64,000 nucleotides of DNA from Candidatus Thioglobus sp. GTDB taxonomy: Bacteria; Pseudomonadota; Gammaproteobacteria; Arenicellales; UBA868. The stretch covers positions 1 to 64,000 of the forward strand of contig SHBR01000005.1 in the NCBI GenBank assembly GCA_004212795.1. Direction: 5' to 3'. Below the pieces are notes generated by a model, which did no database searches, was not told the origin of the DNA, and saw only the letters and a list, made by a program, of their open reading frames with translations. This document shows, piece after piece, positions 1 to 64,000 of the stretch (position 1 is the first letter of the stretch; the number at the start of each line of letters is the position of its first letter). The translations under genes were made by a program, and so were the position numbers.

Positions 1-1
1 T

Positions 2-277
2 TTGGGCGATGATGACACTGATTTGGATTCTTCAGATTTAATTGAGTCAGCCAGACGATATACCGAGCAGAGAAAACTGTCTGTTGATTGGAGTGCTCTG
101 GATCATCTAGAGCCTCGTGAACTCGTCGACACGCTGGCGTGTAGCCTTCCGTTTTCTCCACAAGACAAACAAGGTCTCGTCGAGACGGTAGTGATTCGTG
201 ACCGCGTGCAGTTGTTGACCGCCCTGTGCGAATTCGGCGCCGTGGAGGTTAATGAAGGGTCGTCGATGGCTCACTAG
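2..277 (+). CDS. C-terminal fragment of a LON substrate-binding-domain protein (truncated by window edge)
   Basis: Translation ...ACSLPFSPQDKQGLVETVVIRDRVQLLTALCEF resembles the C-terminal helix region of LON N-terminal domain proteins; 5' end outside window. Confidence 0.55.
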   Translation: MGDDDTDLDSSDLIESARRYTEQRKLSVDWSALDHLEPRELVDTLACSLPFSPQDKQGLVETVVIRDRVQLLTALCEFGAVEVNEGSSMAH

Positions 278-302
278 TCGCGAATAGTAGCTAACCTATT
301 TG

Positions 303-638
303 TTAGATATAGACTTCGACGTTGCCATTTTGCACCCGCGTTGGATAGCAGTTCAAGCTGGTTTCTGCGGGCTCCTCTAGCGCTCGACCATCTCTGACAC
401 AAAAGCGACTCCCATGCAGGGGGCACTTAACGAGATCGCCCTTTAGGAATCCCGTTGATAGTGAGGCATCCTCGTGGGTGCAGGTATCATCGACGGCGAA
501 GATTTGATTATCAATGTTCGCCAGTAAAATCCGATTCGCTTTTCGATCGAAACGTTTCATCGAGCTAGGCGGCAAGTCTCTTAACTCGCAGGTGGTGATC
601 CACCGACTATCGCTTTCGAGAGGCGGTTTAGATTCCAT
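303..638 (-). CDS. Rieske (2Fe-2S) ferredoxin-like protein
   Basis: CTHEDASLSTGFLKGDLVKCPLHGSRF matches the CxH...CxxH Rieske motif; start set at MESKPPLESD inside the longer ORF. Confidence 0.85.
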   Translation of the reverse strand: MESKPPLESDSRWITTCELRDLPPSSMKRFDRKANRILLANIDNQIFAVDDTCTHEDASLSTGFLKGDLVKCPLHGSRFCVRDGRALEEPAETSLNCYPTRVQNGNVEVYI

Positions 639-2076
639 CGTTTTTTCCTCTGCCGGGTTCGGCAAGGACATTACCTTGTTCAGAAGCCGCTTCGGGATTA
701 AACCAAGCGAGTTGATCATGCAGCTGCACAACGCTACCTACAATCAAAAGTGTGGGTGGCGTGACATCGTTACGGTTAACCGTATCAACCAGGCTTTCAA
801 GCGTCGCGATAATGACTTTCTGGTTAATGGTGGTCCCTTGTTGAATGAGGGCAACTGGTGTTGTAGATATCATGCCATGCGCGATCAATTGTGAGCAAAT
901 CGATGCGAGACCTGTTAGACCCATATAGATAACGACGGTCTGTCCCGGTTGGCAAAGCGCTTCCCAGTTCAAGTCAACCGAACCATCCTTTAGGTGTCCG
1001 GTCACAAATAAGCAGGACTGCGCATGATCTCGATGGGTGAGCGGAATCCCTGCATAGGAGGCGCAACCAGTCGCTGCAGTTACACCTGGGATTACCTGAA
1101 AAGGGATGTTTTCATCGACAAGACCCTCAATTTCCTCACCGCCTCGACCAAAAATAAACGGATCACCGCCTTTCAGCCTGAGAACGCGCTTACCTTCTTT
1201 TGCGAGGTTAAGGAGTAGTTTGTTAATGTCACCCTGCGATACAACGTGATTAGATTTTTCTTTTCCAACGTACATGCGTTCAGCATCTCGCCTCACGAGA
1301 TCTACAATTGCAGGTGCCACTAATCGATCATAGAGAACAACATCGGCTCGCTGCATCAGACGAAGTGCCCGAAAAGTCAAAAGATCAGGATCTCCCGGGC
1401 CTGCACCGACCAGATAAACTTCGCCACGCTCAAAATTATGATCATTGGTAGATTCGATCATTCTTTCAAGTTCAAGTTGAGCGGAATAGTTTTTTCCAGA
1501 AAAAATCAGCTCGGCGACGCGACCCTGAAAAACCTCTTCCCAAAATCCGCGACGGGAGTCAATTTTTCCGAGTGCTGTTTTGACTCGATCGCGATAGTCG
1601 CGAGCCAGACAGGCGAGCTGGCCATAGGCGGCAGGAATCAACGTTTCAAGGCGAGCTTTTAGCATTCGAGCAAGAACAGGAGAGGCGCCGCCGGTTCCGA
1701 TACAAATGATAACGGGAGAACGATCAACAATTGACGGCACGGTAAAAGTGCACAGATCCGGCTGGTCGACTACATTGACAGGGATTCTTTTCTGGGTCGC
1801 GGTTTTCGATACCTCGGCGTTAACCTCTCGATTGTTGGTCGCTGCAATGACGATCGAGATATCAGTAAGCAACTCTGGCTTAAAACAGTCCTCGATCCAT
1901 TGGATTTTTTCTGCGATGAAAAGCGCATGAACCTGAGATCCGAGTGATGGTGAGACGACGGTTACGTCTGCTCCAGAACGGATCAGTAGGTCAATTTTCC
2001 GCTCGGCAATATCACCCCCGCCAACGACTAACGCGCGAGCATGTTTTAGTTTGAGAAAGATCGGCAGCGCATCCAT
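628..2076 (-). CDS. cysG: Siroheme synthase (precorrin-2 dehydrogenase/ferrochelatase + uroporphyrinogen-III C-methyltransferase)
   Basis: MDALPIFLKLKHARALVVGGGDIAERKI N-terminal domain and VYLVGAGPGDPDLLTFRALRLMQRADVVLYDRLV SUMT domain. Confidence 0.95.
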   Translation of the reverse strand: MDALPIFLKLKHARALVVGGGDIAERKIDLLIRSGADVTVVSPSLGSQVHALFIAEKIQWIEDCFKPELLTDISIVIAATNNREVNAEVSKTATQKRIPVNVVDQPDLCTFTVPSIVDRSPVIICIGTGGASPVLARMLKARLETLIPAAYGQLACLARDYRDRVKTALGKIDSRRGFWEEVFQGRVAELIFSGKNYSAQLELERMIESTNDHNFERGEVYLVGAGPGDPDLLTFRALRLMQRADVVLYDRLVAPAIVDLVRRDAERMYVGKEKSNHVVSQGDINKLLLNLAKEGKRVLRLKGGDPFIFGRGGEEIEGLVDENIPFQVIPGVTAATGCASYAGIPLTHRDHAQSCLFVTGHLKDGSVDLNWEALCQPGQTVVIYMGLTGLASICSQLIAHGMISTTPVALIQQGTTINQKVIIATLESLVDTVNRNDVTPPTLLIVGSVVQLHDQLAWFNPEAASEQGNVLAEPGRGKNDGI

Positions 2077-2245
2077 GATGTTGGAGTTTATTATGCAAAC
2101 GATAAAAAAGGGCTCCCTCCATTGGGTAATAAATGTTTCCTCAGGTGTGATAGGCAATATTTGGGCACGCATCGAGTTTCTTGCTTTTTAGAACACATTA
2201 CTGGGATAGACTTTCCGCCTACAAAAAAGATAAGCGGGTTGATTA

Positions 2246-3292
2246 ATGAGGCCGGTTCACTTAACTAAAATTCTACGATGCGAAATTTCAAGTCTTGATG
2301 AGGGGAGTCACACCCCCGTGATGTTGTGGGGTGCACCTGGTGTTGGTAAATCCCAGATCGTGGCGCAAGTTGCCGCCGAGGAGAATTTACCCCTCATCGA
2401 TATTCGTCTTTCACAGCTCGAACCTACCGATCTTCGAGGAATCCCTTTTAGGGTAGGCGATTGCGTTGAATGGGCGATTCCGTCAATGCTGCCTCATCCC
2501 GAAAAACATGGATTGCAAGGTATCCTGTTTCTCGATGAGATTACGTCAGCCCCTCCCAGTGTTTCCGCTGCCGCCTACCAGTTGATATTGGATAGAAAAT
2601 TAGGTGAATACGAAGTGCCTCGAGGATGGGCGATCATTGCGGCAGGTAATCGGCAGGGCGACCGTGGCGTAACCTACACGATGCCCGCGCCGTTAGCTAA
2701 TCGATTTAGTCACTATGAAGTGGATGTAAATCTTGATGACTGGGTACTTTGGGCGTATCGGAGAGGGATTGATGATCGGGTTATTGGTTTTCTACGATTT
2801 CGGCCAGAAATGATTTTTGATTTTGACACGGCTCAAAATCCAATCGCGTTTCCCTCGCCACGCTCATGGGAGTTTGCGCATCGAGCGCTGAAAAAGTTTT
2901 CGGATGTGCCAGATATGTTGAGTGGCGCCTTGCAGGCCTGTGTAGGACCCGCGGCGGGTGTTGAGATGCATGCGTTCATTCGCCATCTGGATCAATTGCC
3001 TGATATTGATTTGATTCTGGCGGGCGATGACGTGCCGGTTCCGGAAGATCTAGATCTTCAATATGCAGTGGCTTCAGCATTAGTTGGGCGAGTGACGCAA
3101 TCATCCGGTGACGATACTTTGACTGAGACTTGTTCAAGAATTTTGAGATACGCCGAACGATTTCCGCAAAAAGAGATGGGCGTAATGCTGGTTGCCGATT
3201 TGCATCGGGCTATTGGTGCTGACCTTTTTGCTGCTGAAGGCTTTCCTCAATGGGCTCATCATGTCGCTGATGTGTTGCTGGCACAGGATTGA
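2246..3292 (+). CDS. MoxR-family AAA+ ATPase
   Basis: Walker A GAPGVGKSQ, Walker B GILFLDEIT. Confidence 0.85.
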   Translation: MRPVHLTKILRCEISSLDEGSHTPVMLWGAPGVGKSQIVAQVAAEENLPLIDIRLSQLEPTDLRGIPFRVGDCVEWAIPSMLPHPEKHGLQGILFLDEITSAPPSVSAAAYQLILDRKLGEYEVPRGWAIIAAGNRQGDRGVTYTMPAPLANRFSHYEVDVNLDDWVLWAYRRGIDDRVIGFLRFRPEMIFDFDTAQNPIAFPSPRSWEFAHRALKKFSDVPDMLSGALQACVGPAAGVEMHAFIRHLDQLPDIDLILAGDDVPVPEDLDLQYAVASALVGRVTQSSGDDTLTETCSRILRYAERFPQKEMGVMLVADLHRAIGADLFAAEGFPQWAHHVADVLLAQD

Positions 3293-4471
3293 ATGGACAC
3301 CCGCGCCGATTCACCAGGCAGTCTGGAATCTAGGGTCAGCGCCGCGCGGGCTCGACTCATTCTAGACCGCCCATTTTTGGGTGCGTTGGTTTTGCGGTTG
3401 CCGGTAGAGTACACCAACGAGTCGTGGTGTAAAACAATCGCAACCGATGCTCACCAGATCTTTCTAAATCGACAATATCTTGATGGATTGTCGCTATCCC
3501 AGATCGAGTTTGCGTTGGCGCATGAGGCATTACATTGTGCGCTCGCCCATTTTTCTCGCCGACAACATCGTGAGCAACACCGATGGGATGTCGCTTGCGA
3601 TTTTGCGGTGAACTCTCTTTTGGTTAACGATGGACTGGTGCCTGTGCCGGATGCTTTGCATTTAAGTGAGTTTGATGGTTTAAGCGCCGAAGAGATTTAT
3701 CCGATGATTGAGGATGAACTTGATCGCTCGACGCATGATGGACATTTATACGATGGTCAGGCGACAGACGAGAATTTGGTGGCGCCTGATTCTCGAGAAT
3801 GCAGTGATCGTCCTGGTGTGCCACCACCCCTCAGCCCTATGGAGCGCCTAAAGCTTGAGCAACAATGGCAAGAGCGACTTGCAGGCGCCGCCCAGCAAGC
3901 GCTTCAGGCAGGCCGGTTGAGCGCGTCACTCGCGCGTATGCTCAATTTGCTTATTACGCCTTCAGTCTCCTGGCGAAACATGCTCGCCAAATTTATGAGC
4001 ATGCGCTCCAGAGATGACTTTGATTATGCCCGGCCAGGACGTCGGGAAGGTGATGCAATTCTTCCGGCGCTTAGAAGTGTCGCTATCGAAGTCGTGGTGG
4101 CACTTGATACCAGTGGTTCGATTGCCGTTTCAGAGATGACTGAATTTGTAAGTGAAATTAATGCACTAAAGGGGCAAGTCAGAGCCCGGATTACGCTATT
4201 GGCATGTGATTCAGAAATCGCTCCTGAATCGCCGGAAATTTATGAGCCCTGGGAGGCAATGGCCATTCCTTCGAGTCTCGCCGGCGGCGGCGGGACAGAT
4301 TTTCGACCTGTTTTTGGATGGATCAGTCATCAAGACAGATCTCCCGATCTTTTGATTTATTTCACGGACGGGAAAGGAAGATTTCCTTCATCCCCGCCCG
4401 ATTACCCTGTTTTGTGGCTAGTTAAAGGACCGGAAGCGCCGCCTTGGGGAGATAGGATTCAGCTTAATTAA
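3293..4471 (+). CDS. VWA-like domain protein with N-terminal metallopeptidase-like domain (DUF2201 type)
   Basis: FALAHEALHCALAHF zinc-peptidase-like helix, VVVALDTSGSIAVSEM MIDAS-like motif; directly abuts the MoxR gene. Confidence 0.8.
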   Translation: MDTRADSPGSLESRVSAARARLILDRPFLGALVLRLPVEYTNESWCKTIATDAHQIFLNRQYLDGLSLSQIEFALAHEALHCALAHFSRRQHREQHRWDVACDFAVNSLLVNDGLVPVPDALHLSEFDGLSAEEIYPMIEDELDRSTHDGHLYDGQATDENLVAPDSRECSDRPGVPPPLSPMERLKLEQQWQERLAGAAQQALQAGRLSASLARMLNLLITPSVSWRNMLAKFMSMRSRDDFDYARPGRREGDAILPALRSVAIEVVVALDTSGSIAVSEMTEFVSEINALKGQVRARITLLACDSEIAPESPEIYEPWEAMAIPSSLAGGGGTDFRPVFGWISHQDRSPDLLIYFTDGKGRFPSSPPDYPVLWLVKGPEAPPWGDRIQLN

Positions 4472-4902
4472 AATCCGGCTTCTTTATACAGCGCTTTTGC
4501 TCTGTCAGCATCTACAGTCGTGCCGCGTCCTTGTTCCAGCATTTGAGCCAGTGCGACCATAGCGCCTTGTAGTCCCTGTGCTACCGCCGCTTCAAACCAT
4601 TTGATCGCTCTGACGTCGTCTCTCCCAACACAGTCACCCTCCATATACATAAAACCTAAGCCATGAAGGGCAGGCCCGAAGTCCTGCTGAGCAGCGTTTT
4701 TCATCCACTTGTAGGCGAGAAGTTCGTTTCGAACGACGCCCAACCCATTCTGGTACATGATTGCAAGTCGATATTGGGCGTCCGGGTTTCCTGAGTCGGC
4801 AATGGGGCTTAGAAGTTTCATGGCTCGCGAGAAGTGTTTTGACTCAAATGCCGAAACTCCGCTCGTCAAGTCCATTTGTTGGTTGTCAGGGAAAGTAGTC
4901 AT
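4468..4902 (-). CDS. Sel1-like (SLR) tetratricopeptide repeat protein
   Basis: Repeats AQYRLAIMYQNGLGVVRNELLAYKWMKNAA / ALHGLGFMYMEGDCVGRDDVRAIKWFEAA. Confidence 0.85.
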   Translation of the reverse strand: MTTFPDNQQMDLTSGVSAFESKHFSRAMKLLSPIADSGNPDAQYRLAIMYQNGLGVVRNELLAYKWMKNAAQQDFGPALHGLGFMYMEGDCVGRDDVRAIKWFEAAVAQGLQGAMVALAQMLEQGRGTTVDADRAKALYKEAGF

Positions 4903-5046
4903 ATCAAAAGGTCTTGAAATAATGATTTAAGATCTTAAGTCTAGAGGGAATCTCATAATATCGAAATGTCTAAAGGGGATATAGAGCAGAAAAGAGCTGC
5001 GTCATACACTTAGGTTTGTTCATCAAATTTAAATTACTAAATAAAA

Positions 5047-6135
5047 ATGAGACAGTATCTGCAAAAAATTGCAACGGGACCGGAGCTTAGCAAAGACCTC
5101 TCGCGTGAAGAGGCAAAAAATGCAGCGGCCCAGATTCTATCGGGTGATGCGGATCCGGTGCAGGCTGGCATATTTCTTATTGCACTTCGAATGAAACGGG
5201 AGACCATGCCCGAGAATCTTGGTGTGCTTGATAGTTTGTTGGCTTATACCAACAGGGCAGTTTCCAAGGCGCCAGAAGTTTTGGACCTAGCCGATCCCTA
5301 CGATGGATTTACCCGGGGGATGCCTGCCGCACCGTTTTTGCCAGCAGTGTTAGCGGCATGCGGTGTTCCGACGGTGAGTAATGGCGCGGAGTCAGTAGGG
5401 CCAAAGTATGGTGCGACTCATCGGAAGGTACTCCAAGCTGCGGGCGCCATGGTCAACTTAAAACCAGAAGAGGCCGCGGAGCACATTGCAGATCCTGATG
5501 TGGGATGGGCTTACGTCGATCAGCGTTTTTCATGTCCTGCACTTCATGCTCTAGTTGACCTAAGAGCGCGCATTGTTAAGCGACCCTGCCTGACAACGCT
5601 CGAGGTACTGTTGGGTTCGGTAAGAGGATCAAATAAGACTCATCTTATTACCGGATATGTTCATAAGCCTTATCCTCCAATTTATACCGCTCTTGCCAGA
5701 GAATCCGGTTATGACTCGGCTGCTATTGTTCGCGGGGTCGAGGGTGGCGTTATTCCATCTTTAAATCAGCCCTCAAAATATTTCTCTTATCAAGCGTTGG
5801 AGTCGGACGTTGAAACGAGGTTAGATCCATCGGACTATGGTGTGGTGTCATCGACTCGATGCGTCTCTTTGCCAGATGACTTACCGACTCGTTCGGTGGA
5901 TGACGATATTAAGGGTCCGATAGACGCCGATGGTTTAGCAGATGCAACGGCTAAAGCCGGTATCGCAGCATTGGAGGGTTTACCTGGGCCAATGCGAGAA
6001 AGTCTCGTTTATGGTGCAGCTATTTATCTACAGCATTTGGGAATTTTTAGAGATCCGACCGCTGCTGCAAAAAAAGTCAGAGAAGTACTGGATAGCGGAG
6101 AAGCGAGTCGGCGCCTTGAATTCTCAAGTCGTTAA
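5047..6135 (+). CDS. Anthranilate phosphoribosyltransferase-like protein (TrpD2/YbiB type)
   Basis: N-terminal helical domain SREEAKNAAAQILSGDADPVQAGIFLIALRMK; GVPTVSNGAESVGPKYGATHRKVLQAAG; no adjacent trp genes. Confidence 0.75.
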   Translation: MRQYLQKIATGPELSKDLSREEAKNAAAQILSGDADPVQAGIFLIALRMKRETMPENLGVLDSLLAYTNRAVSKAPEVLDLADPYDGFTRGMPAAPFLPAVLAACGVPTVSNGAESVGPKYGATHRKVLQAAGAMVNLKPEEAAEHIADPDVGWAYVDQRFSCPALHALVDLRARIVKRPCLTTLEVLLGSVRGSNKTHLITGYVHKPYPPIYTALARESGYDSAAIVRGVEGGVIPSLNQPSKYFSYQALESDVETRLDPSDYGVVSSTRCVSLPDDLPTRSVDDDIKGPIDADGLADATAKAGIAALEGLPGPMRESLVYGAAIYLQHLGIFRDPTAAAKKVREVLDSGEASRRLEFSSR

Positions 6136-7034
6136 GTTTTCGGCAGGTCATCACTACGCTGTGACTCATTTTTTTTCTTCATTATCGCATCGATAATCGG
6201 AGCAAGAATCAATTCCATTGCGAGTCCCATTTTTCCGCCCGGTACTACAATTGTGTTCCGTCTCGAAATAAATGAATCATGAATCATTGATAACAGATAT
6301 GGAAAATCGATGTCGAATTTCGCAGGGTCCCGAAAGCGAATGACAACAAAACTCTCGTCTGCAGTTGGAATATCTCGCGCCACAAAGGGATTCGAAGTAT
6401 CGACGGTTGGCACTCGCTGAAAATTAATATCAGTTCTTGAGAACTGTGGCGCAATGTAGTGAACATAGTCGTGCATTCGACGCAGGATCGTATCGGTTAC
6501 GGCCTCAGGTTCATATCCTCGACTGCCTGTATCGCGATGAATTTTTTGAATCCATTCCAGATTGACGATAGGTACGACACCGACTAGCAAGTCCACATGT
6601 TCGGCGATGTTTACCTCGTCATTAACCATGCCGCCGTGCAACCCCTCATAGAATAGAAGATCACTTGGTGACGACATCTCCTGCCAAGGGGTGAAGGTGC
6701 CAGGCTTTTGACGATATTCTGCGGCTTCCTCGTCGTCATGAAGGTAATAGCGTATTTCCCCGATACCGGTTTTACCGTAGCTCCTAAATAAATTTTCTAA
6801 CTTGTCGAAATGATTACCATCAGGTCCGAAATGACTGAGATTTTGACCCTCAAGGTGAGCCTGGGTAACGGCATCCTGCATTTGGTATCGATCGAACTTG
6901 TGAAAGCTGTCCCCCTCCACAACCTCTGCGACAAGACTTTCGCGCATGAAGATATGTTCGACTGCGGTTTTTACCGTACTGGTGCCAGCACCAGAAGAGC
7001 CGGTTACTGCAATAATGGGGTGTCTTTGAGACAT
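6132..7034 (-). CDS. prk: Phosphoribulokinase
   Basis: IIAVTGSSGAGTSTVK P-loop, VEGDSFHKFDRYQM, FYEGLHGGMVND: proteobacterial PRK type. Confidence 0.9.
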   Translation of the reverse strand: MSQRHPIIAVTGSSGAGTSTVKTAVEHIFMRESLVAEVVEGDSFHKFDRYQMQDAVTQAHLEGQNLSHFGPDGNHFDKLENLFRSYGKTGIGEIRYYLHDDEEAAEYRQKPGTFTPWQEMSSPSDLLFYEGLHGGMVNDEVNIAEHVDLLVGVVPIVNLEWIQKIHRDTGSRGYEPEAVTDTILRRMHDYVHYIAPQFSRTDINFQRVPTVDTSNPFVARDIPTADESFVVIRFRDPAKFDIDFPYLLSMIHDSFISRRNTIVVPGGKMGLAMELILAPIIDAIMKKKNESQRSDDLPKT

Positions 7035-7128
7035 GACCGCAATAAGTTCCTTTAAAAATCGATAAAAATATGTATTAGGAAAGAATCATTACTTATTCTG
7101 CCTAAAAATGCATTAGATTAAGCATTAT

Positions 7129-7174
7129 GTTTTAATTTTATAGATAAGTTTATGTTTATCTATAAAATTAAAAC
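7129..7174. repeat. Perfect 19-bp inverted repeat, 8-nt spacer, in the prk/LysR divergent intergenic region
   Basis: gttttaattttatagataa-gtttatgt-ttatctataaaattaaaac. Confidence 0.9.
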
Positions 7175-7211
7175 CCTATTTTAAGTATGAATTCTCCTGA
7201 GGCTAGGTGCA

Positions 7212-8111
7212 ATGCACATCACAGTTCGCCAACTGCAGGTTTTTGAGGCGGTCGCCCGTCGTCTGAGTTATACACGAGCCGCTGAGGAGCTTCATCTGAC
7301 TCAGCCGGCCGTGTCAATGCAGATCAAGCAGTTAGAGGGGTCTGTCGGAATGCCGTTATTTGAGCAAATGGGAAAAAAAATTTATCTCACACAGGCCGGA
7401 ACGGCCATGCTCTCCCATTCCCGAAATATTATGCAAAATCTCGCTGCCGCTGCGGAAGAGATGAATGATCTCCGAGGGGCTGACTCAGGTCGACTTCGAA
7501 TATCGATTGCATCAACGGTCAATTATTTCGCTACCCAGTTACTCGCCGTTTTTGCCCGTGAACACCCCTCGGTAGAGATCATATTAGATGTGACCAATCG
7601 TGAGTCACTTCTCAACAGACTCGAGGCTAATGTCCCAGACCTAGTGTTAATGGGTAAGCCGCCTGCGGACATGGATTTGGTGTCAGAGCCGTTCATGGAT
7701 AATCCGTTGGTGATGATCGCCGCCACTGATCATCCGTTGGCAAGCCGGAAAAAGATCCCAATCCATGATCTCGCGAATACTGGATTCCTTGTCCGGGAGT
7801 CGGGCTCAGGCACTCGAGCTGCAATGGAGCGATTTTTTGTCGAGCACGATTTTTCTTATAAGAAAGGGATGGAGTTGATGGGGAACGAAGCGGTAAAGCA
7901 GGGGGTCGAGGCCGGATTGGGTCTTGCCCTTGTTTCTATACACACCGTGGAGCAAGAACTCGTGTTGAATCGCTTGGTGAAGCTTGATATTGAGGGGCTA
8001 CCGATCATGAGGCGCTGGTATGTAGCGCATCGCCGAGGGAAACGTCTGTCAGCGACAGCCCAGGCTTTTCGTGAATTTGTTTTGGAGGCTGGCATGAAGG
8101 CATCCACTTAA
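7212..8111 (+). CDS. LysR-family transcriptional regulator (CbbR-like by context)
   Basis: N-terminal wHTH ITVRQLQVFEAVARRLSYTRAAEELHLTQPAVSMQIKQLE; divergent from prk. Confidence 0.9.
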   Translation: MHITVRQLQVFEAVARRLSYTRAAEELHLTQPAVSMQIKQLEGSVGMPLFEQMGKKIYLTQAGTAMLSHSRNIMQNLAAAAEEMNDLRGADSGRLRISIASTVNYFATQLLAVFAREHPSVEIILDVTNRESLLNRLEANVPDLVLMGKPPADMDLVSEPFMDNPLVMIAATDHPLASRKKIPIHDLANTGFLVRESGSGTRAAMERFFVEHDFSYKKGMELMGNEAVKQGVEAGLGLALVSIHTVEQELVLNRLVKLDIEGLPIMRRWYVAHRRGKRLSATAQAFREFVLEAGMKAST

Positions 8112-8238
8112 CACTAGTTAAAATTTACCGCCTATCAATCAGCACGAAGAAGTCATAAACTCCTTTAATCGCTTCGGGTTCCCTAACTTGGGACGGGGCG
8201 GCAAACCCTAATTTAAAACTGGCCGAGGAGCCAGCGTT

Positions 8239-9147
8239 ATGGCGGATAGAAGATTACAGGTTTTTTCAACGGTGGCGCGTTTGCTAAGCTTTACTAAAGC
8301 GGCGGAGGCGTTGCATATGACTCAGCCGGCGGTGACCTTTCAAATTCGGCAACTTGAAGATTATTTCAACACTCGGTTATTCGACAGAACTCATAATCGA
8401 ATTAGCTTAACGACCGCGGGTCATTTGGTTAAAGACTATTCCGGACAGATTATCTCCTTGTATAGTGAGATGGATAACGAGGTTAGAAAGCTCACAGGTG
8501 ATGTCCTTGGACCGCTTGTTCTCGGGGCAAGTACAACGATAGGGGAGTATGTGATCCCCAGTATTCTTGGTGAGTACCAAGTCAAATTCCCGGATGTTAC
8601 GGTGCGCCTGCACGTGGCCAACACGGAGGGAGTCCTGCACATGGTTGAAAACAATGAAATTGATATCGGTATTGTTGAGGGACCGGTTAACAATAAAAAT
8701 TTGGTCTCCAGAGTATGTTGGGACGACGAACTGGTTATTGTTACGCCACCTGGACACGAATTAGCATCCGCCGGATCAGTCGCCGTCGATCAGATTCTTG
8801 AATACCCCTTTATCAGTCGAGAAGAAGGGTCAGGCACCCGGGAAGTGATAAGTGAGCATTTAAATGCAGCCGGCCGCGAAATAGCGGATCTCAATTTGAC
8901 GATGGAATTTGGCAGTCCTGAATCGATTAAAAGCGCGGTAACGACCGGTCTTGGGATATCTATTCTTTCGATCGCAACGCTTGATAAGGAGCTGAAACTG
9001 GGTCTACTGTCAAAAGTGAGTCTGGATCCGCCGCTCAAGCGACCGTTCTCTATCGTATTTCAGCGTCAAAAGTTTCGGCTTCGCGCGATGGATGAGTTTT
9101 TGCAATTTACCGAAGCGCATTGTGGGGAAAAACAGACTCACCCTTAA
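8239..9147 (+). CDS. LysR-family transcriptional regulator
   Basis: RRLQVFSTVARLLSFTKAAEALHMTQPAVTFQIRQLE. Confidence 0.9.
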   Translation: MADRRLQVFSTVARLLSFTKAAEALHMTQPAVTFQIRQLEDYFNTRLFDRTHNRISLTTAGHLVKDYSGQIISLYSEMDNEVRKLTGDVLGPLVLGASTTIGEYVIPSILGEYQVKFPDVTVRLHVANTEGVLHMVENNEIDIGIVEGPVNNKNLVSRVCWDDELVIVTPPGHELASAGSVAVDQILEYPFISREEGSGTREVISEHLNAAGREIADLNLTMEFGSPESIKSAVTTGLGISILSIATLDKELKLGLLSKVSLDPPLKRPFSIVFQRQKFRLRAMDEFLQFTEAHCGEKQTHP

Positions 9148-9197
9148 ATTAGTGCAAGGGATTGACAGGATCGATGCATTTTTATTGAGTACATAAG

Positions 9198-9356
9198 GTG
9201 AGTTCTACAAAGCGACGCCTAGATAAAATCACCGACGACCTCGATCCGGAAAATTTCTCAACACTTTTGGCATTTGCAGAATTTTTACCTGATCGTCAGC
9301 TAGATGCGCTTGTTTCGAGTCGATATCAAGCCTTTCAAGCGGATCAATTGTCATGA
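9198..9356 (+). CDS. Small ORF (52 aa, GTG start), unknown function
   Basis: VSSTKRRLDKITDDLDPENFSTLLAFAEFLPDRQLDALVSSRYQAFQADQLS; ends in ATGA overlap with next small ORF; absent from supplied ORF track. Confidence 0.4.
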   Translation: MSSTKRRLDKITDDLDPENFSTLLAFAEFLPDRQLDALVSSRYQAFQADQLS

Positions 9357-9469
9357 TGCTGGATACGTCTTTAGGTAGATATCTGGAATCTGGTGTTCAA
9401 AAGTTTGCGAAAAGCTTACCCGGGATGGCCAGTTTTGAAAAATCATCCCATTGCGATGGAGAGGTGTGA
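9353..9469 (+). CDS. Small ORF (38 aa), unknown function
   Basis: MMLDTSLGRYLESGVQKFAKSLPGMASFEKSSHCDGEV; starts inside the preceding small ORF stop, ends 3 nt before rppH ATG. Confidence 0.25.
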   Translation: MMLDTSLGRYLESGVQKFAKSLPGMASFEKSSHCDGEV

Positions 9470-9472
9470 AAA

Positions 9473-9955
9473 ATGAGAAGCAGTCTGCAAGATGCCCCTG
9501 ACGCTGACGGGTATCGCCCCAACGTGGGTATTGTTCTTTTTAATGGGTCACGGCAGGTCTTATGGGCGCGCCGAAGCCGCCATGATGGGTGGCAGTTTCC
9601 TCAAGGCGGTATCGAACATGGTGAGACACTAGAGCAGGCAGCCTTTCGTGAACTCTATGAAGAGGTGGGTTTAAAACCAGAGAATGTTGACCTTATCGGG
9701 CGAACGCAAAATTGGCTGCGTTATGACGTGCCCGGAAATTTACGATCTCGAAATGCAGAATTTCGAGGTCAAAAGCAAGTTTGGTTTCTAATGCGAATGC
9801 TTGCTGAGGACAGTCAGATCTCTCTGGACCACAGCCCCGCTCCGGAGTTTGACCGCTGGCAGTGGGTTGACTACTGGTTGCCACCCAAAAAAGTGGTTTC
9901 CTTCAAGCGAACGGTATACGAAAAAGCCCTGTCCGAGCTCGAGCCCCTGCTCTAA
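9473..9955 (+). CDS. rppH: RNA pyrophosphohydrolase (Nudix)
   Basis: DGYRPNVGIVLFN, Nudix box GGIEHGETLEQAAFRELYEEVGL. Confidence 0.93.
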   Translation: MRSSLQDAPDADGYRPNVGIVLFNGSRQVLWARRSRHDGWQFPQGGIEHGETLEQAAFRELYEEVGLKPENVDLIGRTQNWLRYDVPGNLRSRNAEFRGQKQVWFLMRMLAEDSQISLDHSPAPEFDRWQWVDYWLPPKKVVSFKRTVYEKALSELEPLL

Positions 9956-10002
9956 TTCGATTGACGATAAGCCATTTAAGTCGAGGTATTGCGAACGTCC
10001 TA

Positions 10003-10497
10003 TTATGAGTTACCACTCGCGCGAACGTGTTCAAGAAGTGCTGTCGTCGATCGCTGATATTTTATGGGAATACTGTGGACCGTACCTGCATTGGCGAGTA
10101 CAACTTCTGCACCGACAATTTTTTCAATCACCCAGTCTCCGCCCTTGACTAAACAATTCGGCTCTAGGGCTCGGATAAGGTTGATGGGGGTTGGGTCGTC
10201 GAATGCGGTGACCCAGTCCACACTGCTCAGTGCAGCTATAACTGCCATCCGATCTTCAAGGGGGTTTATGGGTCGATCAGGCCCTTTACCAAGCGCTTGA
10301 ATGGAGTTATCACTGTTTAATGCCACGACAAGCGTAGCGCCGAGATCAGACGCCTCCTCGAGATAAGTAATGTGTCCGCGATGAAGGATGTCGAAGCACC
10401 CGTTTGTAAACACGAGTGGCTTTGGGGCGCTCTCAACGTGTCGAAGAAGCGTTGGCCAGTCGCGAACAATCTTATCGGCGTGTTTCACCGATGACAC
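10003..10497 (-). CDS. rfaE2: D-glycero-beta-D-manno-heptose 1-phosphate adenylyltransferase (RfaE2/HldE C-terminal domain type)
   Basis: VFTNGCFDILHRGHITYLEEASDLG; VKGGDWVIEKIVGAEVV. Confidence 0.9.
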   Translation of the reverse strand: MSSVKHADKIVRDWPTLLRHVESAPKPLVFTNGCFDILHRGHITYLEEASDLGATLVVALNSDNSIQALGKGPDRPINPLEDRMAVIAALSSVDWVTAFDDPTPINLIRALEPNCLVKGGDWVIEKIVGAEVVLANAGTVHSIPIKYQRSTTALLEHVRASGNS

Positions 10498-10504
10498 TCG
10501 ATTG

Positions 10505-11113
10505 TTAGTCCTCTTCGAGGTACTCGAAGACTTTTATGACGCGAACAACGCCGGTCACACCCCGGGCGGCATCAACGGCAATTTGGGCTTCTGCTGGTTT
10601 TACAAGACCCATGAGATAGACATTCGCTCTTTCGGTTACAACTTTTACTCGAGTAGAGTCCGAGAAGTCCGAGCCTGCAATTGCGGTTTTAACTTTGGTG
10701 GTTAACCATCCGTCGTTGGCGCGACTATTCATGTTTGTTTTCCCGGCAAGTTCAAGCCGGTTAATCACTTGAGTGGTTCCCTCATCCGCTTTAACCAGGT
10801 CAATAATATCGTCGATATCCCTTTGATCGGGAACTTCACCCGTTAGCAGTGCGACACCGTTATAAACCGTGATGTTGACATGCTCGTTCTGGATTTGTTT
10901 TTGTTTTCCAATTAGGTTCCCGAGGCGGATTTCTGTCTTGTTGTCATCCCAGTAGACGCTAGCGCCTCTTCGATCTCGAGCAACATCAATCGCCAGGACG
11001 GTTGCTGTAGTGACGACGATTACGCCACAACCGCTGACGAGAAGAGAGATCATGATCGCAACTAAACTATTTCGAAACGGCTTAAAGGGGGAGCGATGGC
11101 TTTTATTCTTCAT
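10505..11113 (-). CDS. dolP: BON-domain lipoprotein (DolP/YraP-like)
   Basis: Lipobox-like LLVSGCG, two BON domains (NVTITVYNGVALLTGEVP... , ANVYLMGLVKPAEA); synteny with diaA/yraN/lpoA. Confidence 0.85.
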   Translation of the reverse strand: MKNKSHRSPFKPFRNSLVAIMISLLVSGCGVIVVTTATVLAIDVARDRRGASVYWDDNKTEIRLGNLIGKQKQIQNEHVNITVYNGVALLTGEVPDQRDIDDIIDLVKADEGTTQVINRLELAGKTNMNSRANDGWLTTKVKTAIAGSDFSDSTRVKVVTERANVYLMGLVKPAEAQIAVDAARGVTGVVRVIKVFEYLEED

Positions 11114-11119
11114 AATGGT

Positions 11120-11701
11120 TTAAGCAAAGTGGTTGTCGACAAGCGTGCACAGTACGTGAATGATTATAGCGTGAGCCTCTTGAATTCGTGCGGTACTTTC
11201 AGAAGGTACTCGGAGTTCGACGTCTTCGCGGCCTAAAACGGTTTTAAGTGCACCTCCATCACGGCCTGTTAGGGCGGTGACTCTCATATTGCTAATATTT
11301 TTCGCTGCAATCACTGCCGCGCTGATATTTTCCGAATTTCCAGATGTGCTAATAACGACCAGATGGTCATCAGTCCGCCCCAATGCTTCGACTTGTCGGG
11401 CAAATATTTGATTAAAGTCGAAGTCATTGCCAGTGGCGGTAATGGCAGCGGTGTCTGCACTAAGCGCGATGGCTGCCAACGCGGGGCGGTCGCGCTCGAA
11501 TCGCACCACTAACTCGGCGCTGAAATGTAATGCGTCTGCAGCTGATCCTCCATTTCCGCAAATTAGAATCTTGCCGCCATTTTCAAGCGTCCAGATAATA
11601 TGCGATGCACTTTTGCTAATGTCGTCAGACAACTGCTCTCCGGTGCGAAGCGCTGTCGCGGCACTATCTTTGAAGTGATTGAGTATCTCTGAAATGGGCA
11701 A
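11120..11701 (-). CDS. diaA: SIS-domain protein (DiaA / phosphoheptose isomerase GmhA-like)
   Basis: ILICGNGGSAADALHFSAELV, VVISTSGNSENI; gene order matches rsmI-lpoA-yraN-diaA-dolP. Confidence 0.8.
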   Translation of the reverse strand: MPISEILNHFKDSAATALRTGEQLSDDISKSASHIIWTLENGGKILICGNGGSAADALHFSAELVVRFERDRPALAAIALSADTAAITATGNDFDFNQIFARQVEALGRTDDHLVVISTSGNSENISAAVIAAKNISNMRVTALTGRDGGALKTVLGREDVELRVPSESTARIQEAHAIIIHVLCTLVDNHFA

Positions 11702-11836
11702 TGGATTGGACTCTCTGGATTGGATTTGGATTACGTTAGCTTAAAAGCAAGTCTCAGTAAACGTCCGACACCGACAGATCGCCAGTTTTACTGGCTGGAG
11801 GCAAGATTATGTCATGGGCCAGCCCAAGCTTGAGAA

Positions 11837-12178
11837 TCAGAAAGCATTTCGAATCCATTTCCATTTGGGATTTTCTCTTCGGCCAGAGACGCTGAAAACA
11901 TCAAAACGACAGGGTTGTTGGTTCGGATTAGGGTAACGACTAAGAAAATATTCTGCTGTACGCCTAATTCGTGTTTGTTTTTTAAAGTTCACGGTCTCTT
12001 CGGGTCGACCAAAATAGTTGCTCGACCGGTATCGAACCTCGACAAACACAAGGAAGATTTCATCAGTAAGGATAAGATCAATTTCCCCTTGGCGTGTTCG
12101 AAAATTTTGCGCCAATAGTCGAAGGTGTTGCTCTTGTAACGTGGCTAGTGCGAAATCTTCAGACCAATGATCACTCAC
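11837..12178 (-). CDS. yraN: YraN family (UPF0102) nuclease-like protein
   Basis: ARNFRTRQGEIDLILTD...LVFVEVRYRSSNYFG. Confidence 0.9.
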   Translation of the reverse strand: MSDHWSEDFALATLQEQHLRLLAQNFRTRQGEIDLILTDEIFLVFVEVRYRSSNYFGRPEETVNFKKQTRIRRTAEYFLSRYPNPNQQPCRFDVFSVSGRRENPKWKWIRNAF

Positions 12179-14148
12179 GGTCTAGATTTAAATTTGCTAA
12201 GAACTGTTAATACGGGGCGGAATTCAGTCGGACGGCCACTCTTAAAAATTACCCAGGACGACTGTCTCTGGATAAGATTATCTTTGTTTAGGGTGAGTCG
12301 TCCGCTCGCTCCATTTATTTTTAACTTTAATTCGTCGTTTGTCCCCAAGAAAAAGCAGGAGATTAGGTAAGAATCCGCCCCTAACGCATTAAACCGATAA
12401 GTAGCAGGCCGTAGTTGCTCCATTTTTTTTACAACTTTAGGGTCTGTTTGATCTGATGATTTGTAGTGATCTAACATCGATGGCATTTCGGAAAACATGA
12501 CCCCTTCGAGATCCAGATCCTTCATCACATCGGGTTGGCCACTGAAAACAAGATTGAGCGCATAAATAGGAAACCTTCCGGCTTTATGAAAATCAAGTTG
12601 GGGCTTCAACACACGAGCAGTCACTTTATCGGTAAACATGAAAATAACATCAAGATCTGGTCGCACGCGGGTATCTAAACCGGTGATAGACGAACTTGCA
12701 ATTATTTGTTCTATATCACCGACTCTCTTTTTACTCGCATCCAGACCTAGAAGTCGGGAGATTAATTCCGAGTAATCTGACACATTAGATGGAATGATTG
12801 CACGATCGGCGACAGCACCGCCGAGGGTTGACCAGGTCGCTTCCGCTTCTTGAGCCGCGTCCTGATAGTCTTGACCATTGTTATAAAGAAAAATAGCCGT
12901 ACGCAGACCTCTCTTTCTGGCATGGGCCACAATTGATCTCGCCTCGGCTTTTCGAGAGAGATCAAGTGAAAAAACATTTGATCTGACGTTGGCCTTATCT
13001 TTTCCTATTAGCAAAGTGGGTACGGTCAGCGCCGCCCGGTTAGCGAGCGTGTTAACGGCTTCACGACCGAGCGGTCCAACAATAAAGTCGGCACCGTTGA
13101 CAACGGCTTGGTTATATTTTTCTTCCGCTTGATCTGGATTATCACCAAAATCGTAAACCGTAATTAAGGGTTCGGGCGTTTCTTCTCTATCATCGAGGTG
13201 ACTTTTAAATCCTTCTCGGAACGCGATTGCGGCGTCTGCATATTTAGAGCTGATTGGCAAAATTAGAGCGATATGCATCTCGTGATTGATTGAGCAAAGC
13301 TCTCTTTTGCGTGATTCAGCGACGGCGCGGGCGGGGTGTTGGGGATTAGTGGCGATCCATTCTGTTAGCGCTGCCTGGCGATTATGGTTTTTCCATCCTT
13401 TAAATACGAGTCTATTGGCGAGGTCAATCCAGGCAAGTTGCTCAACATCCCACGGATGGTTTTTAGCGATGGAATCTAGATCCTCTTCTGAGAAAAAAGA
13501 AAGATAATCGAGGGTGGTCTGAACTAGAAGATCAACATGGTTTTTTGTATTTTCTTGTGCCGATGCACCATGGACCAATTCAAGAGCGTTCCTGACCTGA
13601 TCGTCCATAAGAAGCGCAATTACTTTAAGATATTCGGCAGCTGACTGCTGAGCACTATCAAAACTCAATTGATTAAAATTTGCCTGTCGCCGCAAGCTTT
13701 TTTTTGGATTACCTTCTTCAAGTGCAAGTGCCGCGCTCAGTATTTGGTGCTGACTGGTAATCCAAGTTGTCAGCAAGGGCTGATGAATGGCGTCAAGAAT
13801 ACGGTCAGCAGATCTTGGAATGCCTCCCTCTAGAAATCGTTGTGCAGCGGCGAGCTGCAGTAGGCTGCGGATCGGCTGGGAGGCCTTTAAAGCCCGCGCC
13901 AAAAAATTATATGCAGATTCATCGGGTTCTGCGCTTGCATAATCGGTAATGACCGGGGGCAGTGTGACGATGTTGTTTGGTGCTGATTTCAAGCCCGCGG
14001 CTTCAGCGGCAACGATTGTTTTGGAGGCGATCGATTCGGACTTTTTTGGGGCGAGTGTTGTTGTGCATCCCCACAGAAGCGTAGCGACACCGAGGACGAT
14101 AATGGTAATGAGGAACTGGCTTGTGTTCCGCATTTTTTTCCAGCCCAT
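12175..14148 (-). CDS. lpoA: Penicillin-binding protein activator LpoA (LppC family lipoprotein)
   Basis: Signal with GCTTT lipobox; IALILPISSKYADAAIAFREGF; FIVGPLGREAVNTL; synteny. Confidence 0.88.
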   Translation of the reverse strand: MGWKKMRNTSQFLITIIVLGVATLLWGCTTTLAPKKSESIASKTIVAAEAAGLKSAPNNIVTLPPVITDYASAEPDESAYNFLARALKASQPIRSLLQLAAAQRFLEGGIPRSADRILDAIHQPLLTTWITSQHQILSAALALEEGNPKKSLRRQANFNQLSFDSAQQSAAEYLKVIALLMDDQVRNALELVHGASAQENTKNHVDLLVQTTLDYLSFFSEEDLDSIAKNHPWDVEQLAWIDLANRLVFKGWKNHNRQAALTEWIATNPQHPARAVAESRKRELCSINHEMHIALILPISSKYADAAIAFREGFKSHLDDREETPEPLITVYDFGDNPDQAEEKYNQAVVNGADFIVGPLGREAVNTLANRAALTVPTLLIGKDKANVRSNVFSLDLSRKAEARSIVAHARKRGLRTAIFLYNNGQDYQDAAQEAEATWSTLGGAVADRAIIPSNVSDYSELISRLLGLDASKKRVGDIEQIIASSSITGLDTRVRPDLDVIFMFTDKVTARVLKPQLDFHKAGRFPIYALNLVFSGQPDVMKDLDLEGVMFSEMPSMLDHYKSSDQTDPKVVKKMEQLRPATYRFNALGADSYLISCFFLGTNDELKLKINGASGRLTLNKDNLIQRQSSWVIFKSGRPTEFRPVLTVLSKFKSRP

Positions 14149-14202
14149 GGGATCATTATAGCGGATAGACTTACGGCTAATCTGTTAAAAAAACGAGAGA
14201 TT

Positions 14203-15084
14203 GTGTTGATTGAAAAAGCAATTGACAAGCAGACTGTAAAAACCAGTTCCGGCTTATTGTATGTTGTGGCAACGCCAATTGGGAATCTGGAAGACATCAC
14301 CTTTCGAGCGGCTCGTATTCTGGGTGAGGCTGATGTTATTGCTGCAGAGGATACTCGTCGCACCCGGGTTTTGCTTCAGCATTTAAATATTTCGCCTCGT
14401 CAATTAATTTCACTTCATGAGCATAACGAAGCGCTACAAGTCACAAAGCTGGTTCGTCGAATGACTGACGGCGAGAGCATTGCTCTGGTGAGTGACGCCG
14501 GAACGCCTTTGATCAGCGATCCAGGATATCGATTGGTACGAGCTGCGAGCGCGCAGTCGATCGACGTCGTCAGTGTTCCTGGGCCCAGTTCTGTGACCGC
14601 TGCGCTCTCGGTATCAGGTCTTGCAACGGATCGTTTTGTTTTTGAGGGATTTCTCCCCCAACGCACTTCTGCCCGGTGCGAACGGCTTAAGCAACTTGTT
14701 TATGAGCCGAGGACTCTAATCTTTTTTGAATCTCCAAGGCGGATTAAGAGTGTGATTCAGGATATGGAGGAAATCTTTAGTGGTGATCGTCAAGCGGTGA
14801 TTTGTCGGGAGATGACCAAGATTTTTGAGTCGGTGATTCGTGGCACCTTAAATGAAGTTTCTACAATTCTGGGTGAGCAAAAAGAAACTATCAAAGGCGA
14901 AATTGTTTTGTTGCTCGATGGAGCAGAAAAATCTGACCGCGCTTCTAGTATTGACGAAGATTTATTGCTGACACTGTTGTCAGAATCCCTGCCACCACGT
15001 CGTGCAAGTGACATCGCAGCCCGTCTGACCGGTAAACGAAAAAATGATCTTTATCAAAAAATTTTGTCACGAAATTTTAAGTAA
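14203..15084 (+). CDS. rsmI: 16S rRNA (cytidine(1402)-2'-O)-methyltransferase
   Basis: LYVVATPIGNLEDITFRAARILGEADVIAAEDTRRT. Confidence 0.95.
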   Translation: MLIEKAIDKQTVKTSSGLLYVVATPIGNLEDITFRAARILGEADVIAAEDTRRTRVLLQHLNISPRQLISLHEHNEALQVTKLVRRMTDGESIALVSDAGTPLISDPGYRLVRAASAQSIDVVSVPGPSSVTAALSVSGLATDRFVFEGFLPQRTSARCERLKQLVYEPRTLIFFESPRRIKSVIQDMEEIFSGDRQAVICREMTKIFESVIRGTLNEVSTILGEQKETIKGEIVLLLDGAEKSDRASSIDEDLLLTLLSESLPPRRASDIAARLTGKRKNDLYQKILSRNFK

Positions 15085-15143
15085 GTTTATAAAGTGTCCT
15101 GCCTCAGGTCTGTCGTTTCGGCGCGCGGGTTATACTCTGGAGA

Positions 15144-15521
15144 TGGAGTCGGCCAGGCAACCGCGGTCCTGAATTCTGTCTAAAACCCTTTGGGTCTAGG
15201 TGGTGCGGGATGGAGGAAAGTCCGGGCTCCGAAGGGCAGGGTGCCAGATAACTTCTGGACAGCGTGAGCTGATGGAAAGTGCCACAGAAAATATACCGCC
15301 TCGGTTATTTTTAATTAAGGTAAGGGTGAAAAGGTGCGGTAAGAGCGCACCGCAAACCTGGTAACAGGTTTGGCATGGTAAACCCCACTCGGAGCAAGAC
15401 CAAATAGGGACCCTAAGGCGTTGCCCGCGCTGGGTTCGGGTAGGTCGCTTGAGGCATGTGGTGACACATGTCCCAGATGAATGGTTGCCCAAGACAAAAC
15501 CCGGCTTATCGGCCGACTTCA
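15144..15521 (+). ncRNA. rnpB: RNase P RNA, bacterial class A
   Basis: ggagtcggccaggcaaccgcgg... conserved gaggaaagtccgggctccgaagggcagggtgcc, agcaagaccaaataggg, terminal ...aaaacccggcttatcggccgactt; ends pair (agtcggcc/ggccgact). Confidence 0.95.
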
Positions 15522-15586
15522 TAATCTGAGATAAAATAGTTGCTTATCAGACTTATCCACAAATTACTTTAAGTTTTGATCAATAT

Positions 15587-15616
15587 AGCTTATAAAAAAT
15601 AATGTTTTTATAAGCT
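15587..15616. repeat. 12-bp perfect inverted repeat (AGCTTATAAAAA-ataatg-TTTTTATAAGCT), possible terminator downstream of rnpB
   Basis: Direct reading of sequence. Confidence 0.75.
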
Positions 15617-15689
15617 CAGGCGGCTGCCTTCAGAGTCGCGATTCGGCCGTTATTTTTTAAAAAACTCTTCTTTTTCAGTCAATTGAGTC

Positions 15690-15742
15690 TTGACAGTGCG
15701 TTCGCCTGATCTCTATAGTGTCACTTTGTGGGGAGTTGTGGG
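15690..15742 (+). promoter_or_regulatory. Probable dcw promoter (TTGACA-N18-TATAGT) with tandem GTGGG MraZ-type repeats
   Basis: TTGACA 15690-15695; TATAGT 15714-15719; GTGGG 15728-15732 and 15738-15742 with 5-nt spacer. Confidence 0.7.
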
Positions 15743-15887
15743 AAAAAATATAATTTTGAGATCGCTATGTGGGTAAAAAGTTCAATTCCAGCATTTGATG
15801 AATCTCCCCGCGAGTATTCCATCAGGGTTTCCAAGATGCCGTGGATGGCGGCTAATCCATCCAATCCTCATCCTCCTTTGGTTATTG

Positions 15888-15918
15888 CCCGGCCCCTTGC
15901 GGGGCCGGGACTTCTTTT
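15888..15918 (+). terminator. GC-rich hairpin plus T-rich tail in the mraZ leader
   Basis: CCCGGCCCC-ttgc-GGGGCCGGG-acttctttt. Confidence 0.75.
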
Positions 15919-16050
15919 AACACGTTAGGAGTGACATTTTTAGAGGTCGAGTCTGGAACGTAGCTGAATTAGATAAAGAGCAATCAAAGTGCCTCAATGG
16001 TGGCACTTAAGTGAATCAACCTAAAAAATTAAAGACAAGGTAAGGCACAG

Positions 16051-16509
16051 ATGTTTAAGGGAGCGAATGGGCTCAATCTCGATAGTAAAGGCAGATTTGC
16101 AATGCCAACGGTGCATCGTGACTCGCTCGCGAGTCAATGCAATGGCAAGCTTGTAATCACTGTCAATAATACTCGAGAGCGCTGTCTGTGGCTGTATCCC
16201 CAGGATGAGTGGGATCGTGTTGAGAAAAAAGTAGTTGCGTTACCCAGTTTTGATCCGGCCGCCCAAGCGCTTAAGCGGTTTCTTATCGGATACGCCACTG
16301 ATTGTGAACTGGATAGCGCAAGTCGATTGAGAATTCCCGCCCCGCTTCGAGAATTTGCATCTCTAGAAAAGCATGTCGTTCTGATCGGTCAAGGCAATAA
16401 ATTTGAACTTTGGGATGAAGCGAGATGGAAGGCAAGTTGTGATGATTGGCTTGCGCCTGAAAATAGTGAGACTCGTCTGTCTGTAGAACTTGAATCCCTA
16501 TCTCTTTGA
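16051..16509 (+). CDS. mraZ: Transcriptional regulator MraZ
   Basis: MFKGANGLNLDSKGRFAMPTVHR; CLWLYPQDEWDRVEKKV. Confidence 0.95.
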   Translation: MFKGANGLNLDSKGRFAMPTVHRDSLASQCNGKLVITVNNTRERCLWLYPQDEWDRVEKKVVALPSFDPAAQALKRFLIGYATDCELDSASRLRIPAPLREFASLEKHVVLIGQGNKFELWDEARWKASCDDWLAPENSETRLSVELESLSL

Positions 16510-17465
16510 TTGATCTTATGACGCTTGCCCAAGCTCACACTCCAGTTATGTCAGCGGAGGTGGTGTCAGCGTTACGTCCAGACGCCGACGCAATTTTAGT
16601 AGACGCTACGTTTGGGCGCGGTGGCCATACCCGCGCGTTAATGAGACACCTTGGGCCTGTAGGGCAACTGTTCGCGATGGATCGGGATCCGATTGCCTGC
16701 GCATTCGCGAAGGATTGGGCTTCAGTTGAGCCTCGACTCAACGTGATTCAAGCGCCGTTTTCCAAGTTATCTGAAGAGCTGTTAGATCTTGGAATTGCGG
16801 GAAAAGTCAGCGGAATCGTTCTTGATCTGGGCGTGTCGTCACCTCAGCTTGATGAACCTGAGCGTGGCTTCAGCTTTATGCGAGATGGGCCTCTTGATAT
16901 GAGAATGGATCCAACGTCAGGGATACCTGTTAGTGACTGGTTAATGGATGTTGCTGAAGACGATTTGATCGGCGTACTTCGCACGCTTGGGGAAGAGAAA
17001 TTTGCGCGTCGGATTGCGCGATCAATTGTTGAAGTGCGAAAAGAGAAAATGCTCGCCTCCACCGGCGCGCTCGCTGATTTGGTCAGTGCATGTGTGCCTA
17101 CTCGAGAGCCGGGAAAGCATCCAGCCACTCGGACGTTTCAAGCATTTCGAATACACATTAATCGTGAGATGGAGGAACTGGATGCGGTATTGCCACAAGC
17201 GCTTGATGCCCTCAAGCCTGGTGGTCGACTCGCGGTTATTAGTTTTCATTCTTTAGAAGACCGAAAGGTTAAACATTTTTTTCGAAAAGAATCCAAAGGT
17301 GATCCGTTTCCTATTGATTTGCCTGTGACAAAGCATGAATTACATCCAGGCATTGAAAAGGTTCAGCGACCAACGAGACCGTCGGAGATTGAGGTAAATC
17401 AAAACCCCCGGGCGCGTAGTGCCGTACTTCGGTCCGCGCAAAAAAGTGCTGGAGGGTCTGTATGA
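16506..17465 (+). CDS. rsmH: 16S rRNA (cytosine(1402)-N4)-methyltransferase
   Basis: HTPVMSAEVVSAL; VDATFGRGGHTRALM; VISFHSLEDRKVKHFF. Confidence 0.97.
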   Translation: MIDLMTLAQAHTPVMSAEVVSALRPDADAILVDATFGRGGHTRALMRHLGPVGQLFAMDRDPIACAFAKDWASVEPRLNVIQAPFSKLSEELLDLGIAGKVSGIVLDLGVSSPQLDEPERGFSFMRDGPLDMRMDPTSGIPVSDWLMDVAEDDLIGVLRTLGEEKFARRIARSIVEVRKEKMLASTGALADLVSACVPTREPGKHPATRTFQAFRIHINREMEELDAVLPQALDALKPGGRLAVISFHSLEDRKVKHFFRKESKGDPFPIDLPVTKHELHPGIEKVQRPTRPSEIEVNQNPRARSAVLRSAQKSAGGSV

Positions 17466-17731
17466 AGTGGGTTGGATTTTTGAGCGTGATCGTCATCGTT
17501 TCCGCCCTTTTTGTGGTGGTGGTTCGGCACCAGAATCGACTTGAATTTCTTGATGTTCGGACAGCAGAAAAACAGCGGGATCAATTGAATGATGAGTGGG
17601 GACGCCTTCAGCTTGAGAAAGCAACCTGGGCCCGCCACAACCTCATTGAACAAGCCGCTCGAGATGAACTCGGGATGATAACGCCGGGGCCCGCTGATAT
17701 TGTTTTGGTACAAGTGGAGACTCGGGAATGA
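17462..17731 (+). CDS. ftsL: Cell division protein FtsL
   Basis: Short bitopic protein between rsmH and ftsI; VVRHQNRLEFLDVRTAEKQRDQLNDEWGRLQLEKATWA. Confidence 0.9.
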   Translation: MKWVGFLSVIVIVSALFVVVVRHQNRLEFLDVRTAEKQRDQLNDEWGRLQLEKATWARHNLIEQAARDELGMITPGPADIVLVQVETRE

Positions 17732-19464
17732 AGCGACCGAGCCAAACAAAGCGTTTGACCCGCTACTCGGTCGTTCGACATCGGATTGTGGTCGCTTCAC
17801 TCATGCTTGGGATGCTCGTATTAACGGGACAAGCTTTTAAGATACAGATTCTCGATAGCACCCGCTTGCAGGCTGAAGGCGCGGCGCGACAGCTGAGAAA
17901 TATCGTAGTCAAACCTGCCCGCGGCCGAATTCTTGACCGGAATGGCGACGTTTTGGCCGTCAGCACGCCGCTGGATGCGATCTGGGCGCATCCTGCTACT
18001 TTATTTCAGGCCCGCGAGGACTGGCCACGCCTTGCTGAAGCGCTTGATTTTTCGCCAAACCGGTTAGCGAATATTTTGGAACGGGCGAAAGGGCGAGAGT
18101 TTGTCTATTTGCGTCGTCATCTTCCACCAGCAGAGGCCAGCCGTATTGAAAGCTTGGCGATCCCGGGGGTTTCTTCCCAGCGTGAGTACGGACGTTATTA
18201 TCCGGCGGGACCGATAGCGAGTCATGTGTTGGGCTTTACCGACGTAGATGACCGGGGGCAAGAAGGTATTGAAAAAGCGTTTGATTCTCATCTCTCCGGG
18301 GTCGATGGTCAAAAACGCGTCCTCCGGGACAATAAAGGACGGATTGTTGAGGATATAGAAAGTATTCGAGCGGTTCATCACGGTCGGGATTTGCAAATTA
18401 GCCTTGATCTTCGGATTCAAGGGTCAACACAGAAACATTTGGCCGATGCCGTTGGTGAAGCCCGTGCACTTGGCGCGTCAGCTGTGATGCTGGATGTCGC
18501 GACGGGAGAAGTACTGGCGATGGCCAATGTGCCTGACTACAACCCTAATAATCGATCAAGCAGTGGAATGGAGGTTTTGAGAAATAAGTCAGTGACTGAT
18601 GTTTTTGAGCCGGGTTCCACAATTAAGCCATTTACGCTAGCAATGGCGTTGGCGAGCGGTCATTTTTCTACCGAAACACCGATTCCTACGGGTCCCGGAG
18701 TGTATCGCATCGGGAAGCATCAAATTAGCGATATCAAGGATTATGGTGTCCTTTCGTTTTCCGGTGTGCTGATAAAGTCGAGTAATGTGGGGACTGCAAA
18801 AATTGCGCTGGAACTTGCGCCCGAGGAGTTGTATCGAACTCTTTCTGCAGTAGGATTTGGCCAGGTCAGTGGGGTTGAACTGCCGGGAGAGGTCGATGGC
18901 AGTCTAGTTAAGAGGGAGCGTTGGCGGCCGATAGAACACGCTACCCTGTCCTATGGCTATGGACTTGCTTCAACACAGGTGCAACTTGCCCGAGCCTACA
19001 GCGTGCTGGCTTCAGGAGGGATTTTGCGCCCGGTCACGTTACGCCAACGCAGCGCGTCAGTGCCAGGTCAAAGAGTACTTTCAAGGGCAACGGTGCAGCA
19101 GATTAACCTGTTGCTGGAGAAGGTAGTTAGTGCCGAAGGAACGGCAAAGAAAGCAGCAGTGCCCGCCTACCGAGTCGCGGGTAAAACCGGCACGGTACAT
19201 AAAGTAAGTTCATCCGGCGGTTACGAAGAGAATCGATACCAGTCAATTTTTGTGGGGTTTGCACCCGTTTCAAAACCCCGTTTTGTTTTAGCCGTGATGG
19301 TCGATGAGCCGCAAGGCAAGTACTTCGGCGGAGAAGTCGCAGCCCCGGTGTTTGCAAGGATTATGTCCGACGCGCTTCGATTTAATGGTATCAAGCCTGA
19401 TGCTAACACGGCGTCGGGGATCACAATTGTCGCTCATCCCGTCGAATCGGAGGCTGGCGCGTGA
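17728..19464 (+). CDS. ftsI: Peptidoglycan D,D-transpeptidase FtsI (PBP3)
   Basis: FEPGSTIKPFT active-site SxxK, SSNVGTAKIA, KTGTVHK. Confidence 0.97.
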   Translation: MKRPSQTKRLTRYSVVRHRIVVASLMLGMLVLTGQAFKIQILDSTRLQAEGAARQLRNIVVKPARGRILDRNGDVLAVSTPLDAIWAHPATLFQAREDWPRLAEALDFSPNRLANILERAKGREFVYLRRHLPPAEASRIESLAIPGVSSQREYGRYYPAGPIASHVLGFTDVDDRGQEGIEKAFDSHLSGVDGQKRVLRDNKGRIVEDIESIRAVHHGRDLQISLDLRIQGSTQKHLADAVGEARALGASAVMLDVATGEVLAMANVPDYNPNNRSSSGMEVLRNKSVTDVFEPGSTIKPFTLAMALASGHFSTETPIPTGPGVYRIGKHQISDIKDYGVLSFSGVLIKSSNVGTAKIALELAPEELYRTLSAVGFGQVSGVELPGEVDGSLVKRERWRPIEHATLSYGYGLASTQVQLARAYSVLASGGILRPVTLRQRSASVPGQRVLSRATVQQINLLLEKVVSAEGTAKKAAVPAYRVAGKTGTVHKVSSSGGYEENRYQSIFVGFAPVSKPRFVLAVMVDEPQGKYFGGEVAAPVFARIMSDALRFNGIKPDANTASGITIVAHPVESEAGA

Positions 19465-20957
19465 CTGCTCTTTATGCCAGTGAGTCTCGGACACGACCGC
19501 TCAGTAATCTCTTGACGGGACTCGTGAGTCTCGATCCAGATGTTGCCTCAATTGCAGTTTCCAATTTGACGCTTGATAGTCGAAAGGTTGAGTCAGGCAG
19601 CTTATTTATCGCAATGCGAGGGAATAAAGCGGATGGCCGGGATTATGTGAGTCACGCAATGAATTCAGGCGCAGCGGCGGTATTGGTCGAAAACGATATT
19701 AAAGGTATTGATCATTTCAATGGAATCTGTCTTGCGATTCCTGACCTTAGATCAAAAGTGGGCGTTATTGCAGACCGGTTTTTTGACCATCCGTCTAGCC
19801 ACTTATTTGTAATCGGCGTGACCGGAACAAACGGTAAAACGAGTTGTGCATTTCTTTTGACGCAGGCGCTAAATGCACTTGGCAAGAAGAGTGGATTTAT
19901 CGGGACCACAGGATGGGGTTTCGATGGCAATTTACAAAAAAGCGAGCTGACGACGCCTGATTCGATAACGCTCCAATCACAGCTCTCTCAGCTCGTGATC
20001 GCAGGCGCCCAGGGTGTCTGCCTAGAGGTTTCTTCTCATGCGCTGGATCAGCGTCGTGTTGAAGGCGTTGAATTTAGTTCCGCGATTTTTACTAACTTGG
20101 GGCGGGATCATCTTGATTATCATAAAAGTATTGAGCGATATAAGGATGCAAAGTTCTTGTTGTTTCAAAGGAGCCAATTAAAAAGCGCAATTATTAACAT
20201 CTCAGATCCTGTTGGAGCAGAATTTGCAGCAAAAAAAATCGATGCCCGGTTATGGACTTTTGGAAATAGTCCAAAAGCAAGCGTTTACCCGCTCAAAATA
20301 AACCAAGACCAAAATGGGATTGCGCTTTTACTCAACACGCCTGTCGGAAAGATTCAATTTAGCTGCGCGCTGCATGGCAACTTTAATATTGCAAATCTCC
20401 TGGCTGTTGCAACAACTTTAGTGGCGGAGGGTTATTCGGCAGAACAAATTGGTTCAGCCATGAGCGGGCTAACGCCTGTTGAAGGTCGAATGGAGTTCTG
20501 TCATGGTTTGGGCGAGCAATCGCCCCGTGTTGTTATCGATTACGCGCATTCACCTGATGCCCTATCAGCAGTTTTGCAATCTATCCGCTCAATGACCGCT
20601 GGACAAATTTGGTGTGTGTTTGGCTGCGGCGGTGATCGAGATAAGGGTAAGAGATCGCTGATGGGTCAAGCGGCTTCAATGTTTGCTGATCGAACGGTAC
20701 TAACGAACGATAACCCTCGAAATGAGGATCCATCCTCAATTCTTGATTCGATTCTGGCGGGCATGAATCGGTCACCCGACGCAGTGATTGAAGATAGAAA
20801 AAGCGCAATTAAATTCGCGATTGACAGCGCTGGTGCTGACGATACCGTCTTGATTGCGGGCAAAGGACATGAAAACCGTCAATTGATCTCAGATGAGGAA
20901 TTACCGTTTAACGATCGAGAGGTTGTAGAAACCATGTTGGGGGTGTCGCGATGCTAA
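19461..20957 (+). CDS. murE: UDP-N-acetylmuramoyl-L-alanyl-D-glutamate--2,6-diaminopimelate ligase
   Basis: GVTGTNGKTSCAFLL; DNPRNEDP motif for meso-DAP specificity. Confidence 0.96.
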   Translation: MTALYASESRTRPLSNLLTGLVSLDPDVASIAVSNLTLDSRKVESGSLFIAMRGNKADGRDYVSHAMNSGAAAVLVENDIKGIDHFNGICLAIPDLRSKVGVIADRFFDHPSSHLFVIGVTGTNGKTSCAFLLTQALNALGKKSGFIGTTGWGFDGNLQKSELTTPDSITLQSQLSQLVIAGAQGVCLEVSSHALDQRRVEGVEFSSAIFTNLGRDHLDYHKSIERYKDAKFLLFQRSQLKSAIINISDPVGAEFAAKKIDARLWTFGNSPKASVYPLKINQDQNGIALLLNTPVGKIQFSCALHGNFNIANLLAVATTLVAEGYSAEQIGSAMSGLTPVEGRMEFCHGLGEQSPRVVIDYAHSPDALSAVLQSIRSMTAGQIWCVFGCGGDRDKGKRSLMGQAASMFADRTVLTNDNPRNEDPSSILDSILAGMNRSPDAVIEDRKSAIKFAIDSAGADDTVLIAGKGHENRQLISDEELPFNDREVVETMLGVSRC

Positions 20958-22309
20958 CACTCAGCCAAATTGCGCATGCCGTCGATGGCGTCCTGAGTGG
21001 TGAAGATGCCAAGTTTTCTTCGGTGAGTATTGATTCCCGAACTTTGCGGCCCGGCGCATTATTTGTAGCAATCGACGGGGCGCGTTTCTGCGGCACTGAT
21101 TTTGTTCGAGATGCCAAACAAGCAGGTGCTGTCGCTGTGATGGCGAGTTCGGCTACCGACCGGGAAACGCCCAGTATTGTGGTGAAAGACACTCAGCTCG
21201 CACTGTGGAAGTTGGCAGAGCTTTGGAGAAGTCGTCTAAGTCTTCCTATGATTGGCGTCACCGGCAGTAATGGCAAGACAACAGTCAAAGAGATGATCGC
21301 ATCAATATTGGGAAAGATGGGACGGACTCATGCAAGCCCTGGCAACTTTAATAATCACCTCGGCGTGCCATTAACATTACTTGGTATCCGACCGGAGGAT
21401 GAGTTTGCAGTTGTTGAAATGGGGATGAGCCACCCTGGCGAAATTAGTCAATTAACCCGACTGGTTCGTCCCAGTATTGCGCTCATTACCAATGCGGCAC
21501 ACGCACATCTTGAGGGCCTTGGTAGTCTTTCTGACGTTGTGCGGGCCAAAGCAGAGATTTTTCTCGGACTGCAGTCCGGGGGTACCGCTGTGATAAACGC
21601 TGATGATCGATTCGCTGCTTATTGGGCGGCGCGTACCCGATCCTTCCAGACCATTACCTTTGGTCTCGATAGTCAGGCTCGAGTGAATGGAAGTGCATCA
21701 ACAATAAACGGTCAACAAGTGGTTGAGGTAAATCTTCCTGACGAGTCTTTTGAAGTGCCCCTTAATTTGCTGGGCCGACACAATGCGTTGAACGCGCTTG
21801 CTGCATCAAGCGTGGGCTGGGCATGTGGTGGCGATGCAGATCAGATCCGCGCTGGACTTGTAGAGGTTCAGGCCGAGCCGGGTCGATTACAGATTCGAGA
21901 AGGGGCACATGGAGCCACTCTTATTGATGATTCTTATAATGCTAACCCCGATTCCTTAAGGGCAGCAATCAGAACCCTTTCGGGTCGACAGGGGCTCAAA
22001 GTATTGATCATTGGCAATATGGCTGAACTCGGAAGCCGGACTGCTGAATTGCATTCAGAAGTGGGTCGTGAGGCTCGACATGCCGGCATCGATGTTTTGA
22101 TAGCGCTTGGTGAGATGGCAGGGCTGGCAGCTGATGTGTTTGGCGAGAATGCAAAAAAATTCGATTCATTAGAGAGCCTGATCAGTGATGCTCATAGGAT
22201 GTTGCGCCCGGGCGTGACGGTGCTTGTTAAGGGTTCTCGAAGTGCGCAAATGGAGCAAGTTGCTAATGCATTAGCTGGCTCAAGCCGTAACGAGGCCATT
22301 GCATGCTGA
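20951..22309 (+). CDS. murF: UDP-N-acetylmuramoyl-tripeptide--D-alanyl-D-alanine ligase
   Basis: [32 protein letters not shown]. Confidence 0.96.
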
Positions 22310-23385
22310 AAAGTTTATTTGAGCAGCTTGCTTTGGAATACAGCGCGTTTAATGTATTCCGCTACCTTTCTTTTCGTGCAATCTGTGGCGTGCTTACGGC
22401 GCTGATATTCAGTTTTCTCCTGGGCCCCGCTTTGATTCGCCGACTTGAGCGTATCGGGGCTGGGCAACCCATCCGGGACGATGGACCAATAACTCACTTA
22501 AGCAAGAAAAACACGCCAACCATGGGTGGCGTTCTTATTATTGCAGCAGTTGTGTTCTCCACAATTTTATGGGCCGACTTAAATAATCGTTTTATTTGGA
22601 TAATTATCTTTGTTTGCTTAGCCTTCGGTGTCATCGGGTGGATTGATGATTATGCCAAGATCACGCGAAATCATTCACGCGGTATCAGCTCGAAGCAAAA
22701 GTTTTTTTGGCAAAGTCTTGCAGCACTGAGTGCCGCGATCACACTTTATTTAACCGCCGAATCACCCGCTGAAACTTCGTTACTCGTGCCTGTTTTTAAA
22801 GACGTCGCGTTAGAACTCGGATTTGGATTTGTCGTGCTGACCTGGTTTGTAATCACGGGTAGCAGTAACGCGGTCAATTTAACAGATGGTTTAGACGGGT
22901 TAGCGATCTTGCCGAGTGTTTTGGTTGCAGGCGGTTTGGGCGTATTTGCGTACCTTACCGGCCACTCTCTTTTTTCGGGTTATCTTGGTATTCCGTTTAT
23001 TTTGGGTGCTGGGGAAGTGCTGATCTTCTGTGCCGCATTAGTGGGTGCCGGACTTGGATTTTTATGGTTCAACACGTATCCCGCGCAAGTGTTCATGGGG
23101 GATATTGGCGCCTTAGCGATTGGTGCTGCATTGGGAACCATCGCTGTCATTGTTCGCCAAGAAATTGTTTTAGCGATTATGGGAGGATTATTTGTCGTTG
23201 AGACAATTTCGGTTGTACTCCAAGTTGCGTCTTACAAATTGATTGGACGACGAATTTTCAGGATGGCGCCGCTTCATCATCATTTTGAGCAGAAAGGTTG
23301 GAAAGAGCCCCAAGTGACGGTCCGATTTTGGATTATTAGCTTGATCTTGGTCCTTGTTGGTCTTGCAACGCTCAAGGTTCGTTAG
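22303..23385 (+). CDS. mraY: Phospho-N-acetylmuramoyl-pentapeptide-transferase
   Basis: [47 protein letters not shown]. Confidence 0.97.
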
Positions 23386-23389
23386 GTTG

Positions 23390-24763
23390 ATGACGAGTAA
23401 TGCCTTAGCGATGAATCTTGGAACGCTTCCTTGGCGACGAGCGGTGGTTCTTGGACTCGGGGCCTCTGGTTTTTCTAGCGCCCAATATCTGATTGAGCGT
23501 CAGGTTGATCTTCAGGTTTTGGATACGCGTGATAATCCCCCCTTTCGTGACAATCTTGAAAATGCGTTCCCTGATGTTCCTGTTCACTGCGGCATTTATG
23601 ATGATGCTCATCTGAATGGCGTGGATGTTATCGTTGTCAGTCCTGGCGTTTCCCTGAGCGAATCTTTTCTCAAAGAGGCGCGCAGCCGAAAAATTGAAAT
23701 ATTGGGTGACATCGAACTTTTTGCAAGAGCATGTCCCGCGCCCGTCATCGCGATTACCGGATCCAATGGAAAGACGACGGTTACGACGATTGTCAGCGAA
23801 ATGCTCAGAGCCCAAGGTTTGGATGTGCGTGTCGGCGGCAACATCGGTCGTCCTGCACTCGATCTTATTGATGACCACATTCCGGATGTGTTCGTGCTCG
23901 AGCTTTCGAGCTTTCAACTCGAGACCACGTCATCTTTACGACCTCGCTCGGCCGCTATTCTGAATCTATCGGCGGATCATATGGATCGATATGATGATTT
24001 TGGTTCTTATGCCAACGCAAAAAAAAGAATTCTCACCAATGCCGAAACAGCCGTTATTAATGTTGACGATTCAAATCTTGCTCAACTAAATATCGACGAC
24101 GGCGTTCAGAAAATAAGTTTCAGTCTGTCCTGCCCAACTTCTGATCAAGAATATGGCATTCGGTCTGACGGTTCGCACGAATGGATTATGCGAGGGTCTC
24201 AGAAAATTGTCAGAACTGATCTTCTTTCCATGAATGGGCGCCACAACATTCTGAATGCGCTCGCTGCAATTGGCCTCGTTGAAAGCTCGGGCTATCCCGT
24301 TTCTGATCGAATGATTAAGGCGCTGACTGAATTTCGAGGCTTACCTCATCGGTGTGAGCAAGTCTTGAGCAAGGATGACATCACGTGGATCAACGACTCC
24401 AAGGGAACGAATCCAGGGGCGGCTATTGCTGCGTTGAGGGGAATGGGAAGACCCGTGGTATTGATTTCGGGAGGGCAGTCCAAAGGCGCGGACTTCACCC
24501 AGTTCGCAGACGCAGTGCAGCGGTACACCCGTCAGGTGTTGTTAGTTGGCGAAGATCGATTGTGGATAGCCGAAGCAATCGGGAATCGGGTGCCGGTGAC
24601 GCTTGCTGACGACCTCAATCATGCAATACGGTTGGCATCAAGATGGGCGCAGTCCGGCGATGCAGTTTTGTTTTCGCCCGCTTGTGCAAGCTTTGATATG
24701 TTCAAAAATTTTGAACATCGGGGCGATGTATTCCGTCAGTTGGTGCAGGAGTTAATAACATGA
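23390..24763 (+). CDS. murD: UDP-N-acetylmuramoylalanine--D-glutamate ligase
   Basis: [31 protein letters not shown]; start trimmed from 23354 to MTSNALAM. Confidence 0.95.
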   Translation: MTSNALAMNLGTLPWRRAVVLGLGASGFSSAQYLIERQVDLQVLDTRDNPPFRDNLENAFPDVPVHCGIYDDAHLNGVDVIVVSPGVSLSESFLKEARSRKIEILGDIELFARACPAPVIAITGSNGKTTVTTIVSEMLRAQGLDVRVGGNIGRPALDLIDDHIPDVFVLELSSFQLETTSSLRPRSAAILNLSADHMDRYDDFGSYANAKKRILTNAETAVINVDDSNLAQLNIDDGVQKISFSLSCPTSDQEYGIRSDGSHEWIMRGSQKIVRTDLLSMNGRHNILNALAAIGLVESSGYPVSDRMIKALTEFRGLPHRCEQVLSKDDITWINDSKGTNPGAAIAALRGMGRPVVLISGGQSKGADFTQFADAVQRYTRQVLLVGEDRLWIAEAIGNRVPVTLADDLNHAIRLASRWAQSGDAVLFSPACASFDMFKNFEHRGDVFRQLVQELIT

Positions 24764-25908
24764 TTAGCATTACGCTCCCTTCAAGATCTTTTTTAAGAGT
24801 GCCCGCAGCGGATCCTGTTTTGGTTCTCGCCGTGACCACTTTGCTATCGCTAAGCATGGTAATGGTGTTTTCGGCCGCAATTGGAACTCATGGAGGAGTG
24901 CAGGGTGGATTCGCTATCCTAGTAAAGCACTCGTTTAGCATTGTGCTTGCGCTTATTTTGGGTTTTGTTGCAGCGTCGGTGCCTCTCCGATTTTGGCGAC
25001 AGGCAAATCGGCCCCTTTTGGGTTTGAGCACCGTGTTGTTAGTTTTAGTGCTCATCCCCGGTATCGGTCATGAGGTTAATGGCAGTACACGTTGGTTACC
25101 GCTTGGCTTAATGCGTTTTCAACCCTCCGAACTGGTCAAAGTAGTGACCGTATTGTTTTTGGCTGATCATTTTGTTCGTAACTCGGGATCAATGGATTCC
25201 TTCCGGATCAGCATCCTGGAGCCGGCGTTTGTTATTGGGATGTTAGGTGTGCTGTTGTTGCTCGAACCTGATCTTGGTTGCACCGCGGTGATCATGATGA
25301 CAAGCGTTGGGTTGATGTATCTGTCGGGAACAAGAATCCGATATATTTTTGGCGCCATTGTCGTCGCGGTCTGCGCTGTCGCCGTATTAATTATTGTCGA
25401 ACCCTATCGACTCCAGCGCGTCTTGAGTTTTCGTGACCCATGGGCTGACCCCTTTGATACAGGGTTTCAACTCGTTCAGGCACTTATCGCATTAGGAAGC
25501 GGTGAATGGTTTGGGGTGGGATTAGGCGCGAGTGTGCAAAAGCTTTTTTATCTGCCTCACGCGAGTAACGACTTTATTGTTGCGGTGATTGGGGAGGAAT
25601 TGGGACTGATTGGGCTCGCGGTACTTCTTGTGCTTTATGGCCTGATTCTCTGGCGGATCTTTGATATTGCTTCTCGCGCCGCTGATGCGGGAGAGTTGTT
25701 TGGTGCCCGGGTGTGTCAAGGTATCGGACTCTTAATAGTGCTTCAGGCCATATTTCATTTTGCAGTCAATTTGGGTTTGGTTCCGACCAAAGGCTTAACG
25801 CTGCCGTTAATGAGTTATGGCGGTAGCAGTATGCTGATTAATGGGCTTGCGCTGGGCATTGTTTTGTCGGTTTATCAATGTCTTCCACAGCGTTCGAAGA
25901 GAAGGTGA
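24760..25908 (+). CDS. ftsW: Lipid II polymerase FtsW
   Basis: SEDS-family: FQPSELVKV, FYLPHASNDFIVAVIGEELG, TKGLTLPLMSYGGSSML. Confidence 0.96.
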   Translation: MISITLPSRSFLRVPAADPVLVLAVTTLLSLSMVMVFSAAIGTHGGVQGGFAILVKHSFSIVLALILGFVAASVPLRFWRQANRPLLGLSTVLLVLVLIPGIGHEVNGSTRWLPLGLMRFQPSELVKVVTVLFLADHFVRNSGSMDSFRISILEPAFVIGMLGVLLLLEPDLGCTAVIMMTSVGLMYLSGTRIRYIFGAIVVAVCAVAVLIIVEPYRLQRVLSFRDPWADPFDTGFQLVQALIALGSGEWFGVGLGASVQKLFYLPHASNDFIVAVIGEELGLIGLAVLLVLYGLILWRIFDIASRAADAGELFGARVCQGIGLLIVLQAIFHFAVNLGLVPTKGLTLPLMSYGGSSMLINGLALGIVLSVYQCLPQRSKRR

Positions 25909-26981
25909 CAACTGTGATGATCATGGCAGGCGGAACGGGAGGTCATGTTTATCCCGCGCTTAGTGTGGCTAAAGCGTTGCGTGAAAAAAGAATTCAAGTC
26001 GTTTGGTTAGGAACAAAAAAGGGGTTAGAGGCGAGAGTTATTCCATCTGAGGGATTCGATATTGAGTGGATTGATGCCAGCGCAGTCGTCGGTATTCAAT
26101 GGAGTCGAAAAATTGTGATTCCTTGGATGGTTCTCCGCGCGGTTTGGCAGAGTTTGAAGGTGATTTGGCGGCAAAAACCCAATGTGGTTTTGGGAATGGG
26201 TGGATTCGTCGCAGGGCCTGGAGGGGTTGCTGCCTGGTTGTTGCGTCGACCTTTGATCATTCATGAAGCGAATGCCCGTAGCGGACTGACAAACCGAATG
26301 CTTACTCTTCTTGCCGCCAAAGTGCTCACCGGTTTTTCCTGTTCGGAAGGGATGCCAAGCTCAGCGAAACACACGGGTAATCCAGTTAGGTCTGAAATCG
26401 CTTTAATTCCTGCTCCATCGAAAAGGGGTATTGGTGTCTCAAAAAATTTACGAGTCCTTGTATTGGGCGGAAGCCAAGGCGCACGGACCATCAACGATCT
26501 AGTGCCGCACGCGTTCGCAATGGCATCTTGTCGATCGAAATTACAGATACTGCATCAGAGCGGACGAAATCACGATGATCAAGTAAGAGATTCGTACAGC
26601 ACTTTGAATCTTGATGCGTCAGTCGTTGATTTTATTGATGACATGTCTTCTGCTTATGAATCGGTTGATATTGTTATTTCTAGGGCAGGCGCAATGACGA
26701 TAAGCGAGATAAGCGCCGCTGGATTGCCCGCAATATTAATTCCATATCCGCATTCCGCCGGTGATCATCAATTTGCGAATGCCCGCTGTCTGGCGGAAGC
26801 CGGCGCCGCGGTGGTCTTTCGGGAATCGGAACTGAATCCAAGTCGATTAGCTGATGAAATAGATCGGTGTTTTTTAAAACGCGAAGATCTAATGGAAATG
26901 GCTCAGGCTGCCCGAACACTCGCTCGTCCTGCAGCAACAGATGACGTGATGAATCAATGTCTGGAGCTTGCCCGTGCGTGA
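25878..26981 (+). CDS. murG: UDP-N-acetylglucosamine--LPS N-acetylglucosamine transferase
   Basis: MIMAGGTGGHVYPALSVAKAL; VISRAGAMTISEISAAGLPAILIPYPHSAGDHQ; true start may be ~25917. Confidence 0.96.
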   Translation: MSSTAFEEKVTTVMIMAGGTGGHVYPALSVAKALREKRIQVVWLGTKKGLEARVIPSEGFDIEWIDASAVVGIQWSRKIVIPWMVLRAVWQSLKVIWRQKPNVVLGMGGFVAGPGGVAAWLLRRPLIIHEANARSGLTNRMLTLLAAKVLTGFSCSEGMPSSAKHTGNPVRSEIALIPAPSKRGIGVSKNLRVLVLGGSQGARTINDLVPHAFAMASCRSKLQILHQSGRNHDDQVRDSYSTLNLDASVVDFIDDMSSAYESVDIVISRAGAMTISEISAAGLPAILIPYPHSAGDHQFANARCLAEAGAAVVFRESELNPSRLADEIDRCFLKREDLMEMAQAARTLARPAATDDVMNQCLELARA

Positions 26982-28380
26982 GTTTGTTCGCCACATCCAC
27001 TTTGTTGGCATAGGAGGTGCTGGTATGAGTGGTATTGCATCTGTGCTTATGGACCAAGGATATGTGATTAGTGGTTCCGATCAAGTCGACTCGATGGCAA
27101 CGCGTGCATTAATGGCAAAGGGTGTCCAGGTTTATAAAGATCATGACCATTCAAACGCAAAAGGCGCTGATGTTGTTGTGGTTTCGAACGCGGTGGGAGA
27201 AGGAAATCCCGAAGTGCTCTTTGCTCAGTCGAACGGAATACCTGTCGTACCTCGCGCTCAGATGCTTGGGGAATTGATGCGGTTTCGTAATGGGATTGCG
27301 ATCGGCGGGACGCATGGAAAAACAACGACGACAAGTCTTGTCGCGGCGATCTTTGCTCAGGCAGGACTCGATCCTACTTTTCTAATCGGTGGCCTGGTCA
27401 AAAGTGAAACAGGCAATGCAAAGCTTGGAAACGGTCAATGGTTAATCGCAGAAGCTGATGAAAGTGACGCCTCTTTTCTTCATTTGCAGCCACACATCGC
27501 AGTTGTGACTAATATCGATCATGATCATATGTCAACTTACCAGGGTGACTTTGAGAGATTAACGGATACCTTCCTGAGGTTTGTGCATAACCTGCCTTTT
27601 TACGGGCTTGCGGTGCTTTGTGCTGATGACCCGGCAGTGCAGAGAATGCGAGCGAGAATTTTACGTCCTGTTGTGAGTTATGGCATTGAGACCCCAGCAG
27701 ATTACAACGCCGTGAATGTGACCCAGTCGGGTAGCCGAATGCAGTTTGATACGACGACTGCAGATGGAGAAGTTTTTTCGGTTGATCTCGCACTCCCCGG
27801 ATTACACAACGTTCGTAATGCGCTTGCCGCAATTGCAGTCGCCGATAAAGTAGGGATAAAGACGCAAGCGATCGTCAACGGGCTTCGCAAATTCAGCGGA
27901 ATCGACCGGCGGTTCGAGATTCTTGGTGATATCAGACTGCCTGATGGCAAAGCCCTTCTGGTAGACGATTATGCCCATCACCCCACCGAGATTGCAGCCA
28001 CGCTGTCTGCCGCGAAGGGGTGCTGGCCTGATCGTCGAAAAGTTATTGTGTTTCAGCCTCATCGGTTCTCTCGTACACGAGATCTTATGGACGATTTCAG
28101 CTCATTACTGAGTGATGTGGATTGTTTACTGGTGACAGAGGTCTATGCGGCCGGCGAGAAACCAGCAGCCAGTGCGGATGGAAGAGCGCTATGTCGATCA
28201 ATCCGTGTCCGAGGGGGTGTCGACCCGGTTTTTGCCCCGAATATCGATCGCTTGAGAGAAACCCTGCTCCCATTGCTCCAAGCGGACGATGTTGTTTTGA
28301 CCTTGGGCGCAGGCAGTATCGGTAAAGCCGCTCGTGAACTTATTTTGCCGATGCATCTTTGTGAAGAGTCATTTGGATGA
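26968..28380 (+). CDS. murC: UDP-N-acetylmuramate--L-alanine ligase
   Basis: IHFVGIGGAGMSGIASVL; GGTHGKTTTTSLVA; VDDYAHHPTEIAATL. Confidence 0.97.
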   Translation: MPVREFVRHIHFVGIGGAGMSGIASVLMDQGYVISGSDQVDSMATRALMAKGVQVYKDHDHSNAKGADVVVVSNAVGEGNPEVLFAQSNGIPVVPRAQMLGELMRFRNGIAIGGTHGKTTTTSLVAAIFAQAGLDPTFLIGGLVKSETGNAKLGNGQWLIAEADESDASFLHLQPHIAVVTNIDHDHMSTYQGDFERLTDTFLRFVHNLPFYGLAVLCADDPAVQRMRARILRPVVSYGIETPADYNAVNVTQSGSRMQFDTTTADGEVFSVDLALPGLHNVRNALAAIAVADKVGIKTQAIVNGLRKFSGIDRRFEILGDIRLPDGKALLVDDYAHHPTEIAATLSAAKGCWPDRRKVIVFQPHRFSRTRDLMDDFSSLLSDVDCLLVTEVYAAGEKPAASADGRALCRSIRVRGGVDPVFAPNIDRLRETLLPLLQADDVVLTLGAGSIGKAARELILPMHLCEESFG

Positions 28381-29291
28381 GAGAGTTATCAATGAATCCG
28401 AGTCATGAATTTGATAGCCTCCGCGGGCACGTGCGCCACGACGAGCCCATGGCTCGCCATATCAGTTGGAAGGTTGGTGGCCCGGCTCGTTACTTCTTCG
28501 AGCCTCTAGACGAGGCGGATGTCGCGGATTTCTTACGCCTTCTTCCGGCACATACGCCAATTCTTTGGCTCGGCCTGGGTAGTAACTTGCTGGTTCGGGA
28601 CGGTGGCTTTAATGGCGCGGTAATCGCTGCCCACCGGGGCCTGAATGCTTTGGCGTTATTAAGTGAAAAGACAATAACAGCGCAGGCAGGGGTCTCCTGT
28701 GCCCGGGTTGCGCGGTTTGCCGCTAAAAATCAAATGAGCGGCGCCGAATTTTTTGCAGGTATACCCGGTACGGTTGGTGGCGCGATTGCGATGAATGCGG
28801 GCGCCTTTGGTTCGGAGACCTGGCAATTTGTTGAGAGTATTCGACTCATCAACCGAACAGGTGAAATATCCGAATGTGAACCGGCAGCATTTGAAGTGTC
28901 TTATCGTGCCGTGAGTATTTCCGAAGATGTATGGGTTGCCTCCGCTTGTTTTTCCTTTGAACCGTTGAGTGCGCCCCAGAGTCGTCACGTGATTCGCTCG
29001 CTTCTTGAAACACGTGGACAAAGTCAACCCGTTGGTCAGCCTAGTGCGGGTTCTGTTTTTAAAAATCCTCCGGGAGACTACGCAGCCCGATTGATTGAAC
29101 GCGCCGGACATAAAGGAAAGCGGATCGGCGGTGTCAGGATCTCGGAGCATCACGCGAACTTCATTGTGAATGATCAATCGGGGACGGCAGAGAATATTGA
29201 AGACCTTATTCAGTTTGTTCAGGATGATGTGGAAAAGAGATTCGACGTGAAGCTGGAAACCGAAGTGCGATTCGTTGGAGAAGCGATATGA
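28377..29291 (+). CDS. murB: UDP-N-acetylenolpyruvoylglucosamine reductase
   Basis: WLGLGSNLLVRDGGF; GIPGTVGGAIAMNAGAFG; GSVFKNPPGDYAARLIERAG. Confidence 0.96.
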   Translation: MRELSMNPSHEFDSLRGHVRHDEPMARHISWKVGGPARYFFEPLDEADVADFLRLLPAHTPILWLGLGSNLLVRDGGFNGAVIAAHRGLNALALLSEKTITAQAGVSCARVARFAAKNQMSGAEFFAGIPGTVGGAIAMNAGAFGSETWQFVESIRLINRTGEISECEPAAFEVSYRAVSISEDVWVASACFSFEPLSAPQSRHVIRSLLETRGQSQPVGQPSAGSVFKNPPGDYAARLIERAGHKGKRIGGVRISEHHANFIVNDQSGTAENIEDLIQFVQDDVEKRFDVKLETEVRFVGEAI

Positions 29292-30133
29292 GCGAATTGG
29301 GCACGAAACTCCCTGAGCTGCGAGCCGTTGGTGGGAAAGTGTCCAATGACGACACAATTGAGCGCAGTGAGCCCCGGCGAAGGCTACCTTTGGTCGCAGG
29401 ATTTGTCCTGTTCCTCATGACTGTGTTGGGTATTGATCATGTTATTCGATCCGGCTATTTCACAATTCAAAAAGTCGTTATCGATTCTCCCTTGTTAGTT
29501 ATAAGTCAAGGGTCTATTGAGCGGGAAACTTGGCGAAAGATTTCTGGTAACTACCTAAATGTAGACCTTAAAACAATAGAGACTGCGCTTGAGAATCAAC
29601 CCGGTGTTTATCAGGCAGTGGTTCGCCGGGTGTGGCCAGATACATTGTCAATATCCGTCATAGAAACCCAAGTGATCGCGGAGTATCGACAGTTTGATCA
29701 ATCAGAAGAAAAGGTTGAACGTCAGTTTATCAATTTGCCGCCTCAGAATGGCTTCAGTTTTCGTCCGTTATTAAGGGGGCCAAAGCGATACCAGGCTATC
29801 GTGGTGGATACATTCCACGAGATATTTTCCTTGCTCGCGATCGTGAATCTTGAGCCACGGTCCCTATCTGTCGGCCACTCCGGTCAGTGGGAGCTCGAAT
29901 TGCGTTGGTCGGATCTGAAATCGGAAAACACGTTTCGAGTCTATCTGGGACGAGATCAGATTGTTGAAAAAATTGAACGATTTGTCCTTAGTTTTGAGAC
30001 GGTATCAAGTCATAAAGCGGGCCTTATTTCGAAGGTTGATATGCGCTATGACAATGGATTTGCAGTGCAATGGCACGATGATCTGGAAGACAAGAAATTT
30101 CAAATCGCTTCTGTAATCAAAGATGACAATTGA
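29288..30133 (+). CDS. ftsQ: Cell division protein FtsQ
   Basis: N-terminal TM, POTRA-like YFTIQKVVIDSP..., position between murB and ftsA. Confidence 0.88.
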   Translation: MSELGTKLPELRAVGGKVSNDDTIERSEPRRRLPLVAGFVLFLMTVLGIDHVIRSGYFTIQKVVIDSPLLVISQGSIERETWRKISGNYLNVDLKTIETALENQPGVYQAVVRRVWPDTLSISVIETQVIAEYRQFDQSEEKVERQFINLPPQNGFSFRPLLRGPKRYQAIVVDTFHEIFSLLAIVNLEPRSLSVGHSGQWELELRWSDLKSENTFRVYLGRDQIVEKIERFVLSFETVSSHKAGLISKVDMRYDNGFAVQWHDDLEDKKFQIASVIKDDN

Positions 30134-30142
30134 GATCGCGTT

Positions 30143-31399
30143 ATGAGTAAGAAAACGACAAGTGAAGTCATTGTAGGTCTGGACATTGGGACTTCGAAAG
30201 TGCTCGCTGTTGTCGCAGAGGTCAATGACAGCGATGAACTAGAAGTGCTCGGCGTGGGTCAGCATCCATCGCGAGGGCTGCGAAAGGGTGTCGTTGCTAA
30301 TATTGATTCAACCGTCCAGTCTATCCAACTGGCTATTGAGGATGCCGAGCTTACGGCCGAATGCCGAATCAGCTCGGTTTATGCAGGGATTGCGGGTGCG
30401 CATATCAACAGCATGAATTCTCATGGTGTTGCAGCTATAAAAAATCGCGACGAGGTCGGTGCTGAAGATGTCGAGAGAGTGCTCGAGGCTGCCCAAGCGC
30501 AGGCGATTCCAAATGATCAACGGGTTTTACATATCCTGCCTCAGGATTTCATTATTGACGGACAAGAAGGTATTCGTGAGCCGATTGGCATGAGCGGTGT
30601 CCGTCTCGAGGCTAAGGTTCATATCATTACTGGCGCTGTGAGCGCGGCGCAAAATATTGTCAAATGCATTACTCGCTGCGGTCTCGAGGTTGAAGACATG
30701 GTGCTGGAACAGATTGCATCCAGTTACGCAGTGCTTGACGAAGATGAAAAAGAGTTGGGCGTATGTCTTGTCGATATCGGTGGCGGCACGACAGATATCG
30801 CGGTGTTTACGGATGGCGCAATTCGTCATACGGCAGTTTTACCGATTGCGGGAGATCAGGTTACAAACGATATAGCGGTAGCCCTTCGAACGCCAACTCA
30901 GGCGGCGGAGGAGCTTAAAAAGAAATATGGTAGCGCCTTGGTGCAACTTGCGCCCGAGGGCGAGATGATCGATACGCCAAGTGTAGGTGAGCGAGCGCCT
31001 CGCAAGCTCGCGCGTACGACACTCGCAGATGTCATTGAGCCCCGAGTAGAAGAATTATTTTTGTTGGTGCAGGCTGAACTTCGCCGGAGTGGTTTTGAAG
31101 AACTGCTGGGAACGGGCATCGTCCTGACCGGTGGCAGCGCAAAACTAACAGGAATGGTTGACCTGGCCGAGGAGATTTTTCATATGCCAGTCCGGCTTGG
31201 CGTGCCTAAATATGTTGGCGCCTTAAGCGACGTTGTTCGAAATTCTTCATTTTCAACAGCGATAGGTTTGCTGATGTTTGGTCATCGCCACCAATCCAAT
31301 CATTATCCAAAGAGACGGTTTGGGGTCTCACCGCCCTCAGCAATTTTTGGACGGATGAAGCAATGGTTCTCGCGGCATCTGGGTGAGGAGTCACAATGA
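30143..31399 (+). CDS. ftsA: Cell division protein FtsA
   Basis: VGLDIGTSKVLAVVAEV; VDIGGGTTDIAVF; VLTGGSAKLTGM. Confidence 0.97.
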   Translation: MSKKTTSEVIVGLDIGTSKVLAVVAEVNDSDELEVLGVGQHPSRGLRKGVVANIDSTVQSIQLAIEDAELTAECRISSVYAGIAGAHINSMNSHGVAAIKNRDEVGAEDVERVLEAAQAQAIPNDQRVLHILPQDFIIDGQEGIREPIGMSGVRLEAKVHIITGAVSAAQNIVKCITRCGLEVEDMVLEQIASSYAVLDEDEKELGVCLVDIGGGTTDIAVFTDGAIRHTAVLPIAGDQVTNDIAVALRTPTQAAEELKKKYGSALVQLAPEGEMIDTPSVGERAPRKLARTTLADVIEPRVEELFLLVQAELRRSGFEELLGTGIVLTGGSAKLTGMVDLAEEIFHMPVRLGVPKYVGALSDVVRNSSFSTAIGLLMFGHRHQSNHYPKRRFGVSPPSAIFGRMKQWFSRHLGEESQ

Positions 31400-31498
31400 T
31401 TTTTTTTCATTTAGCAGAAGAGGTTCTCTTCGGCGCTTTGGGCGCCGGCAGGGGACTTGTCATTTTTTTCATTAATCGATAGTTACAGGAGAGACACT

Positions 31499-32653
31499 AT
31501 GCCTTTTGAACTCATGGAAGTTTCTGGTCGTCAGGCCGTTATCAAGGTGCTGGGCATTGGGGGTGGCGGTGGAAACGCTGTCGATCACATGCTCTCAGCT
31601 AGCCTAGACGGGGTTGAATTCATCGTTGCAAATACAGATGCGCAAGCCCTTCACCGATCCGGTGTTTCGAAAGTGATGCAATTAGGCGAAGGATTGACGA
31701 AAGGGCTCGGGGCGGGCGCAAACCCAGAGGTTGGCCGTCAGGCGGCTACGGAAGATCGTGACAAGATCGCCGCCGCGCTTGATGGAACTGATATGGTTTT
31801 CATAACCGCAGGAATGGGTGGTGGGACCGGTACCGGCGCCGCACCTGTGATTGCCCAACTCGCTCGTGAAAAAGGAATTTTAACGGTGGCGGTCGTGACC
31901 CGACCTTTTCAGTTTGAGGGTAAGAAGAGAATTGCCGCAGCCGAGCATGGCATAAAAGAACTCGGTGAATTGGTTGACTCATTAATTGTCATTCCAAACG
32001 AGCGGATACTCGAAGTGATGGGTGGCAAAGTCACCTTGCTTGACGCTTTTGGCAAAGCTAATGAAATATTATTCAACGCGGTTCAAGGCATCTCTGAATT
32101 GATTACTCGCCCCGGGTTGATCAATGTTGACTTTGCTGATGTTCGAACCGTGATGTCTGAGATGGGCATGGCCATGATCGGTTCAGCCACCGCATCAGGA
32201 TCAGATCGTGCAATCGAGGCGGCGCGAGGCGCGGTCTCGAGCCCATTACTTGAAGAAGTTGATATTCATGGGGCAAAAGGTCTATTAGTGAACGTGTCAG
32301 CAGGGCCTGATATGGAATTAGAAGAGTTTGCACAGGTCGGTGAGATTGTTAATGAGTACGCATCTGAGGATGGAACGGTGGTGATTGGGACCGTTCTGGA
32401 TGAGGCGATGGAGGGTGAGCTCAGAGTCACGATGGTTGCGACGGGCATTCGGAAAGCGCCTCAAATGACTCTGGTCGAAAGTAGTGATAATGATGAGGCG
32501 GTACACGACCCTGTTGACTATGAAGACTACGATAAGCCGACGGTCATCAGGCGTCGTCCAAGATCTGCTGGTGATTTTGACTCGCAAGGAAACGCAGCGG
32601 TAGATATGGAGTATCTTGATGTACCCGCATTTTTACGGCGACAAGCCGACTGA
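31499..32653 (+). CDS. ftsZ: Cell division protein FtsZ
   Basis: [33 protein letters not shown]-terminal [11 protein letters not shown]; start trimmed to MPFELME. Confidence 0.97.
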
Positions 32654-32737
32654 GCAGGTAAAAGTAGGGGGTCAGGAATTTACAGATAATCGTGGAATTA
32701 TTAAATATGCAAAAAAAAGGGTAAAAAAATTTCAAAA

Positions 32738-32765
32738 TACACTCAAACCGCATTTTTTGAGTGTA
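32738..32765. repeat. 10-bp inverted repeat in ftsZ-lpxC intergenic region (terminator/attenuator candidate)
   Basis: TACACTCAAA-ccgcattt-TTTGAGTGTA. Confidence 0.7.
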
Positions 32766-32825
32766 AAATTGATCTAGATTAGCGACACGGTCGCAGAATT
32801 TAAAAATATCAGCGATTGGGCTTGG

Positions 32826-33737
32826 ATGATTCGACAACGAACTTTAAAAACTGTGATCGGTGCCACCGGGGTGGGTCTGCACACGGGGGAGAAGGTGCTT
32901 CTCACCCTTAAGCCCGCTCCCGCGGACACGGGGATCATTTTCCGCCGAGTTGATCTTGACCCCATAATTGATATTCCGGCGTCGCTCGAGAATGTTTGTG
33001 ACACTCGACTCTCCACAACTCTTGAGTATCAAGGAACGCGGGTGTCCACCGTCGAACACCTAATGGCTGCGTTTGCAGGTCTTCACATTGATAATGCCGT
33101 TGTTGAGCTCGATTCAACCGAAGTCCCGATTATGGATGGAAGCGCTGCGGTTTTCGTTTTCCTCATTCAGTCAGCAGGGATTGAAATGCAGTCTGAAGCC
33201 AAGCGGTTCATTAGGATCAAAGATCGTATTGAAGTGCGGGACGGAGATAAATGGGCCCGTTTTGAGCCCTATGACGGGTTTCGATTGAGTTTCAGTATTG
33301 ATTTTGATCACCCGACCATGAAATCTTCAGCGCAGCATGCGACGGTGGATCTTTCTGAGACCTCGTTTACAAAAGAAGTGAGTCGGGCCAGAACATTTGG
33401 TTTTTTGCAGGATGTTGAGGCGCTTCGGGAAGCTGGACTCGCTCGAGGCGGTAGCCTTGATAACGCCATCGTGCTGGACGATGATCGAGTGATCAATGAT
33501 GATGGTTTACGTTATGGAGATGAGTTCGTAAAGCACAAGATCCTCGACGCAATCGGAGATCTATATCTGCTTGGGTATCCACTGATCGGTACGTTTTCCG
33601 CTCATAAATCGGGACATGGTTTGAATAACGGACTCCTACGCAAGCTCGTTGAAAAAACAAATTGCTGGGAGACGGTGACCTATGATGATTCTGAACCTGC
33701 TCCTGCACCTCATTTTATGCACCCCGCCTTTGCATAA
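32826..33737 (+). CDS. lpxC: UDP-3-O-acyl-N-acetylglucosamine deacetylase
   Basis: [49 protein letters not shown]. Confidence 0.97.
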
Positions 33738-33898
33738 TTAGATGTCGCGTTGCGATATCCTTGATATCCCTGCGCCCCTTCCTTTTTGACGTCAATCTGT
33801 CGCAAAATGACGAGCTATATTGAGTGAACCCCGAAAGGTTCAAAAAAGCGCAGACTGTCTGCTTACGATAAGAAGTCGGTCAGGAGAGTTTTAGGCAT

Positions 33899-34885
33899 AT
33901 GGATCAAGTAGAGCGTTTTGGAATTATTGGATCAGGCATCATTGGTGCGGGATGGGCAGGAAGAGCGCTGTCGGTTGGAATGGATGTTTATGCTTTTGAC
34001 CCGGAGCCGGGCGCTGAGTCGAGGCTGAAAAAGAAACTTGATCAAATCTGGCCGGTCCTCGAGCGTACTGGCGTATTTCCAGACGCATCAAAAGATCGAC
34101 TTGTTTTTTGTGAATCGGTTGAGGCGGTCGCTGCGCAGTCGGATTTTATTCAAGAAAGTGCGCCTGAGCGCATTGACCTTAAGGTTGAGTTACACGCTCA
34201 GATTGATGCCGCTGCGTCTCCTGATGTTGTGATTGCATCAAGCACTTCTGGTCTTTTGCCGACGGATTTTCAGGCGCAATGTAAGCATCCCGAGCGCGTG
34301 ATTGTGGGCCATCCTTTTAATCCTGTTTATCTCTTGCCGCTGGTTGAGGTTTTGGGCGGGAAAAAGACGAGTCTAGAAAATATTGATCGAGCGGTGATGT
34401 TTTACAAATCTATTGGAATGTATCCATTGAAAGTTCGCTCAGAGGTACCGGGTTTCTTGTCCGACCGGTTGCAGGAGGCGCTTTGGCGTGAAATTCTTCA
34501 CCTTGTAAATGACGACGTTGCAACACCAGAAGAGCTCGACGCTGCAATTGCCTATGGTCCTGGATTACGATGGGCTATTTGGGGGGCGTGCCAAATTTTC
34601 CATCTTGCTGCCCAGCCAGGCGGGATGGGGCAGTTTCTCAAACATTTTGATCCCTCTCTTTTTCCTTGGACAAAGCTGGAAGCGCCCGCCATCACCAACG
34701 AGCTGACTCGAAAGATGCACGATGGGTGCGAAAGCATTTCTGGAGATATGGGAAGTGATGAAATGGAACAGATTCGCGATGATGCGTTGATTGGAATTAT
34801 TGAATCTCTCCAGAAAAGGGACCTTGGCGCCGGTCGAGTTTTCAACGAGCATCAAAAAAGAATCCGCGACGCGCAAGAAAAGTAG
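33899..34885 (+). CDS. 3-hydroxyacyl-CoA dehydrogenase-family protein, probable L-carnitine 3-dehydrogenase
   Basis: GIIGSGIIGAGWAGRALSVGMDVYAFDPEPGAE; FIQESAPERIDLKVELHAQID; GHPFNPVYLLPLVEVLGG. Confidence 0.8.
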   Translation: MDQVERFGIIGSGIIGAGWAGRALSVGMDVYAFDPEPGAESRLKKKLDQIWPVLERTGVFPDASKDRLVFCESVEAVAAQSDFIQESAPERIDLKVELHAQIDAAASPDVVIASSTSGLLPTDFQAQCKHPERVIVGHPFNPVYLLPLVEVLGGKKTSLENIDRAVMFYKSIGMYPLKVRSEVPGFLSDRLQEALWREILHLVNDDVATPEELDAAIAYGPGLRWAIWGACQIFHLAAQPGGMGQFLKHFDPSLFPWTKLEAPAITNELTRKMHDGCESISGDMGSDEMEQIRDDALIGIIESLQKRDLGAGRVFNEHQKRIRDAQEK

Positions 34886-34921
34886 ATTGGTTACAAATTG
34901 AGTATTTGAGCAGGCAAACAT

Positions 34922-36082
34922 ATGGAATTCTCGCTAAGCAGTGAACAGGAGATGTTGATTGAGAGCGCTCGGGCTTTTGCTGAAAACGAACTTTATCCTC
35001 ATGAAGCAGAGGTGGAAAAATCGGATTCGGTTTCCCCCGATCTCGCTCAAAAGATTCGCGAACGCGCGATTGAGATGGGCTTCTATGCGGCAAATATGCC
35101 AGAAGACTTGGGCGGCGGCGGGTTGGATTGTGTGTCGCTCTCTTTAGTGGAGCGGGAATTAGGTCGCGCGAATTTTGCGCTCCAATACCTGGTCGGGCGG
35201 CCAAGTAATATTCTTCAAGCCTGTGTAGGTGAGCAGAGAGATCACTATCTTTTTCCATGCATCCGCGGAGAAAAAACCGATTGTCTTGCGATGACAGAGC
35301 CAGGCGCCGGATCAGATTTGAGGTCAATGCAATGTCGGGCCGATGTTGATGGGGATGATTACGTTATCAATGGTACCAAGCATTTCATCAGTCACGCGGA
35401 TATTGCGGACTTTGTGATTTTGTTTGCCGCAACGGGTGAGGAGGAGTCAGCCCGGGGGCCGCGGAAGCTGATCAGCGCTTTTCTGGTTGATAAGGGAACA
35501 CCAGGTTTCTCGGTTAGACCCGGGTACCACAGTGTCTCGCATCGCGGCTATCACAACAGTATTTTGAATTTTGATAACTGCCGTATTCCTAAAACTCAAA
35601 TGCTCGGCGCACCGCATCAAGGATTTAATGTGGCTAACGATTGGCTGGGACCTACTCGTTTGCAGGTCGCAGCGATGTGCCTAGGCCGGGCTCATCGTGC
35701 ACTCGAGCACGCCACAGATTGGGCGGCCGAGCGACAACAGTTCGGTCAGTTTATCGGACGTTTTCAAGGGGTTGGATTCAAACTGGCAGAGATGAAGCTG
35801 AAGCTCGAGGCCGCGGAGCTTCTGACATTTAAAGCCGCATGGAAGACGGATCAGGGCACGGCAACTGACTCAGATTATGCAATGGCTAAACTTTTTACGA
35901 CCGAAACACTGGCTTTTATCGCGGATGAAGCCATTCAGATTCATGGCGGTATGGGTTTGATGTCCGATTTACCTCTGGAGCGAATCTGGCGAGATGCGAG
36001 GGTTGAGCGGATTTGGGAAGGGACCAGCGAGATTCAGCGGCACATTATTTCTCGCGATATGCTTAAACCTCGCTGGACTTGA
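34922..36082 (+). CDS. Acyl-CoA dehydrogenase (CaiA-like by context)
   Basis: AMTEPGAGSDLRSMQCRA; IHGGMGLMSDLPLERIWRDARVERIWEGTSEIQRHII. Confidence 0.88.
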   Translation: MEFSLSSEQEMLIESARAFAENELYPHEAEVEKSDSVSPDLAQKIRERAIEMGFYAANMPEDLGGGGLDCVSLSLVERELGRANFALQYLVGRPSNILQACVGEQRDHYLFPCIRGEKTDCLAMTEPGAGSDLRSMQCRADVDGDDYVINGTKHFISHADIADFVILFAATGEEESARGPRKLISAFLVDKGTPGFSVRPGYHSVSHRGYHNSILNFDNCRIPKTQMLGAPHQGFNVANDWLGPTRLQVAAMCLGRAHRALEHATDWAAERQQFGQFIGRFQGVGFKLAEMKLKLEAAELLTFKAAWKTDQGTATDSDYAMAKLFTTETLAFIADEAIQIHGGMGLMSDLPLERIWRDARVERIWEGTSEIQRHIISRDMLKPRWT

Positions 36083-36092
36083 CCTAAGCACG

Positions 36093-38150
36093 TTGTCGCT
36101 CAAACGCCTCCTTCAACCCTCCAGCATCGCAGTCTTTGGTGGCCGCGAGGCGCACGAGGTTGTCCGTCAATGTCGTCGGATGGGGTTCTCAGGAGAGATT
36201 TGGCCTGTTCATCCCACTCGCGAAGTTATTGAGGGCTATCCCTGTTTTCGAAGGATTGATGAGTTGCCGCGGTCGCCAGATGCAAGTTTTATCGGGGTTA
36301 ATCGAAACCTGACGATAGAAATTGTTGAGCAGTTGAGCGCGCGGGGTGCAGGAGGAGCGGTCTGTTATGCCTCCGGGTTCAGTGAAGTTGATGACGGAAA
36401 ACAATTGAATGCAGCGTTGTTGAGTGCAGCGGGTTCAATGCCCTTTCTCGGTCCGAACTGTTATGGCGTGATCAATTATTTGGATGGTGCGTTACTTTGG
36501 CCTGATCAGCATGGGGGTAAACGAGTTGAGCGTGGAGTGGCTATTCTGAGTCAGAGTAGTAATATCGGCATCAATTTGACGATGCAGGCACGTGGCCTCC
36601 CCATCGCTTACCTGATTGCGCTTGGCAATCAGGCGCAGACAGATCTGGGCGATGCTTTGGATACGCTTTTGAGAGATGAACGGGTTAGCGCGATTGGCCT
36701 TTACATCGAAGGATTTAAGGATGTGCCGGTTCTTGAGAGAGTCACGCGTGTTGCCCGAGAACGAAAGATTCCGGTTGTTGCGCTTAAGTCTGGGGCCAGC
36801 GATCAAGGTGCGAAGATAGCGCAGTCCCATACGGCGGCAATGGCAGGTTCAGATGACGTCGCAGATGCGTTATTAAAGCGTTTAGGTATTGGTCGAGCTC
36901 ATGACCTCGATACCTTGATTGAGACGCTAAAAATTTTGCACGTTCATGGCCCTTTAGAAGGTGGCCGCTTGTGCTCAATGAGTTGCTCAGGCGGAGAAGC
37001 GTCTCTGATGGCTGATACGGCGATTGGCCGAAAGATTAATTTTCCTGAACTAACGGATCACCAGTACCAATCAATCGCAGCGACGGTACATCCTTTGGTT
37101 AGTGTGTCTAATCCGCTGGACTATCATACGTTTGCCTGGAATAAGGAAGAAGATCTTTTCAATACTTATAGCGCGATGCTCGAATGCCGCTTTGATCTCG
37201 CGATGCTTGTGCTGGATTTTCCGCGTGCTGATCGATGCAGTCTTGAGACCTGGGAGCCGGCAGTGAACGCGATCTGTAGGGCGGCTCAAAAAACCCAGAT
37301 GCCGACTGCTGTTTTGGCGAGCCTTCCCGAAAGCCTTCCTGAGGCGACTGCCTCTGACCTGATGTCAGCAAATATTGCTCCCTTGTGTGGTATTCGCCAA
37401 GCCCTTGATGCCGCAGAGATTGCGGCGGCGATCGGGGAGTTCTGGAAAAATCCGCCTAAAAGTGATTTGCTCCCTGGTCCGGTCACGAGTTCAGACGATG
37501 GAACTAAAAGACGTATTGACGAGTGGGAGGCCAAGCAGTTTTTGGCAAAGGCAGAAATCACTGTGCCGCAAGGCAAGAGATGTTCAGATCTCGAAGAATT
37601 ACTGGCTTTTGCTGAAACGATTGAATTTCCCATGGTACTGAAAGCGTGCAGCGCTGAATTAATCCATAAGAGCGATGTTGCAGCCGTTTATGTGGGTATT
37701 TCCGACTCTGACGAATTAGAAAATCGGGCGCTCGAGCTTTTTTCACGCTTTGAACTTCTCCTTGTTGAAGAAATGGTGGCGAGCGCTGTGTGTGAACTGA
37801 TCGTTGGAATCAATCAGGATCCTGTCATTGGGCCTTGGATGCTGGTGGGAAGTGGCGGCATCTATGCGGAGCTGCTAAAAGATCAACAGGTTGTATTATT
37901 GCCCGCCGATCGAAAGTCGCTCGAGGAGGCGGTTGACAATCTAAAGATTAGCCCGATTTTGAATGGCTATCGGTCCTCGAATCCGGCGGATTATGGAGCA
38001 GTTGTATCCACGCTAGAAAAGATTTCAAGTTATTGGGAGAACAATAAACATCAACTCGCTTCGCTGGAAATAAATCCGTTGCTCGCGCTACCTGAAGGTA
38101 AAGGTGCATGCGCTGTAGATGCAGTGATGCAATTTCAAAACGCTGGCTAA
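36093..38150 (+). CDS. NDP-forming acyl-CoA synthetase (ACD-type, fused alpha/beta)
   Basis: LLQPSSIAVFGGREAHEVVRQCRRMGFSGEIWPVHP; LSQSSNIGINL; C-terminal ATP-grasp region; TTG start just after the acyl-CoA dehydrogenase stop. Confidence 0.82.
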   Translation: MSLKRLLQPSSIAVFGGREAHEVVRQCRRMGFSGEIWPVHPTREVIEGYPCFRRIDELPRSPDASFIGVNRNLTIEIVEQLSARGAGGAVCYASGFSEVDDGKQLNAALLSAAGSMPFLGPNCYGVINYLDGALLWPDQHGGKRVERGVAILSQSSNIGINLTMQARGLPIAYLIALGNQAQTDLGDALDTLLRDERVSAIGLYIEGFKDVPVLERVTRVARERKIPVVALKSGASDQGAKIAQSHTAAMAGSDDVADALLKRLGIGRAHDLDTLIETLKILHVHGPLEGGRLCSMSCSGGEASLMADTAIGRKINFPELTDHQYQSIAATVHPLVSVSNPLDYHTFAWNKEEDLFNTYSAMLECRFDLAMLVLDFPRADRCSLETWEPAVNAICRAAQKTQMPTAVLASLPESLPEATASDLMSANIAPLCGIRQALDAAEIAAAIGEFWKNPPKSDLLPGPVTSSDDGTKRRIDEWEAKQFLAKAEITVPQGKRCSDLEELLAFAETIEFPMVLKACSAELIHKSDVAAVYVGISDSDELENRALELFSRFELLLVEEMVASAVCELIVGINQDPVIGPWMLVGSGGIYAELLKDQQVVLLPADRKSLEEAVDNLKISPILNGYRSSNPADYGAVVSTLEKISSYWENNKHQLASLEINPLLALPEGKGACAVDAVMQFQNAG

Positions 38151-38153
38151 CGC

Positions 38154-38828
38154 ATGTCTTTAAGTCAGAGCGTTCATGATGCGTCCGTAATGTCCCCGAC
38201 TGATGCAATCTCGGAATTCATGAATCCCGGTTGCCAACGACTGCTTGATATTGGGTGCGGTGCGGGCCATCTTAGTGATGACCTAGTGTCTGGGCGACGT
38301 ACGGTAGTCGCATTAGATCCTTTTGTTGTTCCAGGCGCGCCAGCGCTTCGAATTCAAGGTGATGCGGCGCCGTTGCCTGTGGTTGACGACATCTTCGATT
38401 CGGTTCTTTTTCATTGGTCTTTACATCATGTGCCTCAGGATCAAATGAGTCTGGCGCTTAGTGAGGCGGTTCGGGTGTTGACGCAAAACGGAGTTCTTTA
38501 TGTCGTCGAGCCAGAGCCCATCGGCTCTTGGCATGAGGTTTGCCAGTCATTCCATGATGAAACTGCAGTTCAAAACTCAGCGGCAGTTGAGGTTGATTTT
38601 CTCGTTGAGCGGTCTGCCGGGCGTCGTCGACGGGCCTATTATTTCTATGAAGATCACTTCGATCATTTTGATGAATGGGTTACTGAGTTAATGGAGATGC
38701 CGCATAACAATTACTGCGAGAAAGCGGTGCGATCAGAGCTCGTCAAGGATCAATTTGAGCGTTGTCGCGAAACCGATAAATATGTACTTCGGCAAAGAGT
38801 GCGTATGGATGAAATCAGGTGGGACTAA
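38154..38828 (+). CDS. Class I SAM-dependent methyltransferase
   Basis: RLLDIGCGAGHLSDDL; FDSVLFHWSLHHV; EAVRVLTQNGVLYVVEP. Confidence 0.8.
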   Translation: MSLSQSVHDASVMSPTDAISEFMNPGCQRLLDIGCGAGHLSDDLVSGRRTVVALDPFVVPGAPALRIQGDAAPLPVVDDIFDSVLFHWSLHHVPQDQMSLALSEAVRVLTQNGVLYVVEPEPIGSWHEVCQSFHDETAVQNSAAVEVDFLVERSAGRRRRAYYFYEDHFDHFDEWVTELMEMPHNNYCEKAVRSELVKDQFERCRETDKYVLRQRVRMDEIRWD

Positions 38829-38863
38829 AATAATGCCGTTGTCCAGGAAAAAGGGGAATTACT

Positions 38864-39649
38864 GTGGATCAATCTAACGTCGTGACCAAACGGGTGGGCC
38901 TTGTTTTAGAGGTTATGCTCGATCGACCGAAAGCTAACGCAATCGATGTAGCAACCAGTCGAATGATGGGCCAGGTTTTCGCAGACTTTCGTGATGATCC
39001 TGACCTTCGGGTGGCAATTATCACTGGCGCAGGCGAGAAATTTTTCTGTCCGGGATGGGATCTCAAGGCAGCAGCTGAGGGAGAGGCTGTTGATAGTGAC
39101 TACGGCGTGGGGGGTTTTGGCGGCTTGCAGGAATTACCGAACCTTAACAAACCGGTGATTGCTGCCGTAAATGGGATATGTTGCGGCGGCGGCCTTGAGT
39201 GGGCGCTATCTGCGGATATGATCTTGGCGGCAGAGCATGCAACATTTGCATTACCAGAGATTAATTCAGGCACGATTGCAGATGCCGCTACGTTGAAATT
39301 GCCGAAGCGAATTCCCTATCATATTGCAATGGAACTTCTTTTTACGGGCAGATGGATGGATGCCGCCGAGGCCCATCACTGGGGATTTGTAAATGAAGTT
39401 GTGCCGGCGAACGAGTTGATGAGTCGAGCCCATGAACTCGCTGCGATGTTAGCCGAAGGTCCACCGCTTGTTTTTGCGGCAATCAAAGAAGTTGCAAGAG
39501 CCTCTGAGAATATGCGTTTTCAAGAGGCGCTTAACGACATTACTCAGCGTAAATTTCCAACCGTGGATACCCTTTATTCTAGTGAGGATCAAATTGAGGG
39601 TGCGACCGCGTTCGCCGAAAAGCGTAAGCCACAGTGGAAGGGTAGGTAA
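38864..39649 (+). CDS. Enoyl-CoA hydratase family, CaiD-like (carnitinyl-CoA dehydratase)
   Basis: LEVMLDRPKANAIDVATSRMMGQVFADFRDDPDLRVAIITGAGEKFFCPGWDLKAAAEGEA closely resembles CaiD; C-terminal EGATAFAEKRKPQWKGR. Confidence 0.85.
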   Translation: MDQSNVVTKRVGLVLEVMLDRPKANAIDVATSRMMGQVFADFRDDPDLRVAIITGAGEKFFCPGWDLKAAAEGEAVDSDYGVGGFGGLQELPNLNKPVIAAVNGICCGGGLEWALSADMILAAEHATFALPEINSGTIADAATLKLPKRIPYHIAMELLFTGRWMDAAEAHHWGFVNEVVPANELMSRAHELAAMLAEGPPLVFAAIKEVARASENMRFQEALNDITQRKFPTVDTLYSSEDQIEGATAFAEKRKPQWKGR

Positions 39650-39793
39650 TAATCCTGGACCTCAAGTCAATTGATCTGCTGTCGAGATTAGTTTTATACG
39701 TCAGAGTCAAGGCCTATATAAAACGGGTTATAGATTTGGCAGTATGCTTTTGGTCTAATTTTTTGAAGACGAGAAGTTATTTAAGGGGGTTTA

Positions 39794-40927
39794 ATGGAAG
39801 ACTGGTCGGTTATTTATAGAGTTTCCTTGCTCGGTTTTTTGGGCGCTATGATTTTTGGGGCAGTCGCGAGCAAAACCCATTTTTGTACCATGGGCTCGGT
39901 TAGTGACTGGATCAATATGGGATCAAAAGTTCGTTTTCGGGCTTGGGTGTTGGCTATGGGGATCGCAATTCTCGGGGCGCAAGCGATGATGCAAATGGGC
40001 CTGATTGATCTCAACGAAACAATCTATCGGGGTCCAAGCTTTGGGTGGGCTGGATTTTTAATAGGCGGCATTCTTTTCGGGATCGGGATGACTCTGGGCG
40101 GAGGTTGTGGTCAACGCACGCTCGTTCGCGTTGGCGGAGGCAATCTTAAATCTCTGGTTGTTCTAATTGTGATGGCAATTACGGCTTATGCAACGCTAAG
40201 GGGGATATTGGCGCCAGTGCGTATTGATGTGTTTGGGTCATTGGCAGTTGATCTTGCAATGCACGATATCAATGATCAGGGGATAGATACATTAATCACA
40301 CACTTGACCGGCCTTTCTTTGCAGATGGCTTCAGTAGCTGTAGCTGCGACTCTCGGTGTTGGCGCAATTATCTATGCGATTAAAGATGAAAGTTTCCGGC
40401 GAAGTTCCGACAATATTCTGGCGGGACTGACGATCGGGATTCTCGTGTGCGGGGCTTGGTACGTTACGGGTGTAATCGGCAATGATGATTTTGAGCCGGT
40501 ACCGCTTGAGGCCGTAACATTTATTGCCCCGTCCGCGAACTTTTTGAATTACATCATGACCTGGACCGGATCCGAGATCGGTTTTGGAATCGCTGTTGTC
40601 TTCGGAATGATTGCAGGTTCATTCATATACGCAGTTTTGACAGGAAATTTTCGAGTAGAAAGTTTCATCGCTGGGGGTGATATGCGAAATCACCTTGTTG
40701 GCGGTGTTTTGATGGGTTTTGGTGGCGTGCTTTCATTTGGCTGTACGATTGGCCAAGGGGTTTCCGGGATATCGACTTTGGCGCTGGGCTCGTTTTTGAC
40801 GCTGATCTCGATCATGCTTGGATCGGCGCTGACGATGAAAACGCAGTACTACATGCTGGATGATGGATTCTGGGTTTCTTTGCGGCAATCTTTAGTGGAC
40901 TTGAAACTTTGGCCTCAAAATTCTTAA
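39794..40927 (+). CDS. YeeE/YedE family membrane protein (sulfur compound transporter)
   Basis: GAVASKTHFCTMGSVSDWI; GMTLGGGCGQRTLVRVGGGN; LSFGCTIGQGVSG. Confidence 0.88.
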   Translation: MEDWSVIYRVSLLGFLGAMIFGAVASKTHFCTMGSVSDWINMGSKVRFRAWVLAMGIAILGAQAMMQMGLIDLNETIYRGPSFGWAGFLIGGILFGIGMTLGGGCGQRTLVRVGGGNLKSLVVLIVMAITAYATLRGILAPVRIDVFGSLAVDLAMHDINDQGIDTLITHLTGLSLQMASVAVAATLGVGAIIYAIKDESFRRSSDNILAGLTIGILVCGAWYVTGVIGNDDFEPVPLEAVTFIAPSANFLNYIMTWTGSEIGFGIAVVFGMIAGSFIYAVLTGNFRVESFIAGGDMRNHLVGGVLMGFGGVLSFGCTIGQGVSGISTLALGSFLTLISIMLGSALTMKTQYYMLDDGFWVSLRQSLVDLKLWPQNS

Positions 40928-41001
40928 ACCCGTATGTGAGAAAAGAGTGAATGGACAAGCGCCATTAGACTCTTGAGCGGTTATAATGCGCGACGAGTTT
41001 T

Positions 41002-41077
41002 GGGGCGTTAGCTCAGTTGGTAGAGCATCTGACTTTTAATCAGGTGGTCGCAGGTTCGATCCCTGCACGCCCCACCA
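41002..41077 (+). tRNA. tRNA-Lys (UUU anticodon)
   Basis: GGGGCGTTAGCTCAGTTGGTAGAGCATCTGACTTTTAATCAGGTGGTCGCAGGTTCGATCCCTGCACGCCCCACCA; complete cloverleaf with encoded CCA. Confidence 0.96.
41026..41077 (+). repeat. Left copy (att-like) of 52-bp direct repeat, 3' part of tRNA-Lys
   Basis: catctgacttttaatcaggtggtcgcaggttcgatccctgcacgccccacca, identical at 42613-42664. Confidence 0.95.
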
Positions 41078-41228
41078 AATTTCAAACACTTACAGGTGTT
41101 TTGAAAATGACTGTGCGCCATTCAATAGCGGTTTCTCGTTTTTTGGGTTAATTTAGAGACCTATGAAGAAAATTCTGAAATACTCCTAAGTTCTTCCTTG
41201 TCGGCAAGTTGATTTAATAATTTCATCC

Positions 41229-42224
41229 ATGCGTAAGAATATGATTAGTCGATTAACTAAAAGTGTTTTCAGTTCAGCGCCGCCGAGATTGCAGAAATGG
41301 ATGCTGAATCGATTTATCTACCGCAAAACAATCGAAAGAAAAAAGATTTCCCCGGGCCAGACCCCATTGTTCGATACCGTATTCTTTGAGGTGCGCACTA
41401 GGTGTAATGGCCACTGCAAATTTTGCTTGGCATCAGTGGGCACCGACCCTCGTAACGATATAAGCATGTCTTATGAATTGTTTGATAAGGTTCTTATCGA
41501 TTTGGCTGACTTAGGTTTCGAAGGGCGGATTGCGTTCCATAATAATAGCGAGCCACTTCTCTTTAAACAGTTGCCGGACTTTGTGGCCCGAGCGAAAGAA
41601 TGTCTCCCAAGGTGCTACATTCAGATTCTCACCAACGGTCGCGCGCTTACTTTGTCGCGAACGGAGCAATTGCTAAAAGCCGGGGTAGATCAAATATCGG
41701 TTAACGTTTATCGAAGGAACGAACGGGAGTCAATCCCACGAGTATTACATGACATTCGATCTAAACTCCTGGAACCCGCGTTTGAGGAGAATCAACTCGA
41801 AGTCTTAGGCCTTGGGCGTGAGCAATCTCCCGATAAACCAAAGTTTAGTTTTGTTGTTTCTCAGCGGTTGGAAAATGAACTTCTCGACAGTCGAGCAGGC
41901 ACGGCGCCAAACAAGCCTCAGCCAGCGCCGTTAGAAAGAGGATTTTGCCAGTATCCATTCACACAATTTATTGTATCGGCAGATGGTCAGGTTGCTGGTT
42001 GTTGTAATGATGTTTTATTTGAGCTGCCGATGGGGAATATGAAGAACTCCACGGTTTCGGAAATTTGGTTCGGGAAAGAATTTTCCAAATTAAGAGGGGA
42101 TCTTCTGGCAGGTGATCGAAGTGGTGTAAGAACCTGTCGCCAGTGTGATTTTATTGGCGTAAAAAAGGCGCCTGGTAGCGTTATATCTAAACTCGTGTTT
42201 GCTGGTCTAAGAGACCGCGGTTAA
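41229..42224 (+). CDS. Radical SAM protein with SPASM-like C-terminal domain
   Basis: FFEVRTRCNGHCKFCLASV (CxxxCxxC); C-terminal Cys cluster GQVAGCCNDVLFELPMGN...CRQCDF. Confidence 0.88.
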   Translation: MRKNMISRLTKSVFSSAPPRLQKWMLNRFIYRKTIERKKISPGQTPLFDTVFFEVRTRCNGHCKFCLASVGTDPRNDISMSYELFDKVLIDLADLGFEGRIAFHNNSEPLLFKQLPDFVARAKECLPRCYIQILTNGRALTLSRTEQLLKAGVDQISVNVYRRNERESIPRVLHDIRSKLLEPAFEENQLEVLGLGREQSPDKPKFSFVVSQRLENELLDSRAGTAPNKPQPAPLERGFCQYPFTQFIVSADGQVAGCCNDVLFELPMGNMKNSTVSEIWFGKEFSKLRGDLLAGDRSGVRTCRQCDFIGVKKAPGSVISKLVFAGLRDRG

Positions 42225-42237
42225 ACCCAGATCGTAG

Positions 42238-42522
42238 CCAGGTATAGCTGGAGGGAGCAGTCCCTCGCAAGATATACCAGCAAAAAAGATAAGTACCTTC
42301 AGGCTTCCAAATTCTGCTTCTCAACATCTATTAAGCAAATTCGTCCGTCGGGAAAGTTGGAGAAAAGATAGGCGTAGGAACCTTAATGGCTCCCAAGATG
42401 AGTTGGAGACTGCATCAAAAACGTTAGGCCATGCATCTACCGCAACCACCAAGAAGTTCTACCGCAGTAATGTCACCAACGTCACTCCAATAATCCGCCA
42501 AATAAATCCAAAGAACTCCTGA
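42238..42522 (+). pseudogene. Remnant of tyrosine recombinase/integrase (C-terminal part)
   Basis: Open frame without start codon: ...RRRNLNGSQDELETASKTLGHASTATTKKFYRSNVTNVTPIIRQINPKNS*; LGHAS...TT..FY resembles the catalytic His/Tyr region of phage-type integrases. Confidence 0.65.
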
Positions 42523-42612
42523 GACTCGGGAGAAAGTTGCTGTAAACTTCCAGAAGTTTGGCAAAGCGTATTTGTATTCGCTCTTTAATAATAGAGTTAT
42601 GGTGAGTTAGGC

Positions 42613-42664
42613 CATCTGACTTTTAATCAGGTGGTCGCAGGTTCGATCCCTGCACGCCCCACCA
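42613..42664 (+). repeat. Right copy (att-like) of 52-bp direct repeat = 3' part of tRNA-Lys, not a full tRNA
   Basis: Exact match to 41026-41077; no 5' acceptor strand upstream. Confidence 0.95.
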
Positions 42665-42781
42665 TTTTCTGAAAAGAAAAGTGGCCTTTTTGTCTTTTCA
42701 AAAATTGCGCTCCCTGTTGAGAAGACATTGTCATTCCTATAGCGTTTTAGCTCTCATTTACCCACTTGGATAAATCGTTTT

Positions 42782-43159
42782 TTGAATGATTCACAAGCAA
42801 TGTCTGATGCCTCCGATTCATTGAGTTCGCTTCTTTTAGATCATTCAGATCCGATCGAGGCAGTGAGCGCGGGTGTTATCGCACACATGAATGAGGATCA
42901 TTCTGATGCGAATCTTGACTATGCCCATGGCCTTGGTGCCTGTCCAGAGGCCACATCAGCGATACTCCTTAAGATTAATCGGTTGGGGATTGTTCTGCAG
43001 GCAACGACTTCGGATGAAGTCAAAACGATTCCCGTTAAATTTCCAGAGCCGCTGGAATCGCAGGATCAAATACGACCCGCGTTGATCAATCTTCTGACCG
43101 AGGCGCGAAAGTCTCTCAAATCGATAAATCGATTCTCCAATCAGGAAACATCAGCATGA
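42782..43159 (+). CDS. DUF2470 (HugZ-like C-terminal) domain protein
   Basis: IAHMNEDHSDANLDYAHGLG ... GIVLQATTSDEVKTIPVKFPEPLES. Confidence 0.8.
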   Translation: MNDSQAMSDASDSLSSLLLDHSDPIEAVSAGVIAHMNEDHSDANLDYAHGLGACPEATSAILLKINRLGIVLQATTSDEVKTIPVKFPEPLESQDQIRPALINLLTEARKSLKSINRFSNQETSA

Positions 43160-44043
43160 ATGATATGGTGCGCGAATGTGCAGACGTGAATCATGAGTTG
43201 ATTGATCGTCCGATAGATCGGATTCTGGACGGCCAACCCACGTCGGACGGGGCGGGCGTTCGCCTGACCCGATATATTGGATCGCAATTGCTGTCCGAGC
43301 TTGATCCATTTTTGTTGCTCGATTTTTTTGAGTCGGATAATCCGGATGACTACATCGCGGGCTTTCCGTCCCACCCGCATCGTGGATTTGAAACCGTAAC
43401 TTACCTCCTTGCGGGGAAGATGCGTCATGGTGATAGTGCCGGTCATAGTGGCGTAATTGAAGCAGGCGGTATTCAGTGGATGACGGCGGGGCGTGGCATT
43501 ATTCACTCAGAAATGCCGGAGCAGGAAAACGGTCGATTGGCCGGGTTTCAGCTTTGGGTGAATTTGCCTTCGCAAAAGAAACTCTGCGAGCCGGCGTATC
43601 ATGAGTATCACAAAGAAGAGATTCCCGTTGAAAGCCGGTTATCGGGCGCCGAAGTCCGTGTGATTGCCGGTATGACTTCAGAAGGAACGAAAGGGCCTGT
43701 CAGCGATGTTGTCACGAGTCCGTTATATCTTGATATTGATCTTCCTGCGAATACGGGTTTTGAGGAGGCGACGCCACAGGGGCATAGTTGTTTTGTGTTT
43801 GTGATCGATGGGGCGCTGGAAGTTTTGGATTGCGATAGTCGTGAGACTGTGGGCGCTCGCCAGCTCGCGGTTTTCGGTGTTGGTAGCCGGGTCCGTATGA
43901 ATGCGGGAGCGACCGGGGCCAGACTCCTGCTTGTTTGCGCTCAAGCTTTACATGAGCCGGTTGCCCGCTACGGACCTTTTGTGATGAATACCCGGGAAGA
44001 GATAGAGCAAGCGGTCGAAGATTTCAATTCTGGTCAATTCTAG
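43156..44043 (+). CDS. Pirin family protein
   Basis: FPSHPHRGFETVTYLLAGKMRHGDSAGHSGVIEAGGIQWMTAGRGIIHSEMP. Confidence 0.95.
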   Translation: MNDMVRECADVNHELIDRPIDRILDGQPTSDGAGVRLTRYIGSQLLSELDPFLLLDFFESDNPDDYIAGFPSHPHRGFETVTYLLAGKMRHGDSAGHSGVIEAGGIQWMTAGRGIIHSEMPEQENGRLAGFQLWVNLPSQKKLCEPAYHEYHKEEIPVESRLSGAEVRVIAGMTSEGTKGPVSDVVTSPLYLDIDLPANTGFEEATPQGHSCFVFVIDGALEVLDCDSRETVGARQLAVFGVGSRVRMNAGATGARLLLVCAQALHEPVARYGPFVMNTREEIEQAVEDFNSGQF

Positions 44044-44077
44044 AGGCTCTCATTGCCCGTTTTAATTCGGAATTAAA

Positions 44078-44794
44078 ATGATTACCAATCCACGTGCTGT
44101 TGATCGAATCGCTATTCGCGATTCACTCGGTTATCCGGCGATCACGTTGTTAGCGAGCATGATTGGTTTCGGGTCTCTTGTTAACGAAAGCGGCCTTCCG
44201 CTTGGTATGGCAATTGCTGCCACCCTTGGAATATGGGGATTGCCCGGGCAACTAACCTTAATAGAGATGCATGCTGCAGGTGCTTCTGCTTTTTTTGTGA
44301 TTCTTGGTGTTGCGCTTGCAAATGCGCGATTCTTGCCGATGGCCGTCTCATTTATGCCTTTAATGCCAAGTCGCCGCGCAGGAATGGCTTCGGATTTTGT
44401 ATTGGTTCAAATGCTTTCGATTAACTCGTGGGCTGCAGGTTTAAAACGCTTTCCAGAGATTGCGCTTGAACTTAGGCGACGCTATTACGTTGTGTTTGGC
44501 ACAATTTGTATGAGCGCCGGCTTGATAGGCACGATCATCGGCTATCTTGGTGTTGAAATGATGCCAAGAGAGATTGCGCTTGGTCTTATTTTTATGAATC
44601 CGCTTTTTTTCGCCATCCTCTTGGCGGGCGTAAATAATCGTCCCTCGCTCATTGCGCTGCTGATCGGCGCGCCTCTCGGACTATTTTTTCATTTAGTGGT
44701 GCCTGATTTCGATCTTCTGTTAACCGGAATTATCGGGGGTAGCCTCGCGTTCTGGATAGGCCAGCGTTGGCCGCAACGGGACAATTCACCATGA
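44078..44794 (+). CDS. AzlC family permease
   Basis: AIAATLGIWGLPGQLTLIEMHAAGASAFFVILGVALANARFLPMAVSFMP. Confidence 0.85.
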   Translation: MITNPRAVDRIAIRDSLGYPAITLLASMIGFGSLVNESGLPLGMAIAATLGIWGLPGQLTLIEMHAAGASAFFVILGVALANARFLPMAVSFMPLMPSRRAGMASDFVLVQMLSINSWAAGLKRFPEIALELRRRYYVVFGTICMSAGLIGTIIGYLGVEMMPREIALGLIFMNPLFFAILLAGVNNRPSLIALLIGAPLGLFFHLVVPDFDLLLTGIIGGSLAFWIGQRWPQRDNSP

Positions 44795-45144
44795 CAACGG
44801 TTTCATATTTTGGGTTAGCGTTACTAACACTTGGCGCGATATTGGGCACCTATTTTTGGAGGGGGATGGGTGTATTGTTTGCCTCCCGAGTAAATAGTGC
44901 CGGGGCTGTATTTCAATGGGTGACGTTTGTGTCTTACGCGATGCTGGGCGGCCTTATTGCTCGTATGGTGGTTTTACCGATTGGACCATTGGAAGAAACA
45001 TCTTTGCTTATTCGAAGCCTGGCGTTTGCGATAGGCGTGACAGTATTTCTACTTCTCGGTCGACGGGTGTTGCCAGCTGTTCTGATCGGCGTGGGATCAT
45101 TTATTGCGATGATTTTTTTTTCAGGCGCTTTATTATCGTCGTAA
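44791..45144 (+). CDS. AzlD-like small membrane protein
   Basis: ~117 aa, 3-4 TM, overlaps azlC stop by 4 bp (ATGA). Confidence 0.7.
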   Translation: MTTVSYFGLALLTLGAILGTYFWRGMGVLFASRVNSAGAVFQWVTFVSYAMLGGLIARMVVLPIGPLEETSLLIRSLAFAIGVTVFLLLGRRVLPAVLIGVGSFIAMIFFSGALLSS

Positions 45145-45249
45145 CTTAAAAGCATCGAGTCGCAACCGGGACGATCAGTCAGATACTTTTGGGTAGGATG
45201 TGGGTTAACCGTAGGCCTATCATTATGCTTTTAGATTTTAGAGATCGTT

Positions 45250-46350
45250 ATGCGACTTAAAGTGCTCGCGCTCGGAGGCGACGGCATTGGGCCAGAGGTT
45301 GTTGATGCCGGCCTTAAAGTGCTGGAATGCGCTGCAAAATCAATTGATCTCGGTCTTGATATCAGTGAAGACCTTTTGCATGGCGCGGCGTGGGAAAGGT
45401 ACAACACCTTTATAAGAGATGAGACGCTTGAGAAAGCGCAAGCGTCAAATGCCGTTCTGGTGGGCGCTGTCGGTGGTCCAAAGTGGGATCATATTATGAG
45501 GGATGGCGGCCCCGAAGAGCAGGATGGCCTGATGAAGTTGCGACATCACCTTAAAACGTTTGCTTGCTTGCGTCATGCGAGAGCTCACACCGCGTTGCTC
45601 GACAGGACCGCGTTCAAGCCGACCGTTCTCAGTGGGGCCGATATCATGGTTATGAGAGAGCTTTGTGGTGGTGCGATGTTCACGCCAACGCGGGGCATCA
45701 CGGCTGACAGCGACGGCGTTCGCCGCGGGTTTGATCTCAATGAGTACAGAGAATCTGAAATTGCACGCTTCGCTCGCGTTGGATTCGAGGTGGCTCGCCG
45801 TCGACGTAATCGCTTATTGTCTGTAGATAAGTCAAACGTCTTTATGGTCGGTAAACTGTGGCGCGAGATTGTCAGTGATCTCGGCCGTGAAGAATTTCCT
45901 GATGTCGAGCTTACCCACTTTTTCGCTGATAACGCAGCATATCAACTTTCCCGCCGTCCAGCGGATTTCGATGTCATTCTTGCTGATAATTTATTTGGGG
46001 ATATTCTTTCCGATCAAGCCGGCGCTATCGCAGGCTCACTCGGTATGCTGCCTTCAGCCTGTCTTGCTGGATTACCTGCAAAACAGATCTCGGAATGTCC
46101 AGCAATCTATGAGCCGGTCCATGGGAGTGCGCCAGATATTGCCGGCCAAGGGGTCGCGAATCCTATCGGTACAATTTTATCGGTCGGGATGCTGTTGGAA
46201 TACAGTGCTGGCCAGCCGGATTGCGCGCGTCGGGTTGATCGAGCGGTGGATGCAGCGCTTACTGCAGGTTTCGCGACGCCAGATCTTGGTGGGGACCACA
46301 CCACAAGTCAGCTAGTCGATGCAGTGATTCGTTACTTCAGGAAAGCCTGA
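45250..46350 (+). CDS. Isocitrate/isopropylmalate dehydrogenase family protein (LeuB-like)
   Basis: VLALGGDGIGPEVVDAGLKVL; DNLFGDILSDQAGAIAGSLGMLPSA; EPVHGSAPDIAGQGVANP. Confidence 0.85.
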   Translation: MRLKVLALGGDGIGPEVVDAGLKVLECAAKSIDLGLDISEDLLHGAAWERYNTFIRDETLEKAQASNAVLVGAVGGPKWDHIMRDGGPEEQDGLMKLRHHLKTFACLRHARAHTALLDRTAFKPTVLSGADIMVMRELCGGAMFTPTRGITADSDGVRRGFDLNEYRESEIARFARVGFEVARRRRNRLLSVDKSNVFMVGKLWREIVSDLGREEFPDVELTHFFADNAAYQLSRRPADFDVILADNLFGDILSDQAGAIAGSLGMLPSACLAGLPAKQISECPAIYEPVHGSAPDIAGQGVANPIGTILSVGMLLEYSAGQPDCARRVDRAVDAALTAGFATPDLGGDHTTSQLVDAVIRYFRKA

Positions 46351-46498
46351 TATCGGACATGATGTCATATGATGTGATCGCCATGATCGGGATAATTTTA
46401 AAGTGGTAGTGCACGTGCACTTTTCATATGCAAGCCAAATTAAGAGAGGTTACAGCTCGTTTTCATTAAATTAATTTTTACCGGACCGAATCAAGACC

Positions 46499-47539
46499 AT
46501 GAATCACGTGGTTAATTCAAAACTGACTCTAGACGAACCACGCCTTGAAATAGAAGCGGTAGATGCGAAATCAGTATTAGATGAAATTTTCACTGCGGTG
46601 GGCTGTGTCCGCAGCGTATCAAATATGGTCGCGGAACACCTTGTGGATACGAGTCTGTGCGGGATGGAAAGTCACGGTGTGATGCGCGCGCTCCAGTACG
46701 TTGCACAATTCCAAGACGGATACATGAAGGCTCGATCTGAGCCTCAGATTGTGACGAATGATCGGGGCTCAGTTGAGATTGATGGTAATGCGGGTATCGG
46801 GATACCAGCGATGCAGCTTGCGTATGAAAAAGGAATCGAAGTTGCGAGGTTATCGGGGGTGTCTGCGCTGGCTGTTCGCAATGTGGGTCATACAGGTCGG
46901 CATGGCGCATTTGCTGATTTAGCGGCACAAGACGGTTTCCTCACTATATGCGTTGGCGGTGGAAATCGAAAAATTTGGCGTCAGGTTGCGCCATATGGCG
47001 GGACAAAACCAATGTTACCCACTAACCCTTGGTGCGTCGGGATACCCGGGGGTGCAAGGGGTCCGGTCGTACTGGATTTTGCGACTTCTAAAATTGCAGG
47101 TGGATGGATTTATGCTGCAAAGAGCGCGGGTGCTCTGTTGCCCGAGGATTCCGTGATTGATTCGAGCGGTAACCCGACCCGTGATCCAAACGACTACTTT
47201 GATGGCGGCGCGATTTTGCCCTTTGGAGGACATAAAGGATATGCGTTGGCGTTGGTAGGCGAGATCATCGGAGAAGCAATGCTGGGCCCCGTAAAAACTG
47301 AATGTAACTGGCTGCTAATCACTCTGGATTCGGAGCGGTTTCGCGAGACTTCGGCGGCAGGAGAGATTGCTGAGGAAATTCTCTCCGAACTCCGGAGCTG
47401 TCCGCCTGCACCTGGTTTCAGCAAAGTAGAGATTCCCGGTGAGCGTGAGCGAGCGCATCGGGTAAATTCGTGTGGAGTTGTTTCAGTTCCATCCCAGACG
47501 TGGAAGCAAGTTCTCGAGTTACACAAGAGTCTTATTTAA
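46499..47539 (+). CDS. Malate/L-lactate dehydrogenase family (Ldh2/MDH2) oxidoreductase
   Basis: GMESHGVMRALQYV; VRNVGHTGRHGAFADLAA; FGGHKGYALALVGEIIGEAM. Confidence 0.88.
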   Translation: MNHVVNSKLTLDEPRLEIEAVDAKSVLDEIFTAVGCVRSVSNMVAEHLVDTSLCGMESHGVMRALQYVAQFQDGYMKARSEPQIVTNDRGSVEIDGNAGIGIPAMQLAYEKGIEVARLSGVSALAVRNVGHTGRHGAFADLAAQDGFLTICVGGGNRKIWRQVAPYGGTKPMLPTNPWCVGIPGGARGPVVLDFATSKIAGGWIYAAKSAGALLPEDSVIDSSGNPTRDPNDYFDGGAILPFGGHKGYALALVGEIIGEAMLGPVKTECNWLLITLDSERFRETSAAGEIAEEILSELRSCPPAPGFSKVEIPGERERAHRVNSCGVVSVPSQTWKQVLELHKSLI

Positions 47540-47623
47540 TTCTATTCTTGGAAAGCCCAGCATAATGAAAGAAGATAAATCGGCGAGCATGGATTTTAAT
47601 GTCGAGAGTTTGCGATTGCGACG

Positions 47624-48556
47624 ATGGTGTCTTCTGTTTTGAGTCGTGATTTGACAGGCCAAAGAGTGGTGATCGCAAACACCCAGTGCTTTGTTGCGAT
47701 TTTTTTATGGGCGAGTGGTTTTGTTGCGCTCGAGTTTCTTGTTGATGATTGGGGGGCGCTTTCGCTTAATGCGATTCGACTCGGGGTTTCGGCTCTATTT
47801 CTGATGCTCTGGTGGATTGTGAGGGACGGTCTTGTTGCGATTATTCATGCGCCATGGTCGAAAGGGTTAATGGTGGGTGGACTTGGTTGGGGGATTGGCT
47901 CGCTATTGCTTTTTTTAGGGCAGCGCATGTCAGATCCCGTTACAACGACAATCGTTGTCGCGATGATGCCCTTAGCCGGCGCAGCGATTGAGATGATCTT
48001 TGAAAAAAGAAGGCTTATTTGGGGAGAGTATCTCGGGATTGGACTCGCGCTTTCCGGCGGGTATCTGGCGACAGGCGTCTCACTCGCAAAAAGTGAAGTC
48101 GGGGTCGGGGTATTACTCTGTTTTTTAGCGATTTTTCTTTTTGCGTGGGCAACGCGTGCCACCACTCGCCAACTTGGTGATCTGACGGCGACTGGTCAAA
48201 CGACAGTTACAATGATCGGTGGGGCCGTCGTTTCGCTTGGGCTTTATTTGGGGTTTTTGGCAGTCGGTTCGGCCGAAGTGCATATCGGCCCTGTAACGCT
48301 ATCCGTCATTTGGCCACTTTTCATATTTCTCTTGCCATCGTCAGGTATTGCGCAATTGTTATGGATTATCGGTGCAGGTAGGCTGGGGATCATGATCGCA
48401 TCATTTCATATGAATGCAGCGCCTTTTTATGTGATGGTTATTCTTGCAACCTTGTTTGATGCCGCATGGCAACCGGCTCGAATAATAGGCGCAGCTTTGG
48501 TTATTTTGGGCGTAATCATTGCCCAATCTCGACATTGGAATCAGAAGGCCATGTAG
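47624..48556 (+). CDS. EamA/DMT superfamily transporter
   Basis: ~10 TM; FLWASGFVALEFLVDDWGALSLNAIRLGVSALFL. Confidence 0.82.
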   Translation: MVSSVLSRDLTGQRVVIANTQCFVAIFLWASGFVALEFLVDDWGALSLNAIRLGVSALFLMLWWIVRDGLVAIIHAPWSKGLMVGGLGWGIGSLLLFLGQRMSDPVTTTIVVAMMPLAGAAIEMIFEKRRLIWGEYLGIGLALSGGYLATGVSLAKSEVGVGVLLCFLAIFLFAWATRATTRQLGDLTATGQTTVTMIGGAVVSLGLYLGFLAVGSAEVHIGPVTLSVIWPLFIFLLPSSGIAQLLWIIGAGRLGIMIASFHMNAAPFYVMVILATLFDAAWQPARIIGAALVILGVIIAQSRHWNQKAM

Positions 48557-48603
48557 GTGCGCTTCGGGTAGGTATAATTTAGTTAAATGGGAGAAGCAAA
48601 AAC

Positions 48604-49218
48604 ATGCGCACGTTAGTAGAAAGATTGGTTTTAATTCTGGGTTTTACAGTGAGTGGGGTAGCGGGCGCCGACGGCAGTCGCGGCGCAGAGTTGTTTGAAG
48701 CTCAATGTATTAGCTGTCATGGGAATGCAGCGGTGGACCTTAAAACGCCTGTACTGCATGGCCAGGAACCCGCTTACATCGCCCGATCGTTAGAGGCCTT
48801 TCAATTGGGTGGCCGGATCGATCAGATCATGTCTAGCATGAACGAGATCGCATCTGGATTATCGAACGAGGATATTTCTGCGCTTGCCGAATATCTGGCC
48901 AGTCAGGACCCTTGCGCCATTGATCTACAAATTGATTACGGTCGAGATGGCTTTCAGGAAGAGTTTGCCGCGGGCCGCGAAAAATACGCGCAGTCTAACT
49001 GCGGTCACTGCCATGATAGTTTCCATCACTATGCCCCCCGCATCGTGGGTCAAAAGGCAGCTTATCTTGAGCTTGCTTTATCTCAATTCAAGAGTGGCGT
49101 ACGACTGGCGCCAATGATGCCCCAGCTGTTGGCATCGTGGACAGAGCAGGATTTTAAAAATGTGGTGACTTATCTTAGCGGTATGCGGTTAATGCGCGCT
49201 TGTGGCGACCATTATTGA
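48604..49218 (+). CDS. Di-heme cytochrome c (cytochrome c4-like)
   Basis: Two CxxCH motifs: CISCHG and CGHCHD; N-terminal signal peptide. Confidence 0.88.
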   Translation: MRTLVERLVLILGFTVSGVAGADGSRGAELFEAQCISCHGNAAVDLKTPVLHGQEPAYIARSLEAFQLGGRIDQIMSSMNEIASGLSNEDISALAEYLASQDPCAIDLQIDYGRDGFQEEFAAGREKYAQSNCGHCHDSFHHYAPRIVGQKAAYLELALSQFKSGVRLAPMMPQLLASWTEQDFKNVVTYLSGMRLMRACGDHY

Positions 49219-49225
49219 TTGACGT

Positions 49226-49246
49226 TGAGGATCAGACAGATCCTCA
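49226..49246. terminator. Hairpin between convergent cytochrome c and methyltransferase genes
   Basis: TGAGGATC-agaca-GATCCTCA. Confidence 0.6.
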
Positions 49247-49261
49247 TTCGAATTTAGTGGT

Positions 49262-50398
49262 CTAAAGCACTTTTTCCATAGCTAAATAGCAGTGCACATA
49301 GTCCATGGCATGGCCATCAGGATTTTCGGCAACCCGATCTTCATAGCGTTGATAGAACTGATCAACGATTTGATCTTTTTCTTCCTGAGGGCGTTCACCC
49401 GAAAGTCCATTTACAAATACCGCTTCACTCCACGATCGAAGCGTCGGAATGTAACTCACGGCGAATTCGCGGTTTGACATGGATCCTTGGGCCTCATCGA
49501 AAGCACGTCGGTAAGGGCAGCCGTGAACACCTGTCTTTGCAGAGACCAGTCTGAGCCCGGCTTGATAAACCGCCGAGGATTGATCTTCAAGCGGTGCGCA
49601 AAATTCTTCAACGGTGCGGTAGTACTGCGGAAACGCCGTATTTTTAAATTCATCTGATGTGATAGTGCCTTCTTTACGCATATTGCTCCAGAGCTCAGCG
49701 AAAGTATTAAACATGTTGATACCGCCAGTATTTCCAAGATAACGGCCTTGCTCATCAATTCCAAAATTAAGGATGACGAGACGTCCTCCGGGCCTAAGTT
49801 CTCGGGTTCGGGCGAGCAGCAGGTCTTCCCAGTTATGTTTAGCTTGTTGCGCAAAGGCGGCAAGCGAGTCGCCTGATGCACCAACCATATGAACATGATC
49901 ATCAATTGTGCAGGGCTTTTCCGAGATGTAATGCATTGCAGTGGCAGAGAATCCGATATCAAGCGTCTCATCGGGTAAGAGTTGCTGATGAAATCCAATT
50001 CCGCAAGCATTAACAAACACGTTTTCAATGTCTGTCAAAAAAGTATTGGGACCCGATGAACCAAATCCTAATAAATTCTTAAACAATGAGCTAAAATCAT
50101 TGCTAGGTAGATCGGTATAAGTCACTTGAATTTGTGTTTGCGCAAACCGATCTCGGAGATGTTCAATGCATTTTCGCCAAGCGGCTTCCGAGGTGCCGCC
50201 ATCAGCTGCGCCAAAATCGGCAAGTCGAATGGGTTGTCCTTTTGATGGTTCTGGAACGACTTGAGCGGCATCGAGCAGCATTTTGACAGCGTTATCGATA
50301 ACGTCTTTTGCGCCTCGAGTGCGTTGACTGTAATAGCCACCTCCTTTCATCGCCATGGTTTGAGCGGTCGCAGGCAAATTTTCCAAGGGTTGATTCAT
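49262..50398 (-). CDS. SABATH-type SAM-dependent carboxyl methyltransferase
   Basis: MKGGGYYSQRTRGAKDVIDNAVKML; IRLADFGAADGGTSEAAWRKCIEHL; DIGFSATAMHYISEKPCTIDDHVHM. Confidence 0.75.
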   Translation of the reverse strand: MNQPLENLPATAQTMAMKGGGYYSQRTRGAKDVIDNAVKMLLDAAQVVPEPSKGQPIRLADFGAADGGTSEAAWRKCIEHLRDRFAQTQIQVTYTDLPSNDFSSLFKNLLGFGSSGPNTFLTDIENVFVNACGIGFHQQLLPDETLDIGFSATAMHYISEKPCTIDDHVHMVGASGDSLAAFAQQAKHNWEDLLLARTRELRPGGRLVILNFGIDEQGRYLGNTGGINMFNTFAELWSNMRKEGTITSDEFKNTAFPQYYRTVEEFCAPLEDQSSAVYQAGLRLVSAKTGVHGCPYRRAFDEAQGSMSNREFAVSYIPTLRSWSEAVFVNGLSGERPQEEKDQIVDQFYQRYEDRVAENPDGHAMDYVHCYLAMEKVL

Positions 50399-50672
50399 AG
50401 CTCTTCCATCCGATTAAAAGTTCATTTTTCAACCGTTAGTCTAGTAGATTGCGATTTAATTGTGCCAGAGTGATTTTGCTTTTGAGAGCCAGAGTTCTAA
50501 TTACCGAGTGAAATACTCAGAAGAGCCAATCGCATTGCTGTTTAGACATTGGAAAAACACGTAAGAATTTTGTTGTTTTAAGCACCTTTGTGGTGCGATA
50601 CTATAAAAAGCTGGCTTATCTATTGTTTATCGGTAGCCTGCATTTTAAAAATTAACCAAACGAGGAGGAATC

Positions 50673-51767
50673 ATGGAAAGACGTGATTTTCTAAAAAAAG
50701 CAGGTGCAGGGACCGCGGTAGCAGCGGGCACACTTGCAGCCCCAGCTATTGTTAAGGCGCGCACTGAAATTACGATGGTGTCGACATGGCCACGTGATTT
50801 TCCCGGCCTGGGAACGGGTGCACAGCGTTTTGCTGACAGTCTCAGTGAGCTTTCGGATGGCCGACTGAACGTGACTTATTATGCGAGTGGCGAACGGGTA
50901 AAGCCGTTTGACTCTTTTGATGAAGTCGCATCTGGAAACGCGCAGATGTATCACGCAGCAGATTATTATTGGAAAGGTAAGCACCCGGGGTGGGCGTACT
51001 TTACCGCCGTCCCTTTTGGGTACGTTTACAGTGAAATGAACGCGTGGATTAATTGGGGTGGGGGCCAGGCATTGTGGGACGAGCTATCTGCCGATTTTGG
51101 TCTCAAGTGCCTGACTTGTGGCAACACAGGTGTCCAGATGGGCGGTTGGTTCCGTAAAGAAATTAATTCTGCTGATGATCTTAAAGGTCTCAAAATGCGT
51201 ATCCCTGGCTTAGGTGGTGATGTGATGGCCAAGCTCGGCGCTTCACCGGTCTCTCTTCCAGGTAGTCAGATTTATGAAAACCTGATGTCTGGCGCGATTG
51301 ACGCCACAGAGTGGGTGGGACCTTGGAATGATTCTTATATGAAATTCTACGAGGCTGCCAAATACTATTACTTCCCGGGGATGCACGAGCCGGCTTCAAT
51401 GCTTGCAGTGGGCATGAACAAGAGTTGGTGGGACGGTCTGTCAAAGACTGATCAGGCTTTGATTAAAGCTGCTGCCACTCAGGAAGATTCTCGTATGATG
51501 TCAGAGTACAACGCCAAGAACGGCGCTGCACTCGACAAGCTGATCACCGAGCAGGGCGTTCAGGTGCGAGAGTTTAATGATGACGTCTACGACGCATTCG
51601 GTGAGGCGGCAGAAGAGGTCTTTGATGAAGTCCGCGCACACAGTGATTTGGCAAACAGAATCCATGAGAGTTTTGCTGCAACACGAAAAGATGTGGGCCG
51701 TTGGATGAATCTCTCCGATCAGCCTTATCTGCGTCAACGCAATAGAGTCCTCGGTGTAGAGATCTAA
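50673..51767 (+). CDS. TRAP transporter substrate-binding protein (DctP family) with Tat-type signal
   Basis: MERRDFLKKAGAGTAVAAGTLAAPAIVKA; ITMVSTWPRDFPGLGTGAQRFADSLSELSDGRLNVTYY. Confidence 0.92.
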   Translation: MERRDFLKKAGAGTAVAAGTLAAPAIVKARTEITMVSTWPRDFPGLGTGAQRFADSLSELSDGRLNVTYYASGERVKPFDSFDEVASGNAQMYHAADYYWKGKHPGWAYFTAVPFGYVYSEMNAWINWGGGQALWDELSADFGLKCLTCGNTGVQMGGWFRKEINSADDLKGLKMRIPGLGGDVMAKLGASPVSLPGSQIYENLMSGAIDATEWVGPWNDSYMKFYEAAKYYYFPGMHEPASMLAVGMNKSWWDGLSKTDQALIKAAATQEDSRMMSEYNAKNGAALDKLITEQGVQVREFNDDVYDAFGEAAEEVFDEVRAHSDLANRIHESFAATRKDVGRWMNLSDQPYLRQRNRVLGVEI

Positions 51768-51789
51768 TCGTCTGCCACGGACTAGAGAC

Positions 51790-51818
51790 AGAGCGGGGCC
51801 TCAGGGCTCCGCTCTTTT
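51790..51818 (+). terminator. Hairpin + T tract between dctP-like and dctQ-like genes
   Basis: AGAGCGGgGCCtcaGGGCtCCGCTCTTTT. Confidence 0.75.
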
Positions 51819-51886
51819 CGCTCACTCGATCTGCCAATCGGCGAACATCGGGTGCACGTTTCCTGAGTAGTCACGCATATTAGAAG

Positions 51887-52942
51887 ATGGCGCTATCTAA
51901 AACCGAGTTGCCAAAAGCTGCAAATGTCATGCGGTTTTTCGCGTGGCTGGTACCGGCGTTAGGCGTGCTGTTTTTGTTAAACAACTATCTGACTTTTTGG
52001 CGAGACTGGCCGGGTACGCTTGCAGTTATTTCAAAATGGCCGAGCGCCGATGTGGATTCGATGTCGAGCGCAATGCAGATCCAAGGCCTACTCCAACTCG
52101 CAAGCTGGATGCTCGTGATAATTGCGGTTGCGTTTTATGTTCGCGGTTGTCAAAACATGCCACTTCGAAATGACGCAGATCGACTTGGCGAAATCGCCGC
52201 GTTTATTGTTCGAGGCTGCTTTTGGGGACTCGTGTTGATTGGAATTGTTGATATTTTTATCTCTTTTCTCCGAGTTGAAGACTGGCTCAAACTATGGGTC
52301 GGCGATGATTTAGCTAAATCTTTAGGTCGACCTATATTTAGAGGTTCGTATGTTCATTACCCGCTACTTTTACTCGGTTTTGTAATCGCATTTTTTAGTC
52401 GAAGCCTGGGATTTATCTGGTTGACGCTTATGGTGGTGCTCTCCGAATTTTTTATTGTAATAAGCCGTTTTGTTTTTTCGTACGAGCAGCCGTTTCAGGG
52501 AGATCTTGTCCGCTTTTGGTACGCTGGGCTTTTCCTTTTTGCCAGTGCCTACGCACTCGTCACGGAAGGACATGTTCGAGTAGATGTTCTCTATACGAAT
52601 TTCTCAAAAAAAGGCAAAGCATGGGCGAATACGGTTGGCGTAATTATTTTGGGTCTTCCTTTGTGTTGGTCTATCCTGATTACAGGCATGTGGGGCAAGG
52701 GAAGCAGTCTTAACAGTCCGTTACTTAGCTTTGAGATTTATCAGCAGGGTTTTGGGATGTATGTGAAATACTTGATGGTTGGTTTTTTGGTTGTATTTGC
52801 AATCTCGATGTTGTTTCAGTTCTGTGGCTACTTGTTATCCAATGTTGCGGATCTAATTGGCGAGCCCTCTGCTGACGATAAAGAAGGGAAGGATGAACGC
52901 TTGCCTGCAAACGCGCTCAAAACTCCGTCCGGACCAATCTGA
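51887..52942 (+). CDS. TRAP transporter small permease (DctQ-like, long form)
   Basis: Membrane protein between dctP and dctM; VVLSEFFIVISRFVFSYEQPFQGDLVRFWYAGLFLFASAYALVTEGHVRVDV. Confidence 0.85.
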   Translation: MALSKTELPKAANVMRFFAWLVPALGVLFLLNNYLTFWRDWPGTLAVISKWPSADVDSMSSAMQIQGLLQLASWMLVIIAVAFYVRGCQNMPLRNDADRLGEIAAFIVRGCFWGLVLIGIVDIFISFLRVEDWLKLWVGDDLAKSLGRPIFRGSYVHYPLLLLGFVIAFFSRSLGFIWLTLMVVLSEFFIVISRFVFSYEQPFQGDLVRFWYAGLFLFASAYALVTEGHVRVDVLYTNFSKKGKAWANTVGVIILGLPLCWSILITGMWGKGSSLNSPLLSFEIYQQGFGMYVKYLMVGFLVVFAISMLFQFCGYLLSNVADLIGEPSADDKEGKDERLPANALKTPSGPI

Positions 52943-52962
52943 ACGACTAGCGTATAAACGAT

Positions 52963-55623
52963 ATGGAAGTCTTTTTTCTACTAGTCCTGTTTATTTTGAT
53001 GATCGTGGCGCTGAGTTCCGGCTTCCCCGTCGCGTTTTCTCTACCGGGATCTGCCATCGCTAGCATGGGTCTTGCGGCGCTTTTTGGTTATCTCTTCGAA
53101 GGTAATGTGAGCGCATATTTCCTGGACGGAGGTCCCGTTGAATGGTTGACGGCAGGGGTGACCAACTTTCGGAGTCTTTACTGGGATGTAGAACGCGACA
53201 CCTTGATTGCGATTCCTTTATTTATTTTTATGGGTATTATGCTCGAGCGATCCAAGATCGCAGAAGATTTGCTGGTGACGATGGCGCGACTTTTTGGACC
53301 AATTCCGGGCGGCCTTGGGATCTCGGTGGTATTTGTCGGTACCTTGCTGGCAGCAACAACCGGGATTGTGGGTGCGACCGTAATTGCAATGGGACTCATT
53401 TCTTTGCCGGCTATGCTCCGGCACAATTATTCACGACCCCTCGCAGCCGGTACGATATGCGCATCCGGAACGCTGGGACAGATTATTCCTCCATCGATCG
53501 TTCTGATTCTCCTGGCTGATCAACTTTCGAGCGCGTCTGATATTGCAAGCACCGCGCGCAAAGCAATGTACAAAACGGCGACGGGCGAATTTTCGATGCC
53601 CTCCGAGCTTGATATCGTCTCTACAAGTGCAGGGGAGATGTTCATGGGCGCCTTTATCCCGGGATTGGTGCTTGTGGGTTTATATATGCTGTACATACTG
53701 GTTTCTGCATTTTTTCGGCCTCAAACGGCGCCACCGGTTCCGTACGATGGACGATATGACGCGAGATTCTGGGGTAGTGTGGGTTTAGCATTGATTCCGC
53801 CGCTGACGTTAATTTTTGCAGTGTTGGGGTCGATTATTCTCGGGATCGCGACGGTTAATCAGGCAGGGTCTATTGGTGCAATTGGCGCTTTGATCATGAG
53901 TGGTTATCGAATGGCGGCAGGTCGGCGGGACGCTTATGTGCCAGCGATTCTGGCAGTCGTATCAATTGGGATACTTGCAATCACGTTGCATCTTGTGCCC
54001 ATCAACATTCGAATTGTTTCATCTCCCGCCGAGGTCGCTGCGGTAATCGTCGCATCGCTTGCCGTATTCGGTCTGACTGTGGCTATTGGGATGAGTTTGT
54101 GGCGTGCACATAAGACCTATGACATTCTCAATGGGGTTATGATCGAAACCGCAAAGACGACCTCAATGGTTTTTATTATCCTGATCGGTGCGGCGATGTT
54201 GACCTCGGCTTTCAGGGGATTTGGCGGTGAAGTTTTAGTTAAGGAGTACCTCACAGGTTTGCCGGGAGGATTTTGGACCCAATTCATTGTGGTCATGGCG
54301 GTTATTTTTGTTCTTGGGTTTTTTCTCGATTTTATTGAAATTGCGGTGGTCGTTGTTCCGATCGTTGCGCCCATCTTGCTGATGGATCCGAGTGCAAATA
54401 TCACTGCAGTGTGGTTAGGTGTCATGATCGGATTGAATATCCAGACTTCTTTTTTGACGCCACCTTTTGGCTTTGCATTGTTTTATTTGCGCGGCGTGGC
54501 GGCCAAAGTCGTCAAGACGGTAGAGATATACAAAGGCGTTATTCCGTTTATTGGATTACAACTAGTGGGCCTTGCTTTTGTGGGCTATCTGCCAAGTTTG
54601 GTAAATTATCTTCCTGCAAGAATGTATCTGACCTCGGAGGCCTCACCACCTCCCATGAATCCTAAGCTTCAGGATTGTTTGGAGGATTATGTTTTTAATC
54701 AATACCTGACTGAAGAAAATGCATTAGTCGCGGCTGCCGGCCGGCTTGAAGGTATCCGGTCGGATTATTTGCCAGACACAGTAAGCACAAAACTTAATCT
54801 AGTCGCGTCAAATATTCGAGCGACATTCCCTCTCGTTGAAGATGTCAAGAATGCTCATGCTGCGAAGGCAGAAGTAGAGGCGGAATATCGACCATTGCAT
54901 AAACGAGTTAGGTTTGTTCAGAATCGGATCCGGCGATTAGACCGAAACATTGACAAGATCGAGCAAACGCTTGGTCGCATTGAGCGTGGCGAAGCTTCAG
55001 AGATTTCAGTGGAAGGTCTCAAGAGTGATGTTGATAAGATGGTTGCACAAAAGATCGCTCTTGAGAAAGAAATACCCGAGATATGGGCAGATCGGAACGC
55101 AGCATACCTTGCCCTCCTGAAAGACGATAAAACCAAAGTGAACGCTTATCGTCGCAACGTCGATGACGCTTATATGGCTTTAGTCGACACTCAAAGACTG
55201 ATTAATTCGACCCAAGCACTTAAAGAATTTGGTATGCCGCTTGAAAACATGTATCAAGATTTGCCGACGCTTAGCCCGGATATTGCCATGCAGCAGCTCA
55301 AGAATCTTCGAAGTGCGCTGGGCAGTGTTAATGGTACGAGCAAGATAAAGTCTCGGGTTAATAAAAGTCGCAAGGCGCTCAGAGGTGACAATCCTAATAT
55401 GGAAAAAGCACTTTCCGAGATGGGAAAAGCGATTGCCCTCTTTAGAGTTGAGGTTGAATGGCGGGAAAAAGCCTTCGCTGATCTTACGATCCCGCTTCAA
55501 GAAATCGATGCCTTAGTCAGCAAGACAATCGGTCTCAGGCAGCAGGCTAAGTTGACAAAGGAACAGGCACTGTTTGTGGCGAGTTGTACTGCAGATCATA
55601 AGGATGTTTCTTTAAACTTCTGA
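52963..55623 (+). CDS. TRAP transporter large permease (DctM family) with ~330-aa C-terminal helical extension
   Basis: IPLFIFMGIMLERSKIAEDLLVTMARLFGPIPGGLGISVVFVGTLLAATTGIVGATV; C-terminal charged helical region after RMYLTSEASPPPMNPKL. Confidence 0.9.
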   Translation: MEVFFLLVLFILMIVALSSGFPVAFSLPGSAIASMGLAALFGYLFEGNVSAYFLDGGPVEWLTAGVTNFRSLYWDVERDTLIAIPLFIFMGIMLERSKIAEDLLVTMARLFGPIPGGLGISVVFVGTLLAATTGIVGATVIAMGLISLPAMLRHNYSRPLAAGTICASGTLGQIIPPSIVLILLADQLSSASDIASTARKAMYKTATGEFSMPSELDIVSTSAGEMFMGAFIPGLVLVGLYMLYILVSAFFRPQTAPPVPYDGRYDARFWGSVGLALIPPLTLIFAVLGSIILGIATVNQAGSIGAIGALIMSGYRMAAGRRDAYVPAILAVVSIGILAITLHLVPINIRIVSSPAEVAAVIVASLAVFGLTVAIGMSLWRAHKTYDILNGVMIETAKTTSMVFIILIGAAMLTSAFRGFGGEVLVKEYLTGLPGGFWTQFIVVMAVIFVLGFFLDFIEIAVVVVPIVAPILLMDPSANITAVWLGVMIGLNIQTSFLTPPFGFALFYLRGVAAKVVKTVEIYKGVIPFIGLQLVGLAFVGYLPSLVNYLPARMYLTSEASPPPMNPKLQDCLEDYVFNQYLTEENALVAAAGRLEGIRSDYLPDTVSTKLNLVASNIRATFPLVEDVKNAHAAKAEVEAEYRPLHKRVRFVQNRIRRLDRNIDKIEQTLGRIERGEASEISVEGLKSDVDKMVAQKIALEKEIPEIWADRNAAYLALLKDDKTKVNAYRRNVDDAYMALVDTQRLINSTQALKEFGMPLENMYQDLPTLSPDIAMQQLKNLRSALGSVNGTSKIKSRVNKSRKALRGDNPNMEKALSEMGKAIALFRVEVEWREKAFADLTIPLQEIDALVSKTIGLRQQAKLTKEQALFVASCTADHKDVSLNF

Positions 55624-55683
55624 TTAATGTTGCTCTGCAGCGCGAAGTAAACGCCGTTTCCCTAACCAACTTAGAATGAGTCT

Positions 55684-57081
55684 ATGACTATCGATCCTAC
55701 TGTGGCCGATTTGCTCGCGAAAGCAAGGACAGCTCAAGCTTTATATGAGAAATTTAATCAGGCCGAAGTCGATGATGTTGTTGCTGCAATCGCTTGGGTG
55801 GTGCTTGAGCCTGTTCGAAACCAACATCTTTCTGAACGTGCGGTCGAAGACACAGGTCTTGGTGATGTTGACGATAAATTTACAAAAAATCACCGCAAGA
55901 CGCTGGGACTGCTTCGAGACTTAACAGGCGCGCCATCGGTTGGCGTGATTGCAACAGATTCAGAGCGAGGTCTTATTGAAATTGCAAGACCGATCGGTGT
56001 TGTTGGCGCAATAACACCCTCCACAAATCCGGTTGCGACCCCAACAAATAAGGTGATGAATGCCCTTAAGGGCGGAAACGCAATTATTCTTGCACCTTCA
56101 CCTCGAGGTGAGGCGGTATGTGGCGAGCTGGTGGATTTGTTTCGTGATGCGTTAGAAAAGGTGGGCGCACCCGTAGATTTGATTCAAAAATTACCCCATC
56201 CGATAAACAAAGCCACGACTCAGGCGCTGATGGAGTCGGTTGATTTAATAGTCGCCACAGGTTCTCAAAATAATATCCGTGCCGCCTACTCGAGCGGAAC
56301 CCCCGCTGTAGGAGTGGGTGCGGGCAATGTTGCCGTTATCATTGATGAGACTGCCGATTATCAACAGGCAGCCGAAAGTATCGTGGCGTCCAAATCTTTT
56401 GATAACGCGACCAGTTGCTCATCAGAAAACAGCATTGTTGTCGTGGAAAGCGCAGTCGGTCCACTGCTCGAAGCATTATCCTCGTGTGGTGTGCACCTTT
56501 TAACGAGCAACGAGAAGGCCACGCTTCAGGCCCTGATGTGGATAAATGGAAAGCTTAACCCTGAAGTAACTGCGCGGAGCGCAAAAGAGATTTCGGAAAT
56601 GGCAGGGCTTTCAGAGTCTGGCGGACCTGATCTGCGGGTGCTTTTGGTTGAGGAATCCGGAACTGGCGCTGATTATCCATTCTCGGGTGAAAAATTAAGT
56701 CCGGTTCTTGCGATGTATTGTGTGCCGGACTTTGAAACTGCGCTTTTGAAAGTAGCCGAGATTTATGCGTATCAAGGTGCGGGACATTCGGTTGGGATTC
56801 ATACCTCAGACGAAGGGCGTCCGTTAGAGATTGGATTGAATCTCCCGACATGTCGCGTGATTGTTAATCAGGCCCACTGCTTCGCAACGGGCGGTAGTTT
56901 GGATAATGCGCTGCCTTTTTCACTTTCGATGGGTTGTGGAAGTTGGGGCGGCAATAGTATTAGTGAGAATATGGGATATCGACATTTTATTAATACTGTT
57001 CGCGTAGTCAGTAAAATTACGCCCCAAACAATCTCTCCTGATGACTTCTTAACGGGGTACTGGTCGCGCTATGGGAAATAG
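55684..57081 (+). CDS. Acylating aldehyde dehydrogenase, sulfoacetaldehyde dehydrogenase (SauS)-like
   Basis: IGVVGAITPSTNPVATPTNKVMNALKGGNAIILAPSPRG; SFDNATSCSSENSIVVV; neighbouring acyl-CoA ligase and Pta. Confidence 0.75.
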   Translation: MTIDPTVADLLAKARTAQALYEKFNQAEVDDVVAAIAWVVLEPVRNQHLSERAVEDTGLGDVDDKFTKNHRKTLGLLRDLTGAPSVGVIATDSERGLIEIARPIGVVGAITPSTNPVATPTNKVMNALKGGNAIILAPSPRGEAVCGELVDLFRDALEKVGAPVDLIQKLPHPINKATTQALMESVDLIVATGSQNNIRAAYSSGTPAVGVGAGNVAVIIDETADYQQAAESIVASKSFDNATSCSSENSIVVVESAVGPLLEALSSCGVHLLTSNEKATLQALMWINGKLNPEVTARSAKEISEMAGLSESGGPDLRVLLVEESGTGADYPFSGEKLSPVLAMYCVPDFETALLKVAEIYAYQGAGHSVGIHTSDEGRPLEIGLNLPTCRVIVNQAHCFATGGSLDNALPFSLSMGCGSWGGNSISENMGYRHFINTVRVVSKITPQTISPDDFLTGYWSRYGK

Positions 57082-58642
57082 GGCGCCCATGGATTTCGCT
57101 GAAATACGCGACTGCCGTAATCTGACTATCCAGAGCATTGTTGATCACTATGCGCTAATTCAGCCCGAAAAAGTCTTTGCGGTTTTTCCTGATGAAAATA
57201 GCGAGATCACCTGGGCCGAACTTCAGGAAACTTCTCGACAAATGGCGCAATATCTTTTGCATCAAGGGATAAATCCGGGCTCGCGAGTGGGAATGTTGCG
57301 CGGAAATGGTCGAGCGGCATTGGAGCTTTTCTTAGGCGTGATGTACAGCGGCTATACCGTTTCCACATTTAATCCGTTGGCAGGCGAAAGCGCTCTGCGC
57401 TATGTATTCAGTCACTCTAAGATTCAGATCGTTTTTGTGGATGAGGAAAATAGAGCGCTGGCAGAGGAGATAAAAAAAGATCAAATGCCGGGATTGAAAA
57501 TAGTCAGTGGTGCGTTAAATCAGGGATTAGAGTTGCCTAGTTTGTTATCCCCAATTGAATTGACCGAGCCGTCTGCGTTGGATGACGCATTGCTTATATA
57601 TACGTCCGGCACGACGGGCAGACCCAAGGGCGTCATCCACTCAAATTCAAGTTTGCTGGCAGGCGGCGCAAATACTGTGGCGGCGCACCATTTAACAGAC
57701 AAGGACCGAGCGCTGTGCGTGTTACCGCTATGCCATATTAATGGGCAGGTAGTGACGGTGATGGCACCGCTTTTGAGCGGCTCATCAGTTGTGATGCCGA
57801 GTCGGTTTCGGGTCTCAAAATTTTGGGATTGGATAATCAGGTATCGGTGCACTTGGTTTAGTGCGGTGCCAACGATTATCTCCTATTTGTTGGGGGCCAA
57901 GGACAAAGAGAGTCGACCCCGTCTAGATCGTCTGAGCTCGATTAGGTTTGGGCGATCGGCATCAGCGGCGCTACCCCCTGCGGTGCATAATGCATTTGTC
58001 GAGCGTTTTGGGATTCCATTGGTTGAGACTATGGGTATCACTGAAACAGCTGCCCCAATTTTGACCAATCCGCTAAATCCAGAAGGGCATCGTATCGGCT
58101 CACCGGGTAAAGCCTGTGGTAATCATGTTCGCGTCGCTAATAATGGCGAAGTGGTTACTGAGATAAACGCCGAGGGGGAGATTCAGGTTCGAGGTCCAAA
58201 TTTAATGTCACATTATCTTGACGCGCCCGATAAGACGGCAGAGGCTTTCACTGAAGACGGATGGTATCGCACGGGTGATCTGGGACGGATCGATGAGGAC
58301 GGATATGTTTTTGTAACTGGACGCATCAAAGAGCTGATTATTAAAGGGGGCGAGAATATTGCGCCACGAGAAATCGACGATGTAATGTATCAGTTCCCTG
58401 GTATTTTAGAAGCCGCGGCGATTGGTATTGCAGACGACAATTATGGCGAGGAGATTTCTGCTTGTCTGGTTCCTAGCCCTGGCGTCGTGATTGATTTGAA
58501 GGCGTTAAGCGCGCACTGCGAAAAGCATTTAGGGCGTTTTAAAACACCTCGCGCTTTTCATCTCATGGACGAGTTGCCGAAAGGCCCTTCTGGGAAGATT
58601 CAGCGCCTAAAACTTGTAGAAACTGTAAGTAAAGATAATTGA
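57071..58642 (+). CDS. AMP-dependent acyl-CoA synthetase, sulfoacetate-CoA ligase (SauT)-like by context
   Basis: LLIYTSGTTGRPKGVIHSN; GWYRTGDLGRIDEDGYVFVTGRIKELIIKGGENIAPREID; overlaps preceding gene. Confidence 0.78.
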   Translation: MGNRAPMDFAEIRDCRNLTIQSIVDHYALIQPEKVFAVFPDENSEITWAELQETSRQMAQYLLHQGINPGSRVGMLRGNGRAALELFLGVMYSGYTVSTFNPLAGESALRYVFSHSKIQIVFVDEENRALAEEIKKDQMPGLKIVSGALNQGLELPSLLSPIELTEPSALDDALLIYTSGTTGRPKGVIHSNSSLLAGGANTVAAHHLTDKDRALCVLPLCHINGQVVTVMAPLLSGSSVVMPSRFRVSKFWDWIIRYRCTWFSAVPTIISYLLGAKDKESRPRLDRLSSIRFGRSASAALPPAVHNAFVERFGIPLVETMGITETAAPILTNPLNPEGHRIGSPGKACGNHVRVANNGEVVTEINAEGEIQVRGPNLMSHYLDAPDKTAEAFTEDGWYRTGDLGRIDEDGYVFVTGRIKELIIKGGENIAPREIDDVMYQFPGILEAAAIGIADDNYGEEISACLVPSPGVVIDLKALSAHCEKHLGRFKTPRAFHLMDELPKGPSGKIQRLKLVETVSKDN

Positions 58643-58689
58643 GGCCCTTGTTGTTTCGGGGTGAGGATTGAGAGGCGCTGTTCCAAGCG

Positions 58690-59619
58690 TTGCAAATTAT
58701 GAAGCACTTTCTTAGCGAGAGATTAATTCAGTGTCCCTCGACGCTATTGTCTCAATTGACTGCAGTTAAACCTGTCGCGACCGCTATCGTAGCGGCTGAT
58801 CATCCAATTGCGCTCGACAGCGCTCGCCAAGCCTTCGACGCTGGCGTCATTCAACCGGTCCTAATCGGCGGTCTGGCAAAAATCTCGGGGGCGGCTGAGC
58901 ATATTGGTTGGGATATCAGCTCTTTTGAGTGTATTGAGGCTAATGGTGAGAGCGAAGCCGCAGAAGAAGGCGCTCGCCTAGCCCATGCCGGCTCGGTCAA
59001 TATGATAATGAAAGGGCATATCCATACAGATGCCTTTATGCGACCCCTTTTAGCGAAGGGAAGTGGTATTCGAGCAGGTCGTCGGCTTTCCCATGTCTTT
59101 CATATGAGTCTGCCCGACCGGGACGATTCACTTTTACTGACAGACTGCGCCTTAAATGTGGCGCCTGATATTGAGACCCGCATCGCAATTATCGAAAATG
59201 CGATTGAACTGTCTCAAAAGTTAGGCTGCTTTCGACCTAGGGTCGCTTTATTAGCGGCCTCTGAGGTAGTCGTCGATGCGATGCCCATTACAAAAGAATG
59301 TCAGCAGCTCACTGAGTATTTTGCTAAACGGGATATTGCGGCTGAGGTGTTTGGACCCCTTGCGTTCGATAATGTTGTTTCTGAGACCTCAGCGCAGTTG
59401 AAAGGGATTGATCATAGTGTTGCGGGTAACGCCGACATTATCGTTGTCCCAACGATCGAAACAGGTAATGCGCTTTTTAAAATGATGGTCTACTTTATGA
59501 GTGCTTGCGCGGGTGGGATTGTACTAGGCGGGTCTGTGCCAGTACTTCTGACGAGTCGCGCGGATCCCGCCGCCGCAAGGCTTGCGAGCGCTGCGCTAGG
59601 CGCTATCTCGTCACGTTGA
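58690..59619 (+). CDS. Phosphate acetyl/butyryltransferase family protein
   Basis: Pta/Ptb family: NMIMKGHIHTDAFMRPLLAKGSGIRAGRRLSHVFHMSLP; LTDCALNVAPD; C-terminal GNALFKMMVYFMSACAGGIVLGGSVPVLLTSRAD. Confidence 0.85.
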   Translation: MQIMKHFLSERLIQCPSTLLSQLTAVKPVATAIVAADHPIALDSARQAFDAGVIQPVLIGGLAKISGAAEHIGWDISSFECIEANGESEAAEEGARLAHAGSVNMIMKGHIHTDAFMRPLLAKGSGIRAGRRLSHVFHMSLPDRDDSLLLTDCALNVAPDIETRIAIIENAIELSQKLGCFRPRVALLAASEVVVDAMPITKECQQLTEYFAKRDIAAEVFGPLAFDNVVSETSAQLKGIDHSVAGNADIIVVPTIETGNALFKMMVYFMSACAGGIVLGGSVPVLLTSRADPAAARLASAALGAISSR

Positions 59620-59682
59620 GTGAATCGTATTTAAGTCGTATTGCGCCCATCAATTTTTTAAACCTTTTTAAGAGAGTAATTC

Positions 59683-60165
59683 ATGAGCATTGAGATTGGA
59701 CAAAAAATACCGGACGCGACCGTTTATATCATGGGAGATTCTGGACCGGAGTCACATGAGACTAGCCAGCTTTTCACAGATAAAAAAACTGTTTTGTTCG
59801 CGTTGCCAGGCGCTTTTACGCCAACTTGCTCTCGTTCACACCTGCCGGGTTATATCGATCATTTTGGAGATTTCGCTCAAAAAGGCGTTGATCAGGTCAT
59901 CTGCTTGTCGGTCAATGACGCCTGGGTGATGGATGCCTGGGGTAAAGCGCAGGGCGCTGACGGCAAAGTGATGATGGTGGGGGATGGCAACGGGGATTTA
60001 AGCCGCAAACTGGGGTTTCTCGTAGATAGGAGCGGCGCCGGTTTTGGGGATCGGTCTATTCGCTATGCCATGATTATTGAAAACGGTGTCGTTACGCATC
60101 TCAACGTTGAGGAGCCGCAGGTGTTCAAAATAAGCGATGCCGGAACGATGCTTGCGCTGCTCTGA
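59683..60165 (+). CDS. Peroxiredoxin (Prx5-like)
   Basis: KTVLFALPGAFTPTCSRSHLPGYIDHFGDFAQKGVDQVICLSVNDAWVMDAWGK. Confidence 0.92.
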   Translation: MSIEIGQKIPDATVYIMGDSGPESHETSQLFTDKKTVLFALPGAFTPTCSRSHLPGYIDHFGDFAQKGVDQVICLSVNDAWVMDAWGKAQGADGKVMMVGDGNGDLSRKLGFLVDRSGAGFGDRSIRYAMIIENGVVTHLNVEEPQVFKISDAGTMLALL

Positions 60166-60197
60166 TTCAGCGCTATTATTATGCATAGTGGTCATGC

Positions 60198-61346
60198 CTA
60201 GACAATGATTTCATCAATGGCCTTGGGGTGAGACGTGATTTGTTCATAACCTGTTTCGGTAATGATAAAACTATCGCCGACTTGTGCCCGGAATTTTCCG
60301 GGCACGGTAACTGATCCATCAACAGCAAGCACCATGCCCGGTTGCAAGATGGTCGTATCACCGAAGACGAGTTGAGGACGCTCCAAAAAGCTGAATCCGG
60401 TCGCGCGACCACATCGAAACGGGTATTCGAACCCGGCGTTCTGGATTACTTCTGCGTATTCACGATGTACGTCCTCAGCGGGAATACCCGGTTTCAATAT
60501 AGATAGCGCAGCGGCCTGACTGGCAACAGCGGTTTCGTATGCGCTTATCTGGGACGGATCGCTAATTTCTGTTACCCAGAACGTGCGGTCAAAGCCAAGC
60601 TTGAAGCGATGGAAATTGGTCATTCCGCAGAAACACAAAAAGACAGGCTCACCGCGTTTAATTCTTTTTGTACTGTTGCGGTGGTGCGTCATGGTAATTT
60701 GATTACCTGAAGCCATGATCTGCATAAAGTGAATGCTGGGCGACATCATGCTGTTTGGATAGTGATCTTCTAAGATCCCTGCGGCCGTTTTGGTGCCAGC
60801 GGTGGTCGCAGCGAGTGAGATCTCATATTCAGGTACGCCATCGACAATTGTGGCTCGAGCAGCGTTCATCATGGCAATGCCGACCTGACCTGCATGACGA
60901 GCCATTTGCAGCTCGACCTCGGATTTGATCATTCGCATGTCGCTGATGATTGGCGTGATGTCGGTTAAGCACTCTTTTGCAACAATGGATTGAATGTATT
61001 GATAAACGGGCGGTGGCACTAAATTGGGCTCAATACCGATTACGGAATTTTCTTTTAATAAATCAGGGAGAGATGCGCGCCATTCGTCGCCCAGTCCGTC
61101 GTTCCAAAGATCGATTCGATCAACACATGCATTGGCCTCGGCAAGCGAAGCTTCCATCGCAGGTGTAATGAGTACGGTGTCCCCTTGCACATCGACGACG
61201 AGTATTGTCGGACGTCCAAAATCCATATGCAGATAGTCGTAGTATCCGGTGTAGTAATACACACTATCGTCATCTGTAATTAACGCGGTATGGATTCCAG
61301 ACTCACCCAGTTTAGTTTTGAGTTGGGCGATACGGTTTGAAAACAT
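60198..61346 (-). CDS. M24-family peptidase/creatinase-like hydrolase
   Basis: Creatinase N-terminal domain plus pita-bread domain: MRMIKSEVELQMARHAGQVGIAMMNAA; GMVLAVDGSVTVPGKFRAQVGDSFIITETGYEQIT. Confidence 0.82.
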   Translation of the reverse strand: MFSNRIAQLKTKLGESGIHTALITDDDSVYYYTGYYDYLHMDFGRPTILVVDVQGDTVLITPAMEASLAEANACVDRIDLWNDGLGDEWRASLPDLLKENSVIGIEPNLVPPPVYQYIQSIVAKECLTDITPIISDMRMIKSEVELQMARHAGQVGIAMMNAARATIVDGVPEYEISLAATTAGTKTAAGILEDHYPNSMMSPSIHFMQIMASGNQITMTHHRNSTKRIKRGEPVFLCFCGMTNFHRFKLGFDRTFWVTEISDPSQISAYETAVASQAAALSILKPGIPAEDVHREYAEVIQNAGFEYPFRCGRATGFSFLERPQLVFGDTTILQPGMVLAVDGSVTVPGKFRAQVGDSFIITETGYEQITSHPKAIDEIIV

Positions 61347-61435
61347 ATCTTAAAGACCTCCAATTAGACTTCAGAAGAGAAAAGAGTCTGCGATTGTCAT
61401 GGCACAAATTCTTGAACAGATATACCTCTCTGAAC

Positions 61436-63013
61436 TTACCAGTGACCAATCTTAATACCAAAGACATTCTCATCACGACCTGGGTGACCGCGTAGTTCGA
61501 GATGACCGGTTTGCACTTCGGTGCGGGTTTTTAGATTTCGTTGCCATTTAAAGATTGATTCATGGAGTTCAGCGCGTACAGAGGCAAGGCTAGACTCTTC
61601 TCCCAGGTCTCTAAATTCATGCGGATCGTTAAAAAGATCAAATAATTGTGGCCGAAATCGCTCGTGCAAAACATATTTCCACTCAGGGGTTCTGATAACC
61701 CATGCGCGGCACTCATAGGGATGGATATTGAGTAACGTGCGCGGACCTCTATCGCCATAATCAATTTCACTAATGACAAACGCCTTGGGGCGGTAATCTT
61801 TTCCGTTGCCGCGAAGCAGTGGAAGCAACGATTGACCCTCCATCCGCTCTTCAACGGTTTCTCCGCCTGCATACTCCACTAACGTTGGAACCAAGTCGAT
61901 TGATTCAACCAGTTGTTGGGTTGATGTGTTGCGCGTGCTGTCAGCATTTGATGACGGGTCGCTGATAATCAGGGGAATTCGAATTGAAGATTCGTGATAA
62001 AGATCTTTTTCGCCTAGCCAGTGATCGCCGAGATAATCACCATGATCACTGGTGAACACAATCACCGTATTTTCACGTAGATTTTTAGATTCCAGTTTTT
62101 TAATGACACGACCAATATGATCGTCAAGTTGCTTGATAAGTCCCATATAGGTCGGAATGACGGTATCACGGACCTCATCGCGTGAAAAATTTTGACTGTA
62201 GTCTTGAGCCATAAAGGCTTCGTAAACTGGATGAGGGTTTTCGCGCTCAGCGGAATTCCGGATGGGGGAGATGACAGCATCTGCTCCATAAGATTGATGA
62301 TAGGGTGAGGGCGCGAGATAGGGCCAATGTGGTTTGATAAAGCTGAGATGCATGCACCACTGGTCGTTAGTTTCGATTTCGTCTAAAAAGTCGATCGCTC
62401 GGTTGGTAATAAAAGCGGTCTCTGAATGTGATTCTGGGATGCGTGCAGGATAGCGCGCGTTGCGCATCTGCCAGCCGCTCACCACATTCCCGTTATCATC
62501 GACTGCGCTGTTGGCCCATTGCTCCCAGGGATTCTCACCTGGGAAACCATTTCTCCTGAGATATTCGCTGTATCCAAGATCAACGGGCAAGATCGGGTTG
62601 GGATAAAGTCCAGCGAATAGTTCGTATGGCACAAAGCCATTATTTCGTAGACGTTGCTCCTTTAAAGAATCGGATGAGAGATTAAAACGCAACGTCGCCC
62701 GATCATTGAATCTGCCCTCCGATTTACCAACCACTACAGCCTTCATTCCAAGGTCCTGTAGATAATCTCCAAGGGTTAGTTCTCCTATCTTTAGAGGGTC
62801 AGCATTAGCCATGACGCCATGTGACGAGACATAGCGTCCGGTATAGAAACTGGCACGCGAAGGTCCGCAAAGTGGATCTTGGCAATAAGCCCGATCAAAA
62901 CGAAGTCCATTCCGGGCAATCGAATCAATGTTCGGGGTCTCGAGATATGGGTGTCCATAGCAGGACAGGTAGTCTGCGCGGAGCTGATCGCACATAATAA
63001 AAAGGATGTTCAT
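61436..63013 (-). CDS. Type I sulfatase family hydrolase
   Basis: NILFIMCDQLRADYLSCYGHPYLETPNIDSIARNGLRFDRAYCQDPLCGPSRASFYTGRY (CxPSR formylglycine signature); VFTSDHGDYLGDHWLGEKDLYHESSIRIPLI. Confidence 0.92.
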   Translation of the reverse strand: MNILFIMCDQLRADYLSCYGHPYLETPNIDSIARNGLRFDRAYCQDPLCGPSRASFYTGRYVSSHGVMANADPLKIGELTLGDYLQDLGMKAVVVGKSEGRFNDRATLRFNLSSDSLKEQRLRNNGFVPYELFAGLYPNPILPVDLGYSEYLRRNGFPGENPWEQWANSAVDDNGNVVSGWQMRNARYPARIPESHSETAFITNRAIDFLDEIETNDQWCMHLSFIKPHWPYLAPSPYHQSYGADAVISPIRNSAERENPHPVYEAFMAQDYSQNFSRDEVRDTVIPTYMGLIKQLDDHIGRVIKKLESKNLRENTVIVFTSDHGDYLGDHWLGEKDLYHESSIRIPLIISDPSSNADSTRNTSTQQLVESIDLVPTLVEYAGGETVEERMEGQSLLPLLRGNGKDYRPKAFVISEIDYGDRGPRTLLNIHPYECRAWVIRTPEWKYVLHERFRPQLFDLFNDPHEFRDLGEESSLASVRAELHESIFKWQRNLKTRTEVQTGHLELRGHPGRDENVFGIKIGHW

Positions 63014-63201
63014 GAGTGAGTTCGGGGATTGATGTTTGCGTTGACTGTCTCTTGGATAAAACGTGGCGTTAAATGTCGCGATTCACTTAAATAATCACTC
63101 TACAGTATCGAATCTCTAGAGATATGTCATTTTCAGTCTTACGCTAAAACCCCCGGGTGATTGTTCACCTCACACGCTGTTATCTTTGGGATAAAGAATT
63201 T

Positions 63202-64000
63202 ATGCAATTCAGGGCGGTCTCAGTTTTACTAATGGCCATGTTATCTATTTCGATCATGGATAGTGTGGTCAAGATGATGAGTGGAGGTTACGCGCTCCAT
63301 CAGATTGTTTTTACCCGCGCCGTCATCAGCCTGATGATTCTGCTCCCTTTTCTGATGCGCTATGGGTTGCTCGCAATGCAAACTCAGCGTCCAATGGGAC
63401 ACTTGATCCGTGGCTTACTCCTGGTTACTGCAAATGTTTGTTTTTATACGGGCCTGGCAAGTCTGCCGCTCGCCGAGGCGTCGGCGATTGTTTTTCTGGC
63501 GCCTGTATTTGTAACCTTTCTTTCCTGGTCCTTTCTTGGCGAGAAATTTGGGTCAAGCCGGTGGATTGCGGTATCCGTTGGTCTGGTGGGTATGCTGTTT
63601 GTAATGAAACCGTTTTCAGAGACCATTGAAGTCGCTTTTCTATGGCCTTTAACTGCCGCATTTTGTTACGCTGGCTTTACGGTAGCGACGCGTTATCTCG
63701 GTCGAACAGAGTCAGCGCCATTGCTTGCAGTCACTGCCCAGACTTCTTTTGTTCTTGTCAGTGGTTTGGTTGGGATCACGGCTGGAGCTGGGCAATTCGC
63801 AGGCCATGCGGACTTAGGACTCGAATTTTTACTAAGGGCATGGCGCTGGCCTGAAACTGCTGACGTTTTCTACCTTGTTGGAATTGGCATTCTTTCTTCG
63901 ATCACAGCTCTGTCGCTTTCTTATGCTTATCGCAATGCCGAGGCTTCATTTCTTGCGCCGTTCGAATATACGATTCTCCCATTCGTTTTGCTTTGGGGCT
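63202..64000 (+). CDS. EamA/DMT family transporter (truncated by window end)
   Basis: MQFRAVSVLLMAMLSISIMDSVVKMMSGGYALHQIVFTRAVISLMILLPFLMR...; continuous frame to window edge, hence absent from ORF track. Confidence 0.8.
   Translation, partial: MQFRAVSVLLMAMLSISIMDSVVKMMSGGYALHQIVFTRAVISLMILLPFLMRYGLLAMQTQRPMGHLIRGLLLVTANVCFYTGLASLPLAEASAIVFLAPVFVTFLSWSFLGEKFGSSRWIAVSVGLVGMLFVMKPFSETIEVAFLWPLTAAFCYAGFTVATRYLGRTESAPLLAVTAQTSFVLVSGLVGITAGAGQFAGHADLGLEFLLRAWRWPETADVFYLVGIGILSSITALSLSYAYRNAEASFLAPFEYTILPFVLLWG

Follow-up and report, generated by a model that had tools for sequence, protein, structure and literature searches.

Islands of the kind collected by Islander are bounded by an intact tRNA gene and a displaced 3' fragment of that gene, and an integrase gene is required inside (PMC4383910). 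In the additive islands of marine bacteria, a conserved tRNA gene gathers different cassettes, and repeated copies of its 3' end mark them (PMC4119200, PMC10872708). In an Alteromonas island, the 3'-terminal 52 nt of tRNA-Leu occur as a direct repeat (PMC4119200), and in fGI-2 of the Methylophilaceae a tRNA-Lys with recurring 20-bp repeats marks the additive island (PMC10872708). CIMEs are by definition decayed ICEs or IMEs (PMC5704250). Tycheposons, according to the second-hand accounts in PMC10872708 and PMC11389934, span 4-200 kb and have a tyrosine recombinase. Islands in tRNA genes are usually catalogued by the integrase that they contain and, consequently, cassettes without an integrase are missed.

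The stretch of DNA analyzed here, referred to as the window, comprises 64,000 nt (positions 1-64,000 of contig SHBR01000005.1, assembly GCA_004212795.1, Candidatus Thioglobus sp.) and belongs to a 2.0-Mb draft genome of 82 contigs (G000). Relatives were represented by one genome per species, with 33 genomes in the family and 109 in the order; among them is the congener G009, the metagenome-assembled genome TMED61. The segment at 41078-42664 is very probably a small element that was inserted into tRNA-Lys through site-specific recombination by a tyrosine recombinase and is now non-autonomous. Relatives have the same ends around other genes, sometimes in rows, and the element is thus one of a family of small cassettes that target tRNA genes.

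The repeated tRNA-Lys end and the enclosed segment

A repeat finder reported a long direct-repeat pair at 41021-41077 and 42608-42664 (57 nt, 96%, spacing 1587 bp), inside which 41026-41077 and 42613-42664 are identical at all 52 positions (Table 1). Besides this tRNA-Lys pair, no further repeat of at least 21 nt was reported in the surrounding 6 kb. Within the whole G000 genome, the 3' part of tRNA-Lys is present at 100% at only two sites, the next best match reaching at most 85%, and chance is excluded for an exact 52-mer repeat. The intact tRNA gene and the displaced 3' fragment, both in the same orientation, bound the two ends of the island, which has a G+C content of 0.442 (window mean 0.488, sd 0.018). 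ARAGORN calls the gene at 41002-41077 as the sole tRNA-Lys(ttt) and leaves the second copy uncalled. Although the tRNA 5' half is missing from it, this copy is still tRNA-like in Rfam (42601-42661, 41.6 bits vs 76.2 bits for the intact gene). The sequence-only reading had stated that the last 52 nt of tRNA-Lys recur at 42613-42664 minus the 5' half and that a radical SAM gene lies between the copies. Both statements hold: the identity is complete, and the gene is an intact 331-aa frame with PF04055 and PF13186.

Table 1. Features of the tRNA-Lys locus in the window
Feature	Position	Strand	Evidence or remark
Left flank, YeeE/YedE-type sulphur transport gene	39794-40927	+	PF04143; adjoins tRNA-Lys in many congeners
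tRNA-Lys(UUU), intact; proposed target gene, regenerated at the left junction	41002-41077	+	ARAGORN; Rfam RF00005, 76.2 bits
Putative attL core, 3' 52 nt of the tRNA, starting just ahead of the anticodon stem and reaching CCA	41026-41077	+	52/52 identity with 42613-42664
Left arm with inverted repeat TTTCAAACAC...GTGTTTTGAAA at 41080-41106; proposed integrase-binding arm	41078-41136	+	58 bp align at 81% with the sequence that follows the second tRNA copy of G009
Cargo, radical SAM / SPASM-twitch protein, 331 aa	41229-42224	+	PF04055 (3e-10), PF13186 (2.6e-12)
Tyrosine recombinase C-terminal remnant, ~47 codons to stop, LGH motif and catalytic tyrosine	42376-42522	+	70% aa identity over residues 51-111 of the G009 tail; 63% identity to the G031 integrase
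Right arm, integrase stop codon to tRNA fragment, ~90 bp	42523-42612	+	Together with the tail 87.3% identical to G009
Putative attR core, displaced 3' fragment of tRNA-Lys	42613-42664	+	52/52 identity with 41026-41077
Weak hairpin and T run on the chromosomal side, possibly former tRNA terminator	42665-42701	+	Fold; element arm absent here
Right flank, DUF2470 gene	42782-43159	+	PF10615
Right flank, pirin	43156-44043	+	Followed by AzlC (44078-44794); pair conserved in congeners

The radical SAM frame is the one intact ORF of the segment. The nearest solved structure to its product is BtrN (E = 4.9e-24), and the SPASM/twitch C-terminus seems to favour the role of a BtrN-like dehydrogenase over that of a viperin. 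No orthologue was found among 60 relatives, and 369 genomes sampled from the class yielded one weak partial match. In the collections searched (relatives, viral contigs and the class sample) neither an origin of the gene nor a close homologue was found. The protein also weakly resembles viperin-type models (PADLOC pVip, 5.8e-10).

Integrase tail and element arms

The region at about 42376-42522 encodes ...GSQDELETASKTLGHASTATTKKFYRSNVTNVTPI...stop, and a full-length integrase of this family would be expected to end in ...SQDELEIASERLGHASTATTKKFYRSNVT.... When queried alone, the window tail matched no Pfam or NCBIfam family. The homologous frame in the relative G031, by contrast, falls into PF00589 (2.6e-10) and matches a PHROG integrase (1.3e-20). 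Since the tail is homologous to this tyrosine recombinase, the name of recombinase remnant, given to it from the letters alone, is correct; the remnant is the C-terminus of the enzyme, with little or nothing kept upstream. Only the ~47 last integrase codons are left, hence the element would be unable to excise alone, and we infer that it is immobile at present.

Integrase homologues were found in ten relatives. All 18 integrase matches of the family reach the C-terminal end. The longest two frames measure 258 and 302 aa; both are 5'-truncated, and that of G031 is frameshifted as well. The truncation points vary from unit to unit, stop codons lie inside several tails, and the window tail is gapped in alignment to G009 and G031. 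The 33 family genomes yielded no intact integrase of this type, and the genome contig collection and viral contigs contained neither an intact integrase nor a complete element. An N-terminal integrase query likewise found no further member of the family. The order-level search (109 genomes) revealed only integrase cousins of ~30-42% identity; several are full length, and several adjoin intact tRNA genes (tRNA-Met, -Phe or -Lys). In the cousins L141, L142, L144 and L146 the integrase 3' end points at the 3' end of the intact tRNA (Met, Phe or Lys), whereas in the window family the tail lies on the far side, ahead of the displaced fragment. A 349-aa frame in G001, detected by the N-terminal query, was rejected as a family member, being a different integrase that adjoins tRNA-Pro. 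Locus L155 of this genome (G001:C122, 1159-2313) holds an intact 325-aa tyrosine integrase, which starts ~100 bp downstream of tRNA-Pro(cgg), and is a different tRNA-targeting element within the same genus. The segment had no DNA match in phage and plasmid collections; one integrase match of 36% was found in a prophage record.

The inverted repeat TTTCAAACACTTACAGGTGTTTTGAAA sits directly 3' of CCA. By inspection, about ten relatives have versions of the left arm behind tRNA-Lys or behind fragments of it, and the pattern of tRNA end plus arm was found at 10 sites in 7 genomes, versus none with the reversed control. In the window, the left arm is absent behind the second copy, as expected because that side is chromosomal. 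Between G000 and G009, the right end (tail and arm) differs at 30 of the 236 bases compared (87.3% identity), whereas identity between these two species is only 64.9-69.0% for yeeE, pirin and a part of azlC (third positions 37-43%; Fisher p = 1.5e-11 for the difference between right end and core genes). It is unexpected that a dead tail and a non-coding arm change more slowly than core genes unless they serve as DNA sites. The simplest reading is that the element ends were probably exchanged between the G000 and G009 lineages after the species split, and the arms may act as integrase-binding sites.

Units in relatives and the unoccupied site

In eight units from five genomes, the integrase tail ends 104-122 bp ahead of a tRNA fragment. 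One such unit each is located at tRNA-Lys in G000, G009, G031 and G024, three lie in a row at tRNA-Arg-type fragments in G028, and one lies at a tRNA-Thr-type fragment in G009, the Arg and Thr identities being read from the anticodon loops. The same search gave no significant match to integrase tails downstream of fragments, and other tRNA fragments in relatives had no detectable integrase tail.

The tRNA-Lys site holds differing cassettes in G000, G009, G004 and G011, a comparison made between species, not strains. The G009 locus consists of tRNA-Lys, an FkbM methyltransferase, a second ORF that is methyltransferase-like in appearance with no Pfam match, an integrase tail of ~111 aa and a tRNA fragment. 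Downstream of this fragment, a 9.8-kb stretch of chemotaxis-type genes is closed by a third tRNA copy. The chemotaxis-type cluster (L051, G009:C54, 2481-12290) thus lies between two tRNA-Lys fragments within the array, and the assembly contains ambiguous bases near its right end. In G004 a GNAT acetyltransferase lies between two fragments; the cargo of G011 is a HalD-like protein, and that of G028 includes a PLP enzyme, an isochorismatase, a hydrolase, an amidase and a dehydrogenase. Units of ~1.1-3.5 kb with different cargo recur among relatives, and tandem arrays at tRNA fragments were observed in G009 and G028. The array of G028 (L089, G028:C3:218000-233921, minus strand, fragments at 7571, 10316 and 13757) is a row of three ~3-kb units that differ in metabolic cargo, with a tail ahead of each tRNA-Arg-type fragment; its longest integrase frame (302 aa) has a foreign N-terminus fused on. 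In the order-level relative G037, an interval of 16.5 kb extends from tRNA-Lys to a fragment.

Two versions of the tRNA-Lys acceptor stem were seen, GGGGCG/CGCCCC in G000, G009 and G002 and GGGCCG/CGGCCC in G004, G006, G007, G008, G011 and G015. The fragments of G000 and G009 carry the version of their host, and exchange of the element may be limited by acceptor-stem compatibility. Four contigs (G014:C74, G016:C47, G009:C25 and G022:C74) stop at or just past the tRNA-Lys 3' end, which is expected if a repeat or population variation breaks assembly there.

In the congener G015, tRNA-Lys is directly followed by YaiI-RhlE-2OG-AguB-pirin-AzlC with no fragment, and parts of this block are common to several congeners. 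G015 is the unoccupied site of another species, not the exact empty site joining 41077 to 42665; neither that junction nor an excised circular form was seen. In G000, DUF2470 precedes pirin, versus YaiI-RhlE-2OG-AguB-pirin in G015 and others. The history of the tRNA-Lys locus is therefore more complex than a single insertion. The flank on the DUF2470 side had no DNA-level match in any relative, and DUF2470 homologues elsewhere reach only 42-46%. The sequence-only reading had pointed to this locus in relatives as the place to find an empty site and larger elements with the same att and integrase. The comparison gave the unoccupied site of G015 and the same ends around other cargo, but no complete element or intact integrase of this family. 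The hairpin after the second copy, suggested at that time as the possible displaced original tRNA terminator, does lie on the side lacking the element arm that follows most other copies; however, the fold of 42660-42705 is weak (-9.1 kcal/mol, z = -1.64) and a terminator scan did not list it. It might conceivably be that terminator.

Origin of the element and comparison with known systems

The repeat, the integrase homology of the tail, the finding of both ends around different cargo in congeners and the fragment-free tRNA-Lys of G015 support the proposal of an integrative element between attL and attR. A segment carried by all relatives, with no integrase homology, would have spoken against it; a radical SAM orthologue was found in 0 of 60 relatives and integrase homologues in ten. 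In the proposed mechanism, a tyrosine recombinase would have recombined attP of the element with the 3' half of tRNA-Lys(UUU), restoring the full tRNA at the left junction, with a displaced 3' fragment remaining at the right. The element arms would be the inverted repeat behind CCA and the stretch of ~90 bp that separates the integrase stop from the fragment, and the radical SAM gene would be the cargo still present. Excision or transfer would require an integrase in trans, or accretion beside a complete element in a CIME-like manner.

It is highly improbable that the tRNA 3' end was duplicated by chance or together with a segment, with no integrative element involved. Partial tRNA copies can arise in this way, and the second copy still scores as a tRNA in Rfam (41.6 bits), but the identity stops exactly at CCA, an integrase tail lies beside the copy and the same layout is seen at fragments of the tRNA-Arg and tRNA-Thr types. 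The integrase tail and this recurrence at other tRNA genes led us to reject a segmental duplication that involves no element. We also consider it unlikely that the segment is what remained of a large prophage or ICE after internal deletion of nearly everything but both ends and one gene. The PHROG matches relate the integrase to phage-type integrases, and the 36% match to a prophage integrase and the 16.5-kb interval in G037 point the same way. However, the segment has no phage structural or conjugation genes, phage and plasmid collections gave no DNA match and viral contigs no match at all, and large elements decaying independently would be less likely to give the recurring units of ~1.1-3.5 kb with varied cargo.

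A further explanation agrees with insertion by a tyrosine recombinase on how the element arrived and differs on its present state. The cassettes would be a mobile, non-autonomous family rather than fossils, their arms and integrase 3' end being kept for an integrase acting in trans, and cargo would be swapped between constant ends, comparable to the use of a helper enzyme by MITEs or CALINs. We regard this as doubtful. Equally tentative is an integron-free cassette system, in which a rare full-length integrase acts in trans on units composed of left-arm inverted repeat, exchangeable metabolic cargo, integrase 3' tail, right arm and tRNA 3' fragment, so that these move and accumulate in rows at tRNA-Lys, -Arg and -Thr; the tail would then be retained as part of the recombination site, not as a dead gene. 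The constant tail-fragment geometry at three tRNA types and the ends that are closer between species than core genes favour mobility, which may predate the loss of the integrase. The two att cores in the window are still identical, 18 of 18 matches retain the integrase C-terminal end, and the N-terminal query found no other member, all of which fits a mobile family. However, the C-terminus is the more conserved part of integrases, so that detection is biased towards tails, and this counts against such a family. The differing truncation points, the stop codons in several tails and the gaps of the window tail against G009 and G031 favour decay, and no helper integrase was found in genome contigs, viral contigs or the 33 family genomes. 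The conserved arms and integrase tails provide a signature for listing such cassettes in this uncultured marine family, and with it the question of whether small metabolic genes spread via a helper integrase or were stranded after decay becomes testable.

Regarded as a non-autonomous insertion in tRNA-Lys, the window element is like a CIME (PMC5704250) in that attL and attR in a tRNA gene are kept while its own integration and transfer genes are lost, the radical SAM gene being the sole intact ORF beside the integrase tail, and in that relatives show tandem accretion at the same tRNA. No intact parent ICE or IME was found in genome and viral contigs, the 33 family genomes or phage and plasmid collections. 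The window element measures only 1.6 kb and has no conjugation gene. It may be called CIME-like, with putative descent from an ICE or IME. The layout of its ends is that of Islander islands (PMC4383910), and its repeat, which starts just before the anticodon stem and covers the anticodon arm, would fit the anticodon-centred class; however, only the ~47-codon tail of an integrase lies inside and hence it is not a putatively active island. It shares with tycheposons, as far as the second-hand descriptions go, the occurrence in marine bacteria, the tRNA boundaries, the tyrosine recombinase and metabolic cargo, but those accounts describe larger elements, whereas this one measures 1.6 kb and has no complete recombinase. 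Phage-derived packaging, replication or regulatory genes, as in phage satellites, are absent from the segment, which contains the radical SAM gene and the integrase tail only. Like the additive islands, the locus combines one tRNA, different cassettes and repeats of the tRNA 3' end, the Alteromonas repeat also being 52 nt long. It differs from the additive islands cited in its single- or few-gene units, constant ends and integrase tail and in belonging to another lineage. The window element is an ordinary, very compact case of the known additive, tRNA-anchored island cassettes; less expected is that cassettes tagged by an integrase tail and sharing constant ends form a family found at more than one tRNA gene.
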